The position numbers and the translations under genes are program-made. A DNA stretch of 64,000 nt, from positions 14,411-78,410 of the forward strand of contig NZ_LMVC01000005.1 of the NCBI RefSeq assembly GCF_001510655.1. The letters run 5' to 3'. The first letter of the stretch is position 1. Each line of letters starts with the position of its first letter. This DNA comes from Fictibacillus sp. FJAT-27399. GTDB taxonomy: Bacteria; Bacillota; Bacilli; Bacillales; Fictibacillaceae. Below, one piece after another: positions 1 through 64,000 of the stretch. The notes under the pieces were generated by a model. It saw only the letters and a program-made list of their open reading frames with translations, ran no database searches and was not told the DNA's origin.

Positions 1-190
1 AGTCTCACCTGTCACGCTAGTCCCGCAGGACAAGGAAGGCTCCGGCAGCTTTTTATCGCACGAAGAAAATGTGAAGTTCATTTTCGAGGAGTCTCGCATC
101 TTCCACTTCAATTAACTTTTCATTGAAGATTTTTCAAGCCAAAAAGGGGCTGCCTGAAGGTCAATTTTCGACTTTCTGGACAGCCCCTTT
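1..190 (+). repeat. Repeat family A, copy 1 (right part, cut by window edge)
   Basis: This is the right-hand part of a dispersed element found again at 22479, 35741, 37733 and 51706. It begins within the shared core (AGTCTCACCTGTCACGCTAG) and ends in the shared terminus, where GGGGCTGCCTGAAGGTC can fold onto GACTTTCTGGACAGCCCC and is followed by T residues. It carries no coding sequence. Confidence 0.85.
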
Positions 191-293
191 TAATTCATAT
201 TTTTGTTATAAATGAATACTTGATTATTAGTGGGAATCATTGTATAGTTGTCAAGATTATTATCTTACTTATAGAAGGGAACACCAATTCAAG

Positions 294-1370
294 ATGAAAC
301 TTGGAGCCCGAATGATAAAAACGGGATTAGCCATCACCATGGCCATTTATTTAGCCATGTTTTTCAACCTGAGTACACCTGTCTTTGCTGCAATCGCAGC
401 AACATTTGCCATTCAGCCATCGATCTACAGGTCCTATCAAACCATTATTGAGCAGGCTCAGGGTAATATAATCGGAGCATTCTTTGCCATCGTCTCGGTC
501 CTTTTGCTGGGCAACAGCCCGTTTGTCATCGGATTTGTAGTCGTTATTGTCATCGCTGTAAACTTAAAGATGAAGAATGAAAAGACCATTCCCCTTGCCA
601 TCGTGACGGTTATTGTCATTATGGAAAGTCAGACACCTAATTTTATATCGTTTGCGATGGGCCGTTTTCTATTGATCATGCTGGGTGTCGTATCAGCTTT
701 TCTTGTCAATCTGATTTTTATGCCGCCAAAATATGAAACAAAACTTTACTTCAGTATCTCTAATCTGACAGACGACATCATCAAATGGATCCGTATGATT
801 ATCCGGCATGCCTCTGATTATTCTGCCATCAAGGATGACATAGGGACAATGAAAGAAAACAGCTTTAAAATGGATCAGCTCTATCTTTTATACAAAGAAG
901 ACCGCACTTATTTTAAAAACAATCAATTTACCAAAGGCCGTAAGCTTGTACTCTACCGGCAGATGATTTTTACGACTAAAAAATCTCTCGAACTGCTAAG
1001 AAGTCTTCACCGCCATGAGAATGAAATGCTCTGCATGCCTGAAGATCTTCAACATCTGATCACGGAACAGCTTGACTGTCTGACCAATTACCATGAACAG
1101 ATCCTTTTGAAATACACTGATAAAATCCGTTCACAGCATTCTGTTGGCATGCTTGATGAGCTATGTGAGAATAAAAGTTCTTTAATGCAGTCGTTCATGA
1201 GTTATTATACGACTCCCCATAATGATCAATGGATGCAGCTGTTTCCTGTTTTCGCCTTAATAATCGATTACAGTGATCAATTGGAGCATTTGAACCGGCT
1301 CGTTGAGAGCTTCAAAAACCATCACACCGATGACAATGAGCTAACGATTAAAGAACAGAAAATAGATTAG
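294..1370 (+). CDS. ygaE: UPF0421 / aromatic acid exporter (FUSC-like) family membrane protein, YgaE-like
   Basis: A 358-residue membrane protein. The first ~140 residues hold about five hydrophobic segments rich in Ile, Val and Ala; the remaining ~210 residues are a charged, probably cytoplasmic helical domain. This layout fits the ArAE_1/UPF0421 family, to which B. subtilis YgaE belongs. No transport substrate can be read from the sequence. An in-frame ATG exists at 240, but the ATG at 294 is preceded by AGAAGGGA and the protein starts MKLGARMIKTG, so 294 is preferred. It converges on the dipeptide transporter operon across a shared hairpin. In B. subtilis ygaE lies next to ygaD; here the transporter operon separates them, so the symbol rests on family plus neighbourhood. 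Confidence 0.65.
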   Translation: MKLGARMIKTGLAITMAIYLAMFFNLSTPVFAAIAATFAIQPSIYRSYQTIIEQAQGNIIGAFFAIVSVLLLGNSPFVIGFVVVIVIAVNLKMKNEKTIPLAIVTVIVIMESQTPNFISFAMGRFLLIMLGVVSAFLVNLIFMPPKYETKLYFSISNLTDDIIKWIRMIIRHASDYSAIKDDIGTMKENSFKMDQLYLLYKEDRTYFKNNQFTKGRKLVLYRQMIFTTKKSLELLRSLHRHENEMLCMPEDLQHLITEQLDCLTNYHEQILLKYTDKIRSQHSVGMLDELCENKSSLMQSFMSYYTTPHNDQWMQLFPVFALIIDYSDQLEHLNRLVESFKNHHTDDNELTIKEQKID

Positions 1371-1388
1371 AATATTAGTCCGTAAAAG

Positions 1389-1414
1389 AAGCCTGACATT
1401 TTCATGTCAGGCTT
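1389..1414. terminator. Bidirectional intrinsic terminator
   Basis: GAAGCCTGACA and TGTCAGGCTTC form an 11-bp perfect stem around a short loop between convergent genes. It can end both the ygaE-like transcript and the dipeptide operon. Confidence 0.8.
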
Positions 1415-1420
1415 CCTCTA

Positions 1421-2332
1421 TTAGTTTTTCATTCTTGGATCAAGCGCGTCACGAAGGCCGTCACCCATCAGGTTAAAGCCCAAAACCGTAAGCATGATCG
1501 CTATACCCGGGAAGATAACGGTCCACGGCGCCTGGATGATAAAGTCCCTGGAATCCGCGAGCATTTTTCCCCACTCAGGAGTTGGAGGCTGTGCCCCAAG
1601 TCCTAAAAACCCTAAGGCAGCTGCCTCAATGATAGCTGTTGCGATGGCCAAGGTCCCTTGCACAATGATAGGCGCCATGCTGTTTGGAAGCACATGGTGT
1701 ATCAAAATTCTGGAATCCCTCATACCAATCGCCTTAGCCGCTGTGATATACTCTTCTTCTTTTACACTCAGAACCCTCGACCGTACAAGACGTCCAAATA
1801 TCGGCACATTAATGATGGCAATAGCGATAAGCGCATTTCTTAAAGATGGCCCCAATACAGAAACGACCGCAATAGCGAGAAGAATACTCGGAAACGCCAG
1901 CAGGATATCAAAGATCCTTGAAATGATTCCATCAATGAATTTTCCATAATAGCCTGCGATGATTCCAAGGGCCGATCCTACAATGACTGATCCGGCTACA
2001 GAGACGAAGCCCACCCATAATGAAATCCTTGCCCCGTATAAAACTCTGCTGAAGATATCCCGTCCGAATTCATCTGTTCCAAACCAATGCTCTCCCGAAG
2101 GCGCCAGATGCTTGTCCGCTAGATGCTGATCCGAAAAGCTATAAGGCGCCAAAACAGGAGCCAGAATAGCGATTAAAATAAAGAAAATAACAATTCCCAG
2201 TCCGACCATCGCTAATTTATTCTTCTTGAATGAACGCCACGCATCCTTCCAGGGAGAGATGACTTTGTCGTCACCTTGTTCCACTTTCGGCGGGTTTGTT
2301 AACGGTGGTGTTGTTCTTGCTAATTCAGCCAT
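1421..2332 (-). CDS. dppC: Dipeptide/oligopeptide ABC transporter permease, DppC/AppC type
   Basis: A 303-residue inner-membrane permease and the last gene of the operon. It has a charged N-terminus, one membrane segment (about residues 40-62), the periplasmic-type motif HWFGTDEFGRDIFSR near residue 82 typical of OppC/DppC proteins, then about five more membrane segments. The ATPase-docking loop (EEEYITAAKAIGM, near residue 192) and the C-terminal GDGLRDALDPR signature are present. Length equals that of B. subtilis AppC as remembered. It pairs with the permease 15 bp upstream to form the channel. The gene order ATPase, ATPase, binding protein, permease, permease is the B. subtilis app order, but the binding protein is DppA-like, so dpp names are used. 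Confidence 0.85.
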   Translation of the reverse strand: MAELARTTPPLTNPPKVEQGDDKVISPWKDAWRSFKKNKLAMVGLGIVIFFILIAILAPVLAPYSFSDQHLADKHLAPSGEHWFGTDEFGRDIFSRVLYGARISLWVGFVSVAGSVIVGSALGIIAGYYGKFIDGIISRIFDILLAFPSILLAIAVVSVLGPSLRNALIAIAIINVPIFGRLVRSRVLSVKEEEYITAAKAIGMRDSRILIHHVLPNSMAPIIVQGTLAIATAIIEAAALGFLGLGAQPPTPEWGKMLADSRDFIIQAPWTVIFPGIAIMLTVLGFNLMGDGLRDALDPRMKN

Positions 2333-2347
2333 AATAAACTCCCCCTA

Positions 2348-3355
2348 TCAGTATTTGATGCGCGGATCAATGGCCGCATACAAAATATCAACAAACAGAT
2401 TGATGAGTACAAACAGTGTGGCCACTACCAGAATTCCAGATTGGATGACGGGATAATCACGCGACTGAATGGCTTCATAAATATATGTGCCAACCCCTGG
2501 CCATCCAAAGATGGTCTCTGTCAGAATGGCACCGCCGAGAAGCAATCCTGTCTGCAGACCGATTACCGTGACTACAGGAATCATGGCATTTTTCAATGAA
2601 TGCTTGTACACTACCCAGAACATCTTTAACCCTTTTGCCTTTGCTGTGCGGATATAATCCGATCGCATAACTTCAAGCATGCTTGATCTTGTCATCCTTG
2701 CGATGATTGCCATTGGAATCGTGCCAAGTGCAATTCCCGGAAGGATTAAATGCTTAACGACTTCAATAAACTGATCAAATCTGCCCTCCAGTAATGTGTC
2801 AAGCAAATACAGATGTGTGATGGCCTCTACCGGCATCCTGATATTGTCCCTGCCTGTTGTCGGCAGCAAGTCCCATTTGATGGAAACAAAATATTGTTCC
2901 ATCAATCCTAGCCAGAAAATAGGCATGGATACTCCGATCAATGCAATAAGCATAACCCCATAATCGAACCAGGAATTTTGGAACCAGGCAGAGATAATGC
3001 CTGCATTGACTCCGACGACCACTGCAATCAGAATTGCGACCAGTGAAAGTTCGATTGTAGCGGCAAGATACGGCCAGAGCTCCTCGCTGATCGGTGTTCT
3101 TGATTTCAGCGACATTCCAAGATCACCTTGAAAAAGACCGGTTAAATAATGAACAAACTGGGAGTACCATGGCTGATCCAGTCCCAATTGCTTTGTTAAT
3201 GTTGCGATAGCCTGCTTTGAAGCCTGCTGGCCAAGGATCAATTGAGCAGGATTCCCCGGAATTGCCCTTATCATCATAAATACAATAAACGTCATCCCGA
3301 GAAGCACCGGGATAAGCAAACCAATCCTTCTAATGGTATAAGAAAACATGTCCAC
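2348..3355 (-). CDS. dppB: Dipeptide/oligopeptide ABC transporter permease, DppB/AppB type
   Basis: A 335-residue permease with the canonical DppB layout: an N-terminal membrane helix (about residues 9-30), the LGLDQPWYSQFVHYL segment that follows it in this family, a central group of membrane helices, and the ATPase-docking loop MRSDYIRTAKAKGL near residue 235. The C-terminus ends DPRIKY, as is common in DppB/OppB. It lies 90 bp after the binding-protein gene and 15 bp before dppC. The gap before it holds a hairpin followed by T residues that could lower permease expression relative to the binding protein. The substrate is inferred from the binding protein rather than seen here. Confidence 0.85.
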   Translation of the reverse strand: MDMFSYTIRRIGLLIPVLLGMTFIVFMMIRAIPGNPAQLILGQQASKQAIATLTKQLGLDQPWYSQFVHYLTGLFQGDLGMSLKSRTPISEELWPYLAATIELSLVAILIAVVVGVNAGIISAWFQNSWFDYGVMLIALIGVSMPIFWLGLMEQYFVSIKWDLLPTTGRDNIRMPVEAITHLYLLDTLLEGRFDQFIEVVKHLILPGIALGTIPMAIIARMTRSSMLEVMRSDYIRTAKAKGLKMFWVVYKHSLKNAMIPVVTVIGLQTGLLLGGAILTETIFGWPGVGTYIYEAIQSRDYPVIQSGILVVATLFVLINLFVDILYAAIDPRIKY

Positions 3356-3412
3356 ACCTCATTTACGCGTAGTTGTCGTTATAGCACCCTGATGTTTTTC
3401 TCCAAAACAAAA

Positions 3413-3437
3413 GGGGAGCATGCAAGATACTCCCCAA
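3413..3437 (-). terminator. Intercistronic hairpin after the binding-protein gene
   Basis: On the minus strand GGGGAG and CTCCCC flank an 11-nt loop and are followed by TTTTGTTTT. The position between the solute-binding gene and the permeases suits partial termination or 3-prime stabilisation of the binding-protein mRNA, as in other ABC importer operons. Confidence 0.6.
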
Positions 3438-3445
3438 TTTCTTCA

Positions 3446-5044
3446 TTACTTCATGGAAACATCAACAAATGACTGAGACCCTTTTGGATGCGGGTAGAAT
3501 CCTTTAATTGAACTCGTACCTGCAAGCTGTGGCTTAGCATGCACTAGAGGTACCCATGGAGCATCTTCATGGATGATCTCCTGTGCTTTTTTGTAAAGCT
3601 CTTCACGTTTTCCTTCATCTGCCGTGGATTGCGCTTCAATCAATAGCTTATGAACTGGCTCACTCTTATAGCGTGAATAGTTGTTAGAATCGATCGTGTC
3701 TTTATCAAGAAGAGCGTATAGGAAGTTATCTGCGTCTCCGTTATCCCCTGTCCATCCAATCAAGAAGGCAGGTGCCTCACCTTTACGGAGTTTTTCAAGG
3801 TAGGTACCCCACTCAAATGTAACGATGTTTGCTTTAATTCCAACCTTGGCAAGGTTTGCCTGGATCGCTTCAGCAATCTTTTGTCCGTTTGGCATATAAG
3901 GACGTGATACCGGCATCGCCCAAAGGTCCATTTTGAAGCCTTTTTCGTATCCAGCTTTTTTCAAAAGTTCTTTTGCTTTTGCTTCGTCATATCCATAATC
4001 CTGGATATCCTTGTTTTGTCCTGCAATGGAAGAAGGAAGCGGCGTAGCAGCCGGTTCAGCTGTTCCGTTGTAGAAGTTTTTGATCAGTTCGTCTTTGTTT
4101 ACTAAGTGGCTGATCGCCTGGCGGACTTCTTTTTTGTTAAACGGAGCTTTTTCAACATTGAAGCCAAAGTAAGCAACGTTCATAGAAGGACGCTCAAAAA
4201 TTTGAAGCTTGTTATCTGCTTTGATCTTATCAATATCACTCGGGTTTACTCCGTCAATCAAGTCAACTTCGCCTTTTGTAAGAGCATTTAAGCGTGAAGA
4301 GTTATCTTTGATGACTTTGAAGGTTACCCCATCAAGTTTTGGAAGCCCTTTTTTCCAATATTTATCGTTTTTCACAACTGAAATGGTATCCCCGCGTTTC
4401 CACTCTTTAAACTTGAACGGTCCTGTTCCTACAGGATGCTCGCCATATTTGTCGCCATATTTGTCAATCGCAGCCGGGCTGGAAATGGCAAACGGGCTCA
4501 TCGCAAGGTTTTTAAGGAATGGAGCTTGTGGGCGTTTCAATGTAAATTCAACTGTAGTGTCATCAATAGCTTTAACTTCTTTAATGACGTGGCCAGGATC
4601 CTTTTTATATCCACCGAACATGGATGCGTAATAAGGGAATTTAGCAGCATCACCGTTCATCCAGCGGTCAAAGTTCTTAACAACCGCATCAGCGTTGAAG
4701 TCAGTTCCATCCTGGAACTTAACGCCTTTTTCCAACGTAAATGTGTACTTCTTTCCGCCATCTTCAATCTTCCAGCTCTTCGCAAGTTCAGGAACAACAT
4801 CTGTATTTTCTTTTTTGTATCCAGTTAGTGTTTCCATCACTTGCTCAGTAACGATGAAAGATTCACCGTCTGTTTCATGAGCAGGATCCAGTCCTACTGC
4901 ATCACCGCCGCGTCCGTAGATCATGACGCCGCCACCGCTGGAACTTCCTTTTCCGCCGGTGCTTTCGCTTGAGGATTTACAGCCAGCCAGTCCTAAAGAC
5001 AGGACCAGGATTAATGCAAGAGCTGTCAATATACTTCTCTTCAT
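3446..5044 (-). CDS. dppA: Dipeptide-binding lipoprotein, DppA-like (SBP family 5)
   Basis: A 532-residue extracytoplasmic binding protein. The N-terminus has a lipoprotein signal peptide with lipobox LAGC (Cys 22), so the mature protein should be lipid-anchored outside the membrane. The body matches SBP family 5 (cluster C): GVKFQDGTDFNADAVVKNF, VGTGPFKFKEWKRGD, LWAMPVSRPYMPNG and GWTGDNGDADNFLYALL resemble E. coli DppA much more than B. subtilis AppA, so dipeptides are the likeliest ligands; glutathione or haem binding by such folds cannot be excluded. It is the third gene of the operon and is followed by a hairpin. Start ATG follows GGGGGAAAGAAG. Confidence 0.85.
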   Translation of the reverse strand: MKRSILTALALILVLSLGLAGCKSSSESTGGKGSSSGGGVMIYGRGGDAVGLDPAHETDGESFIVTEQVMETLTGYKKENTDVVPELAKSWKIEDGGKKYTFTLEKGVKFQDGTDFNADAVVKNFDRWMNGDAAKFPYYASMFGGYKKDPGHVIKEVKAIDDTTVEFTLKRPQAPFLKNLAMSPFAISSPAAIDKYGDKYGEHPVGTGPFKFKEWKRGDTISVVKNDKYWKKGLPKLDGVTFKVIKDNSSRLNALTKGEVDLIDGVNPSDIDKIKADNKLQIFERPSMNVAYFGFNVEKAPFNKKEVRQAISHLVNKDELIKNFYNGTAEPAATPLPSSIAGQNKDIQDYGYDEAKAKELLKKAGYEKGFKMDLWAMPVSRPYMPNGQKIAEAIQANLAKVGIKANIVTFEWGTYLEKLRKGEAPAFLIGWTGDNGDADNFLYALLDKDTIDSNNYSRYKSEPVHKLLIEAQSTADEGKREELYKKAQEIIHEDAPWVPLVHAKPQLAGTSSIKGFYPHPKGSQSFVDVSMK

Positions 5045-5101
5045 CTTCTTTCCCCCATTTTTATATAGATTTTTGCCTCTATTTATGTGTACGAGCTGCC
5101 A

Positions 5102-6067
5102 TCAATAAAGATGACAGGCAACGTAGTGGCCCTTCTCAGCTTCCTTAAATACCGGACGCTCTGCAGCGCATACATCCATCGCTTGAGGACATCGCGTATG
5201 GAACGCACATCCTTTTGGAGGGTTGGACGGGCTTGGGACATCACCTTTTAAAATGATGCGCTCCTTTTTTACTTCAAAATCGGGAATAGGTACTGCAGAA
5301 AGCAAGGCCTGTGTATAAGGATGCATAGGATTGTCATAAAGCTGTTCGCTGTCTGACAGTTCTACGATCCTGCCGAGATACATGACACCGACTCTGTCGC
5401 TAATGTGTCGTACGACTCCAAGATCATGGGCAATAAAAAGGTAAGTAAGCCCGAATTCTTCCTGCAAGTCTTGCAAAAGGTTCAGTACTTGCGATTGGAT
5501 GGATACATCCAGCGCCGAGACAGGTTCATCCGCGATGATCAGTTTAGGGTTAACAGCCAGTGCACGGGCGATGCCGATTCTTTGCCTCTGCCCACCGCTG
5601 AACTGATGGGGATAGCGTTTCGCATGATAACTGCTTAATCCTACGACTTCAAGCAGCTCCTTCACCCTTCTCTTGCGTTCTTTTGCGTCCTTTACTCCGT
5701 GAACGATCAGCGGTTCTTCCAGTATTTTTTCAACGGTATGCCTCGGATTAAGTGAAGCAAAGGGATCCTGAAAAACCATTTGCATCTCTCTTCGCATCTT
5801 GCGCATCGCGTTCGAAGAAAGCGCAGTCACATCTTGCCCTTCAAAATAGATCTTGCCGTCACTCGGTTCGAGAAGCCTGAGCAGCATGCGTCCGGTCGTA
5901 GATTTCCCGCATCCGCTCTCACCGACAAGTCCCAGAGTTTCACCTTTTTGAATGGTAAAGGATACACCGTCCACCGCTTTTACTTCTCCGACTGTTTTCC
6001 CAAGCACTCCGCCTTTAATCGGAAAGTGCTTTTTTAAGTTCTCAACTTTAACTAATGGTTCGGTCAA
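5102..6067 (-). CDS. dppF: Dipeptide ABC transporter ATP-binding protein, DppF/AppF type
   Basis: A 321-residue cytoplasmic ATPase. Walker [13 protein letters not shown] is near residue 50, the Q-loop lies in [13 protein letters not shown], the signature is [15 protein letters not shown], Walker B is [12 protein letters not shown], and the switch His is in FIAHDLGVV. The C-terminal oligopeptide-family extension includes a [14 protein letters not shown] cysteine cluster, which in this family can bind an Fe-S centre. The TTG start overlaps the end of dppD by 20 bp and follows AAAGGGG, so the two ATPases are probably translated together. It pairs with dppD to power the importer. Confidence 0.88.
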
Positions 6068-7052
6068 CGATGTCTACCCCTTTCTGATCCTCATACAGCC
6101 AGCATCTTACTTTTTGGCCGCCTTCAAGGGTTTCAAGCGCTGGTGTTTCGCTCTGGCAGCGCTCATAGGCATGGGCGCATCTCGGAGCAAACTGGCACCC
6201 CGCTTTCACAGATCCGGGTTTTGGAACATTTCCTGGTATGGAATAAAGACGTTCTTTTTTATCCCTCATATCAGGAACAGATTGAATCAGGCCAACCGTA
6301 TATGGATGTTTCGGACTAGTGAAAATCGTTTTTACATCTGCCTCTTCAACGACTCTACCTGCATACATAACGACAACGCGCTGGCACATTTCAGCTACTA
6401 CGCCCAAATCATGGGTGATCATCATGATGGCTGTGTCGGTCTCATCGTTCAATTTTTTCATAAGCTCAAGAATCTGAGCCTGAATTGTCACGTCTAGCGC
6501 GGTGGTCGGTTCGTCTGCGATCAACAGTTTCGGAGAACAGATCATGGCCATTGCGATCATGACACGCTGGCGCATTCCCCCTGACAGCTGGTGGGGAAAG
6601 TCCTTCATCAGTTCTTCCGCCCGTGGAAGCCCAACCATTTTAAGCATTTCAACGGCATGTGCCTTTGCCTTCTTTTTTGGCCATTTCTTATGTATTTGCA
6701 AAGCCTCGATCAGCTGGCTGCCGATAGTAAACACCGGATTTAGACTGGTCATCGGCTCCTGAAAAATCATTGCTATCTCATTCCCGCGAATCTGGCGCAT
6801 CCTTTTCTCAGATGCTGAAGTAAGATTTTCCCCTTTAAACAAAATATCTCCTTCAACTTTCCCCGCAGGTGTTGGAACGAGTCCCATGACTGATAATGAA
6901 GTAACACTTTTGCCGCATCCCGATTCTCCTACAATTCCAAGTACTTCACCGGAATTGATTTGGAAATCGATGTGATTGACAACCGAAACTTCCCCATCAT
7001 CTGTCTGAAAAGAAGTCCTTAATCCTTTTACTTCCAAGACTGGACTGCTCAC
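6048..7052 (-). CDS. dppD: Dipeptide ABC transporter ATP-binding protein, DppD/AppD type
   Basis: A 334-residue cytoplasmic ATPase, first gene of the operon. It shows Walker [15 protein letters not shown]-loop [12 protein letters not shown], signature [15 protein letters not shown], Walker [13 protein letters not shown] and switch-region [10 protein letters not shown]. The C-terminus has the oligopeptide-family cysteine motif [14 protein letters not shown], which may hold an Fe-S cluster. The GTG start follows AAAGGGGTGGG. A CodY-like box lies about 100 bp upstream, suggesting repression when branched-chain amino acids and GTP are plentiful, as is known for B. subtilis dpp and app. Confidence 0.88.
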
Positions 7053-7154
7053 TATCCCACCCCTTTCTTCATGATGACATTTACTTACAGCGTGAACAAT
7101 TTGTAGGACACTCTATTGAAATTATGACACTAGTCTAATAATTTGACAATATTA

Positions 7155-7169
7155 AAATTTCTAAAAATT
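7155..7169 (-). promoter_or_regulatory. CodY-like box upstream of the dipeptide operon
   Basis: AAATTTCTAAAAATT differs from the CodY consensus AATTTTCWGAAAATT at two of 15 positions. It sits about 100 bp before dppD in AT-rich DNA. No clean promoter was placed next to it, so its exact relation to the start of transcription is open. Confidence 0.5.
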
Positions 7170-7221
7170 TTTAATAATCTTGTCGTTTGTTAGGAAACCC
7201 GGGTCTTTTCTAACACAAAAA

Positions 7222-7256
7222 AAGAACAGAAGCCTATGGCTGCCCCGTTCTTTTTT
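7222..7256 (-). terminator. Intrinsic terminator of ygaD
   Basis: Minus-strand hairpin built from GAAC...GTTC and an inner AGCC/GGCT pairing, followed by an uninterrupted T tract. It lies about 50 bp past the ygaD stop. Confidence 0.55.
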
Positions 7257-7304
7257 CTTATGGCATGTTATGAAATTACAACTTTCTGCCCATCAATTAC
7301 CAAT

Positions 7305-9053
7305 TCAATCGCCAAGCTGCTGAACCGTAAACAGGTTATAGTACACTCCTCTTTTTTTCATTAACTCATAATGGGTCCCGCTTTCAGCAATCTCACCGTT
7401 ATCGACAACTACTATACGGTCTGCGTGAGTGATGGTTGCTAGGCGGTGTGCAACGATAAAGGTCGTACGGTCTTTTGCAAGCTTTTCAAGCGATTCTTGA
7501 ATGAGGTGCTCGCTTTCCAAATCAAGGGCGGAAGTCGCTTCATCAAGGATTAAAATCGGCGGATTCTTCAGGAAGACCCTGGCGATGGCAACCCGCTGTT
7601 TTTGCCCTCCTGAAAGTTTGACTCCCCGTTCACCAATTTTCGTATCATATCCTTGTGGCAGATTTATAATGAACTCATGCGCATTTGCTGCTTTTGCAGC
7701 TGCAGCAACTTCCTCATCAGATGCTTCTGGATTTCCCATGAGGATATTGGCCTTAACCGATTCACTGAACAAAATGTTATCTTGAAGGACCATGCCAATC
7801 TTATCCCTGAGCGAACGCACTTTGAAACTCCGGATATCTTCCCCATCGAGCAGGATGCTGCCCTTCGACACGTCATAAAACCTGGGGATAAGGCTGACAA
7901 GCGAGGATTTCCCGCCACCGCTCATCCCTACGAGGGCGATCGTCTGCCCTTGTTCTACTCTAAGATCGATTCCTTTTAGAACGTGCGGTTCACCCTCATT
8001 GTACCGGAAATACACTTCGTTAAACGACAGCTCTCCTTTTACATCCGTAAGTTCCTTGGCTTTCGGCTGATCTTTAATATCATATTCCTCATCCATAAAT
8101 TCGAAGACCCTGTCCATGGACGCGAGTGACTGTGTAAGGGTTGTCGATGAATTAACCAGCCTTCTGAGCGGATTATACAGCCTGTCCATATAGCCGGCAA
8201 ATGCGACCACTTCTCCGACAGATATATGGCCTCCTATCGCCCTATATGCCGCAAAACCGATAACTAGAAGCGGTGCTATATCTGTAATCGTATTTACAAC
8301 CGCAAACGTTTTGGCGTTCCAGGTTGTCTGATCCATCGCTTTGTTCAGAAAATGGGAGTTTCTTTTATCAAACTGAACTTGCTCATAATCCTCAAGAGCA
8401 AAGCTTCTGATGACTGACATCCCCTGGACTCGTTCATGCAGATGCCCCTGCACTTCCGCGAGCGCCTGCGAACGCTGTTTCGTCAGACCTCTTAGCCTTG
8501 TATAAAAATATTTAACGGAGAGGCCGTAAAACGGCAGCATCGCCAATGCGACAACCGTCAGCCATCCATCCATCGTTGCCATGATCACAATCGCAATCAC
8601 AATCGTAAACATATCAAGCCAGACATTCATTAAGCCCGTGATGACAAAATCCTTCGTTTGCTCAACGTCATTGATTACCCTCGATATGATTTCACCCGAC
8701 TTGTTATTGGAATAAAAACGTAAGGAGAGCCGCTGAATATGTCCATAAAGCTTATCCCTGATATCATATAGGATTTTGCTTCCGACCCATTGTGCGTAAT
8801 ACTGCCGATAATATTCGATTGGCGGACGAAGCACACCGAAAATAAAGAAGGAACCTCCCATCAGCCAAAGCAGCTTGCTGAGTCTATCACTGCTCGTCAA
8901 ACCATGTCCATTTATAATCGTATCGACCACATATTTTAAAATAAGCGGGATGAGCAATGGAATACCAAACTTTAATATCCCAATTACAATGGTCCATCCA
9001 ATTTGTTTTTTGTAGGGCTTTACAAAGCCCAAATACCTTCTGATACTATCCAA
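7305..9053 (-). CDS. ygaD: ABC multidrug-type transporter, fused permease and ATPase (YgaD)
   Basis: A 582-residue half-transporter that should dimerise. Six hydrophobic segments occupy residues ~15-310 (ABC_membrane fold), followed by an ATPase: Walker [10 protein letters not shown] near residue 375, Q-loop [11 protein letters not shown], signature [16 protein letters not shown], Walker [13 protein letters not shown], switch His in FIVAHRLAT. The family exports lipids or drugs; the substrate here is unknown. Length and position (between a DUF402 gene and a YgaE-like gene, near sspE and mutY) match B. subtilis YgaD. The TTG start is chosen because AGAAGGTG lies just upstream and the protein begins [16 protein letters not shown]. 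Confidence 0.85.
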
Positions 9054-9071
9054 AATTACACCTTCTTATAT

Positions 9072-9198
9072 GAAATGCTGAAGCAGGCGTTTAGAGCCGA
9101 TAGACGTGCTCGCGTGAGAACGAAGCGGCCGAGAGGGACGAAAATTGCCCCTTTTTTCGTCCAATCTGCCTGCTGAAGCTGGATCAAGAAATGCTGAA
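9072..9198 (+). repeat. Repeat family B, copy 1: candidate structured RNA element
   Basis: A ~127-bp sequence between ygaC and ygaD, bounded at both ends by GAAATGCTGAA. It shares its borders and interior landmarks (GCTGA, GTTTA, CTGAAGCTGGATC) with a second copy at 33023. GCAGGC near the left end pairs with GCCTGC near the right end; in the other copy the same positions read GTGCCT and GGGCAC, which also pair. No ORF is present. Confidence 0.6.
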
Positions 9199-9292
9199 GT
9201 GACCTTTTAAAAGCTTAAAACGCCTCTTTAAGGGATCGATATACGGCTTCCCCGCGCAGGCGTTTTTTACGATTACTATTATTATTGTCAGA

Positions 9293-9327
9293 AAAACCTG
9301 TTGAACGCTGGATTCAACAGGTTTTTT
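9293..9327 (-). terminator. Intrinsic terminator after ygaC
   Basis: AAAACCTGTTGAA and TTCAACAGGTTTT form a long perfect stem directly behind the ygaC stop codon, with T tracts on both strands. Confidence 0.8.
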
Positions 9328-9328
9328 C

Positions 9329-9856
9329 TTATCTAAACTCCAAATACCTTTCGTACCATTGCTCTATAAAGCCTGGTTCGAATGGGCCTTTTCTCTGATT
9401 GATCATGGAAATTAATTCATTTAAATTCTTTTTAATAATGTAATCGAGTTCATGGGGATATTTCATCATTTGCCTGTGCAAGCTGTATTCATCTTCATCT
9501 AATAGAATATAGGACATGTCGGGAAAAACCTTAATATCCAGGTCATAATCGATATATTTAAGTGCCTCATTATCCCATATATAGGGTGTCCCCAGGTTAC
9601 AATAATAATAAAAACCGTCCTGCCGGATCATGCCGATTACATTAAACCATTGCTTGGAATTGAAATAGCAGATCGCCGGCTCTCTCGTCCGCCACTGCCT
9701 GCCATCTGATTCCGTTACAAGAATACGATCATTTCCTGCTATAACTACAGACGAACTCCCCTTGAGGATAACCGTATCTTCCCAGGTGCGATGGAGTGAT
9801 CCGTTATGTTTATAGCTTTGTATATCAATAATACTTCCGGGTGTGGGAAAACTCAT
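9329..9856 (-). CDS. ygaC: DUF402 nucleoside di/triphosphate phosphatase family protein (YgaC/Ntdp)
   Basis: A 175-residue soluble protein of the DUF402 family. Segments typical of the family are seen: [15 protein letters not shown] near the N-terminus, the [22 protein letters not shown] strand pair in the middle (acidic and aromatic residues around residues 75-105), [13 protein letters not shown], and a C-terminal helix ending in ERYLEFR. Related proteins hydrolyse nucleoside tri- and diphosphates with a divalent metal; that activity is taken from the family. ATG follows GAAAGGAGAGGC. Its place between ygaD and sspE matches B. subtilis. Confidence 0.82.
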
Positions 9857-10210
9857 ATGCCTCTCCTTTCCTTCGCATTTCCGGAAGCCAATGGGTTACC
9901 AGGTATGTGCGAACTCCTTTCCAATTTAAATTAGAACATTTAGGTAATTCACCAGCTTCGTTGTACAAATTCGTTCATTGTATCGTCTCATCACTATTCT
10001 AGCCCTGCCCGGCCTTCATCATCCCCAAGAAACAGTTACTTTACGTTATTTTCTCTCCTATAGTATATCGTTTTAAGAATAGTTTGGAAATGATAGTTAC
10101 CCTGTTTATTGAAAAAAAGCTCGCCCATTTTTTCATTTTCCATAGTCATTGATCTTTTTCCCTTAGTATGTATCTTAAAAACCTTGTCTAAATTGGCCAG
10201 AAAACCAAAA

Positions 10211-10237
10211 ATGCCCCCTGCGTATAGCAGGGAGCAT
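10211..10237 (-). terminator. Intrinsic terminator after sspE
   Basis: Minus-strand ATGCTCCCTGC and GCAGGGGGCAT pair around a 5-nt loop and are followed by TTTTTGGTTTT. Confidence 0.8.
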
Positions 10238-10249
10238 TCTGGATAGAGG

Positions 10250-10429
10250 TTACTGTTGGTTTTGGTTACCTTGGCCTTTTTGTTGTTGAGATTGAGCGTT
10301 TTGCTGACGAACTTGTTGAGCGTCAGTTTCGCTTGCAAACTCAGCACCATATTGACCTTGACCAGCTTGAGACTGTTGGTTTTGCTTTTTAACTTGCTGT
10401 GCGTTTGTTTTGTTTTGCTGTTTGTCCAT
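10250..10429 (-). CDS. sspE: Gamma-type small acid-soluble spore protein SspE
   Basis: A 59-residue, Gln/Asn-rich protein with no large hydrophobic content. It contains the repeated gamma-SASP blocks: NAQQVKKQNQQSQAGQ, then GAEFASETDAQQVRQQNAQ, where FASETD is the GPR-protease-type cleavage motif. Gamma-SASPs are stored in the spore core as an amino-acid reserve and are digested during germination; they do not bind DNA. The start is set at the ATG at 10429, six bases behind GGAGGTGAT; the open frame extends five codons further but without a second ribosome site. Expected to be SigG-controlled, though no convincing SigG promoter was found. It has one repeat pair, fewer than longer homologues. 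Confidence 0.88.
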   Translation of the reverse strand: MDKQQNKTNAQQVKKQNQQSQAGQGQYGAEFASETDAQQVRQQNAQSQQQKGQGNQNQQ

Positions 10430-10623
10430 TAGTATCACCTCCACGAAAATTAATTTAACCCTCTGCGGATGTTTTTATGTGAACAAAAAATAATTTTTTA
10501 TTGTATATTTCCAACGATTGCGGGCCCATGAGACAGGGTATAGGATTGCAAATGGTTTCAAAAACTAAAGGCGATTATTTTTTATGGTGCCTGGCACCTA
10601 TAACGCCTTGGGAGGTCGATCTT

Positions 10624-10848
10624 ATGTACGTGGGCAGAGATATGACAGAATTAGATATGGTCGCTAAAAAAGAATGGAAAGACAGTGAATTGGCATATTT
10701 TCATCAGTCTTTCCAGCAAATTGCCCCCTATCTGAATGAGGAAGGAACAACGATACATCGTGAAATTATTAAAGAAATTGAATCCAGAGGAGGCCTTTCG
10801 AATGATGAGGCCAGCTGGGAGAGAGGAACAACCCCGAAAGTGGATTAA
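10624..10848 (+). CDS. yfhS: YfhS-like small protein
   Basis: A 74-residue acidic soluble protein beginning MYVGRDMTEL and containing WKDSELAYFHQSFQQIAPYLNEEG, then an amphipathic helix. The frame is open further upstream, but GGGAGGTC seven bases before the ATG at 10624 and the MYVGRDM start decide the position. Size and location between an SDR gene and sspE match B. subtilis yfhS, which is linked to sporulation; the biochemical role is unknown. A strong hairpin follows directly. Confidence 0.7.
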   Translation: MYVGRDMTELDMVAKKEWKDSELAYFHQSFQQIAPYLNEEGTTIHREIIKEIESRGGLSNDEASWERGTTPKVD

Positions 10849-10858
10849 TGAAAAAAGC

Positions 10859-10887
10859 TGAGCCTGAATATTCAGGCTCAATTTTTT
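10859..10887. terminator. Bidirectional intrinsic terminator
   Basis: TGAGCCTGAAT folds on ATTCAGGCTCA between the convergent yfhS and SDR genes, with A- and T-rich flanks on both sides. Confidence 0.8.
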
Positions 10888-10896
10888 ATTTACCAA

Positions 10897-11658
10897 TTAA
10901 AAATTGCTGTAGGATTGACCTCCGTCAACGTTTAACGTCGCTCCTATGATCCAGGATGCCCGGTCTGAAGAAAGGAACACAACCGTGTTGGCAATCTCTT
11001 CGACCGTACCAAACCGCTGTGCGGGTATATGCTGCTGTACATACTGGTTGATCTGTTCCGGGTTTTCCTTTAACCGTTTCTGCCAATTTCCTGTAGGGTG
11101 CAGCACTGATCCGGGAGCGATACCGCTGATCCGTACTCCATGCTGGATCATTTCATCAGCAAACGACTTAGTAAATGAAATGAGAGCCGCTTTGCTTCCG
11201 TTGTAAGTCGGTTTGCCGCCGGATTCCCTTCCGAAAATTGAGGAAATGTTAATAATGGTTCCTTTTTCATTTTTAACCATGTATTCAGCCGCAAGCTTGC
11301 TCATTCCAACAGCGGATAAAAAATTAAGGTGAACCGCTTCTTCAAACTCCTCCATACTTGTTTCCATTACTGAAGATCCATTACTGCCTCCAGCATTATT
11401 GATTAAAATATCAATGCCGCCAAACTCCCCAATAAATTCACGTATGATTCGCTCCCTGTCCTCTCGGGATGTCACATCTCCCTTTAGAATGATGAGTTCG
11501 CCGTCCAATTCAGATTTTGCCTGTTCAAGGGTTTCTAGGCTGCGCCCGCAAATGCCGACAGATGCACCTTCTTCCAAAAACAGCTTGGCGATGCCCTTGC
11601 CTAAACCTTTTGAACCGCCAGTTATAAGTACCCGTTTGTTTTCCAGATATAGATTCAT
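10897..11658 (-). CDS. Short-chain dehydrogenase/reductase (FabG-like)
   Basis: A 253-residue classical SDR. It has the NAD(P) glycine motif [10 protein letters not shown] near residue 13, NNAG near residue 90, catalytic Ser in INISS, the YNGSK Tyr-Lys pair, and a C-terminal [11 protein letters not shown] typical of 3-oxoacyl-ACP-reductase-like members. B. subtilis has the enoyl reductase fabL at this place, but FabL hallmarks are not seen, so this is probably a different SDR; substrate unknown. The ATG at 11658 overlaps the mutY stop as ATGA and follows AGAGGTGAC, so it is translationally coupled to mutY. The longer open frame reaching 11742 overlaps mutY and is not used. Confidence 0.8.
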
Positions 11659-12752
11659 GCCGTCACCTCTTTTGCCAATTTGATGATTTTTTGATGTGAT
11701 ACCGGAAAAGGATAGGACTCCATCTCTTCCAGCGTTACCCACTTTAAATCCGCAGCATCCATTGTTTCATGGCTGCATTGTCCTTCAAAAAGCTGTATGT
11801 TCCATTTCAAATGGGAAAATACGTGTTCTATGTTACTCACTTGATCGCCGACAGCAGCAGAAATACCCCATTCAGCTTCAATGAAAACCTTCAGATCCTC
11901 TTTCTCGCTTACTCCCCTCTTATGAACAGGTACATTCGGAAATTCCCAAAGATTAGCAAGCAGCCCTTCTTTCGGTCTTTTATGAATCAGGTAATTCCCT
12001 TCTTGATTGCGTAAGATGAGTGCAGCCATATCCACATGTTTGATCTTTATTTTCTTTTCTTTTACAGGGAGTTCTTTCTGTCGTCCCTGATCAAAAGCCC
12101 TGCAGTGCTCCTGAACAGGACAGATCAGGCAAGCCGGTGATTTTGGCGTGCAAATGAGAGCTCCAAGCTCCATAAGCGCCTGATTAAACGAAGAAGGATC
12201 TTCTTTTAAAATCAATTTTCGAACAGCATCTTCAAACAGCATTTTTGTTTTAGCTTTTCCAATATCCTCATAGATGAGCAGGATCCTGGAGAGCACCCTC
12301 ATCACATTGCCATCTACCGCAGGTTCAGGTACTCCGTAAGCAATACTTAAGATCGCTCCTGCCGTATACGGCCCGACACCTTTAAGCTTTGATATTTCAT
12401 CGGCTGTATCGGGTATTGTCCCTCCATATTGCTCGGCGACTTCTCTTACTGCGGTTTGCAAATTACGAACACGGGAATAATAACCTAAACCCTCCCATGC
12501 CTTTAAAACCTTTTCTTCATCCGCCTCAGCCAGGTCGGTAAGGGTAGGAAATAAAGACAGGAAACGGTTAAAGTAAGGAATGACAGTATCCACGCGGGTT
12601 TGCTGCAGCATGATTTCGGAAACCCATACTCTATATGGATCCTGATTCCATCTCCAGGGAAGATCGCGCTGATTCTCTTGATACCAGTTAATTAGATCCT
12701 GCTGGAAACCTTGAACTGGAAAGTCTTCAATATATGTTTCAGAACGATTCAA
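11655..12752 (-). CDS. mutY: A/G-specific adenine DNA glycosylase MutY
   Basis: About 365 residues. MutY removes adenine mispaired with 8-oxoguanine or guanine. Visible features: [22 protein letters not shown] with the Glu of the catalytic region, the helix-hairpin-helix [12 protein letters not shown] followed by [12 protein letters not shown] holding the catalytic Asp, a [4Fe-4S] motif [17 protein letters not shown], and a C-terminal NUDIX-like domain that recognises 8-oxoG. Start: an open frame begins at TTG 12776, but AAAGGTGAG ending at the upstream gene stop points to TTG 12752, which implies coupling with the upstream small gene. The next gene, an SDR, overlaps the stop by four bases. 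Confidence 0.92.
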
Positions 12753-12756
12753 CGTA

Positions 12757-13068
12757 TTACTCACCTTTCTTTTCAAATGCCCAGCAATGGAGTTTGGACA
12801 GTCCGCCCGAAATCATCTGATCAAGCGGCCCATATACCGGATGGCCTTTAAAGAGCCTGAGCTGCTTTAAAGAGTGATATACCTCAGAACCTTCAACATC
12901 AAAACTTTCCACATAGAGAGAGTCTTGATCCAGCGCTTTGAGCCAGGAGGTATTGCGGGCGCCGTCTTTCATTAATTCAATCAGCACATTTTGCATATGA
13001 GCTTCATATTGTTCAATTATGTCAGGTTTTACTTTATACTCGATAAAAACCGTTAATTTTTGATTCAT
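12757..13068 (-). CDS. Small protein, possible dimeric alpha-beta barrel (monooxygenase-like)
   Basis: A 103-residue soluble protein. The pattern [24 protein letters not shown], then [19 protein letters not shown] and [16 protein letters not shown], resembles ferredoxin-like dimeric barrels of the ABM (antibiotic biosynthesis monooxygenase) type, but no catalytic residue can be assigned. ATG at 13068 follows GGAGGACC. Its last codons form the ribosome-binding site of mutY, so the two are probably one operon. It is divergent from yfhP. Confidence 0.5.
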
Positions 13069-13131
13069 GATTGGTCCTCCAATTTTAAACAATTATCGCA
13101 ATCATCTTATATGAGTTAGGAGGTGTGTATA

Positions 13132-14130
13132 TTGGATACTGGAACCCATGTTGTAATGGGATTAGGGCTCGGCGGATTAGCCATGCTTGATCCGGCTGTC
13201 TCTGCAGATCCAATAACCGCCCATGCTGTACTCCTCGGTACATTGGTTGGTTCACAAGCACCAGATTTTGATACCATTCTAAAATTAAGAAACAATGCCG
13301 TCTATATCCGCAACCACAGGGGAATTACCCATTCTGTGCCTGCTCTTTTTATCTGGCCGGCCCTGTTGTCATTGATTATATACCTGTTTGTTCCGTACTC
13401 AAACGGCCTTCATTTATGGCTGTGGACGTCATTGGCCGTATTTTTACATGTATTTGTAGATATATTTAATGCTTATGGTACGCAAGCACTCTATCCCTTC
13501 TCAAAAAAATGGGTAGCACTCGGTGTAATCAGCATTTTTGATCCGTTTATTTTCATTATCCATATTGCCGGTCTGTTGCTTTGGTATATCGGCTTCGATC
13601 CTGGAATTATATTTTCTGCCGTTTATTTGATCATGGCAGGCTACTATATCCTCAGAATCTGGAACAGGTACAAAATAGCACAAATCGTTCGGAGGAATAT
13701 TCCTGAGACAATCGAAGTCATTGTTTCTCCAACGCTAAAATGGAGCCAGTATCATCTTGCTATTAAAACTAAGCACCAGTTTTTCGTTGCCAATATTAAA
13801 CATGGCCGTCTCAAGGTTCTTGACACGTTTGACCGTGTGGAAGTTCCTGACACTAAAATCATTCAGGCAGCGAAAGAAGATAAGAATATTTCAGCGTTCC
13901 TTTCTTTCTCCCCGGTTTATCGGTGGGAAGTTGAAAAAAACAACCATGGACATGAAGTGCGTTTTATCGATCTCCGCTATAGAAGCAAAGGGCATTATCC
14001 CTTTGTTGCACTAGTCCAGCTTGATGAGGATCTTGAAATCATTACATCCTATACCGGCTGGGTATACAGCGAGGACCGCTTGCGCAAAAAGATGGACTTT
14101 ACTCCATCCAAGCTTCTAAAAAATGAGTGA
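13132..14130 (+). CDS. yfhP: YfhP-type membrane-bound metal-dependent hydrolase (DUF457)
   Basis: A 332-residue membrane protein. It starts MDTGTHVVMGLGLGGLA, a DUF457 N-terminus whose His residues, with HRGITHSVPAL and FLHVFVDIFNAYGTQ further on, form the presumed metal site (HxxxTHS and HxxxD). About five hydrophobic segments occupy residues 1-180; the C-terminal ~150 residues are soluble, beta-rich and include SPTLKWSQYH. B. subtilis YfhP has this layout. The TTG at 13132 is chosen because TAGGAGG lies eight bases upstream; a GTG three codons earlier overlaps that site. The reaction is unknown. Confidence 0.82.
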   Translation: MDTGTHVVMGLGLGGLAMLDPAVSADPITAHAVLLGTLVGSQAPDFDTILKLRNNAVYIRNHRGITHSVPALFIWPALLSLIIYLFVPYSNGLHLWLWTSLAVFLHVFVDIFNAYGTQALYPFSKKWVALGVISIFDPFIFIIHIAGLLLWYIGFDPGIIFSAVYLIMAGYYILRIWNRYKIAQIVRRNIPETIEVIVSPTLKWSQYHLAIKTKHQFFVANIKHGRLKVLDTFDRVEVPDTKIIQAAKEDKNISAFLSFSPVYRWEVEKNNHGHEVRFIDLRYRSKGHYPFVALVQLDEDLEIITSYTGWVYSEDRLRKKMDFTPSKLLKNE

Positions 14131-14160
14131 TGAAGGAAATGTACCTTCATCACTTTTTTT
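14127..14160 (+). terminator. Intrinsic terminator of yfhP
   Basis: GTGATGAAGG and CCTTCATCAC form a 10-bp stem around a 7-nt loop, followed by seven T. The stem begins inside the stop-codon region of yfhP. Confidence 0.85.
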
Positions 14161-14166
14161 ATGCTG

Positions 14167-14421
14167 TCACTGCTCTTTTTTTAAGTGTTTGAACTTCGGA
14201 TTCATGGTCTGGTATTCATGCAGTTTGGGGCCGTAGCTCGTAATCCATTGCACGACCATCTCTTCTGTTTTATTTTTGCCGCCATATTCATAGCCGCCCT
14301 TGGCTCTTGTTGACTCAAAATCCTCCCAAAGCCCTTCGATCCAGCTTCTTGCTTCCTCATAGGTCAAATTTTGATTCTTATCTAATAAATTGCGGGCAAG
14401 CCGGGCAAACCTATCCTCCAT
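14167..14421 (-). CDS. yfhJ: YfhJ-like WVELL family small protein
   Basis: An 84-residue soluble protein starting MEDRFARLARNLLDKN and containing YEEARSWIEGLWEDFESTRAK, which corresponds to the WVELL-type core of B. subtilis YfhJ, followed by MVVQWITSYGPKLHEY. The ATG at 14421 follows AAGGAGGAAG; an upstream in-frame ATG at 14442 lacks a site. Its position next to sspK and yfhH agrees with B. subtilis. Function unknown. Confidence 0.75.
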   Translation of the reverse strand: MEDRFARLARNLLDKNQNLTYEEARSWIEGLWEDFESTRAKGGYEYGGKNKTEEMVVQWITSYGPKLHEYQTMNPKFKHLKKEQ

Positions 14422-14462
14422 TTTTACTTCCTCCTTATCCATTATTTTGCCGTTACTGGCTC

Positions 14463-14492
14463 ACATTAAAGGGTTTTATTCAAACCATACTA
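14463..14492 (+). promoter_or_regulatory. SigG-type promoter of sspK
   Basis: CATACTA at 14486-14492 is a perfect SigG -10 element. ACATTA, 17 bp upstream, is a weak match to the -35 consensus TGAATA (three of six). It lies 31 bp before the sspK start. Confidence 0.55.
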
Positions 14493-14523
14493 GGTGAGAA
14501 CCGATTTTAAGGAGGGCTAATCG

Positions 14524-14679
14524 ATGCGAAACAAAGCTAAAAACTTCCCTAATCGGATCTCCTTCTCAGGTGAGCCGAGAGCCAAAGAAGAATTTTCTTC
14601 AAAACGGCCAGATGGATCCATTCAAGACCGACCACAGGAACGAATGTTTTTATCCAATCGACACCGAGACGATCAATAG
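14524..14679 (+). CDS. sspK: Small acid-soluble spore protein K
   Basis: A 51-residue highly charged protein: [11 protein letters not shown], then [20 protein letters not shown] and RPQERM. The stretches GEPRAK and KR(P/A)DGSI..PQERM match B. subtilis SspK closely. SspK is a minor SASP of the spore core, made in the forespore; its role beyond that is not known. AAGGAGGG lies seven bases before ATG, and a CATACTA element sits upstream. The position between yfhJ and yfhH is conserved with B. subtilis. A terminator lies about 90 bp downstream. Confidence 0.88.
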
Positions 14680-14764
14680 TTCTTGCGGTTATGATGGATG
14701 CCAGACCAAACGGCAATGCCAATAAGGCTTACATTCAAACACGCAAGCATTATTAGTGCCGGAA

Positions 14765-14795
14765 AAAGAAGCGGCTTACCCCGCTTCTTTTTTCA
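14765..14795. terminator. Bidirectional intrinsic terminator between sspK and yfhH
   Basis: AAAGAAGCGG and CCGCTTCTTT pair around a 6-nt loop and are followed by T residues. It can serve sspK and, in reverse, yfhH. Confidence 0.8.
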
Positions 14796-14799
14796 TTAT

Positions 14800-15114
14800 T
14801 TATGAAGGCTGTACCAGCATCGCAATAGGAAATGCTTCGAGTTCGTGAGATTCATTTCTGTACCCCCAAGCAAAAATTCCGTTCATATACACTATTTTAA
14901 ATGTTGAGCCCGGATCTCCTTGAATGGGATACGTTTCACCTGCTTCAAAGACAGATGGATCAAGCAGATAAGACTTTGCCATCGTAATTTTTCGTTCATA
15001 GACAGAAAACTCACTGATCATTCCCATCTGCTCTGCTTTTTGGGCTTTTACATGAAGATCTGCTATTTCGGCTGTCAGTTCTGTTTTTGTCATTTCGCTA
15101 TATCTTTTTTCCAT
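14800..15114 (-). CDS. yfhH: YfhH family protein (DUF1811)
   Basis: A 104-residue soluble protein starting MEKRYSEMTKTELTAEI, with a helical N-terminal half (LHVKAQKAEQMGMISEFSVYERKITMAKSYL) and a C-terminal beta domain (YPIQGDPGSTFKIVYMNGIFAWGYR). This is the DUF1811 pattern of B. subtilis YfhH. The ATG at 15114 follows GGAGGCG; the frame remains open far upstream without support. Function unknown; it lies in the conserved recX-yfhH-sspK neighbourhood. Confidence 0.8.
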   Translation of the reverse strand: MEKRYSEMTKTELTAEIADLHVKAQKAEQMGMISEFSVYERKITMAKSYLLDPSVFEAGETYPIQGDPGSTFKIVYMNGIFAWGYRNESHELEAFPIAMLVQPS

Positions 15115-15193
15115 GGTGCGCCTCCGTTCTTCTGTACTTTTAGTATAATAAACATTGGTTAAGAATCCAAACGTATCGGAGTGGTGAATTTTT

Positions 15194-15862
15194 ATGAAAT
15201 CAGTGATTATAACGGGAGGCGGCTCAGGTTTAGGGGCAGCACTTGCAGAGGAATATGCAAAGCAATATAAAGTGATCTTGATCGGGCGTTCTTTAAAGAA
15301 GCTTAACTCTGTTGCTGACAGCCTTGCAGCACAAGGTTTTAAAGCAGAAAGCTGCGTTTGCGACATAACATCCATGGAAGAAGTAAAACATGTTTTCGAT
15401 CAGCTTTTTCATCGTGAAGATGTACATATGCTCATTAATAATGCCGGTTCCGGAATCTTTGGCCCTTTGGAAGAACTGAGTGTGGATGAGATTGAAACGA
15501 TGCTTGATACTAATGTAAAGGGAACTATTTTTACCACAAAGACTTGCTTGCCTTTCTTTAAAGACAAACAAGAAGGAAGAATCATGAACATTATTTCTAC
15601 TGCAGGCCTGAGAGGCAAAGTGAATGAATCAGTGTATTGCGCCAGCAAGTTTGCGGTCAGAGGTTTTACGGAAAGCCTCGTCAAGGAGCTGGACGGAACA
15701 GGCATTCAAGTAACTGCCGTCTACATGGGGGGGATGGATACTCCTTTTTGGGACCATTCGGATCATGTAAAAGACAAATCCCGCTTCAAGACACCAGAGC
15801 AGGTTGCACTTCAAATCGCTGCGGAAGACCATGGGCTGCCTGAGATTTTTATTGATCGATAA
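15194..15862 (+). CDS. Short-chain dehydrogenase/reductase
   Basis: A 222-residue SDR. It has the cofactor motif TGGGSGLGAA (residues 8-17), NNAG near residue 84, catalytic Ser in IISTAG near residue 137, and the YCASK Tyr-Lys pair near residue 150. It is shorter than the usual ~250 residues at the C-terminus, where the substrate loop lies. AGTGGTGAATTTTT precedes ATG at 15194. The last 14 bases overlap the end of recX on the other strand. Substrate cannot be predicted. Confidence 0.8.
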   Translation: MKSVIITGGGSGLGAALAEEYAKQYKVILIGRSLKKLNSVADSLAAQGFKAESCVCDITSMEEVKHVFDQLFHREDVHMLINNAGSGIFGPLEELSVDEIETMLDTNVKGTIFTTKTCLPFFKDKQEGRIMNIISTAGLRGKVNESVYCASKFAVRGFTESLVKELDGTGIQVTAVYMGGMDTPFWDHSDHVKDKSRFKTPEQVALQIAAEDHGLPEIFIDR

Positions 15863-16661
15863 GGCCCGACTCTAATATTTCCTCGATTAAAGCAATTGGA
15901 AACCCTTTACCGTATAAATGCTGCTTCATTTTGTTTTTATATTGCAGACCTGAAAATTTTTTATAGCGTTTGTGAGCTTTATTGGCATGCTTTAGCAAAG
16001 CTTCCTTTTCCTCTTGTTCAGTGCTGCCAAGATCAACCGTTCGAAGAGCTTCTTCTATCACTTCCCAGGAGTATCCTTTTTGCAGGAGCTGCTGGGAAAC
16101 TTTATTTTTCCTCTCACTGCTTGATATTCCTTTGCTTTGATTTGATTTCTTTTGGACGAAATTAATTGCTGATTCTAATTGTTCTTCATAAGGAAATTCC
16201 ATTAATGCTGCTTCCATATGATCGGAAGATATCCCTTTTTGGATCAGTTCTCTCGCAATAACGCCTGTCCCTTTGGATGTTGTATTCTTTCTTGTTCTAA
16301 CAAACATTTTTGCAAATTCAGCATTATCCAGGTATTTATATTCTATAAGCCGTTTAATGACTTCTTCAATTACACTGTCCTCATATTCATTTTTCTTTAA
16401 ATAGTCATGTACTTCTTTTTCTGATCTCATACGGAAAGACAGGAACTGCAAAGCCCGGTTAAACCCTTTTTTGATCTCATCTTCATACAATAAAGAGCTT
16501 AACTCTCCCGTATTGATTTCCAGTCCTTTTTTGAGCTTATACTTTATGAGGATATCCGTATCAACGCTGAAACCGAACTCTTCCCCATTTCCCTGATCAA
16601 TAAAAACATTAAAACGGTCGCTGTTCTTTTTTTGCGTTGTGATCTTTGTAATTAAGGCCAT
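15849..16661 (-). CDS. recX: Regulatory protein RecX
   Basis: About 270 residues, fully alpha-helical three-helix repeats typical of RecX: KKGFNRALQFLSFRMRSEKEVHDYLKK, VIKRLIEYKYLDNAEFAKMFVRTR, KGTGVIARELIQKGIS and a repeated KGYSWEVIEEAL block. RecX binds RecA filaments and modulates recombination. The ATG at 16661 is preferred over GTG 16673 because the protein then begins MALITKITTQKKN like B. subtilis RecX and GAGGTG lies upstream. Its 3-prime end overlaps the convergent SDR gene by 14 bp, so transcripts are antisense there. Confidence 0.9.
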   Translation of the reverse strand: MALITKITTQKKNSDRFNVFIDQGNGEEFGFSVDTDILIKYKLKKGLEINTGELSSLLYEDEIKKGFNRALQFLSFRMRSEKEVHDYLKKNEYEDSVIEEVIKRLIEYKYLDNAEFAKMFVRTRKNTTSKGTGVIARELIQKGISSDHMEAALMEFPYEEQLESAINFVQKKSNQSKGISSSERKNKVSQQLLQKGYSWEVIEEALRTVDLGSTEQEEKEALLKHANKAHKRYKKFSGLQYKNKMKQHLYGKGFPIALIEEILESGLIDQ

Positions 16662-16733
16662 TTTCTTCTTCACCTCACTTCCTTTATTTTAACATAGCCC
16701 CTTCTGCCAATGCTGTTATAGAGGTTTAAAAAA

Positions 16734-16759
16734 AAGCCCGCATAAACAAATGCGGGCTT
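16734..16759 (-). terminator. Intrinsic terminator of cstA-ybdD
   Basis: AAGCCCGCAT and ATGCGGGCTT pair around a 6-nt loop; on the minus strand a run of T follows. Confidence 0.85.
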
Positions 16760-16764
16760 CCTTT

Positions 16765-16983
16765 CTAACAGCACCTTTTTGCGGATGCTCCGTATTTTTT
16801 GTTAAGAAAGTCTTTAAAGAACTCAGCCTCGGTAGGAGGAGCGACTTCCGGGTGATTCTTTTGAATGTGTTTGACATAGGAGTCATAGTCCGGAAGATTG
16901 GAGATTCCTTTGCTGATTTTTCGAATCACGCCTGCTCCGTCTCTGATCCTCTTGATGACGGAACGGAGATTATGCTGGTTCAT
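16765..16983 (-). CDS. YbdD/YjiX family small protein, CstA partner
   Basis: A 72-residue protein of the YbdD/YjiX (DUF466) family. It shows the family pattern PDYDSYVKHIQKNHPEVAPP, then FFKDFLNKKYG, and ends in CC. In E. coli the homologues YbdD and YjiX are needed for the pyruvate transporters CstA and BtsT. The ATG overlaps the cstA stop by one base (TAATG), so the two are coupled in translation, supporting a joint function. A terminator follows at once. Confidence 0.85.
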   Translation of the reverse strand: MNQHNLRSVIKRIRDGAGVIRKISKGISNLPDYDSYVKHIQKNHPEVAPPTEAEFFKDFLNKKYGASAKRCC

Positions 16984-19085
16984 TAAGACACCTCGCTTAT
17001 ATTGGTTTGCTTAAACGGCTCCTCACTTGTCGGAAGTTCTTCCTTTTTAAACCAAACTTTCCACCATATTCTCATAGCATCAATCAACACTCCAAGAATA
17101 AGAAGCATGAAGATTCCAGTCAGCACTGCATTAAGCTGGTTGTTGAAAATAATCTGCTTGGCCGCTTCTGCTGTTGGAATAGTCGGCGGCAATTTCCCGG
17201 CATCCAGCGCTTGCTGAGTGACTTCAGCTTGTTTTAAAAAGCCGATTTTGGGAAGCGATGAGAAAATTTTCTGCCATCCTGCTGTAAACGTTACAATCAT
17301 CAGCCAAGCCAGCGGAGCCAGTGTTACCCAGCAGTACTTGGTCTTGCCCATTTTTAGGATGACTGTCGTAGCTACGATTAAAGCGATCGCAGCGAGCATC
17401 TGGTTCGTGATTCCGAATAACGGCCAGAGCGTGTTGATTCCGCCAAGCGGGTCGGTCACTCCCACGACAAGGAAGTAGCCCCATCCTGCGACAACAAGGG
17501 CACTGGTGATATAAACAGCAGGCATCCAGTCTGTTCTGCCAAGCGGTTTATAGATGTTGCCCAGCAGATCCTGCAGCATGAACCTCCCTACCCTTGTTCC
17601 GGCATCAATGGTCGTTAATATGAACACGGCTTCAAAAAGAATAGCAAAATGATACCAGAAGGCCATGAGTTCAGGACCGCCTACGATCTTAGAAAAGATG
17701 TGGGCCATCCCCACAGCAAGCGAAGGCGCTCCTCCCGTCCTTGAAAGAATCGACTCTTCATCCACCTGCTGGGCGATCGTGTTAATCTCATCTGCATTGA
17801 CAGAGAAGCCCCAGGAAGAAATAGTGGTTGCTGCGGCGCTCACCTCGGTCCCAATCGCTGCAGCAGGAGAGTTAATGGCAAAGTATACTCCCGGTGATAA
17901 AAGAGTGGCTGCTACAAGAGCCATCACCGCTACAAAAGATTCTGTCAGCATCCCTCCGTAACCGATCATGTTAGCATGCTTTTCATTAGCGATCAGCTTC
18001 GGTGTCGTCCCAGATGATATTAAAGAATGGAATCCAGAAACCGCACCGCAGGCAATCGTAATAAAGAGGAACGGAAATAAGTTTCCTGAAAATACTGGTC
18101 CTGTTCCATCCACAAATTTTGTTAGAGCCGGCATTTTAATTTCAGGCATAACGATAAAGATGCCGATTGCCAGCATAGCTATAACCCCTACCTTTAAGAA
18201 GGTGCTCAAGTAATCCCTTGGGGCCAAAAGAAGCCAGACGGGAAGTACAGAGGCAAGAAAACCGTAAACAATCATCATGATGGCAATTGTTTTGCCTTCA
18301 AATGTAAACATTGGAGCCAGGGTTGCAGAGTCAGCCACCCACTGGCCGCTCAGCAAAGCAAAAATCAAAAGAGCAAATCCAATGAGGGAGGCTTCTCCTA
18401 CCCTTCCCGGCCGGAGAAATTTCATATAGATTCCCATAAATAAAGCGATCGGAATCGTCATTGCAATGGTGTACATGCCCCAGGGACTCGCTTTTAAAGC
18501 GTTTACAACAACAAGCCCTAAAACAGCAATGAGAATGATCATGATTGCAAATACTCCGACAAGGGCAAGATAGCCTCCAACTGGCCCTATCTCTTCCCTT
18601 GCAATTTCACCGATCGATTTGCCTTTTCGGCGCATGGAGATGATTAAAATGACGAAATCCTGGACACAGCCCGCAAGTACGGCTCCCGCAATAATCCAGA
18701 TTGTTCCCGGAAGATACCCCATCTGTGCGGCAAGCGTAGGACCTACAAGGGGTCCAGCTCCAGCGATCGCGGCAAAATGATGTCCGTAGAGCACCCATTT
18801 GTTGGTGGGCACATAATCCTTTCCATCACTGTATCTCTCTGCAGGTGTGGCCCGTTTTTTATCCAAACCAAAGATTTTATTCGAGATAAAACGGGAATAA
18901 AACCGGTAAGCAACTGCGTATGTAGCCAGCGATGCCACGACAAACCAAATGGCATTAATGTGCTCGTCCCTCTGCAGGGCAATAACCGACAGACTTAATC
19001 CCCCTGCAAGAGCGATCGCAATCCAAATAATTGTCTTTGTGAAAGGATTGCTTTTCTTTTTAATGGTGCTCGGCTGTGTTTCCAT
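16983..19085 (-). CDS. cstA: CstA family carbon starvation / pyruvate or peptide transporter
   Basis: A 700-residue membrane protein with some 16-18 hydrophobic segments. CstA signatures are visible: RYSDGKDYVPTNKWVLYGHHFAAIAGAGPLVGP near the N-terminus, GCVQDFVILIISMRRKGKSIGEIA, SGFHSLISSGTTPK, LTTIDAGTRVGRFMLQD and NTLWPLFGITNQMLAA. CstA homologues import pyruvate or peptides under carbon limitation. It is about 100 residues longer than B. subtilis CstA and closer in size to E. coli CstA/BtsT. It forms an operon with the YbdD-type gene. A perfect inverted repeat sits in the promoter region. Confidence 0.88.
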   Translation of the reverse strand: METQPSTIKKKSNPFTKTIIWIAIALAGGLSLSVIALQRDEHINAIWFVVASLATYAVAYRFYSRFISNKIFGLDKKRATPAERYSDGKDYVPTNKWVLYGHHFAAIAGAGPLVGPTLAAQMGYLPGTIWIIAGAVLAGCVQDFVILIISMRRKGKSIGEIAREEIGPVGGYLALVGVFAIMIILIAVLGLVVVNALKASPWGMYTIAMTIPIALFMGIYMKFLRPGRVGEASLIGFALLIFALLSGQWVADSATLAPMFTFEGKTIAIMMIVYGFLASVLPVWLLLAPRDYLSTFLKVGVIAMLAIGIFIVMPEIKMPALTKFVDGTGPVFSGNLFPFLFITIACGAVSGFHSLISSGTTPKLIANEKHANMIGYGGMLTESFVAVMALVAATLLSPGVYFAINSPAAAIGTEVSAAATTISSWGFSVNADEINTIAQQVDEESILSRTGGAPSLAVGMAHIFSKIVGGPELMAFWYHFAILFEAVFILTTIDAGTRVGRFMLQDLLGNIYKPLGRTDWMPAVYITSALVVAGWGYFLVVGVTDPLGGINTLWPLFGITNQMLAAIALIVATTVILKMGKTKYCWVTLAPLAWLMIVTFTAGWQKIFSSLPKIGFLKQAEVTQQALDAGKLPPTIPTAEAAKQIIFNNQLNAVLTGIFMLLILGVLIDAMRIWWKVWFKKEELPTSEEPFKQTNISEVS

Positions 19086-19104
19086 TATGCTCCCCCTTAA
19101 AAAA

Positions 19105-19134
19105 TTGTTATAATTACAAGGACAATTATAACAA
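19105..19134. promoter_or_regulatory. Perfect inverted repeat in the cstA / yfhF divergent promoter region
   Basis: TTGTTATAATT and AATTATAACAA form an 11-bp perfect inverted repeat around eight bases. On the minus strand TATAAT within it is a good -10 element with TTTAAA 16 bp upstream, so a regulator bound here would cover the cstA promoter. Confidence 0.5.
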
Positions 19135-19186
19135 ATATTCTTAATATTTAAAATAACTTGAAATTTCGGCTAAAGGAGGATATAGC

Positions 19187-20083
19187 ATGAAGATTGCAAT
19201 TACAGGAGGCACCGGACTGATCGGCTCGGCAGTAACAAACCTCCTTCTTTCCAAGAATCATGATGTATACATCTTAACACGGTCAAAAAAAGAGGCTGAT
19301 GACTCAAAATTGCATTATGTGGAGTGGCTTGGAGATTCCAGTGTTCCTGAAAAAGAGCTTTCCGGTATTGACGCCTTTATTAACCTTGCGGGTGAAAGCA
19401 TCAATGGCCGCTGGACGGAGGAAAAAAAGAAAAAAATTATGGAAAGCCGAATGAAAGCAACGGATGAGGTCCTCCGCATTCTTGACAAACTCCCTGAAAA
19501 ACCTTCTGTACTGGTCAATGCTTCAGCTGTTGGTTACTACGGCACTGCTGAACAGGAGCGCTTTACAGAACGATCGGAACCGAAAAATGAAAATTTTTTA
19601 TCAGAAGTGGCACAAAAGTGGGAACAAAAAGCGGAGAAGGCATCTGAGCTGGGAATCAGGACTGTATTAACTCGTTTTGGAGTAATCCTCAGTGAAAAAG
19701 GAGGAGCTCTCTCCCAGATTGAAATGCCCTATAAGTTCTTTGCCGGGGGCAGAATCGGATCTGGAAGGCAGTGGATATCATGGATTCATCTTGAAGACGC
19801 GGCAAGGCTTATTGCATATGCTATCGAATCAGACATTGAGGGTCCATTAAATGTTACTGCCCCTTTTCCTGTACAGAACAATGATTTCGGAAAAGAATTG
19901 GGAGAAACCATCAAACGTCCTCACTGGCTGCCCGCTCCCGCTTTTGCCATAAAAACTTTGCTTGGTGAAATGAGTGTTCTCATTCTTGAAGGGCAGCATG
20001 CCTATCCCGAAAAGGCACTTCAAGGCGGATTTCAATTCCGTTTTTCAAGGCTTCAGGAAGCATTAAAGAATTTACTGAAATAA
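19187..20083 (+). CDS. yfhF: YfhF, TIGR01777 family epimerase-like protein (SDR39U1)
   Basis: A 298-residue extended-SDR protein. It has the NAD-binding motif GGTGLIGSAV at residues 7-16, INLAGESINGRWTEEKKKKI (the TIGR01777 hallmark with GxWT), SAVGYYG with catalytic Ser and Tyr, RFGVILSEKGGAL, WISWIHLEDAARL and GPLNVTAPFPV, and the C-terminal DUF1731-type ending ALQGGFQFRF. No substrate is known for the bacterial members. TAAAGGAGGATATAGC precedes the ATG. It is divergent from cstA; position near recX matches B. subtilis yfhF. Confidence 0.88.
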   Translation: MKIAITGGTGLIGSAVTNLLLSKNHDVYILTRSKKEADDSKLHYVEWLGDSSVPEKELSGIDAFINLAGESINGRWTEEKKKKIMESRMKATDEVLRILDKLPEKPSVLVNASAVGYYGTAEQERFTERSEPKNENFLSEVAQKWEQKAEKASELGIRTVLTRFGVILSEKGGALSQIEMPYKFFAGGRIGSGRQWISWIHLEDAARLIAYAIESDIEGPLNVTAPFPVQNNDFGKELGETIKRPHWLPAPAFAIKTLLGEMSVLILEGQHAYPEKALQGGFQFRFSRLQEALKNLLK

Positions 20084-20128
20084 GATACAATATATCTAGA
20101 AATAAAAAGAAAATTAGGTGAATGCAGA

Positions 20129-21271
20129 TTGAAAATACTGATTAAAGGGGCAAAGATTTACCCGATTACCTCTCCCGTTTTGCAAAAAGGTGATATCTTC
20201 ATCCAAAACGGAAAAATCAAACATCTTGCCCCATCCATCGAAGAAACCTCGGATATGGTAATCATCCATGCGGAAGGAAGCCACCTTCTGCCCGGGCTGA
20301 TCGATGTCCATACCCACTTGGGGCTTTATGATGAGGGCACAGGATGGGCCGGGAATGATGCAAATGAAACAAATGAAGTACTCACCCCCCATATCCGGGC
20401 GATCGACGGCTGCCATCCGCTGGACAGCGGTTTTCAGGATGCCATCAAGCATGGCATAACATCGGTCCACATTATGCCCGGCAGCGCAAATGTGATTGGA
20501 GGGACAACTTCCGTCATTAAGACTGCTGGAAAGGATATTCGAAAAATGCTGATCAAGGAGCTGGCAGGCCTGAAGCTGGCACTCGGTGAAAACCCGAAAA
20601 GGATTCACAGCGGCAGGGAAAATAACTCCATTACACGGATGGGAATCATGGGGATGCTCCGGGAAGCTTTTTATCACGCAAAAAGCTCTTCTTTTACAGA
20701 GGATTTAAGGATTGCCCCCCTGCTGGCAGCTTTGAACCGTGAAATTCCTGTCAGAATTCACGCTCATCGTGCGGATGATATCCTTTCGGCCCTGCGGCTG
20801 GCAGATGAATTCAATCTTGATCTCCGTATTGAACATTGCACGGAAGGCCATTTAGTTGCCGAGGAGCTGTCTGGCCGAGGTCTCCAAGTTTCAGTAGGTC
20901 CAACCCTAACGAGAAGATCCAAGATTGAGTTAAAGAACAAAACTTGGGAAACGTATAAAATTCTCGCAGATCATGGTCTGGAAGTATCCATTACAACAGA
21001 TCATCCCTATACGCCGATTCATTATTTAAATGTCTGTGCGGCTCTTTCTGTCCGGGAGGGGCTGAGTGAAGAAAATGCCCTGCGCGGCATTACCATCAAC
21101 CCGGCCAAAAACCTGGGCGTTGCCAATCGAATCGGCAGCCTGGAACCCGGAAAAGACGCAGATATCAGCATCTGGACAGAGCATCCGTTTCATTTTTCAT
21201 CTCTTCCGGTAATGACCATAATTGAAGGAAAAATTGTGTATAAAAATAACCAATATTTTCACAAAAAATAA
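20129..21271 (+). CDS. Amidohydrolase (imidazolonepropionase/dipeptidase-like)
   Basis: A 380-residue metal-dependent amidohydrolase. The metal-binding motif HTHLG is in LPGLIDVHTHLGLY (residues ~58-70), followed by a metal His in IRIHAHR, IEHCTEGH with the next His, and TTDHPYTP with the catalytic Asp. The C-terminus GSLEPGKDADISIWTEHPF is the usual closing beta-domain of this superfamily. Substrate unknown. The TTG start eight bases after AGGTG is used. It lies 45 bp after yfhF and may be co-transcribed with it. Confidence 0.8.
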   Translation: MKILIKGAKIYPITSPVLQKGDIFIQNGKIKHLAPSIEETSDMVIIHAEGSHLLPGLIDVHTHLGLYDEGTGWAGNDANETNEVLTPHIRAIDGCHPLDSGFQDAIKHGITSVHIMPGSANVIGGTTSVIKTAGKDIRKMLIKELAGLKLALGENPKRIHSGRENNSITRMGIMGMLREAFYHAKSSSFTEDLRIAPLLAALNREIPVRIHAHRADDILSALRLADEFNLDLRIEHCTEGHLVAEELSGRGLQVSVGPTLTRRSKIELKNKTWETYKILADHGLEVSITTDHPYTPIHYLNVCAALSVREGLSEENALRGITINPAKNLGVANRIGSLEPGKDADISIWTEHPFHFSSLPVMTIIEGKIVYKNNQYFHKK

Positions 21272-21329
21272 ACAAAAAAACTATTTTCTTTTTTAGAAAA
21301 ATATCTTATGATTCAAGTATAAATGAATA

Positions 21330-21440
21330 TGCAAAAACCATAGGGAAGGCAATTGGTGCGCCACCAGAATTTCTGGTCCTAGTGGGTTCGATTCCCACCC
21401 CGAATTAATTTTTATTCTTAATTCGAGGGTGGGATTTTTC
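21330..21440 (+). promoter_or_regulatory. Candidate transcription attenuator with tRNA T-arm-like hairpin
   Basis: The leader of the GNAT gene holds GTGGGTTCGATTCCCAC (21382-21398), a 5-bp stem with a 7-nt loop identical in form to a tRNA T-arm. It overlaps a terminator: bases 21393-21408 pair perfectly with 21418-21434 (16 bp, one bulged A at 21426), followed by TTTTT. The two folds exclude each other. Upstream lie ACCAG/CTGGT and GGTG/CACC hairpins. No full cloverleaf can be drawn, so this is not a tRNA gene. Confidence 0.6.
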
Positions 21441-21461
21441 TGCCCTCTAGGAGGGGTTAAA

Positions 21462-22028
21462 TTGTTAAAAAAGCGTGATTTAAACGACTGTCATGTTCTT
21501 TTCAATTTAATGGCGCACCCGGATGTCTTTCCTTTTGTTCGTCAAAAAACCGACTCGCTTGAAGAATTTATGTTTCTGACCAAGCAGACGATTGAAGAAG
21601 AAGAACGCGGGGAAACGATTTCCAGAACCATTATGGATGAGTGGTATAATCCAATCGGAGCCATCAGCTTGTACGACGTTCAAGATGGCTGCGGATTTCT
21701 GGGCACCTGGATTGGGCAGCCGTATTTTGGCAAGGGCTACAATAAACTTGCTAAAGAAAGTTTTCTGTCCGAATTATTTTACGAAAAGGATATTCAGACG
21801 GTTTTTATGCGGATTCGCAAAACCAATCTTCGTTCGCAAAAAGCTGCAGAAAAAATTCCGTATGTCACAATGGCCAATGAATCACGGGCCGACGTCTATG
21901 AACAGCTCAACCGTAAAGAGGATCTTTATAACCTATATCAGATTGAGAAAGACAACTACATGCTTCATCAGTTAAGAAATCAAAATCAAACCGATGTTTA
22001 TGAAGAAGATCATCTGAAAGAAGCTTAA
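21462..22028 (+). CDS. GNAT family N-acetyltransferase
   Basis: A 188-residue acetyltransferase-fold protein similar to ribosomal-protein and antibiotic acetyltransferases of the GNAT superfamily: LKKRDLNDCHVLFNLMAHPDVFPFVRQK at the N-terminus, NPIGAISLYDVQDGCGFLGTWIGQPYFGKGYNKLAKESFL as the acetyl-CoA-binding centre (GKGYN in place of the common Q/RxxGxG/A), and MRIRKTNLRSQKAAEKI. The TTG at 21462 follows AGGAGGGG. It is the only gene downstream of the T-arm-like attenuator, so its expression is probably conditional. Substrate unknown. Confidence 0.75.
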   Translation: MLKKRDLNDCHVLFNLMAHPDVFPFVRQKTDSLEEFMFLTKQTIEEEERGETISRTIMDEWYNPIGAISLYDVQDGCGFLGTWIGQPYFGKGYNKLAKESFLSELFYEKDIQTVFMRIRKTNLRSQKAAEKIPYVTMANESRADVYEQLNRKEDLYNLYQIEKDNYMLHQLRNQNQTDVYEEDHLKEA

Positions 22029-22057
22029 ATAATTGGCGCCGTTTGAGCCAAACTATA

Positions 22058-22102
22058 AAGGGGATGACTCAGTAAGTTTAACTTGCTGGGTTATCTTCTT
22101 TT
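22058..22102 (+). terminator. Intrinsic terminator of the GNAT gene
   Basis: GATGACTCAGTAAGTT can pair along its whole length with AACTTGCTGGGTTATC (some G-T pairs), followed by TTCTTTTTATTTT. Confidence 0.7.
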
Positions 22103-22127
22103 TATTTTCTAAAAGGGGGAAACAGCC

Positions 22128-22265
22128 TTGAAAAGTAAAAAACGCCAAGCGGAAGAGCGGAACGCCGACCTGACCAAAACGCAGGAGATGCTCTATAAAG
22201 AAGAAATGAAATCAGCGGATGGAGCAGCAAAAAATGCTTTCCCTTCTTCCCAGCAAACAAGATAG
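22128..22265 (+). CDS. yfhE: YfhE family small protein
   Basis: A 45-residue, very charged protein. After a Lys/Arg-rich start it contains LTKTQEMLYKEEMKSADGAAK, the conserved stretch of the YfhE family. The TTG start at 22128 follows AAAAGGGGGAAA. It lies 35 bp ahead of yfhD, and the yfhE/yfhD pair beside yfhF is conserved with B. subtilis, although the order differs here. Function unknown. Confidence 0.65.
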   Translation: MKSKKRQAEERNADLTKTQEMLYKEEMKSADGAAKNAFPSSQQTR

Positions 22266-22300
22266 CTATAAAAAAAGTACCTAATGAGGAGGCTTCACTC

Positions 22301-22471
22301 ATGGATCATGAAAAGAACCAGTTAAGTAATGCACAGGATGGCCTGACAGAAGCAGATCAGATGCAGCCTCAGGGTGTAGATGTTCAATACTCTTCTGAGG
22401 TTGCTGACCAGGACGACCGTGAAGCATTAGAACGTGCCGAAGAAGCAGATCGCCGCCAGCTTAATCAATAA
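22301..22471 (+). CDS. yfhD: YfhD family small protein
   Basis: A 56-residue acidic protein whose C-terminal half (GVDVQYSSEVADQDDREAL then ERAEEADRRQ) matches the YfhD family. GAGGAGG lies eight bases before ATG. The stop codon is followed after seven bases by repeat family A copy 2, whose end can act as a terminator for this transcript. Function unknown; likely in an operon with yfhE. Confidence 0.72.
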   Translation: MDHEKNQLSNAQDGLTEADQMQPQGVDVQYSSEVADQDDREALERAEEADRRQLNQ

Positions 22472-22478
22472 AGACGTT

Positions 22479-22792
22479 AAAGGGGCTGTCCAAGAAGTCT
22501 GTAAGCTGTTGATTTCCGTTCCAGGCTCCTCGCTTTCCGCGGAGCGTGCGGTGAGCCTTACCGGCGTGAACGCCTACTTTTTGGTGCAAGCACCGGCGGG
22601 AGTCTCACCTGTCACGCTAGTCCCGCAGGACAAGGAAGGCTGCGGCAGCGTTATATCGCACGAAGAAAATGTGAAATTCATTTTCGAGGAGTCTCGCATC
22701 TTCCACTTCAATTAACTTTTCATTGAAGATTTTTCAAGCCAAAAAGGGGCTGCCTGAAGGTCAATTTTCGACTTTCTGGACAGCCCCTTTTT
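22479..22792 (+). repeat. Repeat family A, copy 2 (full length, 314 bp)
   Basis: Terminal inverted repeats AAAGGGGCTGTCCAAGAAGT and GACTTTCTGGACAGCCCCTT bound the element. Inside are GC-rich palindromes (for example TTTCCGCGGA and GGCGTGAACGCC), the core AGTCTCACCTGTCACGCTAG, and a right-end hairpin followed by T residues. No transposase is encoded, so it is MITE-like. Confidence 0.85.
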
Positions 22793-22834
22793 CTAAAAAA
22801 CTTTTATGGGGAACTTTATGGCTTGTGGGTAAGG

Positions 22835-23030
22835 TTATCCACAGGATGTTAATATCGTGGATAACTTTTATTGTTTTTAAAGACTTTGTAATTTTTTTGA
22901 CGAATATTGTAGCCTTTATAATTTTTTCATTATTTTACATATGCACAAGCAGTGGATAACATTGTGGATTGTGTGAATATGTCAGAAAATATCGATTTAT
23001 AAAATACTTTTCAACAAACATTGTGGATAA
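22835..23030. other. Cluster of DnaA-box-like sites
   Basis: In an AT-rich gap, TTATCCACA (22835-22843) and its reverse TGTGGATAA (23022-23030) are perfect DnaA boxes. CGTGGATAA (22856-22864) and AGTGGATAA (22951-22959) have one mismatch, and TGTGGATTG (22964-22972) has two. This resembles the DnaA-box clusters that titrate DnaA away from oriC; nothing suggests a replication origin of its own. Confidence 0.55.
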
Positions 23031-23113
23031 CAGAGACCCTACCTTCCTGCATGTCTTGTAGGTCAGTATCTTTATGTTTATAATTAGAAAAAATTAACAT
23101 ATAGGAAGGAAGG

Positions 23114-23209
23114 GATTCGTCCTCCGCTTTCTGGTGGAACACCGGAAAGGGTGGCGGATCTTTTGGAGACAGCTGCAGCGAGGGCGGAGATGGCTGGGGC
23201 GGAGATTAG
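23114..23209 (+). pseudogene. Possible remnant of a small Gly/Cys-rich protein
   Basis: A 31-codon frame reads DSSSAFWWNTGKGGGSFG and then a DSCSEGGDGWGGD tail, which resembles the C-terminal tails of small Gly/Cys-rich membrane proteins in Bacillaceae. It is preceded by GGAAGGAAGGG but has no start codon, and a stop lies just upstream in frame. It may be a decayed 3-prime end or chance. The rest of 22793-23236 holds only the DnaA-box-like sites. Confidence 0.25.
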
Positions 23210-23236
23210 TTCCATAATATTCTGCCTATTAAAAAA

Positions 23237-23258
23237 GACAAAGGGAATGACTCCCTTT
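23237..23258 (-). terminator. Intrinsic terminator of rlmCD
   Basis: AAAGGGA and TCCCTTT form a hairpin with a 5-nt loop; on the minus strand it continues into a T-rich run. Confidence 0.7.
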
Positions 23259-23263
23259 CTCTT

Positions 23264-24670
23264 TTATTTCTCCCAGACAAGTGAACAAACCACTTCGACA
23301 TGAGCCGTATGAGGAAACATATCCACAGGTGTCAGGCTTTCAACTTTAAACCCTTCACTTATCAACATGTGGACATCTTTTGCCAAGGTGGATGGGTTGC
23401 ATGAAACATAAACCATTCTCTTCGGCTTAATCTTCCCTACTGTTTTTAAGAAGGCCTGATCACAGCCCGTTCTGGGAGGATCAACCACAATAACGTCCGG
23501 CTGCCAACCTTCTTTCAGCCACTTCGGAAGAATTTCCTCTGCTTTGCCCGTCTCATAATGGGTGTTCGAAAATTCATGCCTTTTCGCGTTTTCTTTTGCA
23601 TTTCGTATCGACTCATCGATGACGTCCATCCCTCTGACCTCTCGGGCATCTGGAGCAAGCCAGAGCCCGATCGTTCCAGCTCCGCAATACGCGTCCACAA
23701 TTTTTTCTGTACCAGTCAGTTTCGCCGCTTTCTTCGCCTCATCATACAATTTTACCGTTTGCTTAGGATTCAGCTGAAAGAATGCACGAGCCGACAGATC
23801 AAATGACAATTCACCTAATTGTTCACCTATGGTTTCCGGTCCTTCCAATGGAATTGTTTGATCGCCGAAAATGATGGATGTTTTCTTATCATTCACGTTT
23901 TGAACGATGGAAGTAACGTTCGGAATCCGTTTCTTGATTTCTGACACAAGCAGTTCTTTTCGAGGAATCATTTTTTGAGCCGTTACTAAAACCAGCTGTG
24001 TTTCCCCTGTTTCAAAGCCTGTCCTTACGACGATCGTTCTGATGATCCCCGTGCGTTTTTTCTCATGATAAATGGAGATGTTCAGATCCTCCAGGATTTT
24101 TTTTACAGCATTGGTTATGCGAACCGTCTCGGGATGCTGTACCATGCACTGATCTAGATCGATAATGCGATGAGAATTTAGTCCATAGAGCCCCGCGGTG
24201 ACCTTGTCTTTATCTTTAGCTGCTTGAAGCTGGCTCTTGTTGCGGTATTCCCAAGGGTGTTCCATGCCAATGGTTGATTTAAGCGGCAGATCTTCCGGCT
24301 TTATTTTCGTATAGCGCTCGAAGGCCTGACGGACCACATCCTGCTTCTCTCTCAGCTGTCCTGCATAGCTGAGATGCTGAAGCTGGCAGCCGCCGCATTG
24401 TTCATAAATCGGACAAGGCGGAACAACCCGGTCTTTTGATTTTTTGCGGATGCTTTTGACTTTTGCTTCCGCCCGGTTGGGATAAACATGTTCAATCTGC
24501 GCTGTTATTTCTTCCCCAGGAAGAGCACCTGGAACAAAAACAACCGTGCGTTTATAAAAACCGACTCCCTCTCCATTAATGCCGAGGCGTTTAATTTTGA
24601 GTGGGATGGTTTGCCCTTTATTTAATGCTGTTTTTTGTTTATGGTTGGCTGTTTCTTTTGCCATAGCCAT
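23264..24670 (-). CDS. rlmCD: 23S rRNA (uracil-5)-methyltransferase RlmCD
   Basis: A 468-residue SAM-dependent RNA methyltransferase. N-terminal TRAM domain (about residues 20-80: [28 protein letters not shown]), an Fe-S cysteine cluster [10 protein letters not shown], then a Rossmann domain with SAM motif [24 protein letters not shown] and the catalytic Cys in [11 protein letters not shown]. In B. subtilis a single enzyme of this type (YefA) makes m5U at two 23S rRNA positions; whether this one does both is inferred. It stands alone between two terminators. Confidence 0.88.
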
Positions 24671-24750
24671 TCACTTCTCTCAAAATAATTTTTTCGATCC
24701 ATTATAGCATTGTTTACACCTTGTTCCCACTAACATGTCCAAACAGATGA

Positions 24751-24777
24751 AAAAAAGCCTTGATCAAGGCTTTTTTG
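24751..24777 (-). terminator. Palindromic terminator overlapping the pdaA stop
   Basis: AAAAAAGCCTTGATCAAGG and its complement form a perfect palindrome. The pdaA stop codon lies inside it. Confidence 0.8.
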
Positions 24778-25588
24778 GTGTTTGCTTCAAAGGTTTATCC
24801 ATCTTGCTTTTTGAAGCCAGATCATCCAGGCTCCTAAAAGTGTATCCCCGCTTCTTAAGATCATCTATCGCTTTTCCGAGAGCTTCAGCATTGTCTCTTG
24901 AAACAGTATGCAGCAAAAGTATACAGCCAGGGTGAATTTGTTTCATGATGTGGTTATAGGAGTATTGCCATCCTTGCTGGCGTTTAACATCCCAATCAAC
25001 AAACGCGAGCGACCAAAACACATGCGAATATCCCAATTGTTTGGATAGGGCGATTGAACGCTCACTGAATACACCTCTTGGCGGACGAAGATAATGCATA
25101 TCTTTTTTTCCAGTTAGCTTTGTGTATTTATCCTTAACCGCTGTCAATTCTTCTTCCATACGCTGCCCGCTGATTGTCGTCATATCCGGATGATGATTGG
25201 TATGGTTTCCAACAATATGGCCTTCATTTGCCATTCGTTTAATCAGATCAGGGTGAGTGTTAATAAAATGTCCGGTAACAAAGAACGCCGCCGGAACTTT
25301 TCTGCTCTTTAGCGTGTCCAGGACATCGTCTGTGTAGCCGTTCTCGTATCCGTTATCAAATGTGAGATAAATATCTTTTTGATTGGGATTACCAATATAC
25401 ATGCCATCATATTTTTTCAACAGCAGCAAATAACGTTGATCTGTCGTCGGCGGTACTTCATTTCCTCTCTTCTGGAAATACCATTCGTACCGTTTATTAG
25501 AAGAATCCCCATGTGCAGCTTGTGCTGTATTGCTGGCGATCATGAGAAAAACAGCGGCAATTATTAAACGATTCCCCCATTTTTTCAT
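24764..25588 (-). CDS. pdaA: Delta-lactam-biosynthetic de-N-acetylase PdaA
   Basis: A 274-residue exported polysaccharide deacetylase. Signal peptide at residues 1-24 ending ASNTAQAA. NodB-homology motifs: YLTFDNGYENGYT (the PdaA-specific TFDNG form), the metal His pair in GNHTNHHPD, LRPPRGVFS with the catalytic Arg, and LLLHTVSRDN. PdaA removes acetyl from N-acetylmuramic acid so that muramic-delta-lactam forms in the spore cortex; mutants cannot complete germination. It should act in the forespore intermembrane space. A SigG promoter is expected, but only a partial match (GATACTA) was seen upstream. Confidence 0.88.
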   Translation of the reverse strand: MKKWGNRLIIAAVFLMIASNTAQAAHGDSSNKRYEWYFQKRGNEVPPTTDQRYLLLLKKYDGMYIGNPNQKDIYLTFDNGYENGYTDDVLDTLKSRKVPAAFFVTGHFINTHPDLIKRMANEGHIVGNHTNHHPDMTTISGQRMEEELTAVKDKYTKLTGKKDMHYLRPPRGVFSERSIALSKQLGYSHVFWSLAFVDWDVKRQQGWQYSYNHIMKQIHPGCILLLHTVSRDNAEALGKAIDDLKKRGYTFRSLDDLASKSKMDKPLKQTPKKP

Positions 25589-25744
25589 GTCCGTTCACTC
25601 CTCTCCATGCTTTTTATATCATTACTTTTAGTTTCTTTGTCTGATTTAAAAGCATACAAGGTAGTATCTGCCATAGGAGAAAAGTGCAAGCGCCCTGTTC
25701 AGGTCCGACAAGCGCTGAAGATAGACATTACATCTATGCCACAA

Positions 25745-25771
25745 AAAAAGCCCGCTCCAGGAGCAGGCTTC
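25745..25771 (-). terminator. Intrinsic terminator of the fumarase gene
   Basis: On the minus strand AAGCCTGCTCC and GGAGCGGGCTT pair and are followed by TTTTTTT. Confidence 0.8.
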
Positions 25772-25777
25772 TTGTAT

Positions 25778-27322
25778 CTATTTGAATACAGGTTCTTTAA
25801 ACTGAGAAAGGCGTTCAAGCGATGAAGCTTCCACATCTTGATGAAGGCTGTTTCCATGAGAATCCATTGTAACAACCGCTGTGAAACCTTTCACGTTAAT
25901 ATGCCACATTGCTTCTGGAATACCGAATTCCATCAGGTCTACGCCTTCTACCTTCTGCATGCATTCCGCATAGTATTGGGCAGCTCCGCCGATGGCATTC
26001 AAATAAACACCGCCATGCTCGCCAAGCGCCTGAAGAGTCTTTTTGCCCATTCCGCCTTTACCGATAACCGCACGAATACCAAACTTTTTCATGATGTCGC
26101 CTTGATACGGCTCTTCACGAATAGATGTCGTAGGACCAGCAGCTTTTACGACCCAGTTTCCTTCTTCATCTTTGGCCATTACTGGACCACAATGGTAGAT
26201 GATCTGACCGTTCAAATCAACTGGTGCGTCATGATCTGTTAAATATTTATGGATTGCGTCACGGCCCGTATGCATCATGCCATTGATGGTGACAACATCA
26301 CCGACACGAAGCTCACGGATTTGTTTTTCCGTAATCGGTGCTTCGAGTGTCACTTGGCGGACTTCTGTTTTTTCTTCAAGGGCAGCTGCCGCTTCTTCTT
26401 TCATCTTGTCGAAGTCGACTTCTTCACCTTCTTGGTAGAGCCATTCTTGAATCTCACCGGAAACCGGATCAACTTTAACGCCTAGACGGCGGTAAGCCCA
26501 GCAATTGTAAGCTACAGATACAAAAAAGCTGGCAGGAATACGATTGATGACTCCAACTTTACAGCCAAGAAGCGTTGTTTCTCCACCGAAGCCCATCGTT
26601 CCGATTCCAAGCTTGTTGGCGTTTTCCATCACGTATTCTTCAAGCTTGCGAAGATTTTCGTTAGGATTTACATCTTCCGCAGAACGAAAAAGCATTTCTT
26701 TTGCCAGTTCATATCCGCTTGTACGGTCTCCGCCGATGCCGACACCGATGAAGCCAGCGCTGCATCCCTGTCCTTGTGCCTGATAAACGGAATGCATGAT
26801 GCATTTTCTGATGCCATCCAGGTCACGTCCAGCACGTCCAAGGCCTTCCAGCTCCGCAGGAAGGCTGTATTGAATATTTTTATTCTCACAGCCGCCGCCT
26901 TTTAAAATTAAACGAACATCAATGTAATCTTCTTCCCATTGTTCAAATTTAATAACAGGTGTACCTTCACCCAAATTGTCTCCGCTGTTGTCCCCGGTTA
27001 TGGAGTCAACAGAGTTCGGACGCAGCTTGGCATCACTGGTCGCTTCAGCAACTGCTTTTTTGATCGCCTTTTTCATTTCAATCTGGTTCACATTGACCGG
27101 AACTTTAATCTTAAATGTCGGCAGCCCAGTATCCTGACAGATCGGCGAAACATTTTCATCCGCCATCTTAATATTTTTTGTAATCGTTTCTAAAGACATC
27201 GCAGCACGGGTTCCTGCGTTCTCCCGTATCTTTGCTGCCGCAATGGCTCTACGTACGTCTTTCGGCAAGTTTGTGGATGTTTCCACGATCAGCTTATACA
27301 TGCTCTCCTGAAACTTTTCCAT
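25778..27322 (-). CDS. fumA: Class I fumarate hydratase (iron-sulfur)
   Basis: A 514-residue single-chain class I fumarase, interconverting fumarate and malate in the TCA cycle. N-terminal alpha region: ISPICQDTG-type motif (here SPICQDTGLPTF) with the first cluster Cys, GGGCENKN with the second region, GFGGETTLLGCKVG with the third Cys. C-terminal beta region: VTINGMMHTGRDAIHKYL, IYHCGPV, GPTTSIREEPYQ and IGKGGMG. The length equals enzymes where both parts are fused. B. subtilis itself relies on a class II enzyme (FumC/CitG), so this oxygen-sensitive type is a difference from that model. ATG follows AAAAGGGGTTAGATC. Confidence 0.9.
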   Translation of the reverse strand: MEKFQESMYKLIVETSTNLPKDVRRAIAAAKIRENAGTRAAMSLETITKNIKMADENVSPICQDTGLPTFKIKVPVNVNQIEMKKAIKKAVAEATSDAKLRPNSVDSITGDNSGDNLGEGTPVIKFEQWEEDYIDVRLILKGGGCENKNIQYSLPAELEGLGRAGRDLDGIRKCIMHSVYQAQGQGCSAGFIGVGIGGDRTSGYELAKEMLFRSAEDVNPNENLRKLEEYVMENANKLGIGTMGFGGETTLLGCKVGVINRIPASFFVSVAYNCWAYRRLGVKVDPVSGEIQEWLYQEGEEVDFDKMKEEAAAALEEKTEVRQVTLEAPITEKQIRELRVGDVVTINGMMHTGRDAIHKYLTDHDAPVDLNGQIIYHCGPVMAKDEEGNWVVKAAGPTTSIREEPYQGDIMKKFGIRAVIGKGGMGKKTLQALGEHGGVYLNAIGGAAQYYAECMQKVEGVDLMEFGIPEAMWHINVKGFTAVVTMDSHGNSLHQDVEASSLERLSQFKEPVFK

Positions 27323-27402
27323 GATCTAACCCCTTTTATTATAGAAGAATAATTTTGTCCATTAAAACCATTTCCATTATAACAAAAAGGATAAAATAGC
27401 GC

Positions 27403-27615
27403 TTACTTTTCGTTTTTGATCTGCTCTTTTTCTTCCCAATGATTTCGGAACTGCTTGCACTTAAACTCCAGGTCATCCAGCATTCCTATGATCCGGTCGA
27501 TTTCTTCTACTCCTGCTGTTTCTGCATCAATGGAATCAAGCACCTGCAGCAGCATGTCCACCCGCTGCACAATATACTCTTTCTGAGATGATCTATCTTC
27601 AATCGATTTACCCAC
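27403..27615 (-). CDS. SE1561 family small protein
   Basis: A 70-residue, helical, charged protein: SSQKEYIVQRVDMLLQVLDSI, then GVEEIDRIIGMLDDLEFKCKQF. This matches a conserved Firmicutes family of unknown function named after S. epidermidis SE1561. Heptad-like hydrophobic spacing suggests a short coiled coil. GGAGAGG precedes the start. No operon partner is evident. Confidence 0.65.
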   Translation of the reverse strand: MGKSIEDRSSQKEYIVQRVDMLLQVLDSIDAETAGVEEIDRIIGMLDDLEFKCKQFRNHWEEKEQIKNEK

Positions 27616-27785
27616 ATTAACCTCTCCTTTCCTTCATACTGTATCAAAGGATCATTTGTCTGCCAATTTAAACTTGAAATTTAGGCTCTTTTTCTTTGCT
27701 TCTGATTGAGTTATCATATGGTGTATTTATAGGTTATCGCAGCCCTTTATTTTTACCCGTTTTATTTAAAAAGGAGTTTTTTATA

Positions 27786-28895
27786 ATGATGATAAAAGAA
27801 CCAATTTCCGTTCAATATGACCCTTGGGAAGCCTACATGGATGTGGAACAGTACGGTTCCATGAGGCTAACCAATATTGAAGTAACAACAACTACCCTCT
27901 GTAACATGAGATGCGCCCATTGTGCAGTCGGATATACCTTAAATGTGAAAGACCCTGAACCCCTGCCGCTCGATCTTCTTATCCGCAGACTCGATGAGAT
28001 TCCGGATCTGCGTTCTTTCTCGATCACAGGCGGAGAGCCGATGATGTCGAAAAAATCGGTGGATCAGTATGTTGTGCCACTACTCCGATACGCATCATCA
28101 CGAGGGGTTAGAACTCAGATTAATTCAAATTTGACGCTGGATCTCACCCGGTATGAGCCCATCCTTCCCTACTTGGATGTCCTTCACATTTCTCATAACT
28201 GGGGAACTCCACAAGATTTTGCTGAGATTGGTTTTGCCGTGATGGACCGCAAACCTTCCATGGAACAGCGAACAGCATTATTTGACCGGATGGTACATAA
28301 TGCGCAGGAACTCACAAAACAAGGCGTCCTTGTGTCTGCGGAGACCATGCTGAACAAGAGCACTCTTCCTTATCTTGAAAAAATCCATGAGCATATCCAG
28401 GAAATGGGATGTCAGCGCCACGAAATCCACCCCATGTATCCAAGCGACTTCGCAAGCTCTCTTGAAGTCCTTTCGCTGGATGAGACCCGCGCTGCCATCC
28501 ACCGGCTGCTGGATTTCCGCAATCAGGACGTGTGGATGCTTTTTGGAACGCTGCCTTTTTATGCATGTTCAACCTCCATTGAAGATCAAAAGCTTCTAAA
28601 GCGCCTTTATGCAGAAGAGAACATAACTGTCCGTAATGATCCCGATGGAAGGTCACGGCTGAACGTCAATCTGTTTGACGGAGAGATCATCGTAACAGAC
28701 TTTGGCGACACTCCTTCACTCGGCAACATACAAAGCACTTCTTTTTTAGAAGCCTATGAAAAATGGAACAAAACCGACACAGCAAAATCGCTGAACTGCC
28801 ATTGTCCAGCTGTAAAATGCCTGGGTCCCAACCTGCTGGTGAAAGATACGTATTATAAAGAAATGGACTTTTCACTCCGTTCTTCCAAAATATAA
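27786..28895 (+). CDS. yfkAB: Radical SAM / CxCxxxxC motif protein YfkAB
   Basis: About 369 residues. The radical-SAM cluster is CNMRCAHC (CxxxCxxC) near residue 40, followed by SITGGEPMMS, the SAM-binding GGE motif. The C-terminus has the second motif CHCPAVKC (CxCxxxxC) that names this family. In B. subtilis the gene was originally read as yfkA and yfkB. The reaction is unknown. The start is the ATG at 27786 after AAAAAGGAG; the 30 codons open before it have no support. A perfect 22-bp palindrome covers its stop codon. Confidence 0.85.
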   Translation: MMIKEPISVQYDPWEAYMDVEQYGSMRLTNIEVTTTTLCNMRCAHCAVGYTLNVKDPEPLPLDLLIRRLDEIPDLRSFSITGGEPMMSKKSVDQYVVPLLRYASSRGVRTQINSNLTLDLTRYEPILPYLDVLHISHNWGTPQDFAEIGFAVMDRKPSMEQRTALFDRMVHNAQELTKQGVLVSAETMLNKSTLPYLEKIHEHIQEMGCQRHEIHPMYPSDFASSLEVLSLDETRAAIHRLLDFRNQDVWMLFGTLPFYACSTSIEDQKLLKRLYAEENITVRNDPDGRSRLNVNLFDGEIIVTDFGDTPSLGNIQSTSFLEAYEKWNKTDTAKSLNCHCPAVKCLGPNLLVKDTYYKEMDFSLRSSKI

Positions 28896-28944
28896 CTTTT
28901 TAAAAAGTTATAAACTTTACATTAGTAAGTTTTGAGAGTATTAT
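28891..28944 (+). promoter_or_regulatory. Palindrome and SigA promoter of the YodB-like regulator
   Basis: A 22-bp perfect palindrome, TATAACTTTTT and its complement, lies at 28891-28912. TTTACA (28916-28921) and TATTAT (28939-28944) form a SigA promoter with 17-bp spacing just downstream. The palindrome next to the -35 is a likely operator, perhaps for the regulator gene itself. Confidence 0.6.
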
Positions 28945-29012
28945 CAAAGGAAAGACTATATCTAACAGGCTTTTCAGCCGAAAAAGATCAATGCAATGAG
29001 GTGAATTGTTGT

Positions 29013-29342
29013 ATGGATTACAATACCATGTGTCCCAAATATGAAGTTACTATAGATATTATCGGTAAAAAATGGACGGGGCTGATCATCCGTGTATTAT
29101 TGGGTGGATCCCGAAGATTCAAGGATATAAAAAAGCAGATTCCTGAGATGAGTGACAGAATGCTCACAGAACGAATGAAAGAACTTGAAGCTGTGGGCAT
29201 CGTTGCCCGCCATGTTTATCCCGAAACACCAGTTCGGATTGAGTATGATCTTACCGAAAAAGGAAAATCCCTGCGCTCCGTAATTGATGCTATTCAAAGC
29301 TGGAGTGAAGAATGGGTTGAGAATTGCGAACTTCAAAAATAA
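29013..29342 (+). CDS. HxlR family regulator, YodB-like thiol sensor
   Basis: A 109-residue winged-helix repressor. MCPKYEVTIDIIGKKWTGLI with RRFKDIKKQIPEMSDRMLTERM and PETPVRIEYDLTEKG is very like B. subtilis YodB, including the N-terminal Cys (Cys 7 here, Cys 6 in YodB) that senses diamide and quinones. A second Cys is close to the C-terminus (ENCELQK), so an intersubunit disulfide is possible. ATG follows AGGTGAATTGTTGT. The palindrome and promoter about 70-120 bp upstream suggest autoregulation. Which of the YodB/CatR/HypR group it is cannot be settled by eye. Confidence 0.75.
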   Translation: MDYNTMCPKYEVTIDIIGKKWTGLIIRVLLGGSRRFKDIKKQIPEMSDRMLTERMKELEAVGIVARHVYPETPVRIEYDLTEKGKSLRSVIDAIQSWSEEWVENCELQK

Positions 29343-29367
29343 AACAGCTCCTTTAGGGAGCTGTTTT
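29341..29367. terminator. Bidirectional intrinsic terminator
   Basis: AAAACAGCTCC and GGAGCTGTTTT pair between the convergent regulator gene and yfkD, with T-rich tails on both strands. Confidence 0.8.
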
Positions 29368-29370
29368 ATT

Positions 29371-30153
29371 TTACATATTGGAAGAATGGAATCTGAAGGA
29401 AACATGCTCTTGAACCGGGATCCAGGCTCCGATTCCCTGCTGGGTAACATTCTGTACCTCAAGCTTTCTTTTGCTTCCCTTCAATACGATGTAGACTTCT
29501 CCATATGTCACTCTTCCTCTTTCATTAACAGCTGGCGCATAGCTTGAAAGGTAACCGACTTGCTTAGGGGAAATATTATAGACGTTACCTTTCCTTGTTC
29601 CTGCCCCCACATTGGTCTGAAAAGAAAGAGGAAGCTTTGTTTTCTCTCCTGCTGCAATCAGCATCATCTTTTTTACAGCATCACTATTCGGAATTTCAGC
29701 AGTCAAGCCGCCGGTAATCCGTTTATGTGCCTGCTGTTGATATCTGAGCTGAGCCATTGCTTTTCCGCCTCGGTTATCCAAACGATTAAGGTTGATCTGC
29801 TGGTACTCCCAATTGACGGTAGTTTCCGTGGACTGATAGGACAACGGCCATTGTCCAAGGAAAATTCTTGCTCTGTACCCGATGGCTAATTTTGATGGAT
29901 TGATTACCGACTCGTTCAGAATACGGATTAAATCCGGATTTGCAATGGATACATTGGATGTTTTCAGCATGGATTTAGCAAGCTTGCTTGGCTCCAGGTA
30001 AGGCAGATCCTGAGCGGAATTGGGATACGTATTTTCTTTTGATATGCTGACAACAGAGTTAGGTATCCTGGAAGGACTTGCTGCAGCAGTATCTGCTTGG
30101 GCCAGCAGGGAAAAAAGCATGATTATAACAAGGTATGTGCGGTTCCGTTTCAT
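29371..30153 (-). CDS. yfkD: YfkD-like exported protein
   Basis: A 260-residue protein with a cleavable signal peptide (residues 1-25, ending ADTAAA). The mature part holds IPNSVVSISKENTYPN, ESVINPSKLAIGYRARIFLGQWPLSYQS and a beta-rich C-terminus GEVYIVLKGSKRKLEVQN with VTQQGIGAWIPVQEHVSF. This matches B. subtilis YfkD in length and layout; its role is unknown, and it should act outside the membrane. GGAGG lies eight bases before ATG 30153. The neighbourhood yfkAB-yfkD-yfkF is conserved with B. subtilis. Confidence 0.78.
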   Translation of the reverse strand: MKRNRTYLVIIMLFSLLAQADTAAASPSRIPNSVVSISKENTYPNSAQDLPYLEPSKLAKSMLKTSNVSIANPDLIRILNESVINPSKLAIGYRARIFLGQWPLSYQSTETTVNWEYQQINLNRLDNRGGKAMAQLRYQQQAHKRITGGLTAEIPNSDAVKKMMLIAAGEKTKLPLSFQTNVGAGTRKGNVYNISPKQVGYLSSYAPAVNERGRVTYGEVYIVLKGSKRKLEVQNVTQQGIGAWIPVQEHVSFRFHSSNM

Positions 30154-30307
30154 ATGAATTGCCTCCTTTATACACCTATTTTTTTCTTGTTGAAGAAATT
30201 TATCCATAGTAGAGGAATAACAATTTTTAACACATAAAACAGACACTTCATGTTTTTCAAGTGTCTTTGTGATTACTCTTTTAAAATTGGTGGAACTTTG
30301 ATAACAG

Positions 30308-30682
30308 ATTTCAAACCCAATCGGCACCCTTTCAACCATATCAGGCAATAAACCTCATTCACGTTATATGTCGTTTCATAGTGAAGGTATAACCCTCTTT
30401 ACAGCAACCAGTAAACAAACACATAAAGTGGAAGAAATTCAGGAGAATCCAAATGTCCATGTCCTCCTGGGATACGAAGACTGGAATGATCCTTATATTG
30501 AGCTTCAAGGTACAGTTACCGTGCGTGATGGTAAGGACCTCAAGGAAGAATTCTGGCATGACATGATGAAGCATTGGTTTTCAGGCCCCGAGGACCCAAA
30601 CTATATCATTCTGGAAATCAAGCCGTCTGTCTACAGGCTGATGAACTCGAAAGAGCGGGAACCCGTAGAGATGAAACTCTAA
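30308..30682 (+). pseudogene. 5-prime-truncated PPOX-fold general stress protein 26 family gene
   Basis: The frame reads IGTLSTISGNKPHSRYMSFH, then TATSKQTHKVEEIQENPNVH and ILEIKPSVYRLMNSKE, which is the pyridoxamine-phosphate-oxidase-fold family of YdaG/general stress protein 26. Family members begin about 18 residues before the GTL motif, but here an in-frame TAA stands seven codons before it, and the DNA further upstream (near 30240-30268) is an unrelated hairpin. The first ATG (30368) has no ribosome site and would cut the first strand. It is therefore probably a broken gene, unless an unusual start is used. Confidence 0.65.
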
Positions 30683-30689
30683 GGAATAA

Positions 30690-30732
30690 TTCAAAAAAGC
30701 ATTCCCTAGGAATATTCTCAAGGAATGCTTTT
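30690..30732. terminator. Intrinsic terminator
   Basis: AAAAAGCATTCC and GGAATGCTTTTT pair across a loop between the truncated PPOX gene and osmC. Confidence 0.7.
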
Positions 30733-30734
30733 TC

Positions 30735-31118
30735 TTATGCGGTCAGTTCGAATGAATCTGTGATATCGATACTTCCTTTTACAGATTGAACCATCGAACA
30801 GTTTTTCTCCGTAACCCGCAATGCCTTTTCAATTTTTTCCGAGGAAAGTTCCTGGCCTTTTATAATAAAATGCATATGAATGCTTTCTATGCGATCCGCC
30901 TCGTTCCTGTTGCGAACGACCTGCGTACGAATCGTAATATCCTGAACATCAATTCTCATCTTATCCAAAACTTTACGAAGCACCCCGCCGCTGCAAACGG
31001 CCACAGATGAAACCATTAGCTGATAAGGACGAAAGCCATACTCTTCATTGCCTGAAATATCGAGCGTGCCGTATTCAAATTGGGTTTGAAAACCGTTCTC
31101 CTTCATTTTAAATTCCAT
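30735..31118 (-). CDS. OsmC family protein (thiol peroxidase-like)
   Basis: A 127-residue OsmC/Ohr-superfamily protein. The two redox cysteines are in SSVAVCSGGVL and EKNCSMVQSV, with GFRPYQLMVSS before the first. Such proteins reduce organic hydroperoxides; smaller YhfA-like members such as this have less defined roles. Start: ATG 31118 lies after AAGAGGTGATATTA, three codons inside the longest frame. Acts in the cytoplasm. Neighbours are stress- and redox-related. Confidence 0.8.
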   Translation of the reverse strand: MEFKMKENGFQTQFEYGTLDISGNEEYGFRPYQLMVSSVAVCSGGVLRKVLDKMRIDVQDITIRTQVVRNRNEADRIESIHMHFIIKGQELSSEKIEKALRVTEKNCSMVQSVKGSIDITDSFELTA

Positions 31119-31248
31119 TAATATCACCTCTTATTTTATATAGTGTAAACAATTTTAATTTGTTTTTACAAAGAATGCGGCTCAGCAAGGCAAGAAATAG
31201 ATATTCATTGTAGAATAAGAGTAGAATTGAAAAAAGGATGTATTGCTT

Positions 31249-32433
31249 ATGGCTGTATTAACAAAATCGAAATTTTCCGTGTTAGTCAGTATTGTCTTCA
31301 TTTCGGGGTTTTCTCAGGGTATGCTCCTGCCTTTGATCGCTATTTTGCTGGAAGAGTCGGGAACCTCTTCTACCTTGAACGGATTAAACGCGACCGCCCT
31401 CTATATCGGTATCGTTTTCGCCTCGCCTTTTATTGAAAAACCGGTGCGAATGTTCGGCTACAAAAAAATTATTATAACCGGGCTTATTCTCGTTACCGTA
31501 TCACTATTTTTATTTCCATGGTGGAAAGCGTTCTGGTTCTGGTTCGCTCTGCGCATGATTATCGGTGTCGGGGACCATATGCTTCATTTTTCCACCCAGG
31601 TATGGGTAACTTCCAACAGTCCTGCCGATAAAAGAGGCCGGAATATCGCACTTTATGGGATAGCTTTTGGTGCAGGTTTTGGGATTGGGCCAATGATGAC
31701 CCGGCTGGCAGTGTATAGTGAAGCGCTTCCCTTTATAATTTCAGGAGGGTTCTGCCTGATCTCTCTGTTTGTTATGACCTTTATCCAAAATGAATATCCA
31801 GAAACAAAAAGCTTTAATGAAGCTGGTATGAATACGCTCAGCCGTTATCGTGAGGTAATACTTCTAGCCTGGGTCGCTCTGCTTCCAGCGTTCGGCTACG
31901 GTTTTCTTGAAGCCTCCTTAAATGGTTCCTTCCCTGTTTATGCATTACGACACGGCATACCGATCGACTGGGTATCCATCTTACTGCCTTCCTTTATTGT
32001 CGGAAGTCTGGTGTTCCAGCTTCCACTCGGATTATGGAGCGACCGATTTGGAAGAAGAAATGTTCTTTTAGTTTGTCTTTTCGTGGGCTTTGCGGCATTT
32101 ACTGCTACATTGTTTGCAGGGGAAAATATGCCGTTATTTCTCCTCCTTTTCTTTATTGCCGGCATGTTCGTTGGATCCCTGTTTTCATTAGGGATTACCT
32201 ATATGAGCGACTTGCTCCCCCTGCACCTTCTTCCTGTAGGCAATATCCTGGCAGGCATCGCGTTCAGTGCAGGAAGTATGAGCGGTCCGCTCATCGGAGG
32301 ATGGTTCATAGATACCTTTAAATCAGGCGCTTTTGTTTATGCAATAAGCGGAATGCTGCTGACTTTACTGGTGATTACCTTTATACATAAAGGAACAGGC
32401 ATACGTTCTGCTGCTGAAAAAAACGTGTCATGA
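31249..32433 (+). CDS. yfkF: MFS transporter YfkF
   Basis: A 394-residue major facilitator protein with about 12 membrane segments. Between segments 2 and 3 is RMFGYKKI in place of the canonical GxxxDRxGRK, while the second-half loop LWSDRFGRRNV is intact. FSQGMLLPLIAILLEESG at the start and MSGPLIGGWFIDTFKSG near the end fit drug-efflux-type MFS proteins. Length and place beside yfkD match B. subtilis YfkF; no substrate known. ATG 31249 follows AAAAAGGATG; a TTG two codons earlier is less well spaced. Confidence 0.8.
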   Translation: MAVLTKSKFSVLVSIVFISGFSQGMLLPLIAILLEESGTSSTLNGLNATALYIGIVFASPFIEKPVRMFGYKKIIITGLILVTVSLFLFPWWKAFWFWFALRMIIGVGDHMLHFSTQVWVTSNSPADKRGRNIALYGIAFGAGFGIGPMMTRLAVYSEALPFIISGGFCLISLFVMTFIQNEYPETKSFNEAGMNTLSRYREVILLAWVALLPAFGYGFLEASLNGSFPVYALRHGIPIDWVSILLPSFIVGSLVFQLPLGLWSDRFGRRNVLLVCLFVGFAAFTATLFAGENMPLFLLLFFIAGMFVGSLFSLGITYMSDLLPLHLLPVGNILAGIAFSAGSMSGPLIGGWFIDTFKSGAFVYAISGMLLTLLVITFIHKGTGIRSAAEKNVS

Positions 32434-32483
32434 AAAGCCAATAAATAAAGCTGAGGTACTGCATACTATAGAAAGCAATATTT

Positions 32484-32537
32484 TTGCATTTCGATATTCC
32501 TTATACTATAATTGTAATTAAATAATAATTATTATAA
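32484..32537 (+). promoter_or_regulatory. SigA promoter with PerR-like box for the thioredoxin-like gene
   Basis: TTGCAT (32484-32489) and TATAAT (32507-32512) are spaced by 17 bp. TAATAATTATTATAA (32523-32537) matches the PerR consensus TTATAATNATTATAA at all but one position and covers the expected start of transcription, a repressor position. The Fur consensus fits less well, with two mismatches. Confidence 0.6.
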
Positions 32538-32568
32538 ATAATTTTTCTTAAAAAGGAGTTTATTGTTC

Positions 32569-33018
32569 ATGAAATTACGCGACGAAATGCCTGAACTAAA
32601 TGGTGCAACTGAATGGTTAAATGGTGAAGTAACAAAATCTGATCTAATCGGCAACAAACCAACACTTATTCATTTTTGGTCTGTAAGCTGCGGACTCTGT
32701 AAAGAAGCAATGCCAAACATCAATAAATTCCGTGATGATTACAAAGACGAACTAAACGTTATTGCTGTTCATATGCCTCGTTCTGAAAAAGACCTGGACA
32801 TCGACCAAATCAAAGAAGTAGCAAAAGAACACGACATCACTCAGCCGATCTTTGTCGATAACCAGCACAACCTTACTGATGCTTTCGAAAACCAATATGT
32901 ACCTGCTTACTATGTATTTGATAACGAAGGCAAACTACGCCACTTCCAAGCCGGCGGCGATGGCATGAAAATGCTAACCAAACGCGTCAACCGTGTACTA
33001 GGGAAAGAAACGAAGTAA
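32569..33018 (+). CDS. TlpA/thioredoxin-like protein with CGLC motif
   Basis: A 149-residue redoxin. LIHFWSVSCGLCKEAMPNIN holds the CxxC site as CGLC, rather than CGPC, followed by the central strands and the cis-proline region YVPAYYVFDNEG. There is no signal peptide or membrane anchor, so it is cytoplasmic, unlike classic TlpA or ResA. AAAAAGGAG precedes ATG 32569. A PerR-like box overlaps its promoter, so peroxide induction is likely. The partner it reduces is unknown. Confidence 0.78.
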   Translation: MKLRDEMPELNGATEWLNGEVTKSDLIGNKPTLIHFWSVSCGLCKEAMPNINKFRDDYKDELNVIAVHMPRSEKDLDIDQIKEVAKEHDITQPIFVDNQHNLTDAFENQYVPAYYVFDNEGKLRHFQAGGDGMKMLTKRVNRVLGKETK

Positions 33019-33022
33019 GTTC

Positions 33023-33152
33023 GAAAAGCTGAGGTGCCTGTTTAAAAGCGACATACGTTGAAACTCGCGAACTTCAACACGCTCCTTGTGTTTTGATGAG
33101 AGAGTGAAACGACCGAGCTTTTGGGCACTGAAGCTGGATCGAGAAAAGCTGA
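33023..33152 (+). repeat. Repeat family B, copy 2: candidate structured RNA element
   Basis: Bounded by GAAAAGCTGA at both ends and aligned with the copy at 9072 through GTTTA, an ACG.TG segment, and CTGAAGCTGGATC. GTGCCT near the left end pairs with GGGCAC near the right end. It starts five bases after the thioredoxin-like gene and is followed by a terminator. Confidence 0.6.
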
Positions 33153-33156
33153 AATC

Positions 33157-33193
33157 AAAACCCCTGTTGGAATTGGCCAACAGGGGTTTTTTA
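33157..33193 (+). terminator. Intrinsic terminator
   Basis: AACCCCTGTTGG and CCAACAGGGGTT form a 12-bp stem, followed by TTTTTT. It closes the thioredoxin-like transcript after repeat family B. Confidence 0.85.
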
Positions 33194-33224
33194 TACTAAA
33201 AGGGCTTCCGGGGATCGCCCGCGT

Positions 33225-33713
33225 CTACCTTTTTCTTCTTAGAATATTATTTTCAACAATGCGGTAGATAAGTGCACACAGTTTAAACACCACAAGGCCG
33301 ACCATCGTTCCGAATCCATTCAATAGGATGTCGTCTATATCAAAGATCCGGTGAGCGTAATTATATTGGATGACTTCAATTACAGAGCTCGTCCCAAATC
33401 CAATCATAAACATGAGCCACCATTTAGATAACGAACGGTTAATCAACGGTGGCAGAAAGCCCAGCGGAAAGAAAAGAATGACATTGCCAATTATATTTTT
33501 AAAAATCAGCCAGTAGTCACGGCTCTTCCACATTAATCGAATACTGTCAAAGAGCACAAGGTTCATTGATTTTCCATACACATAGTGGTTGTATGTAAAC
33601 AACGTTGCATAAATCAGAATAGCCAAATACCCTAGGAACATAAGCCAACCGATATTTCTCCATCTTAGCCGGGCTTTTTTCTTGTTGAGCTTTTTGTTCT
33701 TCTTCATCATCAT
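33225..33713 (-). CDS. VanZ family membrane protein
   Basis: A 162-residue membrane protein with a Lys/Arg-rich N-terminus and four hydrophobic segments. The VanZ signature is present: NIIGNVILFFPLGFLPPL, then SSVIEVIQ and a RIFDIDDILLNGFGTMVG block. VanZ relatives can raise tolerance to glycopeptides, but most chromosomal members have no known function. Start is uncertain within MMMKK. It is monocistronic as far as seen. Confidence 0.8.
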   Translation of the reverse strand: MMMKKNKKLNKKKARLRWRNIGWLMFLGYLAILIYATLFTYNHYVYGKSMNLVLFDSIRLMWKSRDYWLIFKNIIGNVILFFPLGFLPPLINRSLSKWWLMFMIGFGTSSVIEVIQYNYAHRIFDIDDILLNGFGTMVGLVVFKLCALIYRIVENNILRRKR

Positions 33714-33838
33714 TCTCCATTCACGTGCTTAATCCCGGCCAATTGCATGACATTTCATTTGAGTCAGCTCAAAAAGCCCCGTCCATTATACCATATGATA
33801 TCCGTATGTAATCATGCATGAAGATGTTAATTTGTCCA

Positions 33839-33866
33839 AAAAAAGCCGCCAATGAGGCGGCTTTTC
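33839..33866 (-). terminator. Intrinsic terminator of yfkH
   Basis: AAAAGCCGCC and GGCGGCTTTT form a hairpin with a T tract on the minus strand. Confidence 0.8.
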
Positions 33867-33876
33867 ATCGAAAATC

Positions 33877-34752
33877 TTATTTGGTTTTTGTCAATAAACC
33901 CTTCTCATATGCCTGGTCAATCTTGAACTTATGAAACGTAGCATTAATGACACCGCCAAGGATGATGACCATCCCCGTTAAATAAAACCATAGCATGAGT
34001 ACGATAATGGCTCCCAGGCTCCCATATGTGGCTGAATAATTGCCGAAGCTGTCAACATAAAAAGCAAAGCAAAGTGAGACAAGCAGCCAGGCAACGGTAG
34101 AAAAAATGGCACCGTACCAGACTTCACGATATTTCAGCCGTTTGCAAGGCCCCATAAAGTACAATACAGAAAAAACAATTGCAATAACCACAAAACTGAT
34201 AACCCATCTCAACAAGCTCCACATGCTCAGGAAGAACTGATCGAGTCCCAGATAAGAGAAGATAAATTCCCCAAGCATTTTTCCGAAGACAGGAAGAACC
34301 AAAGAAACAACGATAGAGATAATTAATCCAATGGTAAGAAAGATAGCCAAAATCCTTGCCGTGATAAACGAACGGCATTCTTCCACACCATAGGCTTCAT
34401 TTAATGCTTTAATCACTGCATTGACTCCATTAGAGGCTGACCAGAGGGAGGCGATAATCCCGAAAGAAAGCAGCCCGCCTTTTTTAGATTCAAGCACAGC
34501 CTTCAGGTTCTCTCTAATCAACTCCATCGATTGTCCAGGTACGACATTATTAAGAACTTTTACAGCGTCTTCCGGAGAAATAAAGATACCGCCAAGGGTT
34601 ATTAAAAAGATGAGAAACGGAAAAAGCGACAGCAAAAAATAATATGCCAGCTGCGCAGCCAGATCAGGAACACCACTCTTTTTAAAACTGTGCATAAATT
34701 CAATGGCAAATGACTTTGGAGATATATTCTTAAGTTCATGGAACAATTTCAT
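33877..34752 (-). CDS. yfkH: YihY/UPF0761 family membrane protein (YfkH)
   Basis: A 291-residue membrane protein with about six membrane segments. It contains LAAQLAYYFLLSLFPFLIFL, SLWSASNGVNAVIKALNEAYG and GSLGAIIVLMLWFYLTGMVIILGGVINA, all hallmarks of the YihY family once mislabelled ribonuclease BN. B. subtilis YfkH belongs here. Function unknown. ATG 34752 is chosen because GAGGTG lies six bases ahead; the GTG at 34761 is part of that site. Confidence 0.82.
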   Translation of the reverse strand: MKLFHELKNISPKSFAIEFMHSFKKSGVPDLAAQLAYYFLLSLFPFLIFLITLGGIFISPEDAVKVLNNVVPGQSMELIRENLKAVLESKKGGLLSFGIIASLWSASNGVNAVIKALNEAYGVEECRSFITARILAIFLTIGLIISIVVSLVLPVFGKMLGEFIFSYLGLDQFFLSMWSLLRWVISFVVIAIVFSVLYFMGPCKRLKYREVWYGAIFSTVAWLLVSLCFAFYVDSFGNYSATYGSLGAIIVLMLWFYLTGMVIILGGVINATFHKFKIDQAYEKGLLTKTK

Positions 34753-34794
34753 CTGTTTCACCTCGCTGCTTTAAACGATCCGTATACTGAAAAA

Positions 34795-34822
34795 AGAAGG
34801 GCAACTTAATAGCTGCCCTCAT
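34795..34822 (-). terminator. Intrinsic terminator at the end of the YtxH-like gene
   Basis: On the minus strand GGGCA and TGCCC flank a loop and are followed by TTCTTTTTTC. It overlaps the last codons. Confidence 0.55.
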
Positions 34823-35315
34823 TTGGTGTAACCACATGCGGTTTGTTTTGAAGGTCGGAATAAGATGGAGCTGTAATCGAATCCTTTTCGCTTACTTCGC
34901 CCACAACATCTTTACCATGCTCTTTAACGTCCTGTCCTGCACCTTTCAACTTACTTCCTATTTTTACAAGCTCACTGCTTGCCCCTCTTACTTGCTGCAT
35001 GGCTTCCATTGATGTATTTTTCACATCTTCCATTGTCGACATGAGCTGTTTGATATCATCCATCACATCGCTCACGGCTGAAGACGCGGATTGGAAAGTT
35101 TCTTTTACTCCGCCTGTGAGCGATTGAGGATTATCCTTTACATTTTTTGCAATAGTAACTGTCTGATCTTTTACATCTAACGTTTTACGTTTTACGGTTT
35201 GCCGGGTAGAGCGGTCAAGCATAGCAATTGCTGCTCCCACTGCTGCTCCAATGAGGAGTCCCTTCACAAGCTTGCTGTCATTTCTTTCATAAGTATCAAA
35301 TGTTTTGTACGCCAT
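34806..35315 (-). CDS. YtxH-domain general stress protein
   Basis: A 169-residue protein. Residues ~18-35 (LVKGLLIGAAVGAAIAML) are a YtxH-type membrane segment, followed by a long soluble helix-rich region with repeated VKE/VKD/VKN units and a hydrophilic tail. B. subtilis ytxH belongs to the SigB regulon, and a SigB promoter is visible upstream here (35362-35387). The biochemical role is unknown. It is divergent from a second SigB-type stress gene. Confidence 0.75.
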   Translation of the reverse strand: MAYKTFDTYERNDSKLVKGLLIGAAVGAAIAMLDRSTRQTVKRKTLDVKDQTVTIAKNVKDNPQSLTGGVKETFQSASSAVSDVMDDIKQLMSTMEDVKNTSMEAMQQVRGASSELVKIGSKLKGAGQDVKEHGKDVVGEVSEKDSITAPSYSDLQNKPHVVTPNEGSY

Positions 35316-35361
35316 ATAAACATCTCTCCTTTATATTAAAGTACCATTTAGTATGGTTTAC

Positions 35362-35387
35362 ATTCCCTATGGTTGGAACAAAAAAAC
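35362..35387 (-). promoter_or_regulatory. SigB promoter of the YtxH-like gene
   Basis: On the minus strand GTTTTT (35387-35382) and GGGAAT (35367-35362) are 14 bp apart, one base off the GGGTAT consensus and close to GTTTAA. Confidence 0.6.
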
Positions 35388-35401
35388 ATTTTTTTGTTTT
35401 T

Positions 35402-35427
35402 GTTTATTTTTTTAAAGTGATGGGTAT
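35402..35427 (+). promoter_or_regulatory. SigB promoter of the GlsB-like gene
   Basis: GTTTAT (35402-35407) and GGGTAT (35422-35427), spaced 14 bp, fit the SigB consensus GTTTAA/GGGTAT almost exactly. It lies back to back with the promoter at 35362-35387. Confidence 0.75.
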
Positions 35428-35480
35428 CTTAACGGTACAGCACAATAACAAAACAAAATTTTAAAGGAGGAACACACGAG

Positions 35481-35735
35481 ATGAGTTTTCTTTGGGCACT
35501 TATTATAGGTGGTATTATTGGTTGGTTAGCAGGAGTAATTACAGGACGTGACGTTCCGGGTGGAATCATCGGAAACATCATTGCCGGTTTTGTCGGTGCG
35601 TGGCTTGGAGGATTAGTCCTTGGAGATTGGGGTCCTGATGTAGCTGGATTTGCTATCGTACCAGCCATTATTGGAGCAATAGTCGTAGTATTAATCGTCA
35701 GTGCCATCCTTCGTGGTATGAGACGAAACGCATAA
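35481..35735 (+). CDS. GlsB/YeaQ/YmgE family stress response membrane protein
   Basis: An 84-residue membrane protein with three Gly-rich membrane segments: WALIIGGIIGWLAGVITGRD, then GGIIGNIIAGFVGAWLGGLV and VPAIIGAIVVVLIVSAI. This is the transglycosylase-associated (GlsB/YeaQ/YmgE) family, whose members rise in stress; B. subtilis YwzA is a SigB-dependent member. AAAGGAGG precedes ATG. A SigB promoter lies ~55 bp upstream. Repeat family A copy 3 begins just after the stop and can terminate the transcript. Confidence 0.85.
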   Translation: MSFLWALIIGGIIGWLAGVITGRDVPGGIIGNIIAGFVGAWLGGLVLGDWGPDVAGFAIVPAIIGAIVVVLIVSAILRGMRRNA

Positions 35736-35740
35736 CCATC

Positions 35741-35979
35741 AAAAAAAGGGGCTGTCCTGAAAGTCGAAAATTGACCTTCAGGCAGCTCCTTTGACGTGAA
35801 AAATCTTCAATGAAAAGTTGATTGGAGTGCAAGGTGCGAGACTCCTGCGGGACTAGCGTGACAGGTGAGACTCCCGCAGGCGCTTGCGCCAAGAGGCTCA
35901 CCGCACGCCCCGCGGAAAGCGAGCAGCCTGGAGCGGAGATCAACAGCTATCAGACTTCTTGGACAGCCCCTTTTTTTTA
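35741..35979 (-). repeat. Repeat family A, copy 3 (short form, inverted, ~239 bp)
   Basis: The same element in opposite orientation: it starts with GGGGCTGTCCTGAAAGTC and ends in CAGACTTCTTGGACAGCCCC. It lacks two inner blocks seen in copies 2 and 5 (the GGCGTGAACGCC hairpin and the ATCGCACGAAGAAAATGTGA segment), so it may be close to the ancestral form. It lies between convergent genes and supplies hairpins for both. Confidence 0.85.
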
Positions 35980-36408
35980 GTTTCCAAAATCCTTTTTAAA
36001 AACATGGCTGACACAGTCATATCCCATCTTGCCTTCATAGAAGCGATGGGCATCTTTTCTGGCAATTCCTGATGACAGAGCCACGCAGTTGCAGCTGTTA
36101 TGAAGAGCAAATGATTCGATAAACGAAAGAAGTTCTTCCCCGAACCCTCTTGAGCGAAGGTTTCCGTCAGTCACCAAATCATACACCCACACATGTTTAC
36201 CGTAATAAAGGTTTGTCATGATGGCAAAACCAGCTACAGCCACAAGTGTTTCATCATCATAACAGCCAAGCAGCGTATACCCGTTAGTCTGCATTTCTTC
36301 ATTTAAAGCAAGATATAACGCCTCGGTTAAATGCGGACGAAGCTGTTTCATAACAGGAAAAGCTTCTTTTACTTCTTTTTCCGTTGAAAGTTGACGTATG
36401 ATCCCCAT
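35977..36408 (-). CDS. GNAT family N-acetyltransferase
   Basis: A 143-residue acetyltransferase. [29 protein letters not shown] holds the acetyl-CoA motif (RSRGFG), followed by [29 protein letters not shown], a typical GNAT end. The substrate is unknown. Its stop codon touches the end of repeat family A copy 3. It lies 14 bp after yfkJ and may be co-transcribed with it. Confidence 0.8.
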
Positions 36409-36421
36409 TCAGCCATCTCCT

Positions 36422-36892
36422 CTACAAGTTTTCGCGGACCGCTATATCTTCAAGCAAATGATGGCATCCCTCTGTGACCAGTTCATAAACCTCATCAAAG
36501 TTTCCTGTAAAATAAGGATCCGGCACATCTTCTGCCTTACTTTCAGGAACATAATCCATCAGCCTTGCCACATGGTTCGCAGGTACATGGCCTGCCAGCT
36601 GCTGAAGATCACCGATATTTTTAGCATCCATCCCGATAACAAAGTCATATTCCGTAAGATCTCCAGCCACAACCTGCCTTGCTTTCAATCCATCAAAAGA
36701 AATATTTTTCTTCGTTAATAAATCCCGTGTTCCTTCATGCGGCGGTTCACCGACATGCCAGTTTCCCGTTCCGGCAGAGTCCACTGAAATCTTGTCATCC
36801 AAGCCTTTTTTTTGGACCATATCCTTGAATATCGCTTCAGCCATAGGTGAACGGCATATATTTCCAAGACATACAAATAAAACTTTAACCAT
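36422..36892 (-). CDS. yfkJ: Low-molecular-weight protein-tyrosine phosphatase YfkJ
   Basis: A 156-residue enzyme. The P-loop CLGNICRSP (CX5R-S form) is at residues 8-16, and the general-acid motif DPYFTGNFDEVY is near the C-terminus. It removes phosphate from phosphotyrosine; B. subtilis YfkJ is implicated in stress resistance. ATG 36892 follows GGGGGATT and gives the usual start MVKVLFVCLGN; 25 further codons are open but unsupported. It is divergent from the sirtuin gene. Confidence 0.88.
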   Translation of the reverse strand: MVKVLFVCLGNICRSPMAEAIFKDMVQKKGLDDKISVDSAGTGNWHVGEPPHEGTRDLLTKKNISFDGLKARQVVAGDLTEYDFVIGMDAKNIGDLQQLAGHVPANHVARLMDYVPESKAEDVPDPYFTGNFDEVYELVTEGCHHLLEDIAVRENL

Positions 36893-37006
36893 AGTAATCC
36901 CCCATCTATTTATTGCTGTTACATTAAAGTATACCGTTAATTGTGTAAAAACATAAGGAGAACTCATTTACCTATATTATAATTGCAGTAAAAAGGAGAT
37001 GAGCGG

Positions 37007-37732
37007 ATGGCAAATCGACAAGCACTTGAACAGCTTGCTGAATGGATCAAAGGTTCATCGTATACCGTTCTGTTAACTGGGGCTGGAATGTCAACCGAGA
37101 GCGGGATACCGGATTTCAGATCCCAGAACGGATTATGGAAAAATTACGATCCCGCCTATGTATCGTCAGTTGAAGCACTACACCGCCATTATGATGTATT
37201 TCATGAATTTTACTCACTGCGGCTCAATGACATGGAACGATTAAAGCCTCATAGCGGATACAGTATCCTGTCAAAATGGCAGCAGCAGTCTATGGTTCAT
37301 GCGGTAGCCACACAAAATGTGGATGGGTTTCATAAAAAGTCCGGTGCACATCATGTTTTTGAACTACATGGTTCTCTTGATGAGATTTATTGTCATGAGT
37401 GTGGATCCGCTCATTCCCGTGAAAATTTCAGAAAAGGAGAACCCTGTGATTGCGGCGGCAGGCTCCGGCCCGGAATTGTGCTGTTTGGAGAACTTTTGCC
37501 TGAAAAAACATGGGAAAGCGCCCTGGCTTCCATTGAAAAGGCAGACCTTGTGATCGTCATCGGCACAAGCCTGCAGGTTTATCCCGTTAATCAGCTCCCT
37601 TCCTTAACCTCCGGAAAAACAGTTCTGATCAACAGAGAACCGACCACACTCGATCATCTTTTTACTATGGTCATACATTCCGGCGCAAAGGACACATTGA
37701 TTCAATTGGATGAAATTATTCAGGATACATAA
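37007..37732 (+). CDS. srtN: Sir2 family NAD-dependent protein deacylase
   Basis: A 241-residue sirtuin. Motifs: GAGMSTESGIPDFRS (NAD site), TQNVDGFH, catalytic His in ELHGSL, zinc cysteines CHEC and CDC, RPGIVLFGELLP and GTSLQVYP. Sirtuins remove acyl groups from lysines using NAD; B. subtilis SrtN deacetylates acetyl-CoA synthetase among others. The zinc module is short. AAAAAGGAGATGAGCGG precedes ATG. Its stop is immediately followed by repeat family A copy 4, which can serve as terminator. The symbol follows the B. subtilis sirtuin and is not proven orthologous. Confidence 0.85.
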   Translation: MANRQALEQLAEWIKGSSYTVLLTGAGMSTESGIPDFRSQNGLWKNYDPAYVSSVEALHRHYDVFHEFYSLRLNDMERLKPHSGYSILSKWQQQSMVHAVATQNVDGFHKKSGAHHVFELHGSLDEIYCHECGSAHSRENFRKGEPCDCGGRLRPGIVLFGELLPEKTWESALASIEKADLVIVIGTSLQVYPVNQLPSLTSGKTVLINREPTTLDHLFTMVIHSGAKDTLIQLDEIIQDT

Positions 37733-37873
37733 AAAAGGGGCTGTCCAAGAAGTCTGTAAGCTGTTGATTTCCGTTCCAGGCTGCTCGCTTCAATTAACTT
37801 TTCATTGAAGATTTTTCAAGCCAAAAAGGGGCTGCCTGAAGGTCAATTTTCGACTTTCTGGACAGCCCCTTTT
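37733..37873 (+). repeat. Repeat family A, copy 4 (internally deleted, ~141 bp)
   Basis: Both termini are present (GGGGCTGTCCAAGAAGTCTG and GACTTTCTGGACAGCCCC), but the core from the TTTCCGCGGA region to the ATTCATTTTCGAGG region is missing; GCTGCTCGCTT joins directly to CAATTAACTTTTCATTGAAG. It begins at the base after the sirtuin stop. Confidence 0.85.
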
Positions 37874-37879
37874 CATTGT

Positions 37880-38287
37880 TTATCTGCTGTCGGGTACAGC
37901 TTTTACAAAATAATTTCGGGAACGAGGTCCGTCAAACTCGCAAAAATAAATTCCCTGCCATGTGCCAAGCACTAAATCGCCATTATGAATAAAAACCATC
38001 TGTGAAGTTCCTACTGTACTCGCTTTTAAATGTGACGCTGTGTTGCCTTCCGCATGCCGGTACTTTGGATGCTCCCAAGGATAAACCTCATCCAGCCTCA
38101 TCAGCATGTCCGACTTCACATCAGGATCAGCATTCTCATTGATTGTTATCCCCGCAGTAGTATGGGAACAATAGACATACAACAGCCCTTCCTGTACCCC
38201 TTGCTCTTGGACATAAGCACGGACCGTATCCGTTACATCGATCATTTCGTCCCGATGGTGTGTCTTTATTGTGAATTTTTGCAGCAA
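37880..38287 (-). CDS. YjbQ/UPF0047 family protein (secondary thiamine-phosphate synthase-like)
   Basis: A 135-residue protein of the YjbQ/UPF0047 family (B. subtilis YugU). YCSHTTAGITINENADPDV, then HPKYRHAEGNTASHLKAS and LGTWQGIYFCEFDGPRSR are the conserved blocks, with His residues presumed to bind metal. E. coli YjbQ has weak thiamine-phosphate synthase activity; the real function is unknown. Repeat family A copy 4 lies directly beyond its stop and may end transcription from this side too. Confidence 0.85.
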   Translation of the reverse strand: MLQKFTIKTHHRDEMIDVTDTVRAYVQEQGVQEGLLYVYCSHTTAGITINENADPDVKSDMLMRLDEVYPWEHPKYRHAEGNTASHLKASTVGTSQMVFIHNGDLVLGTWQGIYFCEFDGPRSRNYFVKAVPDSR

Positions 38288-38379
38288 AACTGATCACCTC
38301 GCTATGTTTTTCCGTTATCTTATAAACATTACCATTCTGGTTCAGCATCAAACACCAGAATAAAGAAAGGATGCTAGTT

Positions 38380-38873
38380 TTGGAACATGCCGCTTTTAAA
38401 GAACTAACCACTATACGCAAAGAACTCATCAATCACCCATTGTACAAAAAACTAACGAATGCAGAAAGGGTAAAAATTCTAATGAAGCATCATGTGTTTG
38501 CCGTTTGGGATTTCATGAGCCTCTTAAAGAAACTGCAGATCGAGCTGACCAGCGTTTCCGTTCCCTGGATGCCACAGCCACACCCGGAATACGCCCGATT
38601 CATTAATGAAATTGTATTAGGTGAAGAAACAGATGAAGATGGCGAAGGCGGTTTTATCAGCCACTTCGAACTTTACTTGAAAGCTATGAAAGAAGTGAAA
38701 GCCGATACCAATCCTATAGTGACTTATCTTACACGGGTAAAAGAAGGTGAGGATCCCCTTTTGGCCCTTGGATCGGATGCGAGAATCCTGATAAACTTCA
38801 GCAAGCCAAAACGGCTGCCATGGAATCATTGGAAATGAGAATAAAACTAGGGATGGCGTCCTTTAAGAAATAG
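38380..38873 (+). pseudogene. DUF3050 family gene with internal deletion and frameshift
   Basis: The first ~130 codons are a good DUF3050 N-terminal part: INHPLYKKLTNAERVKILMK, HHVFAVWDFMSLLKKLQ, then EETDEDGEGGFISHFELYL. Members are about 250 residues. Here the frame diverges after LLALGSDAR and ends at 38838. In the +1 frame, NPDKLQQAKTAAMESLEMRI (stop at 38873) looks like the normal C-terminal end of the family. The ~100 residues between are missing, so a deletion with frameshift has joined both ends. A TTG at 38380 after AAAGGATG is the likely original start. Confidence 0.65.
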
Positions 38874-38891
38874 AAGAATGCAAAGCATAAA

Positions 38892-38918
38892 AAAGAGCTG
38901 CCGTGTGGGCAGCTCTTT
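38892..38918. terminator. Bidirectional intrinsic terminator
   Basis: AAAGAGCTGCC and GGCAGCTCTTT pair around a short loop between the DUF3050 pseudogene and rsgA. Confidence 0.8.
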
Positions 38919-38922
38919 CCTT

Positions 38923-39984
38923 TTATTTGCGATTTACACGTGTACGGTCTCCGGCGATCTTTTTCCACTTTGCTTTTTCAGCCAGTGCGGCACGCTGGTC
39001 TTCTTTTCTTGCAAGGAAAGCCAGCTCTTTTTGCAGCTTAACATAACTGCTATAGCGGCCTTCATCCAATGTCTCATTCTTAATGGCCTTTTGAACCGCA
39101 CATCCTGGCTCGTTCGTATGGCTGCAATCCCGGAACCTGCATTGTTCAGCAAGCCCTTCAATATCTGAAAAGCTGTGCCCTACTCCTTCTTCTGCTTCCC
39201 ACAACTGCAGCTCACGCATTCCAGGAGTATCAATGACAATTCCTCCGCTTTTTAAAACGATGAGTTCGCGATGCGTCGTCGTATGCCGCCCTTTGTCATC
39301 GTCTTCCCTGATGATTTTGACATCCTGCTTCTTTTCTCCATAGAGAGCATTCGTCAACGTGGATTTACCTACCCCGGAAGAACCGAGCAAGGCAACCGTC
39401 TTACCCTCTTCAAGATAGGCGGCAAGCTGCTCCAAACCTTCTTCTTTTTCCGCACTGATTGCATGGATGGGAACACCCATCGCCACTTCTTCCACTTCCC
39501 TGAACTTTTCCTCGATATCTTCACAAAGATCAGCTTTACTTAGTACGATTACTGGGTTGGCTCCGCTTTCCCAAGCCATCAGCAAGTATCTTTCTATCCT
39601 TCTTAGATTAAAATCCGTATTTAATGCATTCACGAGTAGAACTGTGTCCACATTTGCGGCTACTATCTGCTCTTCTGTCGTATGTCCTGCCGCTTTTCTT
39701 GAAAATTTGCTTTTGCGTGGAAGAATGGCATGTATTGAAGCCTTTTTCTCCTCCGGCCTTGCCGTAATAACGACCCAATCCCCGACAGCCGGGTAATCCT
39801 GCCTTTCTGATGCCATATGGCGGAGCTTTCCGGTCACCTCGGCGAGAAGTTCCCCGTGCTCCGTGAACAATCGGTACATTCCCTTATGCTCAAGAGCCAC
39901 CCGGCCAACGGTGTAGCTTTCCTTATCGAATGATGCATATCCTTCTTCAAAAAATAGATCCCATCCTAATTGTTTTAAATTCAA
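38923..39984 (-). CDS. rsgA: Ribosome small subunit-dependent GTPase A (RsgA, long form)
   Basis: A 353-residue circularly permuted GTPase. N-terminal OB-fold, then G4 SKAD precedes G1 GSSGVGKSTLTN and G3 DTPGMRE, the permuted order of RsgA. The C-terminal zinc site is CRFRDCSHTNEPGC. RsgA helps mature the 30S subunit. The B. subtilis enzyme (YloQ) is ~300 residues and sits by prkC; this longer, isolated gene may be a second copy. The start is TTG 39984, eight bases after GGAGG; the frame is open to 39999 but overlaps the ribosome site. Confidence 0.85.
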   Translation of the reverse strand: MNLKQLGWDLFFEEGYASFDKESYTVGRVALEHKGMYRLFTEHGELLAEVTGKLRHMASERQDYPAVGDWVVITARPEEKKASIHAILPRKSKFSRKAAGHTTEEQIVAANVDTVLLVNALNTDFNLRRIERYLLMAWESGANPVIVLSKADLCEDIEEKFREVEEVAMGVPIHAISAEKEEGLEQLAAYLEEGKTVALLGSSGVGKSTLTNALYGEKKQDVKIIREDDDKGRHTTTHRELIVLKSGGIVIDTPGMRELQLWEAEEGVGHSFSDIEGLAEQCRFRDCSHTNEPGCAVQKAIKNETLDEGRYSSYVKLQKELAFLARKEDQRAALAEKAKWKKIAGDRTRVNRK

Positions 39985-40029
39985 TTTGTTTTCCTCCAAT
40001 GATTAAATGATTAATTTTATTTAAAATAA

Positions 40030-40053
40030 AAAAGACCGGCGCACCGGTCTTTT
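40030..40053. terminator. Strong hairpin upstream of rsgA
   Basis: AAAAGACCGG and CCGGTCTTTT form a 10-bp stem with a 4-nt loop. On the minus strand it can act as a second terminator behind the small unit at 40155. Confidence 0.6.
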
Positions 40054-40087
40054 GGAGATCTGCATAATGACAGAATTCCTTTGCATT

Positions 40088-40121
40088 AAAAAACCCGTGA
40101 ACTGTTCACAGCCCACGGGTA
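40088..40121 (-). terminator. Intrinsic terminator of the small unit at 40155
   Basis: On the minus strand ACCCGTG and CACGGGT enclose an inner GAACAGTTC palindrome and are followed by TTTTT. Confidence 0.75.
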
Positions 40122-40154
40122 TAATCACTTAACCATTGAAATACTTCAAAGAAA

Positions 40155-40229
40155 TTAAATGTCCTGATTCCCGGAGGGCTGTGATATGAAATTAACAACA
40201 GTAATGGCGTATTCAGTAACAATGCTCAT
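40155..40229 (-). CDS. Candidate 24-residue peptide gene
   Basis: A tiny ORF reads MSIVTEYAITVVNFISQPSG plus four residues. GGAGGT stands seven bases before ATG, a SigA promoter (40265-40294) lies 36 bp upstream and a terminator follows at 40121-40088, so a ~175-nt transcript is predicted. The peptide is hydrophobic in its first two thirds, which could suit a membrane-active toxin or signal, but no family is recognised. The opposite strand also has a 15-codon ORF with a GGAGGG site (40185-40232). It could instead be a small RNA. Confidence 0.4.
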   Translation of the reverse strand: MSIVTEYAITVVNFISQPSGNQDI

Positions 40230-40264
40230 ATAACATACCTCCTTAAAGACTCTTTAATAATCTA

Positions 40265-40294
40265 ACTATAGTATAAGTATGCAGGATTTGTAAA
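40265..40294 (-). promoter_or_regulatory. SigA promoter of the small unit at 40155
   Basis: On the minus strand TTTACA (40294-40289) and TATAGT (40270-40265) are 18 bp apart. Confidence 0.5.
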
Positions 40295-40362
40295 TAGGTT
40301 ATTCAAAAATTCAAAAAATAAACCTGAATGGCTCTTAGTGGGCCATTCAGGTTCTTTTTTAA

Positions 40363-42783
40363 TTATCTGTGGCGAATCCAGATTGCACCGGCAGAGTTAT
40401 CTTTCGCTTCACCGATCACATGGAACTGCAAGCCTAGGTTAGGAACCTTGCGTCCTGCGTCATCAATCTTTCCGTCTGGCTCACTGCCATTATAGTCTGT
40501 TTCATCGATATACTTTTTAGAATCGTCAAATGTAGTTACTCCGTTCAAGCCTTTATAGTCAAAGATTCCTCTTGAAGGAGAGTTGATGTACCAAGCCGGA
40601 GCTTTATCAAAAGAGAATGCAGCATCTGCTACTTGGTAACGTGTAGAATTCTCAACTGAAGGCTTGCCATTCAACGTACCGACAATTGCTTTCGGATGAG
40701 AGTCTACTACTCCAAGGAACCCTTCACCTGGATGCGGTCCAGTCCAGTTATCAGAGAAGCTGTCATCCGCATACCATACGAGCATACCAGTGTTGTATTT
40801 TACTCCGCGCGCAAATTGAAGGGCCTTATCTGCACCAGCGTAGTTTCTCCATTCGATGTAGTAGTTGTTTTTCTTAAAGTCGATTCCATCAGAAGTCTTA
40901 GCACCACCAGAGAATGTTAATTTTGGAGTTCCTTCAGCATCATCGGATAGTACAACATTTCCATCCACAGTTACAGATAAGTTATCCATTGCAAAGCCGT
41001 TCATCGCAAGACCACCATCTGTAACATACTCAAATTGAACTTTTACTTTTTGGCCTTTATAAGCAGAAAGGTCATAAGATTTGTCTATCCATTGGTCCTT
41101 AGTTGTATCTGCGCCTTTGTCTTCATCTACAACCTCATCACCAAATGTATCAATCGTTTCGGTAGTTCCGTCAGCTTTCACTACTTTAACATATAGGTAG
41201 TCATAATCTGCTTCAATTTCATAAAGTGTTTTAAAGTCGATTTTTGCATTTGATGCATTAGTCAAATCAATCTCCGGTGTGGTCATCGTAGTATGCAGGT
41301 CATCACCTTTTGTACTGTAAAAGTATTTCTCACCGAAAGCTGGCTTAATGCCTTGAACCTTTTTATCCGGCAGATTTACTTTAACAATACCCGGGTTGTT
41401 CGATTTGGTTACAGACTGGTCAACTTTTGTGAGAAGACCAATTTTATTGATTTTGCTGTAATCTACTTCCTGTACGTTCGCCCAATTCCCGCCAATTGTG
41501 TTTTGGAAGAAATCTTTGTTTTGCGGTGAAAAGCTTGTTGGCGTTGTTCCCGCAATATTACCGTTCCAGCTTCCGCCACTCATGATGGACCAGGAAGCAA
41601 CCGGTTCACCGTCACCTGTATATTGAGTGTCATACTCATCCGGCAGACCTAGATCATGTCCGAATTCGTGGGCAAATACCCCAACTGCCCCATCTTCAGG
41701 TTCAACTGTGTAGTCGAAAGCAGCCATTTGTCCGCCCCAATAAGGTACAGTTGCAGTTGTTCCTGGAACTTTGTAAGGTGCATTTCCAATCGTCCAGCGG
41801 TGGGACCAGATCGCATTGTCTCCAAGCTTTCCGCCGCCTGCTTCCTGTCCACTGCCTGCATGGATAACCATCAAGTGGTCAACTAATCCGTCTGGCTCAT
41901 TAATATTTCCATCACCATCAAGATCATAAATATCCAAATTATCATAGTCAGCAAGGTTAATTCCGCTTGCCGCTGCTGCATTTAAAGAGTCCTTAATAAA
42001 ATCACGAGGCCCTAGTGGTGCCTGGTTATCGTTACCGCCTTTTGGAGAATCATCTCCATAATCAGCTGCTTTACCAGGGACAGTCAACCACGGTGAAACT
42101 GTTCCTTCAACTGTATAGCTTCCTCCGGATTGCTCTTCGTAATATTGCTTAAAGGTTTCTACCTTTGAGCCATCAAACAACTCAAAAGGCTTGTCCCCGA
42201 ACAGCATATCTTGGTAATGCTGCTGGTTGAAATCCTTGGAATACATATAGCCAGGTTCCTGGTCGATGTTATTATGTTTAAAATCAGAATACTCGGCCAA
42301 AAGGACAAGCACCTTATCTTTGCGGACAGGGCCATCATATTTTTTTCCTTTTGCAGGGTCTACTTTTACGAACCCATTCGGAAGACCTTTTTGCATTTTG
42401 GATTGGCTTTTATTTAATTTTTTTGATAGCTTCTGTTTCTGTTTATAAAGGAAATCTTTTGCTTTAAGGTCAAAATTTTTCTTGCTTGATGCTGAGGAAG
42501 CATTTCCTTGAACTCCGCCCACTTTTTCATTTTTTCGTGCTATGTACTTTTGAACGGCTTTGGCAGTATCAACTTTTGAAGCATTCTTTGAGATAATCCC
42601 TCGGTCTTTCAAAGCTTTGGCAAGCCTGTCCTGATCCACCACGTTCATATCGATTGGTGCAAACTGCGTCGATTTTCCTTTTTCCGGCTGTGCATTGCTA
42701 GCAAATGCTGCAGGTGACATTAGACTCAATGAAAGCCCTGTGATCAAGAGCGATGAGCCTAATTTCTTAGACCAATTTCCCAA
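40363..42783 (-). CDS. M6 family metalloprotease, immune inhibitor A-like (copy 1)
   Basis: An 806-residue secreted zinc protease. Signal peptide at residues 1-28 ([20 protein letters not shown]). A propeptide of ~120 residues is followed by the M6 catalytic domain with [17 protein letters not shown] near residue 370 (HExxH plus acidic ligand) and a calcium-type DLDGDG loop. The C-terminal part has MAM-like beta domains (residues ~480-640). InhA of B. cereus/B. thuringiensis degrades insect antimicrobial peptides. The TTG at 42783, after AGGAGGGG, gives MGNWSKKLG as in the second copy; the longer ORF start is rejected. It is a tandem paralogue of the next gene. Confidence 0.88.
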
Positions 42784-42922
42784 TGTAACCCCTCCTGTTT
42801 TGAACAGCATGAATTTTCTGTGTTCTTTCTTTCTAAATCTACCATATTACTTAGGTAAAGAGGATGTACTATATTACTAAAATGGCAAATTTTTCTCATA
42901 GTTTAATAGGACTAAAGAACTA

Positions 42923-42959
42923 TAAAGCTCTTCTATTTAAAAATAGAAGAGCTTTATAG
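42923..42959 (-). terminator. Intrinsic terminator between the two M6 protease genes
   Basis: AAAGCTCTTCTATTT and its complement form a near-perfect 15-bp hairpin directly after the upstream protease gene. Confidence 0.75.
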
Positions 42960-42971
42960 ATTAATTATGAA

Positions 42972-45371
42972 TTACTTATAGATTACAATTGCTCCTACTG
43001 AATCATCAGAAGCTTCTCCGTTCACACGAACCTTCAGACCGTAGTTTCCTGTGTTGCGGCCTGCGTCCGGCATGAATGGATTTGCAAATGATTTGCTGTC
43101 GTCAAACAGTGATACTGCTGATTGACTTGACTCAGTCAAAGTTTGAACACCTGGATAATCAATATTCAGACCGGATGTTTTATCCAATCCAAAGGCTGCA
43201 TCTGCAATATGGAAGCGAGTGCTTGCTTCTACTCCAGTGTTCCATTTCAAATCGTTGATATGAGAATCTACTACCCCTAGGAATCCGTCTCCAGGGTGAA
43301 CGCCTGTCCAGTTGTCAGTATACGTCGGATCCACATACCATACGACTAAACCGCCATCATAGCTCATTAGAGAACTTCCGCGTTTAATGTGGGCAAGCCC
43401 TTCATCAACACCTTGTTGATTTCTCCATTCGAGTAAGTAGTAATGATCGCTGTATTTGTTTCCATCTGACTTCTCAAAGCCTTTTAGCGTAAATGCAGAA
43501 GGATCTTTCTCAGCACCATCATCTACTAAAGTTGTGCCGTCTGCCACGATTTTAATGTTATCTGCGAAGAAACCTGCCTGGCTTGTCCCCCAATCTGTTG
43601 CAGAACGAAGGCGCAGCTGGATCTTTTGCCCTTTGTAAGCAGACAGCTCAAACGATTGAGCCTGCCATCCGTTTGAGTTCCCTGTAAATCCAGGCATAGA
43701 ATTAAGGATGGTAGGGTAGCCTTCAGGAACCACGTCAGAACGAGTATGACTGTTTCCTAGAGACTTCCATGTAGCACCATTGTCAGTAGACACTTGCACA
43801 AAAGCAAAGTCCCATTGTTCTTCCATGTCATACCATGCATCAAAAGTAAGAGTAGCAGACTGTTTGCCTGTTAGATCTACGTTAGTAACCATAGAGTTGT
43901 CCATTTCATCTGCTTGTCCGCCCCAGTACTGGTAAGTGCCGGTTTTAGGGGTGTTAATTGCGGTCTTTTTCTTCGGCAGATTCACTTGAATGGCTTGATG
44001 GTTTAGGCCATTCGGTGTATTGGCCTGGTCTAAAAGGAATTGTGCTCCTTTAGTCGATACATCTTTCCAGTCAACAATAGTAGGAGTTGTCCAGTTTCCG
44101 CCGAGCGTGGATTTGAAATAAGATTTCGCCCAAGGAGAGAATCCAGTTGGTTCTGCCCCTGGTACTTTACCTGCCCAAGATCCGCCTGACATGATGGACC
44201 AGTACCCAATTGCTTCGCCTGTTCCGGAGTAAATCGTGTCATATTCATCCGGAAGACCAAGGTCATGGCCGTATTCATGTGCGAAAACACCAGTGGCCCC
44301 ATCTTCAGGCATCATTGTGTAATCGTAGAATCCAGGAAGACCATTGCCAAGTCCATCCGGATCAAAAAATTTAGCAGAACGGTGTGACCAAATTGCATTG
44401 TTACCTAGTGAACCGCCACCAGCTTCCTGTCCCATTCCGGCATGGATGATTTGCAGGTGGTCAACGAGGCCATCCGGCTCCCAATACTTACCGTCTCCAT
44501 CTAAATCATGCGGATCCTCAAGATCGTAGTCACCAAGAGGTATTCCAGCATCTAGAGCTGCCTTATACACATCTACTACAAGCTGCTTGGAGCCGCCAGG
44601 TGTGACGTTGTCATGGCCGCCGGATGCTCTATCAGCGCCATAGAAAGCCGCGGTTCCTGGAACCTTCAGCCATCCGTATGCTTTTCCTTCAACAGTATAA
44701 GAACCGCCAGATTGCTGTTCATAGTATTGTTTTTGTGAATTGAATTTTTCACCGTTAGGCCCTTTAACTCCGTCTTCACCGAAGATCATATCCTCGTAAT
44801 GCTGAAGGTTATAATCTTTGTAGTAGTTATCCGTCTCGTTCGGTTTAATGTTGTTATGAGGCGTATCTGCGTATTCAACGGTCAGTGTTAATAGTTTTCC
44901 TTTTTTAATAACCTCACCTGGTCCTTGGTCATCCACGGGATCTGGCTGTTTCTTATATTGCCCTTTCTTTTTGCCGTTTCCGTGAAGAAGGCCGTTCGTG
45001 AAACCTTTGAACTCACGCTGTTTTTCAGCAGCGGCTGCTTTTGCTTTTGGAGCAAGCGGATCCTTTTCTTTGACAGAATCCGGTTTTCCTTTTAACTCCA
45101 GATAATCATGCAATGCTTTTTGCTTTTCTTTTTCAGAAGCATCCTTGGAGATGACTCCTTCTCTAATGAGCAAATCTATTAATTTATCATCGTTTACAAT
45201 AGCCAGGTCTAGTGCGGAATGACTATTGCCGTAATGATTTGCAACCGTTTCCTTCATCGCTGTTTTTGCTTTTGCGTCTAAAGACCCTGTAAACACGGAT
45301 GTGGAAACTAAACCTAAAGACAGCCCGGTAATTGCCAATGATGCTCCCAATCTCTTACTCCACTTTCCCAA
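42972..45371 (-). CDS. M6 family metalloprotease, immune inhibitor A-like (copy 2)
   Basis: A 799-residue secreted protease with signal peptide (LGASLAITGLSLGLVSTSVF), propeptide, and catalytic motif [17 protein letters not shown] near residue 365, followed by [13 protein letters not shown], which holds the Met-turn. Two C-terminal beta-domain regions include FDAWYDMEEQWDFAFVQVS and [19 protein letters not shown]. It resembles copy 1 throughout but is clearly diverged, so the duplication is not recent. TTG 45371 follows GGAGGGG. A terminator separates the genes, so each has its own promoter. Confidence 0.88.
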   Translation of the reverse strand: MGKWSKRLGASLAITGLSLGLVSTSVFTGSLDAKAKTAMKETVANHYGNSHSALDLAIVNDDKLIDLLIREGVISKDASEKEKQKALHDYLELKGKPDSVKEKDPLAPKAKAAAAEKQREFKGFTNGLLHGNGKKKGQYKKQPDPVDDQGPGEVIKKGKLLTLTVEYADTPHNNIKPNETDNYYKDYNLQHYEDMIFGEDGVKGPNGEKFNSQKQYYEQQSGGSYTVEGKAYGWLKVPGTAAFYGADRASGGHDNVTPGGSKQLVVDVYKAALDAGIPLGDYDLEDPHDLDGDGKYWEPDGLVDHLQIIHAGMGQEAGGGSLGNNAIWSHRSAKFFDPDGLGNGLPGFYDYTMMPEDGATGVFAHEYGHDLGLPDEYDTIYSGTGEAIGYWSIMSGGSWAGKVPGAEPTGFSPWAKSYFKSTLGGNWTTPTIVDWKDVSTKGAQFLLDQANTPNGLNHQAIQVNLPKKKTAINTPKTGTYQYWGGQADEMDNSMVTNVDLTGKQSATLTFDAWYDMEEQWDFAFVQVSTDNGATWKSLGNSHTRSDVVPEGYPTILNSMPGFTGNSNGWQAQSFELSAYKGQKIQLRLRSATDWGTSQAGFFADNIKIVADGTTLVDDGAEKDPSAFTLKGFEKSDGNKYSDHYYLLEWRNQQGVDEGLAHIKRGSSLMSYDGGLVVWYVDPTYTDNWTGVHPGDGFLGVVDSHINDLKWNTGVEASTRFHIADAAFGLDKTSGLNIDYPGVQTLTESSQSAVSLFDDSKSFANPFMPDAGRNTGNYGLKVRVNGEASDDSVGAIVIYK

Positions 45372-45579
45372 TTGTACCCCTCCAGATAGTAGATTATGAA
45401 TATTTTGTAATTTCTTGCTATATAAAAGTATCATATCCCCAGTATTTTGAAATGCTACTAATTTACTATTATTAGAATATTTTTACTAGTTTGAAAATAC
45501 ACTTGTACATATAGAAAGGACTCCTGCCTCATAGGCAAAAGTCCACAAGCTTCTTTTGACGTATTATTGAAAAGGAAAA

Positions 45580-45602
45580 ACCAGGGGATTATCCCCTGGC
45601 AG
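45580..45602 (-). terminator. Intrinsic terminator
   Basis: CCAGGGGAT and ATCCCCTGG pair and are followed on the minus strand by TTTTTCC; it ends the gene at 45607. Confidence 0.8.
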
Positions 45603-45606
45603 CTAA

Positions 45607-46503
45607 TTACTCGTTTGAAGAATCTTGATCTTCAGAAGAAATGCGAACAGTGGATAGAATCACATTCTTGTTCACATCTTCTGAATCATGATCTTCATCT
45701 TCATTGTTTTGATCATGATCATAATCTTGATCATAGTCTTGGTCTTCGTCTTCTTGCTGATTAGTTGCAGGCACTACAGTATCATCAGATTTTTCGGCTT
45801 TTTCGCTTTCCTTTTCAGATGTACACTGTTTTTCTTCGTCTTCAACTTTCACAGCGTCTTCCTTCTCTGTTTCTTCCTCTTTCACTGCATCCTCGTCTTC
45901 ATCTTTTACTGGCTCTGTAACCTTTTGATCTTCATCTTTGCCTTCTTTTTCGTCTTCAAGATCTTTCGGAACGGTTACAACAATCTCTGTATCCGCTTCT
46001 TCTTGATCTTTGATTTGATCTTCTCGTTCCACTGGTTCAGACGGTTTCACTGCAGGCACAGCAGCATGGACTGCTGAGTTAGGGGCTGCATGTTTTTTTG
46101 CATTCTCACTTGCATGAAGAGCAGCTTGTGAATGATTTTCTTTCTTTTCCTTCTTTACCTTTACTTCTTTTACAGGCTTCACTTTTTTTACTTTTACTTT
46201 TTCTGCTTTTACTTCTTTTTTTTCGGACTTGTGCACGTTTGGTTTTTTCACTTTTCCTTCATGTTTAACACCATGGACTGCGGAGTGTTTGTTTGCTTTT
46301 TCTTTTGCTTTCTCACTTGCTTTTTGCGGTGATTGAGGTGTTGCTGCATGAGTTTTAACGTGAGTTGTCACATGTGTTTTTACTGCTTTTTCACTGTGAT
46401 GGCCTGGTGCTGCCGAAGTTGCTTCTCCTCCAGCTAATGCTGCAATAGAAAGTGTTCCTGCAAATACGAAAGATTTAATTAACATACCATTCATTTTTTT
46501 CAT
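45607..46503 (-). CDS. Exported low-complexity protein with basic and acidic halves
   Basis: A 298-residue protein of no recognised family. Residues 1-32 are a signal peptide (MLIKSFVFAGTLSIAALAGG). Residues ~36-154 are rich in Lys and His and hold two related blocks, SEKAKEKANKHSAVHG (63-78) and SENAKKHAAPNSAVHA (132-147). Residues ~158-275 are strongly acidic (Asp/Glu), ending in a DQDYDQDYDHDQ stretch that could bind calcium. One Cys (227). The protein is thus dipolar. It lies between the M6 proteases and a second low-complexity exported protein. Confidence 0.65.
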   Translation of the reverse strand: MKKMNGMLIKSFVFAGTLSIAALAGGEATSAAPGHHSEKAVKTHVTTHVKTHAATPQSPQKASEKAKEKANKHSAVHGVKHEGKVKKPNVHKSEKKEVKAEKVKVKKVKPVKEVKVKKEKKENHSQAALHASENAKKHAAPNSAVHAAVPAVKPSEPVEREDQIKDQEEADTEIVVTVPKDLEDEKEGKDEDQKVTEPVKDEDEDAVKEEETEKEDAVKVEDEEKQCTSEKESEKAEKSDDTVVPATNQQEDEDQDYDQDYDHDQNNEDEDHDSEDVNKNVILSTVRISSEDQDSSNE

Positions 46504-46545
46504 GATTGTTTACTCCTTCAATTCTTTTTTTATTTTTTGATTGAT

Positions 46546-47412
46546 TTATTTATAAAAGATTTGAAAGAGCATTTCGGGCGGCTGAGATGGAGGAGCATTC
46601 ACCCATTGGCTTTTAAGAAAATCCCTATTTGACGCACCCAGCAGCTTTGCTGAAGAGCCAGTTATTCGATCACTGTCCATTATGTATGCTTTAAAAGTAA
46701 AAAGAGTGGATGATTGTCCTCCGCTGTCCCCGTTGCTGCCAGAGTGGCCGGAAGAAGGCGAAGCACCCGGTAAAATCAACTTAGAAGATGGGTTTACAGG
46801 AATCTTCTTTGATAACGGTTTCAAAGGGCTGCTCGGCACTTTCTCCAGATGATTCCTGGGTTCTTTATGTTCGGCAGCCTTTTTTGCTTGACGGCTTTCC
46901 TTTTTTATAGAAGAAACAGGACTGACTTCCTTTTGTACTTCAATCTTTTCTTTGCCAGACGGTCTCGTAACAGCAGGTTTCATGTCTTTCTTTTTTTGCT
47001 GTATGGGTTTGACCGGTTGAACAGCCTTCTTGAAATCCCCTTTATTTCGTTCCGGCTGACGGCTGGCTGCAGGAGTTGGAGGAAGTGTTTTGGTTTTCTG
47101 AGGAGCTTTTTCCGCCTTTACAGGACGGTGAGAAGGCACGGCCCTCTTATTAACCTTTTCCTTATGGTTCCGTATTGGTTTTGCAGGAGTCGTATTTTCT
47201 TTCTGATGAGGAATGTTTTTAACCGTTTTTCTGCTGTTCTTCGTTTGTTGATCTTTTTCCTCTGCCACTCGATTTACCTTTTGCACCTTTTCCAGCTTTT
47301 GCTGAGGCTGCTGTAAGGAATGTTGATTTTCTTTCGCCGCTGATACTTGCTGCGGAAGGAAGAGAAGAGCCGCGGCAGCTGCTCCTGCGATAAAATAGCT
47401 TATTCTTTTCAT
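46546..47412 (-). CDS. Exported Lys/Pro-rich basic protein
   Basis: A 288-residue protein of unknown family. Signal peptide at residues 1-25 (YFIAGAAAAALLFLPQQVSA). Residues ~26-205 are very basic and rich in Lys, Pro, Gln and Val, with no hydrophobic core, so probably disordered; then comes a Gly/Ser linker (SSGHSGSNGDSGGQSS) and a ~50-residue C-terminal part with more ordered composition (TLFTFKAYIMDSDRI). AAGGGGGGTGAAACG precedes ATG. It lies just upstream of the dipolar protein gene on the same strand and may be co-expressed. A cell-wall or polyanion-binding role is a guess. Confidence 0.65.
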   Translation of the reverse strand: MKRISYFIAGAAAAALLFLPQQVSAAKENQHSLQQPQQKLEKVQKVNRVAEEKDQQTKNSRKTVKNIPHQKENTTPAKPIRNHKEKVNKRAVPSHRPVKAEKAPQKTKTLPPTPAASRQPERNKGDFKKAVQPVKPIQQKKKDMKPAVTRPSGKEKIEVQKEVSPVSSIKKESRQAKKAAEHKEPRNHLEKVPSSPLKPLSKKIPVNPSSKLILPGASPSSGHSGSNGDSGGQSSTLFTFKAYIMDSDRITGSSAKLLGASNRDFLKSQWVNAPPSQPPEMLFQIFYK

Positions 47413-47572
47413 CGTTTCACCCCCCTTCCTTTGTCTATATAAAAGATACTGTCGATATGTGCGTTTTATGTCGGTAACTTGAAAAAATAGTCGAATATTC
47501 CTATAAATGACTTCATTAGAAGGAATGGGAAGCCAGTAACAAGAATAGAACTTAGAAAAGGAGGGATGAAAG

Positions 47573-47881
47573 ATGGCTGCAAAATCTTTCGTTGAAAAGT
47601 ATAAAGAAGATCATCAGCATCCCATGAATAAACTTACACACACCATCGGTATACCAATGATCGTTGTTTCGCTTCCGCTCTTTTTCTGGATGTGGAAAAC
47701 AGCGCTCGCTTTATTTATCCTCGGCTGGGTGCTTCAATTTATCGGACACCTCTTTGAGGGCAAAAAACCCTCTTTTCTCAGCAACCCTGTCTATCTTCTT
47801 GTCGGGCCGGTCTGGTACGTTAAAAATATTCTTACAGGAAAAGCCTTTAAAAAAGATCAAACAGAAAAACCGCACCTGTAA
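47573..47881 (+). CDS. Mpo1/DUF962 family membrane protein
   Basis: A 102-residue membrane protein. DHQHPMNKLTHTIGIPMIVV and FIGHLFEGKKPSFLSNP are the conserved His-containing blocks of the DUF962 family; two to three hydrophobic segments lie between and after them. Yeast Mpo1 is an Fe(II)-dependent dioxygenase in fatty-acid alpha-oxidation and uses these His residues; function in bacteria is not established. GAAAAGGAGGG precedes ATG. Confidence 0.78.
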   Translation: MAAKSFVEKYKEDHQHPMNKLTHTIGIPMIVVSLPLFFWMWKTALALFILGWVLQFIGHLFEGKKPSFLSNPVYLLVGPVWYVKNILTGKAFKKDQTEKPHL

Positions 47882-47897
47882 AAAGGAGCGGTTTTTC
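47866..47897. terminator. Bidirectional intrinsic terminator
   Basis: AAAACCGC and GCGGTTTT pair across a 14-nt loop between the DUF962 gene and yfmR, with T residues following on the plus strand. Confidence 0.6.
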
Positions 47898-47903
47898 TCA
47901 TAC

Positions 47904-49802
47904 TTATTTATTTCGTTCGATTTCTTCTACAATCTCTGAAAGCTCTTCCCAGCGGTTCATCGCTTGTTCCAGCTTATCCGCAACTTCCTGCTGCTCACGG
48001 AACAAACCATCAATCTTGCCGAAATCGCTTCCTGCTGAAGCAATCTGAGATTCGATTTCTTCGTGTTTCTCTTCTAATTCAGCAATGACGTTCTCGATGG
48101 TCTCCCATTCTTTTTGTTCTTTATAGGAGAGCCGGCGTGCTTTTTCTTTTTTCGGTTTAACTTCTGCTGGAGTCTCTGTTTTTACAGTGGAGGCCATTTC
48201 GTCCTCTTGTCTCTTCTGTTCGAGATAAGCTGAATAATCTCCATCAAATCGTCTGACTTCCCCGTTGCCCTCAAGCGCAAAAAGATGTTCCATCGTACGG
48301 TCAAGGAAATAACGGTCATGTGATACAGTAATAACAGCTCCAGGGAAGTGCTCCAGATAATCCTCTAATACGGATAATGTTTCAATATCCAGGTCATTCG
48401 TCGGCTCATCCAGAAACAGCACATTCGGTTCACCCATTAGAACACGCAGCAAATAGAGTCGCCGTCTTTCCCCTCCAGATAATCGGGAGATGTAGGTCCA
48501 CTGGGCGCTAGGCGAAAATAAAAACCGTTCGAGCATTTGCGAGGCGGTAATGGACTGCCCGTCCTTCGTATAAATGACATCCGCTGCTTCACGAATATAC
48601 TCAATCACTCTTAAGTTCTCATCCATTTCTTCATGGTTTTGCGTATAGAATCCCAGTTTAACCGTGGGGCCGGTTTCAACTTGGCCCGAATCCGGAAGAA
48701 TCTTGCCGGCCAGGATGTTCAGCAATGTCGTTTTCCCGCTTCCGTTCTTACCTATAATACCAAGCCTGTCGTCAGGCATGACCAGATAGCTGAAATCGGT
48801 AAATAGTGTTTTCTCTCCAAAAGATTTTGAGATGCCCTCGATTTCCATGACTTTTTTACCTAGTCTTGCAGAACCGATCGCCATCTCCATCTGGCCTTTT
48901 TGTGCTGGCCCTGATTGCTCCTGAAGAGTTTCCGCACGTTGAATTCTTGCTTTTTGTTTCGTCGTCCTTGCTTTCGCTCCTCTTCTCAGCCAAGCCAGCT
49001 CACGGCGAAGCAGGTTCTGCCTTTTCTGTTCCGAGGAAGCTTCCCGCTCCTCTCGCTCTGCTTTTTTCTCCAGAAACATTTCATAGTTTCCTTCATAGCT
49101 GTAAAGGTTTCCTTCATCGAGCTCGATCATGCGGTTCGTTACCCGGTTCAAAAAGTAGCGGTCATGTGTCACCATCAGCAGAGCGCCACGGTATTTGGCG
49201 AGGAAATCCTCCAGCCACTCTACCGTTTCATTATCAATATGGTTGGTCGGCTCATCCAAAATCAGCAGATCGGCAGGCTGAATGAGCGCCCGTGCAATGG
49301 CTACCCGTTTTTGCTGGCCGCCTGAAAGGGTGCTCACCTGTTGCTCCAAAGAGGCAATTCCAAGCCTGTTGAGAACCGTTTTTGCTGTTGTATTCGTGTC
49401 CCATGCATCCATGGCGTCCATCTTCTGCTGAAGAGAAAACAGCTGCTTTTGGAATTTTTCGTTTTGCGGGTCGCTTTCCAGCTTTTTAATCGCCGTTTCA
49501 TATTCCCTGAGAAGCTGCATTAACGGAGAACTTCCATAAAAAACAGCTTCAAGTACCGTCACTCCCTCTTCAAAGACCGGAGACTGCGGCAGGTATTCGA
49601 TATGAAATTCATTGGCGTGAACAATTTCCCCCGTATCTCCTGTTTCCATTCCCGCAATTATTTTAAGAAGAGTTGATTTCCCGGTTCCGTTGACTCCAAT
49701 GATACCGATTCTTTGTTTTTCGCTGACCGTAAAGGATATCTCATTAAAAAGGGTTTTGTCCCCATAGCTTTTTGATATATTTTCAACCGATAGTATACTC
49801 AT
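47904..49802 (-). CDS. yfmR: ABC-F family ATPase YfmR (Uup-like)
   Basis: A 632-residue protein with two ABC ATPase domains and no membrane segments. First domain: GVNGTGKSTL, LSGGQQKRVAIARAL, LLILDEPTNHID. Second: GKNGSGKTTL, LSGGERRRLYLLRVL, VLFLDEPTNDLD. A charged linker with RRGAKARTTKQKARIQR separates them, and a C-terminal coiled coil of ~80 residues follows, as in Uup. B. subtilis YfmR relieves ribosomes stalled at polyproline together with EF-P. ATG 49802 is chosen; a GTG two codons earlier is possible. Confidence 0.85.
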   Translation of the reverse strand: MSILSVENISKSYGDKTLFNEISFTVSEKQRIGIIGVNGTGKSTLLKIIAGMETGDTGEIVHANEFHIEYLPQSPVFEEGVTVLEAVFYGSSPLMQLLREYETAIKKLESDPQNEKFQKQLFSLQQKMDAMDAWDTNTTAKTVLNRLGIASLEQQVSTLSGGQQKRVAIARALIQPADLLILDEPTNHIDNETVEWLEDFLAKYRGALLMVTHDRYFLNRVTNRMIELDEGNLYSYEGNYEMFLEKKAEREEREASSEQKRQNLLRRELAWLRRGAKARTTKQKARIQRAETLQEQSGPAQKGQMEMAIGSARLGKKVMEIEGISKSFGEKTLFTDFSYLVMPDDRLGIIGKNGSGKTTLLNILAGKILPDSGQVETGPTVKLGFYTQNHEEMDENLRVIEYIREAADVIYTKDGQSITASQMLERFLFSPSAQWTYISRLSGGERRRLYLLRVLMGEPNVLFLDEPTNDLDIETLSVLEDYLEHFPGAVITVSHDRYFLDRTMEHLFALEGNGEVRRFDGDYSAYLEQKRQEDEMASTVKTETPAEVKPKKEKARRLSYKEQKEWETIENVIAELEEKHEEIESQIASAGSDFGKIDGLFREQQEVADKLEQAMNRWEELSEIVEEIERNK

Positions 49803-49983
49803 TTTCACTCATACCTCATATCATTAGTTATCTGCCTCTATTGTATCAAAGATTAACAAGATGGCTCCAACTAAAGGAATTTTATCGGGTGAAAGGAAAC
49901 AATTTCAAAAATATGGTTTAATGTAAAGAGATCACGGCAATTAATCTATTGTCCGATTATAGCGAAAGGGGGGGAGAAATGTG

Positions 49984-50211
49984 ATGAGGAATGATTCATT
50001 TGATGCGGTCGGTATGTTTTTCGGCTTGTTTGGTGTTCTTTATGTGTTAGTGGCTTTATTTATGGTTGTATTAACGATCGTTTTTATCTTTAAAGCCATG
50101 GGCTTTATGAAACGAAAAAACGAAGCGGACCGCCTTACCAATGAAAGGCTTGAACGTTTGATTCAGCTTCAATCAAAAAGGGAAATTGATCCTTATAATG
50201 TTCAGGACTAA
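49984..50211 (+). CDS. Small single-pass membrane protein
   Basis: About 75 residues: a short polar N-terminus, one long hydrophobic segment (MFFGLFGVLYVLVALFMVVL and on to about residue 38), then a charged tail MKRKNEADRLTNERLERLIQ. GGGGGGGAG stands upstream; a GTG directly before the ATG could also start it. No family recognised. It is monocistronic and ends in a strong hairpin shared with the next gene. Confidence 0.6.
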   Translation: MRNDSFDAVGMFFGLFGVLYVLVALFMVVLTIVFIFKAMGFMKRKNEADRLTNERLERLIQLQSKREIDPYNVQD

Positions 50212-50230
50212 TACATAGGGTACAGCATAA

Positions 50231-50268
50231 AGAAGGGATTGCGCGTTTTGCACAATCCCTTCTTCATT
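50231..50268. terminator. Bidirectional intrinsic terminator
   Basis: GAAGGGATTG and CAATCCCTTC form a hairpin between convergent genes. Confidence 0.8.
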
Positions 50269-50277
50269 TCCAGTAAA

Positions 50278-51057
50278 TCAATCACCATCAAAAATATTAA
50301 AGAGACCTTTGGCGAGGCTTCCTTCATCTTTGGACTGAGGAATCGCCGCGAATACCCTGCTCGCGAGTCTGCTGAACGGCAAGGACTGAATCCACACTTT
50401 CCCGGGACCTCTTAAGGTAGCAAAGAATAACCCTTCACCGCCGAATAATGCGGTTTTTACTCCCTTTACCATCTCAATGCTATAGTCTACGTCCTTCGTC
50501 ATCGCAACAAGACAGCCTGTATCCACACGCAGCACTTCTCCAGGCTCCAGTGTTTTTTCATGAATGGTTCCGCCGGCATGAACGAAAGCCATTCCATCGC
50601 CTTCCAGCTTCTGCATGATAAATCCTTCACCGCCGAAAAAACCTGTACCAAGCTTGCGCTGAAGTTCAATTCCTACTGAGACACCTTTAGCGGCAGCCAA
50701 AAAAGCATCCTTCTGGCAAATGATCTTACCGCCATGTTCGCTCAAATCCATCGAAATAATTTTCCCCGGGTAAGGTGAAGCGAAGGAAACATGCTTTTTG
50801 CCTGAACCTTCATTCGTAAAGGTGGTCATAAACAGACTTTCACCTGTCAGCATCCGTTTACCGGCATTAAACAGCTTGCCCATTAACCCAGACCCTTGGC
50901 TTGATCCATCGCCAAAAATGGTTTCCATGCTGATGCCGTCTTCCATCATCATCAAGGCGCCTGCCTCAGCGACCACGGTTTCACTCGGATCAAGTTCCAC
51001 CTCAACAAACTGCATGTCATCTCCATGAATCTTATAATCGATCTCATGATTGTTCAT
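50278..51057 (-). CDS. AIM24 / TIGR00266 family protein
   Basis: A 259-residue beta-rich protein. [40 protein letters not shown] and [20 protein letters not shown] are landmarks of the TIGR00266/AIM24 family, with a second [14 protein letters not shown] repeat, showing an internal tandem fold. The yeast relative is needed for mitochondrial inner-membrane structure; the bacterial function is unknown. It may be membrane-associated through the Gly-rich loops. GGAGGAAGACAAA precedes ATG. Confidence 0.82.
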
Positions 51058-51226
51058 TTTGTCTTCCTCCTAAAGTATGTAAAAAAGTTAATGCCTCTTA
51101 TACGGCTGATGACTTATTAAGTTTCACTTTAAGAATACTTCATTCTCCTCCTGTTTTCCTGTTTATAAAAAAACTTCCGAAATTAATAATCGGAAGCTTC
51201 CATATGTATCCCTATATGAATGAGTC

Positions 51227-51391
51227 TTACTGCGCTCCCTTTTTTGCGAGACCGGAACGCAAGGTATGACGAATAAACCATAAATTAATCAGTTCCACTT
51301 TCTTATTGTACTCTTTCATGTTCAAAGCGCCTTTCAGGTGTCTTTTTCGAATCAGAAAAAAGTACCTCTCGACAACCTGGCTGTAATCCAT
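51227..51391 (-). CDS. Small 54-residue basic protein
   Basis: An uncatalogued short gene in the 450-bp gap after the AIM24 gene. The frame begins MDYSQVVERYFFLIRKRHLK and ends RHTLRSGLAKKGAQ. GAGGAGGAG lies six bases before the ATG at 51391. Its halves resemble each other: VERYFFLIRKRHLKGAL and VELINLWFIRHTLRSGL, suggesting an internal duplication of an amphipathic, Arg-rich helix. A second ATG 24 codons in has only AAAGGCG. No family is recognised. No terminator was clear. Confidence 0.55.
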   Translation of the reverse strand: MDYSQVVERYFFLIRKRHLKGALNMKEYNKKVELINLWFIRHTLRSGLAKKGAQ

Positions 51392-51507
51392 GTGATGCTC
51401 CTCCTCAAAGTTACAATTAATAGTCTTCTATACCCTTTATCGTTTTTTTCTAAGCTCGTTTTCCGCAAATTGGGGCAGACTATTGAAAAAGGAGGGATCA
51501 TGTCGTT

Positions 51508-51693
51508 ATGTCAGAAAAAGAAACAGATTATGAAGGCCGAAAAGAACTCTACCTTGATATCGACCGGATGATTAACGAAGGCATGGCTGGCGGTTCTGTC
51601 GCTCATGAATACGACTTAAAACAGATAAGTTATTCAACTGAAATCGGTGATGCAGAAGAACCCCCAATAAGACAGGATGAAGAAAACAAGTAA
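51508..51693 (+). CDS. Small acidic protein, possibly DUF4025 (YozQ-like)
   Basis: A 61-residue acidic protein: SEKETDYEGRKELYLDIDRM, then INEGMAGGSVAHEYD and a tail with EEPPIRQDEE. The LYLDIDRMINEGMAGG block resembles DUF4025 proteins such as B. subtilis YozQ, but this is a weak match from memory. AAAAGGAGGGATC precedes a first ATG at 51500 in another frame; the ATG used lies eight bases further. Repeat family A copy 5 begins shortly after its stop. Confidence 0.5.
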   Translation: MSEKETDYEGRKELYLDIDRMINEGMAGGSVAHEYDLKQISYSTEIGDAEEPPIRQDEENK

Positions 51694-51705
51694 AAAAACA
51701 ATCTG

Positions 51706-52040
51706 AAAAAGGGGCTGTCCAAGAAGTCTGGTAGCTGTTGATCTCCGCTCCAGGCTGCTCGCTTTTACCGGCGTAAACGCCTACTTTCGCAGGGCGTGCG
51801 GTGAGCCTTACCGGCGTGAACGCCTACTTTTTGGCGCAAGCGCCTGCGGGAGTCTCACCTGTCACGCTAGTCCCGCAGGACAAGGAAGGCTCCGGCAGCT
51901 TTTTATCGCACGAAGAAAATGTGAAGTTCATTTTCGAGGAGTCTCGCACCTTGCACTCCAATCAACTTTTCATTGAAGATTTTTCACGTCAAAGGAGCTG
52001 CCTGAAGGTCAATTTTCGACTTTCAGGACAGCCCCTTTTT
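51706..52040 (+). repeat. Repeat family A, copy 5 (longest, ~335 bp)
   Basis: Bounded by GGGGCTGTCCAAGAAGTCTG and GACTTTCAGGACAGCCCC. It contains both inner blocks of copy 2 and a second copy of the ACCGGCGT(A/G)AACGCCTACTTT palindrome unit, so the element has grown by internal duplication. It lies between the stop codons of two convergent genes. Confidence 0.85.
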
Positions 52041-52046
52041 TCCGTA

Positions 52047-53696
52047 TTAAGTTATCTTTCTCAATTCATTCACTGTTTTGATGAGCTCGTTATACCGTTC
52101 TTCAAGCACCTCTTTTTGGTCGCCTTTCCGCGGTATGGACAAGCGCCCCACAATATCAGCAAGCTCCAGTTCTAGAGCCAATAGTTCACCTTGGTTGATC
52201 GATGGAGTTTTATCCAGCTTTAGAGCCTGCTGCTGAAAAGCATCATAATTCCCTTCCGAAAATAACGCACTCTGATGATCCTGAAAGACAAGGACATGAT
52301 CTGCCAATGCATTCATAAGGTGGCGGTCATGTGTCGAGAACAAGATGGTGCCCGGATAAGCTTTTAAAACCGTTTCCAGCGCCTCTCTGGTAAAAACGTC
52401 CAGATAATTCGTCGGCTCATCGAGCAGCAGAAGATTATAATCTCCAAGAAAAACCTTCGTCAATGCTGTTTTTACCCGTTCCCCCCCGCTCAGCACACTT
52501 ACCTTTTTGTGAACATCTTCTCTTTTAAATAACAGCCGTGCGAGTACAGTCCGAATGAATTCCTCGGAATACGGGCTATTTTTAGAAACGTTCTCCAGAA
52601 TAGAAAGATCTTCATTCAGGATGTTGAGCTGCTGATTAAAATATCCAATCTTCAAGGCCTTTGACAAAGATACTGCCGGGTGTGCAGATTGGATCATGCT
52701 GATCAGGGTGGACTTTCCGCAGCCGTTCGGACCAATAAGGGCTGTTCTGCTCCCGGTCTTTACAATAAATGAAATGCCAGCAAACAATAAATGGTCTCCA
52801 AAAGACCTTGAAGCGTCTTTTACCTGGATCGCCTGTTTAGCATGCACTGGCGTAAATTGCTGGATATCAAACTGAACGGCTTCCGTTTCTCTCGGCTTTT
52901 CCTTTTTCTCCAGCTGTTCTACCCGTTTTTCCATCGCTTTGACGTTCTTCATCATCGCCGCTTGCTTGCTTTTAACCCTTCCCCTGCCGAGATTGGCTTC
53001 TTTATAGCTCATCCGGCTCGGCTTTTTCTTCATGCTCTTTACTTTTTGTGTCTTTTCCCGTGCAGCTTCAAGCAGTCTTTGCTTTTCTTTCGTATACTCC
53101 CCATACTCAAAAAATTGACGGGTTCGCTCATGTTCTTTTTGTTTACGGTATGCTGAGTAGTTTCCTGAATAGAAGGTTGGAACTGTATTTTCGATCTCCA
53201 GGATCTTCGTGCAGATTTCATCAAGAAACGCCCGGTCATGCGAAATTAGCACAACGCCCCCAGGAAAGCTCTTCAATTCATTCTCCAGCTGCTGAATTCC
53301 CTGCAGATCCAGATGGCTTGTCGGTTCATCCAGAAATAAAAGGTCAGGGTTCTGCTGCAGGGCGGAGGCAATTTTCAACCGTGTTTTCTCGCCTCCACTC
53401 ATGGTCAGCCATTCCTTGTCCTGAATTCCCCAGATTCTTTGCAAAGCGTCCGAAGGGTTCTCTTCCAGCTCATCTCCAAATTGCAAAACTGACGAAATTC
53501 TTCCAAAGACATGAACACTGCCTGTATCTGCAGCTTCTTCCTTTGCTAAAATGTTCATCAGCGTTGATTTTCCGGCTCCGTTCAATCCTACGATGCCAAT
53601 CCTGTCCCCTCTGTTGATTTTCAGCGGTTCTGTGAGTTTTATAATCAACCGGTCACTGTATGACTTTTCAATATTTGCGGCTTCTAATAAAAGCAT
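52047..53696 (-). CDS. vmlR: ABC-F ribosomal protection protein, VmlR-like
   Basis: A 549-residue protein with two ABC ATPase domains: GLNGAGKSTL, MSGGEKTRLKIASAL, LLFLDEPTSHLD; then GPNGCGKSTL, LSGGERVKTALTKVF, LLLLDEPTNYLD. The linker (residues ~185-285) is long and Lys-rich, and a short C-terminal extension follows, as in B. subtilis VmlR, which protects ribosomes from lincosamides, streptogramin A and pleuromutilins. Close length (VmlR ~547) and an attenuation leader support the assignment, but other Msr/Vga-type ABC-F proteins are possible. GGGAGG precedes ATG and is sequestered in a hairpin. Confidence 0.75.
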   Translation of the reverse strand: MLLLEAANIEKSYSDRLIIKLTEPLKINRGDRIGIVGLNGAGKSTLMNILAKEEAADTGSVHVFGRISSVLQFGDELEENPSDALQRIWGIQDKEWLTMSGGEKTRLKIASALQQNPDLLFLDEPTSHLDLQGIQQLENELKSFPGGVVLISHDRAFLDEICTKILEIENTVPTFYSGNYSAYRKQKEHERTRQFFEYGEYTKEKQRLLEAAREKTQKVKSMKKKPSRMSYKEANLGRGRVKSKQAAMMKNVKAMEKRVEQLEKKEKPRETEAVQFDIQQFTPVHAKQAIQVKDASRSFGDHLLFAGISFIVKTGSRTALIGPNGCGKSTLISMIQSAHPAVSLSKALKIGYFNQQLNILNEDLSILENVSKNSPYSEEFIRTVLARLLFKREDVHKKVSVLSGGERVKTALTKVFLGDYNLLLLDEPTNYLDVFTREALETVLKAYPGTILFSTHDRHLMNALADHVLVFQDHQSALFSEGNYDAFQQQALKLDKTPSINQGELLALELELADIVGRLSIPRKGDQKEVLEERYNELIKTVNELRKIT

Positions 53697-53703
53697 AAAA
53701 AGA

Positions 53704-53945
53704 CCTCCCTGTTTTGATCAGAGAGGAAAAATTCGCACAAAAATAACGATACCTGTCCCGTAAAACCGGGTATCACGTAAAAAAAACAGGTATGAAAAAT
53801 GGGCAAACTAATCCTATCCGAAGTTTAGATTCAAAAATGAATATAAAGTTCAATTAAAATAGGAGTTAGTTACGCATTGGACGATACACCTGTTCCCTTC
53901 TAGTTTTATCACCATCAGTTTAGTCGAATTTCCCAAAAATGTCAA
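53704..53945 (-). promoter_or_regulatory. VmlR-type leader: promoter, three-codon uORF, attenuator and SD hairpin
   Basis: All on the minus strand. TTGACA (53945-53940) and TAAACT (53922-53917), 17-bp spacing, form the promoter. A uORF ATGCGTAACTAA (53877-53866) follows AGGTG by nine bases. ATACCTGT can pair with ACAGGTAT (53793-53749 region) or, exclusively, GATACC with GGTATC (53774-53748) to make a terminator-like hairpin. CCTCTCTG and CAGGGAGG (53726-53704) hide the ribosome site. This fits antibiotic-dependent ribosome-mediated control known for vmlR. Confidence 0.6.
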
Positions 53946-53949
53946 TCGG

Positions 53950-54420
53950 TCAATCATCAAATCTTCGGATGTCTACTTTTTTTGGTTTTTGACGATCAGC
54001 GGGCAGCCGATAAAGCTTAATGTACAAGAATCCTTTCTTATACGTCGCATGAATGGCGTCACTGCGGACCCGATACGGCAGTTCCACTTCTCTGCTAAAG
54101 GCTCCTGAACCGAACTCTTCCTTGGCTATTCTATATTTTCCTCCGATCAAGTTGGTTTTCCCTTTGATATGAACGCTCCTGTCATCCACATACACATCCA
54201 CATCTTCCGCTTTCTCAAGGCCTGGAATGGCAGCAATGCATAAGAGCTCATTCTCAGATTCATAAATATTAACAGCCGGAAATCCCCGCTCTTCTTGCGG
54301 CTGGGACTGCTGTTGCTCCCTCTGTGTGTCTTCCTGCTGCTGGTAAGGAGAAAAGAAATTTTGGCCAAGGTACTGATCAGCAAACTTCTTCCACTCCATC
54401 ATCTGTTTCCATGAATCCAA
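53950..54420 (-). CDS. Hsp20/alpha-crystallin family protein, spore-coat type
   Basis: A 156-residue small heat-shock-type protein. The N-terminus MDSWKQMMEWKKFADQYLGQ is followed by a Gln-rich linker (QQQEDTQREQQQSQPQ) and an alpha-crystallin domain with FPAVNIYESENELLCIAAIP, FSREVELPYRVRSDAIHATY and KKGFLYIKLYRLP. Its TTG start follows AAGGAGGGATACCA and lies 38 bp after gerPB on the same strand, so it is probably the last gene of the gerP operon. B. subtilis CotM and CotP are coat proteins of this fold, so a role in the coat is inferred. Confidence 0.75.
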   Translation of the reverse strand: MDSWKQMMEWKKFADQYLGQNFFSPYQQQEDTQREQQQSQPQEERGFPAVNIYESENELLCIAAIPGLEKAEDVDVYVDDRSVHIKGKTNLIGGKYRIAKEEFGSGAFSREVELPYRVRSDAIHATYKKGFLYIKLYRLPADRQKPKKVDIRRFDD

Positions 54421-54458
54421 TGGTATCCCTCCTTTCTTTGTTTATTAGCTGTAAACAT

Positions 54459-54653
54459 TTATGAAGGTGCAGGGAGTTCGACAGCTGGGACCGCGGCAAG
54501 CGGAGGAGCTTCCCCGGTGAAGCCTCCTGTATTGTACAAGTTAGAAACGGGCCGGATCATGCCCGCACTGCCGATTTGCATGACGGATGAATTCTGAATC
54601 CCCTGTACCTTTAATTGATAGATGGTAATGGTCTGGTTAACAAACAGATTCAA
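54459..54653 (-). CDS. gerPB: Spore germination protein GerPB
   Basis: A 64-residue protein: NLFVNQTITIYQLKVQGIQN, SSVMQIGSAGMIRPVSNLYN and TGGFTGEAPPL match the GerPB pattern (NQTI..., QIGSAG, NTGGFTEPAP). GerP proteins sit in the inner coat and help germinants reach their receptors. In B. subtilis gerPB is second in the operon; here it follows gerPE, so the gene order is rearranged. The TTG start is two bases beyond the gerPE stop and uses GAGGGAGGAA inside gerPE. Confidence 0.8.
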   Translation of the reverse strand: MNLFVNQTITIYQLKVQGIQNSSVMQIGSAGMIRPVSNLYNTGGFTGEAPPLAAVPAVELPAPS

Positions 54654-54655
54654 GG

Positions 54656-55114
54656 CTATTCCTCCCTCATTTGTCCATGGTCTTGCTTGTGCCTTGATAC
54701 CGGTGATACTGGAACGATCGCCAGGTTTTTCGGATCGGGATTGGTTCGATAATCCCTTATATGCTTAACCCTCGATTCGAGGTCGATGTTTTGAATACCG
54801 CCAATATGAAGCATGGCAGCTGTTGATATACCCAAAATATCAATAACCCCTACTCTGATATAGGCAGGATCATTATATGATTCCATAGTGACTTCTTTCG
54901 GCGGCGTAGGCCTTGGGCGCGGTATAGTAAACGCCTGGTAGTTCGGAAAATTAATGAGTCCGCTTAACGCCAAATCAAAAGTCGGCTCATACTTCTGGAT
55001 GGCCAGTGCCTGTGAAAAGGCAGCAAACTGGTCTGTATCCCCGATATTTACGATGGATGAAAATAACATTGAACGGATGTGAATATGATTGACCTCCGAT
55101 GTTCTCGGTATCAT
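54656..55114 (-). CDS. gerPE: Spore germination protein GerPE
   Basis: A 152-residue protein beginning MIPRTSEVNHIHIRSMLFSS, then IVNIGDTDQFAAFSQALAIQ and ILGISTAAMLHIGGIQNIDL, with ESRVKHIR near the end. This double IGD/IGG layout is typical of GerPE. It starts one base after the gerPD stop (TAATATG) with no clear ribosome site, so it probably depends on translation of gerPD. The frame continues 32 codons upstream within gerPD, which is rejected. Confidence 0.82.
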   Translation of the reverse strand: MIPRTSEVNHIHIRSMLFSSIVNIGDTDQFAAFSQALAIQKYEPTFDLALSGLINFPNYQAFTIPRPRPTPPKEVTMESYNDPAYIRVGVIDILGISTAAMLHIGGIQNIDLESRVKHIRDYRTNPDPKNLAIVPVSPVSRHKQDHGQMREE

Positions 55115-55115
55115 A

Positions 55116-55292
55116 TTATAGTGCCAGAGGAACGAGTGAGGTTCCGACCACCAGGGCTTCCGGTGGTGTATCAAATATGGAAGCCAGACAAATATGCCCG
55201 GCATCGCCAACCAAAACGAGCGAAGAGATACTCACCCCTACAATTTTAAGAGAGCCCACAGACAGTTCATGATTGATCACCTGGAATCTCAT
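55116..55292 (-). CDS. gerPD: Spore germination protein GerPD
   Basis: A 58-residue protein: MRFQVINHELSVGSLKIVGV, SSLVLVGDAGHICLASIFDT, PPEALVVGT. The (V)GD...ASIFDTPPE block is the GerPD signature. It is a small coat-localised component of the GerP system. The ATG at 55292 follows GGGGGTG and lies inside the end of gerPC (26-bp overlap), so translation is coupled. The downstream gerPE follows after one base. Confidence 0.82.
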   Translation of the reverse strand: MRFQVINHELSVGSLKIVGVSISSLVLVGDAGHICLASIFDTPPEALVVGTSLVPLAL

Positions 55293-55905
55293 GGTTCTCA
55301 CCCCCGATGTTATTGTTCTTTAAGCTTAAGATGAAATGCTCAATTCCCTTGTACACATCACCTTTCACTTTATTCTCAACGAGCAATATGCCCTCTTGGT
55401 TATGGGGAGGATATTTTTGAAGGTAATGCTCCAGCCTGCCCGGAAGCTGTGTCCGGATATCATTCAAAATCAGTTCACGATAAGATTCATCCAGTTTATG
55501 TTCTTGTTCCTCTTCTATTTTGGTTATGTCTTCCGGTGCCTCAATGTTCATATATTCTTCAAGGTTTGCCATGATTGCTGTATATTCCCGGCTTGAACTC
55601 ATGGCGCCCGGGGGTGGTTTACTGCCGCCAACTGCGATGGATTCACCGCCCACTGTAAAATCATCCACCATGTTTTTGCCGTCACTTTCAGAGCTCAGCC
55701 CAATGTTCAGCGTTCCGTCAAGCCTCTCAATTTTCAGCTGATCAAAAGAATATTGGATTTGTGTGGTCGGCTGGTCTTTTACTTTCTTCATATCCTTGGT
55801 CAATTCTTCAATCTGCTTTTCCAGTTCACATACTTTATCTTGCAGGCATTGAAGCTGCCCCTGCATCTGCTGGATATAATAGTATTGATTATAGCTATCC
55901 GACAT
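55267..55905 (-). CDS. gerPC: Spore germination protein GerPC
   Basis: A 212-residue protein. The N-terminal ~55 residues form a coiled coil (QMQGQLQCLQDKVCELEKQIEELTKDMKKV region), followed by QIQYSFDQLKIERLDGTLNIGL, the hallmark of GerPC, and a helical C-terminal domain ending in KVKGDVYKGIEHFILSL. It is the largest GerP component, and the coiled coil suggests an assembly role. It lies 65 bp after the gerPA-type gene where gerPB is found in B. subtilis. Confidence 0.85.
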   Translation of the reverse strand: MSDSYNQYYYIQQMQGQLQCLQDKVCELEKQIEELTKDMKKVKDQPTTQIQYSFDQLKIERLDGTLNIGLSSESDGKNMVDDFTVGGESIAVGGSKPPPGAMSSSREYTAIMANLEEYMNIEAPEDITKIEEEQEHKLDESYRELILNDIRTQLPGRLEHYLQKYPPHNQEGILLVENKVKGDVYKGIEHFILSLKNNNIGGENHEIPGDQS

Positions 55906-55970
55906 AACATCATCTCCTTACTTAGTTTTATGCCGGATCTGCTGTAAATTTGCTTTTAAAATCAACACTT

Positions 55971-56192
55971 CTAGTTATTTGCAATATTCGTATTATCGAA
56001 CTGATCCATATCGTACGTATTTGTAAGGTTGTAGCCCGTGTTCGTCCTTATGTTATCACCCGTGTTAAACGACCCAGCGCCTGCAAAGGTCTTCGCATTG
56101 CTGATAGGATTGATGGCCTGAACATCCCCGATATGGACAATGGAGCTGCTCGATACAGAGGCAATATTTATACTCCCTACGATTCCAGGCAC
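55971..56192 (-). CDS. gerPA: Spore germination protein, GerPA/GerPF family (operon first gene)
   Basis: A 73-residue protein: MPGIVGSINIASVSSSSIVH, IGDVQAINPISNAKTFAGAG, SFNTGDNIRTNTGYNLTNTY ending DNTNIANN. This is the GerPA/GerPF fold; its place as first gene before gerPC fits gerPA, although GerPA and GerPF are hard to tell apart. The GTG start follows GGGGGTGG. A SigK-type promoter (56224-56250) stands just upstream, in line with mother-cell expression. Confidence 0.72.
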   Translation of the reverse strand: MPGIVGSINIASVSSSSIVHIGDVQAINPISNAKTFAGAGSFNTGDNIRTNTGYNLTNTYDMDQFDNTNIANN

Positions 56193-56223
56193 TTCAAACC
56201 ACCCCCTGCCAACAGTCTCCTCA

Positions 56224-56250
56224 TATCATATGTCACGATTTCCTAGGTGT
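56224..56250 (-). promoter_or_regulatory. SigK-type promoter of the gerP operon
   Basis: On the minus strand CATATGATA (56232-56224) fits the SigK -10 CATANNNTA. AC-containing sequence (AACACC, 56251-56246) lies at about the right -35 distance. Confidence 0.5.
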
Positions 56251-56268
56251 TCACCCTCTTATCTGTTC

Positions 56269-56296
56269 ACCCTTTGAAGAATTTGCACATACATTA
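56269..56296 (+). promoter_or_regulatory. SigK-type promoter of the gerPF-hsp20 pair
   Basis: CATACATTA (56288-56296) fits CATANNNTA, with ACC (56269-56271) 16 bp upstream as -35. It is divergent from the gerP operon promoter. Confidence 0.55.
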
Positions 56297-56348
56297 ATAA
56301 GAGCAGCATGCAATCTATACGGTACTTCTAAAAGGGAGGTTCGTTCTC

Positions 56349-56573
56349 TTGCCATCACTGATCGTGGGGCCTGTAACCATTTCCTCTGTGCAAGCCGATG
56401 GAGTAGTTAACTTTGGTGACACCCTTGTCATTAACCCTAAAAGCACAAGCAAAGGGTATAGCGGCTCTGGAGGCGGAAATACAGGCAATTTCCTGCAAAC
56501 CGTTACATTTATCAGTTCAACCAACACATTAGATACAGATGCTGTTGATTCGAACGTTGCCGGCAACGCCTAA
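56349..56573 (+). CDS. gerPF: Spore germination protein, GerPF/GerPA family (divergent copy)
   Basis: A 74-residue protein: MPSLIVGPVTISSVQADGVV, NFGDTLVINPKSTSKGYSGS, GGGNTGNFLQTVTF ending DSNVAGNA. It belongs to the same small family as the 55971 protein and is closest to GerPF in the NFGD...PKS.SKSYSGSG block. In B. subtilis gerPF closes the gerP operon; here it is transcribed the other way, from its own SigK-type promoter, with a second Hsp20-like gene 25 bp downstream. TTG start after AAAAGGGAGG. Confidence 0.7.
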   Translation: MPSLIVGPVTISSVQADGVVNFGDTLVINPKSTSKGYSGSGGGNTGNFLQTVTFISSTNTLDTDAVDSNVAGNA

Positions 56574-56598
56574 TTTACTGAATAAGGAGGGGTAAATC

Positions 56599-57060
56599 AT
56601 GCCTGAAAATGGCGGACCCATCATGCCATTCTTTAATGAAAAGTCATTGGGAACGTGGGTAAAATCTTTAGAACAATTCATTGATAAAAGCTTTGAGCAT
56701 TACCAGACAATGGTTGACCATCTATCGTTCCCATTAGAGATTCAGGAGACCAAAAATGAGTTTATCGCCTACGCCAACCTCGAAAACTATGATCAAGGCC
56801 AAATTCAAATCGAGGTGCTGGAACGCGCACTTAAAATTATTGCATTTGCTTCTGAATCCAATCGCTTCGCCGATGATAAAAACAATATCACTCAATTCAA
56901 ACAGGCGAATAAACGAGTCGAGCGACTTGTCCCGCTGCCTTTTGCTGTAAAACAGGAAGACGTGCGAGCCACGTACGGGAACGGTGTCTTAAAAATCCGT
57001 GTTAAGAAAAGAAAGCCTTCTGCACACTATATTGATATTCAGCCTGAAATTGAAGGATAA
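56599..57060 (+). CDS. Hsp20/alpha-crystallin-like protein (second copy)
   Basis: A 153-residue protein. After an N-terminal helical part (SLGTWVKSLEQFIDKSFEHY) it has a degenerate alpha-crystallin domain: FPLEIQETKNEFIAYANLEN, ERLVPLPFAVKQEDVRATYG and GVLKIRVKKRK, where A-x-Y-x-(N/K)-G-(V/F)-L is the conserved core. It follows gerPF by 25 bp, mirroring the Hsp20 gene at the end of the other gerP unit. AAGGAGGGG precedes ATG. A spore-coat role like CotM/CotP is inferred from context. Confidence 0.7.
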   Translation: MPENGGPIMPFFNEKSLGTWVKSLEQFIDKSFEHYQTMVDHLSFPLEIQETKNEFIAYANLENYDQGQIQIEVLERALKIIAFASESNRFADDKNNITQFKQANKRVERLVPLPFAVKQEDVRATYGNGVLKIRVKKRKPSAHYIDIQPEIEG

Positions 57061-57082
57061 CACTTGTGATTGAACCGCCATC

Positions 57083-57140
57083 TGAAAAGCAGAGAGAATC
57101 CGCGAGATTGCGCTTGTGCCCCTCTGCTTTTTAGGTTTTT
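57083..57140 (+). terminator. Intrinsic terminator of gerPF-hsp20
   Basis: AAAAGCAGAG and CTCTGCTTTT enclose a ~27-nt loop and are followed by T-rich sequence. Confidence 0.6.
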
Positions 57141-57196
57141 TTACAGTGGAAGGAGATCCGGGAGGGTTCTTTTTTCATAAAAGAGCGGCAGGAAGA

Positions 57197-57277
57197 CATA
57201 ATTGAGCGAAAGACAGAGATAATTGAGCCAAACTGATCAGGAATTGAGCCTAACCCGAAATAAATGAGCCTAACTAA
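57197..57277 (+). repeat. Short tandem degenerate repeat, AATTGAGC units
   Basis: Four units spaced about 20 bp read ATAATTGAGCGAAA, ATAATTGAGCCAAA, GAATTGAGCCTAA and AAATGAGCCTAA. The remainder of the 57061-57447 gap shows only the terminator before and AT-rich sequence after. No coding potential. Confidence 0.6.
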
Positions 57278-57447
57278 AATTCAAGCTCTTCACACCTGCA
57301 AAATCAACCGGCTTTTATTATCCCCAGCTTACTCATCCTTACATAAAATAAATTACATTTTACTAGGTTGAATATCTTGTACACTCTTGCCAGACCTACA
57401 TATGCTGTAACTACAGAAATAAAATTTAAATAGATTGGAACGATTTC

Positions 57448-57711
57448 ATGCGCCAGATGAATCCTTACGGGTACGGACAGTATCCGCAGTACGGCATGCA
57501 GCCTGGAATGGGCTATGGACAGCCAGGCTATCCTGGTTACCCTGGCCAAGCTTACGGCCAGGGCGGATATATGGGAGCAGGTTACCATGGGATGGTCCCG
57601 GGTTATGGCCAAGGTGTTTACGGAGGCTATCCTATACAGAATCCTGCATACCCTCAGCAGTATACAAAACCGCCTCAAGGCGGCGGAGGATGCGGCTGCG
57701 GCGGCAGATAA
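57448..57711 (+). CDS. Tyr/Gly/Pro-rich coat-like protein
   Basis: An 87-residue low-complexity protein: repeated GYGQ/PGYPG/GYGQG units with many Tyr, then a PPQGGGGCGCGGR tail with two Cys. There is no signal peptide. Tyr/Gly/Pro-rich proteins of this kind (for example YeeK) are coat proteins that become cross-linked through tyrosines or disulfides; this assignment rests on composition and spore-gene surroundings. The start has only a weak site (GGAACG). A strong terminator follows directly. Confidence 0.6.
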   Translation: MRQMNPYGYGQYPQYGMQPGMGYGQPGYPGYPGQAYGQGGYMGAGYHGMVPGYGQGVYGGYPIQNPAYPQQYTKPPQGGGGCGCGGR

Positions 57712-57747
57712 AAAAAAACAACCGGAGACACCTCCGGTTGTTTTTTT
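57710..57747. terminator. Bidirectional intrinsic terminator
   Basis: AACAACCGGAG and CTCCGGTTGTT pair around a 4-nt loop with A and T tracts on either side, between convergent genes. Confidence 0.85.
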
Positions 57748-57757
57748 ACATGGTTAT

Positions 57758-58555
57758 TTATGATTTAAGGCTCTCTAAAAACCATTTTTCCGTAAAGTCC
57801 ACGAGTGGCTTTTGCCGAATCAGACGGGTTTCAGCAGAACCTGCAAGTCCTTTATTAACCTCAGAGCCGTGATGACTCTCAAATTCATGGCCGATCTGGT
57901 CAAACAGTTCTTCCCTGGTTTCTATTTTTTTATAAGTCTTCCAAACTCTTTGTCCTGATTCCATAACAGGGCTCCCCGTTTCCAATCCCTTTTGTCCGGG
58001 AATGCGGTATTCGGCCAGATGCATCGATGTATTGCTGCCATAGCCGACACCAATCAGCAGAACATAACCATCACGGTTATAGATTCCCGCCAGGGGGGAA
58101 CATTCACCAAACCCTTCATCTAATGCGTGATTTTCCATAAGTATTTCTTTGTCTTTCCCCCAAGCCGCAAAGGAAACGGTCGGATGTCCGCTTCTTATGA
58201 CACCGGGAAACGACCGGAAGGCATCCACAATGGCCCCCATCGAAAACGTTGGAGTAATGGAAGGTTCATAGGCTGGCATTTCGTCACGGATCGTTTGCCA
58301 CCAATCCTGAGGTACCGGCGGGTTTTCCCATTCGGAAGGATCAGAATAATCCACGGACTGGGTGGGCATCACCAGATTACCTTCCTCTGTTATGACATCC
58401 ATTAATGCCTGAACGACTGTTACAGGCCCACCGCAAACCCATCCGATCTTGCGTAAAGAAGAATGAACGATCACGGTCATTCCTTTTTTCAGTCCCAATT
58501 GCTTAAAATCTTCCCTTAAAGAAGTCCGAGTTCTCGGATACGATTCATTTATCAT
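57758..58555 (-). CDS. AAC(3)/YokD family N-acetyltransferase
   Basis: A 265-residue protein of the aminoglycoside 3-N-acetyltransferase family. GLKKGMTVIVHSSLRKIGWV, GPVTVVQALMDVITEEGNLV with MPTQS, YEPSITPTFSMGAIVDAFRS and VIRSGHPTVSFAAWG are the family landmarks, and SNTSMHLAEY includes the His of the acetyl-CoA site. B. subtilis YokD has the fold but does not clearly confer resistance, so a natural substrate other than aminoglycosides is likely. ATG follows an AT-rich weak site. Confidence 0.82.
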   Translation of the reverse strand: MINESYPRTRTSLREDFKQLGLKKGMTVIVHSSLRKIGWVCGGPVTVVQALMDVITEEGNLVMPTQSVDYSDPSEWENPPVPQDWWQTIRDEMPAYEPSITPTFSMGAIVDAFRSFPGVIRSGHPTVSFAAWGKDKEILMENHALDEGFGECSPLAGIYNRDGYVLLIGVGYGSNTSMHLAEYRIPGQKGLETGSPVMESGQRVWKTYKKIETREELFDQIGHEFESHHGSEVNKGLAGSAETRLIRQKPLVDFTEKWFLESLKS

Positions 58556-58642
58556 TTACTTCTCCGCCTTTATCTTCCCATTTTGCTCATACCCTTAATT
58601 TTACCAGTTTCCTTTCTATTTGAAAGACAATCGATAAAAAAC

Positions 58643-58669
58643 ACTTCTCTTCCTTCTCTACATACGATA
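58643..58669 (+). promoter_or_regulatory. SigK-like promoter of the UGA-containing peroxiredoxin
   Basis: CATACGATA (58661-58669) fits the SigK -10 CATANNNTA with AC (58643-58644) 16 bp upstream, the same spacing as the gerPF promoter. It lies 42 bp before the ATG. Confidence 0.45.
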
Positions 58670-58710
58670 GATAGACACAGCATACACCTATACGGAAAGG
58701 AGGGATTGGA

Positions 58711-59352
58711 ATGAGCATGCCCAATGATGGGGATCAGCATTACCCAAAACCATCCGTAGAACAGTTCAACACCTGCGGTCCTCAGCCTTATTGTGCAGGG
58801 CTTGGCGATATCGCTCCCGTATTTACCGCACCATCGATTCAAGACGGAGAGATCAAGGATGTTCGCCTGGAAGATTTTCACGGCAAATGGGTGATTTTGT
58901 TTTTTTACGGCAGTGATTTCACCTTTGTCTGACCGACAGAACTAGCGGCGGTCGCCGCTTTATACGGCGAGCTCAAGAAACTGAACACTGAAGTGCTCGG
59001 CATCAGTACGGACAGCGTGTTTTCTCATAAAGTATTTAAAGAAGTCTCACCTCTTGCTGGTAAGGTCCAATATCCGCTGATCAGCGACCGAAACCACCTC
59101 ATCAGCCGCGCCTATAGAGTATTGGACGCCCACAGCGGTGCCGCAGTAAGGGCTACAATCATCGTCGGCCCCGATGGTTATATTGCCAGCAAACTCATCT
59201 ATCCTTCCGAGGTCGGACGGAACGCCTACGAAATTCTGCGGCTTATTCAAGCCCTCCAATATGGTGAACACTCTCAAACCAGTATTCCGGCAAACTGGGT
59301 TCCCGGCATGCCCGGCCTCAACATGAACACAGAGGACATTGGAAGGTTTTAA
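58711..59352 (+). CDS. AhpC/Prx-type peroxiredoxin with in-frame UGA at the peroxidatic Cys; candidate selenoprotein
   Basis: Read through one TGA (58930-58932), the frame gives 214 residues of AhpC/TSA peroxiredoxin: GDIAPVFTAPS, DFHGKWVILFFYGSDFTFV, then the UGA, then PTELAAVAALYGELKKLNTE, VLGISTDSVFSHKVF, VRATIIVGPDGYI and IPANWVPGMPG. The normal active site is FTFVCPTEL, so UGA replaces exactly the peroxidatic Cys 74. The usual resolving Cys (VCPANW) is Ile here. No other stop or frameshift occurs. A hairpin 12 nt downstream could be a SECIS. AAAGGAGGG precedes ATG, and a SigK-like promoter precedes that. If UGA is a stop, the gene is a pseudogene with a 73-residue product. Confidence 0.6.
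58944..58959 (+). promoter_or_regulatory. Candidate bacterial SECIS hairpin
   Basis: AGCGGC and GCCGCT form a 6-bp stem with loop GGTC. The loop starts 18 nt after the UGA (17 nt between), within the 16-37 nt usual for bacterial SECIS elements, and its first two bases are G, as the consensus asks. Confidence 0.4.
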
Positions 59353-59681
59353 AAGAAATACTGAAGGGACCGTTATGACCCGACAAGCGTCTGATTACGT
59401 AAAATAAAGGAAGTAATTAGTCTTTTTCGCTCTGATTTCCCTCTGTTTTTCTTGTGAAAACGCTGTTATTTGGGAATTCGGAGCTTTTTTTTGCTAAATA
59501 GCCTGTCCAAAGGTAAGGAACAGCCGCTGGTTTTTCATTTACAATCGGAAAATGAACAATTTACCAGCCGAAATGAAGAAAATACTGTCCAAAATCATAA
59601 AATACCAGCCAAAATTACAACTTTACCCGCCAAACGGCCATTATGTAAACTAAACTGTATCACCCGATCCGCCTCCAGCAA
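59353..59681. other. Non-coding gap with ACCAGCC/ACCCGCC repeats
   Basis: A 88-codon open frame begins at TTG 59470, but it has no ribosome site and a composition unlike a protein. The DNA instead shows recurring TTTACCAGCC, ATACCAGCC and TTTACCCGCC units. No terminator or promoter stood out. Confidence 0.4.
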
Positions 59682-59733
59682 AAAAAAAGCTGACCTGCAT
59701 AACCGAATGAACGGCGTGCAAGAGTCAGCTTCC
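59682..59733 (-). terminator. Hairpin at the end of the glucosidase remnant
   Basis: On the minus strand AAGCTGAC and GTCAGCTT flank a long loop and are followed by a T tract. Confidence 0.5.
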
Positions 59734-59738
59734 TAACA

Positions 59739-60090
59739 TTATTTCAATAAACGGTAAACGCGTGCTTCATATGGTTTTAGCTCAATGGCTTGAATCTTCT
59801 CCTCAGCATTCACCTCATAGTTGCTGATCACCAATTCATGTGCTGCAAACTCCACATGCTCCGGCATTTCAAAATTCGGTTGCTCTCCAGAGAAGTTAAG
59901 AATCACAACCAGCTTCTCCTCACCAAGAGTCCTCGTATACGAATAGATTTGAGGATGTTCTTCCAAGATAATGTCAAAGCTCCCATACACGATAATCTCA
60001 TTTTCTTTGCGAAGCTGAAATAGTCCAGTTTTTCAATGATTCCTTGATGTCCCCGATTCCATCGCCGTTCGAATCATTAAAGCTCCTTGG
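59739..60090 (-). pseudogene. GH13 oligo-1,6-glucosidase / alpha-glucosidase remnant
   Basis: Two ends of a ~550-residue glucosidase survive. On the minus strand PRSFNDSNGDGIGDIK (N-terminal GH13 block) runs into a one-base deletion, then GIIEKLDYF in the shifted frame; this joins directly to QLRKENEIIVYGSFDIILEE and the C-terminal beta-domain (RTLGEEKLVVILNFSG). About 450 residues with the catalytic TIM barrel are gone. Upstream of PRSF the N-terminus is also lost. The adjacent LacI-family gene is intact and was probably its regulator. Confidence 0.75.
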
Positions 60091-60110
60091 ATTACGTAAA
60101 ACGGTTAAAA

Positions 60111-60139
60111 GAAAGAGTAAACCCTCGTTTACTCTCTTG
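60111..60139 (-). terminator. Terminator overlapping the LacI-family gene stop
   Basis: AGAGTAAAC and GTTTACTCT pair around a 4-nt loop followed by TTCTTTT on the minus strand. The stop codon lies in the first arm. Confidence 0.75.
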
Positions 60140-61139
60140 TTGATTTATCGATCGATTTAACACTTTCTCTTTCTGCTATTTTATGGGGCATGATCACGCT
60201 TTCCGTTTTTCCCTCTTCCAATTCCAGAAGCATGCGTACAGAGTTTTTCCCCATTTCATAGAGCGGCTGTCCTACTGTAGTCAAAGGCGGGATGGCCATT
60301 TCTGCCACTTTCGTATTATCATAGCCGATCAGTGAGATCTCATCTGGGACACGGATGGACATGCGGTATAAATAAGATAAAGCACCTGCAGCCATCTCAT
60401 CACTTGAACAAAAAATAGCGGTGAGATCCTTGTTCTGTTCCAGAAGTTCTTCAGCAGCTGCAATGCCGCTGTCAAAACCAAAGTCACCATAGACGACCTT
60501 CTTTGTTTCAAATGCAATGTTCTGTTCTTTTAGTGCCTTTTTGTAGCCTTCGATCCTCGGTATGGTAGCGATCGTATCGCCTTTTGTTCCCGCGATCATC
60601 CCGATGGAGCGGTGGCCCCTGTCGAGGAGATAGGTCACCCCATCAAATACTGCCTTCTCATCATCCACTTTGATAAATGGAATGTCATATGGAGACTTGG
60701 TTGATACGAGCACAATCGGGAGTTTCATAGCTGTAATGGCGTTATAGTACTCTTCTTTAAAGAATTCACTGATAAAGATGATTCCATCTACTTGTTTTTC
60801 ACGGAGCGCCTGCAAATATTTCATTGTCCGGATACCGTCTTTATCGGTATTGCAGACCATCACGCTGTAATCGAGGTCATGAGCCATGTCTTCAATGCCG
60901 CTCAGCACGACAGAAGCGAAGGTGTCTGAGACCGCAGGCAAAAGCACGCCGAGCGTCTTCGTCTTTTTATTGATTAACCCCCGTGCAATGGCATTCGGCT
61001 GGTACCCCATTTCCGTAATAACCTGAAGCACCTTCTCCTTTGTTTTTTCTGAATAGCCCGGAAGGTTGTTCAGGATCCTGGAAACAGTGGCAACCGAGAC
61101 GTTCGCCTTTTTTGCCACATCTTTAATCGTATAAGACAT
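60129..61139 (-). CDS. LacI family transcriptional regulator
   Basis: A 336-residue repressor. N-terminal helix-turn-helix YTIKDVAKKANVSVATVSRI with hinge AIARGLINKKTKTLGVLLP, then a periplasmic-binding-like sensor domain with TAIFCSSDEMAAGAL and DEISLIGYDNTKVAEMAIPP, typical of sugar-responsive LacI members. Beside a glucosidase remnant it is most like MalR-type maltodextrin regulators, but the ligand is not certain. A palindromic operator directly below its promoter implies autoregulation. All key elements look intact. Confidence 0.85.
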   Translation of the reverse strand: MSYTIKDVAKKANVSVATVSRILNNLPGYSEKTKEKVLQVITEMGYQPNAIARGLINKKTKTLGVLLPAVSDTFASVVLSGIEDMAHDLDYSVMVCNTDKDGIRTMKYLQALREKQVDGIIFISEFFKEEYYNAITAMKLPIVLVSTKSPYDIPFIKVDDEKAVFDGVTYLLDRGHRSIGMIAGTKGDTIATIPRIEGYKKALKEQNIAFETKKVVYGDFGFDSGIAAAEELLEQNKDLTAIFCSSDEMAAGALSYLYRMSIRVPDEISLIGYDNTKVAEMAIPPLTTVGQPLYEMGKNSVRMLLELEEGKTESVIMPHKIAERESVKSIDKSTRE

Positions 61140-61156
61140 TTCCAGCCTTCTTTCTA

Positions 61157-61215
61157 CGTAAACGTTTTCGTAAAGTCATTACGTTTACTATACCACTGCA
61201 TGAAAGCACTTTCAA
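61157..61215 (-). promoter_or_regulatory. Promoter and LacI-type operator of the regulator gene
   Basis: On the minus strand TTGAAA (61215-61210) and TATAGT (61192-61187) are 17 bp apart. Just downstream, CGTAAACGTTTTCG (61157-61170, plus strand) is a 14-bp near-perfect dyad with the central CG of LacI-family operators, and a further ACGTTTAC half-site lies at 61181-61188. Confidence 0.65.
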
Positions 61216-61285
61216 TACTGAAAATGGAAAGGAGATGTGAAGTCCTGAAAGTATAAAAAAACAACCTTTAGAAAAGGCCGTTTGA

Positions 61286-61543
61286 TTAGAGTACCAATTG
61301 TACCCTGCACCACTCCCTATACAAGCAGCGGGCATCAGACTCTATTTCTTTTATTTTGCCGGATGTTTTTAACTCCTGAAGATCATGGAGCCCCTTGATA
61401 AACGCACCGATTCGATTTTCGTAGACTTTTACTAATTCTCTGATCTGATATTCCCGGCACCCCTCTGCAGCTGTCTCTACTTCCTTTTTTAGCTGAGAGC
61501 TCCAGATCAGGAGCGCATAGATATAATCGTCGTACGTAATCAT
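61286..61543 (-). CDS. Hypothetical helical protein
   Basis: An 85-residue soluble, mostly helical protein: MITYDDYIYALLIWSSQLKK, then GCREYQIRELVKVYENRIGA and ESDARCLYREWCRVQLVL, with three Cys. No family recognised. Its ATG overlaps the stop of the upstream gene by one base (TAATG), so the two are coupled. Context (coat-like gene, CotS-like gene) suggests a sporulation role, without direct evidence. Confidence 0.55.
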   Translation of the reverse strand: MITYDDYIYALLIWSSQLKKEVETAAEGCREYQIRELVKVYENRIGAFIKGLHDLQELKTSGKIKEIESDARCLYREWCRVQLVL

Positions 61544-61776
61544 TAGTTCTGCTGTTCCGGATCAGGCTGATGCTGAATGGGAGCATAGGTCTTCTCATAG
61601 GATGTTTTGGTCTTCCATTTTTCTTTAACCTCTATATTGGGAGGCAGCATATATTCTGCTGTTTCTTTCTGTTCGCCAAACATGAGCTGATAATAATATT
61701 TACACATCTCTGCATGGTATTGATAGTGCTGGTAGTAGTAATCCATTTTATTCTGAGGGTTATGACCATGGCTCAT
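61543..61776 (-). CDS. Hypothetical Tyr-rich protein, coat-like
   Basis: A 77-residue protein with a striking Tyr/His/Gln-rich start (MDYYYQHYQYHAEMCKYYYQ) and a hydrophilic, Pro-containing end. Tyr-rich small proteins are common in spore coats, where tyrosines cross-link. A GGAG lies 14 bases upstream of ATG, rather far. It is translationally coupled to the 61286 gene. No family recognised. Confidence 0.5.
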   Translation of the reverse strand: MSHGHNPQNKMDYYYQHYQYHAEMCKYYYQLMFGEQKETAEYMLPPNIEVKEKWKTKTSYEKTYAPIQHQPDPEQQN

Positions 61777-61896
61777 TCTCTGCTGATGGCTCCTTTCATG
61801 AGATTTAACCGTTTAATTTCTGGTTTCCTTGCAGTTTTCCTTTGTATTGTATGTCCAAACAGGCGCTGTTTGCTTATGCCAATGCCTACTAAGCCA

Positions 61897-62547
61897 TTAT
61901 TCTTTTATGTGCAGATACCATGCACAGCATAAACAGAGCCAGGCCGCTCCGGCTAGCAGACCCCCGAAAATATCTGTCGGATAGTGGACTCCAAGATAAA
62001 TCATACTGAGTCCAACCAGCACCACCACTCCAATTGTTAAAGCAAGCAGCTTTTTTGCCAAATGAGTGCCTTCCCCCTGTAATTTTCTCCACAATAGAAA
62101 GCTGATGCTTCCGTAAAGGGCAAGGGCCAGCATGGTGTGTCTGCTCGGATAGCCGAATCCATTTTCTGTAATTAAAAGTTGAACAGAAGGCCGGGGCCGG
62201 TGAAAACATGCCTTTAGCCATCCGTTCAAAATAAAAGCCCCTGCCGCTGTAGAAAAGAGAAACAAGCATTCATTGAACTTTTTAAACAAGGTAAGATACA
62301 ACCCCATGACAGTAATCATCGGGAAGATGACCTTCCTATACCCCAGCTGCTGAATAAATAAAAAGAATGACGTCCATTTGGGTGTGCGTAACGATAAGAC
62401 TGCAGCCATCGTCCACCGGTCGAACTCTTTTAGCAGATGTGTATGAATAAAGACGGAAAAAACAAGAAAGGCCCCGCAAAAAACCAGCGCGAAAAGAAGA
62501 AAATAAAAAGGCTTCGAGCAGCCTCTTGCAATAGCTTGCCTTCTCAC
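61897..62547 (-). CDS. PAP2 family membrane phosphatase with altered active-site motifs
   Basis: A 216-residue membrane protein with five to six hydrophobic segments. The three PAP2 motifs are KACFHRPRPS (KX6RP, intact), GYPSRHTMLA (usually PSGH; Gly is Arg here) and GLSMIYLGVHYPTD (usually SRxxxxxHxxxD; the Arg is Met here). The two catalytic His and the Asp remain. The change of the phosphate-binding Arg may lower activity. The GTG start overlaps the stop of the CotS-like gene by four bases (GTGA), so the two are co-translated. Confidence 0.8.
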   Translation of the reverse strand: MRRQAIARGCSKPFYFLLFALVFCGAFLVFSVFIHTHLLKEFDRWTMAAVLSLRTPKWTSFFLFIQQLGYRKVIFPMITVMGLYLTLFKKFNECLFLFSTAAGAFILNGWLKACFHRPRPSVQLLITENGFGYPSRHTMLALALYGSISFLLWRKLQGEGTHLAKKLLALTIGVVVLVGLSMIYLGVHYPTDIFGGLLAGAAWLCLCCAWYLHIKE

Positions 62548-63599
62548 CCCATCCTCCCCTTTACCATTTCATGAAACAAATGAAATGATGACTCAAGAGT
62601 TTCTGGATGAAACTGTGTAAACAGGCTTTCCTTTGGCTGATCGTGAACAAGGATACCCAGAAGTTTAAAATAAGTTGATTCTGAAGGTGTTTGGCTCCCG
62701 AAATGGCGATAGCACCAGCTTTCAACTCTCCTCGGAAAAGCAAGAAAGGAGAATAAAAACTTCCATTCATTAAACGAGAGAGACTGGACGGAATGTTCCT
62801 GATATCCTTTAATAAACCGGTGGATCACTGCAGGATTCCAATTGTAGGACGGTGCATAATAATGGATGAACGATGCCAGATCATAAGGCCGTTCAGCAAA
62901 AACCAAAGATTCCACATCAATGAAATAAATCTTTTGATCCCCATCCAGCAGGATGTTCCTTTGATGAAGACTGCCGTGGCATAGCGCTCCTTTCACTTCT
63001 CCATGCTCTTCTTCAAGGCGGTGGATATAAGAATAGGCCAGCCTGCATCTGGTTTCAAGCACATCCAGCATCCACGGCTCGAAGGTCCATTCCGGGACAG
63101 GCTTATATTCTGTCTTCCATTTTTGAAGATCCTGGTAAACATCATTCAGTTTATGGATCCGGCTGCCGTACTCCATCCGGGAGCTGTCCGGCGGGGGTAC
63201 AGCCCCATCAGCTGCATGGTGAAAATGAGCGAGTGCTGCCCCTATCCTCTCACACAATGAAAGGTCAGCAAACAGGATATCCCTTCCCTTCGCCCACTCT
63301 TCCATATAGTACAGTTCATTCTCATGTTCAAAATATACCTGTCCATTATGACAAGGCAGGACGCTCGGAATAAAAGAAAAATGGTTTTGTTTCATCCACT
63401 CTATACAATGGGCGACAAACGGCAGATCATTGAGTTCATTGGCATTCTTAAAACCAAAGATCCCTTGATCTGTATGCACCTTTGGAATGGCGAGTACGCG
63501 CTCAATGGACTGAACCGTCAATCCATAGTGAGTGTAGATCAGGGATGACAGCACAGCATCAGATAAAAAGACTTTCTGACCCCGAACCTGTTTCATCAC
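62544..63599 (-). CDS. CotS family spore coat kinase-like protein
   Basis: A 351-residue protein with an aminoglycoside-phosphotransferase/kinase-like fold, as in CotS, CotI and YutH. ELYYMEEWAKGRDILF is the hinge, CHGSLHQRNILLDGDQKIYF then IDVES the catalytic loop and metal-binding segment. The usual HGDxHxxN is HGSxHxxN here, so the catalytic Asp is Ser and the enzyme may be inactive. CotS-type proteins are coat or coat-associated. It is translationally coupled to the PAP2 gene. Start ATG within MMKQVRGQKV. Confidence 0.75.
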   Translation of the reverse strand: MMKQVRGQKVFLSDAVLSSLIYTHYGLTVQSIERVLAIPKVHTDQGIFGFKNANELNDLPFVAHCIEWMKQNHFSFIPSVLPCHNGQVYFEHENELYYMEEWAKGRDILFADLSLCERIGAALAHFHHAADGAVPPPDSSRMEYGSRIHKLNDVYQDLQKWKTEYKPVPEWTFEPWMLDVLETRCRLAYSYIHRLEEEHGEVKGALCHGSLHQRNILLDGDQKIYFIDVESLVFAERPYDLASFIHYYAPSYNWNPAVIHRFIKGYQEHSVQSLSFNEWKFLFSFLAFPRRVESWCYRHFGSQTPSESTYFKLLGILVHDQPKESLFTQFHPETLESSFHLFHEMVKGRMG

Positions 63600-63687
63600 T
63601 CCCGCCTCCCTTCTTCCTAAAGATCTGCTTATTTTACATCTATCGTTTCATCATATGAACAAAAGGAAGCCTGCATTCACCCAAATA

Positions 63688-63718
63688 AAAAAAGCATCAG
63701 GAGGATATCCTGATGCAA
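63688..63718 (-). terminator. Intrinsic terminator of the nhaC-like gene
   Basis: GCATCAGGA and TCCTGATGC form a perfect hairpin, with T residues following on the minus strand. Confidence 0.85.
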
Positions 63719-63723
63719 CTTTT

Positions 63724-64000
63724 TTATGAAGCTTTAGATAGTGTTTCTGCATGCCCTTTTTTCTTGGCTAATCCAATTCCTGTGTACCCGTAAAACAGGG
63801 TAAACAGCGGTGACAAGTACAGTAAAAAGGCGAACGGGATGTAATCAAGAGCAGATACTCCGAGGGTAGCTGCGAAAAAGGCACCGCTCACACTCCACGG
63901 AATGAGAGGATTAATCAGTGTACCCGCATCCTCCATTGTTCTTGTAAGATTTATTAACGGGACTCCGTTTTTTTCATAATGCTTTTTAAAGGCCTGCCCC
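63724..64000 (-). CDS. NhaC family Na+/H+ antiporter, C-terminal part (cut by window edge)
   Basis: The minus-strand frame is open from the window edge to 63724, giving about 91 residues: INLTRTMEDAGTLINPLIPW, SVSGAFFAATLGVSALDYIP and LLYLSPLFTLFYGYTGIGLA. INPLIPWSVSGAFFAATLG is typical of the last third of NhaC antiporters. The N-terminal ~370 residues lie outside. An ATG at 63936 is internal and not the start. It exchanges Na+ for H+ at the membrane by family knowledge. Confidence 0.8.
   Translation of the reverse strand, partial: GQAFKKHYEKNGVPLINLTRTMEDAGTLINPLIPWSVSGAFFAATLGVSALDYIPFAFLLYLSPLFTLFYGYTGIGLAKKKGHAETLSKAS

What the first reader, a model, noticed from the sequence alone, without database searches (positions are those of the whole stretch)
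58711..59352. Peroxiredoxin with UGA exactly at the peroxidatic cysteine: candidate selenoprotein in a Bacillus-like genome
Seen: a 214-codon AhpC/Prx frame is open except for one TGA (58930-58932), which falls at the C of FTFVCPTEL. A random nonsense mutation would hit this codon about once in 210 times. A hairpin with a 6-bp stem (58944-58959) has a loop that starts with GG 17 nt after the UGA, which meets the bacterial SECIS rules. The resolving Cys (VCPANW) is Ile, so chemistry would rely on the peroxidatic residue alone. A SigK-like promoter and the gerP/coat surroundings suggest a spore-associated enzyme. Inference: selenocysteine is inserted. Alternatives: nonsense pseudogene or a sequencing error (TGC to TGA).
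Basis: partly seen in the sequence, partly recalled or inferred. Interest (0 to 1): 0.88.

Follow-up and report, generated by a model that had tools for sequence, protein, structure and literature searches.

The report
Spore-former peroxidase built with selenium
A bacterium of the genus Fictibacillus most likely reads an apparent stop signal in a peroxide-destroying enzyme as the rare selenium amino acid selenocysteine; the same design recurs in many related bacteria and may be switched on while spores are made.

Summary
Frame 58711-59352 is an AhpC/Prx1-type peroxiredoxin open except for UGA at 58930-58932, the peroxidatic position. The genome has selA, selB, tRNA-Sec and a selD that itself carries UGA. 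UGA stands here in 80 of the 80 named relatives returned (best of 225) and in 52 of 53 orthologs from 397 genomes of the order. All 52 of those genomes have selA (181 of 397 do overall). The one exception codes Cys (TGT), lacks selA and selB, and has a degraded hairpin. A congener without selA or selB keeps only a remnant lacking the active site. The hairpin (6 bp, loop GGUC, 17 nt after UGA) shows synonymous constraint and covariation, though in the window's own RNA it is not the minimum-energy fold. None of 80 has the resolving Cys and 7 have no Cys at all, so a one-selenocysteine peroxidase is likeliest. A sigma-E/K-type -10 box is enriched upstream, so mother-cell expression is likely but unproven. 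The gerP neighbourhood was seen only in Fictibacillus. Sec-peroxiredoxins (PrxU) are known and RefSeq already reads through one family member: a new clade of a known kind.

The parts
58711..59352 (+). Selenoperoxiredoxin gene (213 aa with Sec74; end includes the TAA stop)
   Evidence: orthologs
58930..58932 (+). UGA codon for Sec74, the peroxidatic position
   Evidence: Cys (TGT) in the one selA-less ortholog
58944..58959 (+). SECIS hairpin: 6-bp stem 58944-58949/58954-58959, loop GGUC 58950-58953
   Evidence: RNAalifold finds the same stem unaided; not the minimum-energy fold in the window's own 60 nt
58661..58669 (+). Putative sigma-E/K-type -10 box CATACGATA
   Evidence: CATANNNT in 58 of 80 family upstreams against 17.1 in dinucleotide shuffles
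58643..58644 (+). Putative -35 AC (16 nt before the -10); assignment uncertain
58696..58704 (+). Shine-Dalgarno AAAGGAGGG
58921..58923 (+). Thr71 of the TxxU motif, catalytic
   Evidence: Thr in 80 of 80 named relatives
59149..59151 (+). Arg147, the likely active-site Arg
   Evidence: invariant in alignments A2 (28 rows) and A3 (41 rows); its role is recalled from Prx biochemistry
59284..59286 (+). Ile192 at the place of the C-terminal resolving Cys
   Evidence: V63, I11, T5, A1, never C in 80 named relatives
58774..58794 (+). N-terminal Cys22 and Cys28, possible alternative resolving residues
   Evidence: 71 of 80 relatives have a Cys 30-60 residues before Sec, 9 do not

Best explanation
The gene encodes a selenocysteine peroxiredoxin of the AhpC/Prx1 type. 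SelB binds the hairpin just downstream of UGA58930 and delivers Sec-tRNA(Sec), so residue 74 is selenocysteine (Sec coding shown by comparative evidence; actual selenium content inferred). Sec74, with Thr71 and Arg147, attacks peroxide and becomes a selenenic acid. No Cys stands at the usual resolving position, so an outside thiol (thioredoxin or a low-molecular-weight thiol such as bacillithiol; both named from general knowledge) most likely reduces it (inferred). The gene appears to stand alone and is probably transcribed in the mother cell during sporulation from a sigma-E/K-type promoter; it would protect the developing spore or its coat from peroxide (inferred).
For: Sec machinery in the same genome: tRNA-Sec 54.2 bits against cut-off 47 and ARAGORN anticodon TCA, selB 371 bits, selA 552.9 bits, selD 399.1 bits with its own UGA. 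UGA in 80 of 80 named relatives and in 52 of 53 orthologs from 397 genomes; all 52 have selA, against 181 of 397 overall. The only Cys ortholog (G209, TGT) lacks selA and selB and has loop AATG. In 80 loci, third-base entropy of codons +5 to +9 is 0.47-0.83 against 1.43-1.97 at 14 other conserved fourfold codons; of 171 such codon pairs the two with the highest normalised mutual information are the loop-end and stem-wobble pairs. E. coli fdhF has the same GGUC loop 18 nt after UGA. Seven of 80 relatives have no Cys in the whole open frame. CATANNNT upstream: 58 of 80 loci, against shuffles 17.1 (SD 3.4, max 26), reverse strand 5, and 107 of 493 upstreams of other genes in the same loci.
Against: No selenium incorporation, activity or expression was measured. 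Single-sequence folding of 60 nt from UGA gives the hairpin in 22 of 28 and 62 of 80 orthologs, but not in the window itself (hairpin -10.5 alone, other fold -13.8; pair probability 0.23); leaving out the first 12 nt gives 27 of 28 and 77 of 80, and the window's lowest fold is still another one. In the covariation count, two of five measures are not above the shuffles (pairs changed on both sides 186/500 as high, further pair types 430/500). 8 of 80 keep only 5 of 6 stem pairs. 71 of 80 relatives keep an N-terminal Cys that could act as resolving residue. 22 of 80 upstreams lack CATANNNT, only 44 of 80 have it 25-75 nt before the start, and the -35 is weak. gerP linkage was not found outside Fictibacillus. 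The Fisher test ignores shared ancestry.
Confidence: 0.9

Rival explanations
1. Nonsense pseudogene or sequencing error (TGC/TGT read as TGA).
For: One in-frame stop in an otherwise intact gene; a true remnant exists in a congener (G001). Raw reads were not available.
Against: UGA at the same codon in 80 of 80 named relatives from many separate assemblies; hairpin codons under synonymous constraint; no other in-frame stop in 28 of 28 orthologs.
Confidence: 0.01
2. UGA is read through with another amino acid or by a suppressor tRNA, not as Sec; or it gives a regulated short product.
For: No selenium measurement here; in the window's own RNA the hairpin is not the lowest fold.
Against: Co-occurrence with selA (52 of 52), covariation of the hairpin, and Cys in the one ortholog whose genome lacks selA and selB.
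Confidence: 0.02
3. A two-residue enzyme: the N-terminal Cys28 (PYCA motif) resolves the selenenic acid through a selenenylsulfide, within or between subunits.
For: 71 of 80 relatives keep a Cys 30-60 residues before Sec.
Against: 9 of 80 lack it, including Fictibacillus gelatini (L060), and 7 of 80 have no Cys at all.
Confidence: 0.25
4. Selenoperoxiredoxin, but an ordinary vegetative antioxidant; the CATA boxes are incidental.
For: 22 of 80 upstreams lack the box and -35 elements are weak; gerP linkage was found only in Fictibacillus.
Against: 58 of 80 against a shuffle mean of 17.1 and 21.7% (107 of 493) in other genes of the same loci; hits concentrated 30-60 nt before the start; reverse strand 5 of 80.
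Confidence: 0.25

Closest known systems
PrxU (NCBIfam NF040737; first described in Eubacterium acidaminophilum, Soehling et al. 2001, seen only as a citation in PMC13188914 and PMC9312934)
   Same: AhpC-type selenoperoxiredoxin with UGA at the peroxidatic position. One PrxU gene seen here, from a Chloroflexota plasmid (373.4 bits), can form the same stem with loop GGUC at the same spacing and also lacks the resolving Cys; its lowest single-sequence fold is another one.
   Different: The window protein scores 163.8 bits against a cut-off of 270; the Bacillota Sec genes lie on a separate branch (97/95); promoter of sporulation type.
AhpC (TIGR03137), typical 2-Cys peroxiredoxin
   Same: Family and active-site motif; the best PDB matches are 2-Cys peroxiredoxins.
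   Different: 157.5 bits against a cut-off of 272; Sec in place of Cys; no resolving Cys in 80 of 80.
'Peroxiredoxin (Prx)' selenoprotein family of the reviews (TxxU motif; PMC9312934 lists it as COG1225/Bcp, PMC13188914 as PF00578; passages seen)
   Same: TxxU motif (T71-U74).
   Different: The 2022 listing is Bcp-type; this is AhpC-type. The passages seen name no Bacillales Prx. Surveys may already count members: PMC1794560 lists 3 selenoproteins of 3 families in Bacillales without naming them in what I saw, PMC5029168 lists 91 Sec-Prx in 78 organisms.
E. coli fdhF SECIS
   Same: Loop GGUC, 18 nt after UGA (17 here); ggttgcaggtctgcacc is named as the functional SECIS in PMC3834832 (passage).
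   Different: Different gene; the predicted fdhF stem has an unpaired base where this one is a plain 6-bp stem.

Membership tests
Bacterial selenoproteins | In-frame UGA aligned with a redox Cys of homologs | tested here: met
Bacterial selenoproteins | SECIS hairpin directly 3' of UGA, conserved in the family | tested here: met
   with the caveat that it is not the lowest fold in the window's own sequence
Bacterial selenoproteins | selA, selB, selC, selD in the genome | tested here: met
Bacterial selenoproteins | Cys replacement tracks loss of the machinery | tested here: met
   G209, one case only:
Bacterial selenoproteins | Selenium in the purified protein | not testable with these tools
   needs mass spectrometry or 75Se labelling
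Peroxiredoxin superfamily (PF00578) | Pfam gathering score and catalytic Thr/Arg | tested here: met
   120 bits against 26; Thr 80 of 80; Arg invariant
Peroxiredoxin superfamily (PF00578) | Pro seven residues before the peroxidatic residue (PxxxT; recalled as usual, not absolute) | tested here: not met
   Gly in the window; S29, A19, G16, P14, T2 in 80 relatives
PrxU (NF040737) | Curated score 270 bits | tested here: not met
   163.8 bits
AhpC (TIGR03137), typical 2-Cys Prx | Curated score 272 bits and C-terminal resolving Cys | tested here: not met
   157.5 bits; no Cys at the position in 80 of 80
sigma-E/sigma-K regulon | CATA-type -10 box at a sensible distance | tested here: met
   58661-58669; family statistics
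sigma-E/sigma-K regulon | Matching -35 element | tested here: inconclusive
   C 55% and A 68% at -20/-19 from the box in 44 loci; AC-N14..18-CATANNNT in 24 of 80 against 4.1 in shuffles
sigma-E/sigma-K regulon | Expression dependent on the sigma factor | not testable with these tools
   no expression data

The most novel reading that the evidence does not exclude
A selenoenzyme tied to sporulation: Bacilli usually thought of as aerobic keep the Sec machinery to make a one-selenocysteine AhpC in the mother cell, where it guards the spore or its coat from peroxide. In the host genome none of the four formate dehydrogenase alpha subunits over the cut-off carries an in-frame stop, so this enzyme and SelD may be the main or only Sec proteins.
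Probability: 0.5. Interest if true: 0.78.

Novelty: new member of a known kind. Interest (0 to 1): 0.58.

Why it matters
The 2026 review says aerobic bacteria rarely retain selenoproteins (PMC13188914, passage). This family was found in many genera of Bacillales, a number of them named strains in collections, so why they pay for selenium becomes testable. It offers a natural series (Sec; Cys where the machinery is missing; gene remnant) for Sec evolution. It also suggests a selenium dependence of sporulation or spore quality, and a peroxiredoxin whose redox chemistry may rest on a single Sec.

Tried and rejected
Considered and rejected: pseudogene or sequencing error (UGA in 80 of 80); non-Sec readthrough; PrxU and AhpC membership in the strict sense (scores below curated cut-offs); Sec use for formate dehydrogenase in this host (4 Fdh-alpha over the cut-off, none with a stop; which residue stands there was not read); gerP linkage as general evidence for a spore role (5 of 80 loci). 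Neighbour clustering found no family near the gene in more than 21 of 80 loci, and that largest cluster varies in side, strand and distance. The loop ends, first taken as unpaired, vary only as G-C and A-T in 80 loci and as C-G or A-T in four genes outside the order, so they behave as a pair. A first promoter count held duplicates and was replaced. A first tree held two bad rows, a 29-residue fragment and a distant Prx; both were dropped and the tree rebuilt (whose bootstrap had not fully settled). There the Cys ortholog lies among the Sec rows with weak support (93/48), and a Sec-only clade is not rejected (p-AU 0.463): Sec to Cys is likely, not proven. AlphaFold gave a confident monomer (pLDDT 87.0, pTM 0.85; residues 1-9 low), but no fold search could be run, so nothing rests on it.

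Not done: other selenoprotein families in the host were not searched beyond SelD and Fdh-alpha; raw reads and papers' supplements could not be seen; two papers on new selenoproteins cited by the review were not held; the 145 of 225 relatives not returned were not seen.

Full report
What is there. The window lies in a 4.5-Mb genome (G000, 13 contigs). Its ortholog is 92% identical in Fictibacillus terranigra and 85% in F. solisalsi, F. enclensis and F. fluitans; the same-genus genome G005 has a contig of the same length (407,875) as the F. terranigra record, so the genus is Fictibacillus. At 58711-59352 a 213-codon frame with a strong Shine-Dalgarno site is open except for TGA at 58930-58932, in FTFV-U-PTEL. 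It is an AhpC/TSA peroxiredoxin (Pfam 120 bits against 26); its family profile matches 143 distinct PDB sequences at E up to 0.001, the best being 2-Cys peroxiredoxins (60 shown).

Machinery. The genome holds tRNA-Sec (54.2 bits against 47; ARAGORN anticodon TCA), selB (371 bits), selA (552.9 bits) and selD (399.1 bits with one internal TGA; it falls in KGG-U-GCK), all within about 5 kb of contig C1. selA is a discriminating marker: in the runs with E up to 1e-60 it rings only in E. coli among 14 control genomes.

Conservation and exchange. Of 149 genomes (own and relatives) 28 hold an ortholog at E up to 2e-66, and all 28 carry TGA at this codon with no other stop; all 28 have selA, against 88 of 149 overall (Fisher p 5e-8, ignoring ancestry). 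In a scan of 84,980 species genomes with patterns written for Cys, not UGA, 225 stretches encode a relative; the best 80 were returned, and all 80 have TGA (79, L099, which reads FTLVU). In 397 genomes drawn from the order, 53 hold an ortholog at E up to 1e-60, 52 with TGA; all 52 have selA, against 181 of 397 (Fisher p 1.8e-20, lists copied by hand from the tables). The exception, G209, has TGT (Cys), lacks selA and selB; its loop reads AATG, the loop Val has become Met, and 4 of 6 stem pairs remain (counted). Fictibacillus genome G001 lacks selA and selB and has, between the coat-like and LacI-type genes, only a remnant of the gene without the active-site segment. Phylum-wide, 11 of 398 genomes match at E up to 1e-60, all 11 with one TGA, nine of them outside the class; I read the hairpin in four of those nine.

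SECIS. RNAalifold on 28 sequences returns the 6-bp stem unaided. Counted pairs: 97.6% of cells paired, 10 cells changed on both sides, covariation 0.242, each reached by 0 of 500 shuffles; but pairs changed on both sides (2) and further pair types (4) were reached by 186 and 430 of 500, and the shuffles do not remove relatedness. In 80 named loci codons +5 to +9 have third-base entropy 0.47-0.83, while 14 other conserved fourfold codons have 1.43-1.97; among 171 codon pairs the two with the highest normalised mutual information are +6/+7 (the loop ends: G-C 68, A-T 12) and +5/+8 (the stem wobble pair). In four genes outside the order the loop ends are C-G three times and A-T once. All six stem pairs are kept in 72 of 80, five in 8. 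E. coli fdhF has the same GGUC loop 18 nt after UGA, within the sequence that PMC3834832 names as functional SECIS (passage). Against this, folding single sequences of 60 nt from UGA gives the hairpin in 22 of 28 and 62 of 80 orthologs but not in the window, where GACCG near the UGA pairs with CGGUC (-13.8 kcal/mol; hairpin alone -10.5; its pair probability 0.23). Without the first 12 nt, which a ribosome at UGA would hold, it is 27 of 28 and 77 of 80, the window's lowest fold being still another. The 26-nt hairpin alone scores z -2.47. I judge that the comparison outweighs the thermodynamic prediction.

Chemistry. The resolving position is V63, I11, T5, A1 in 80 named relatives, never Cys; Thr71 is kept in 80 of 80; the Pro of PxxxT is not (S29, A19, G16, P14, T2); 71 of 80 have a Cys 30-60 residues before Sec, and 7 of 80 have no Cys anywhere in the open frame. 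A mechanism common to the family therefore cannot need an internal Cys, and the simplest is a single-Sec cycle with an external thiol. For members such as this one (Cys22, Cys28) an N-terminal partner remains possible. The reductant is not identified here.

Expression. Upstream of the start codon (starts chosen by Shine-Dalgarno score), CATANNNT occurs in 58 of 80 loci (81 considered, one dropped), against 17.1 (SD 3.4, max 26) in 200 dinucleotide shuffles, 5 on the reverse strand, and 107 of 493 upstreams of other genes in the same loci; hits concentrate 30-60 nt before the start. A sigma-A-like TATAAT with one mismatch shows little excess (72 against 68.2, SD 3.1). Of 80 loci, 44 have the box 25-75 nt before the start, with C (55%) and A (68%) at -20/-19. 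In C. difficile, sigma-E and sigma-K share very similar -10 sequences, and one sigma-K promoter has -10 CATATAAT with -35 AC (PMC3789822, passages); the B. subtilis consensus logos were not visible (PMC517825, passages). In the window the box is CATACGATA 58661-58669 with AC at 58643-58644. Neighbours are gerP genes and two Hsp20 genes (Pfam), but tblastn finds this neighbourhood, in flanks of up to 6 kb, in only the 5 Fictibacillus of 80 named loci. Mother-cell expression is thus likely but untested. In C. difficile the coat protein CotE, described as having peroxiredoxin activity, is under sigma-K (PMC3789822, passage), which makes such a role plausible.

What it is kin to. NCBIfam ranks PrxU first (163.8 bits against a cut-off of 270), then AhpC (157.5 against 272): neither membership is met. 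The one gene seen that passes PrxU (373.4 bits), on a Chloroflexota plasmid, shares UGA, a matching stem with GGUC at the same spacing and the missing resolving Cys, though its lowest single fold differs. The tree (37 rows: 28 of the 80 named loci, the window, a Cytobacillus plasmid copy, G209, the PrxU and five AhpC) puts the Bacillota Sec genes plus the G209 Cys gene on one side of a branch (97/95). So it works like PrxU; that it is PrxU's sister is probable but rests on one long PrxU branch.

Novelty. RefSeq already annotates a Cytobacillus spongiae plasmid copy across the UGA as 'peroxiredoxin' (WP_225003809.1). Sec-Prx is a listed selenoprotein family (PMC13188914, PMC9312934; passages), and earlier surveys may include members (PMC1794560: 3 selenoproteins in Bacillales; PMC5029168: 91 Sec-Prx; passages). 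In searches no listed title or abstract start was about a spore-linked or Bacillales Sec-AhpC; most subscription journals and all supplements were out of reach. Hence: a new clade of a known kind, with two unusual traits, the likely one-Sec chemistry and the sporulation-type promoter.

Verdict. Sec insertion: about 0.97. One-Sec mechanism: about 0.7. Mother-cell expression: about 0.7.

Noticed in passing
window 57758-58555 (-): An Antibiotic_NAT (aminoglycoside 3-N-acetyltransferase family, Pfam 291.5 bits) gene lies between the coat-like ORF and the selenoperoxiredoxin. A relative was found in 2 of 5 named Fictibacillus loci (L057, L058); in F. terranigra DNA the end of the coat-like ORF lies directly before the Prx promoter. 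Substrate unknown.
   Followed up: partly
L053 2610-2987 (genome G001): Remnant of the selenoperoxiredoxin gene without the active-site segment, in a Fictibacillus lacking selA and selB: a natural case of decay where the Sec machinery is missing.
   Followed up: partly
window 58931-58953 (+): In the window and some relatives the bases GACCG over and after the UGA can pair with CGGUC of the hairpin loop side, a fold that competes with the SECIS. It may be chance from the conserved codons or a switch.
   Followed up: partly
L054 4540-5508 (-) and upstream: The host selD is itself a UGA gene (KGG-U-GCK), with a predicted hairpin just downstream.
   Followed up: partly
L141-L144 (genome G000): Four formate dehydrogenase alpha subunits above the curated cut-off, none with an in-frame stop: the most widespread bacterial Sec user seems not to use Sec here.
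   Followed up: no
G133:C1:4227065-4227622 (-): A second, more distant Prx match (43%, 1 TGA) in a genome that already has the selenoperoxiredoxin; it may be another Sec-Prx or simply the terminal stop.
   Followed up: no
L150 3004-3600 (Cytobacillus spongiae 690-kb record): The selenoperoxiredoxin lies on a large linear record annotated as plasmid, so it may move between replicons.
   Followed up: no
window 57448-57711 (+): Small Gly/Tyr/Pro-rich ORF ending in GGGGCGCGGR, with no Pfam match; possibly a spore coat or crust protein.
   Followed up: no
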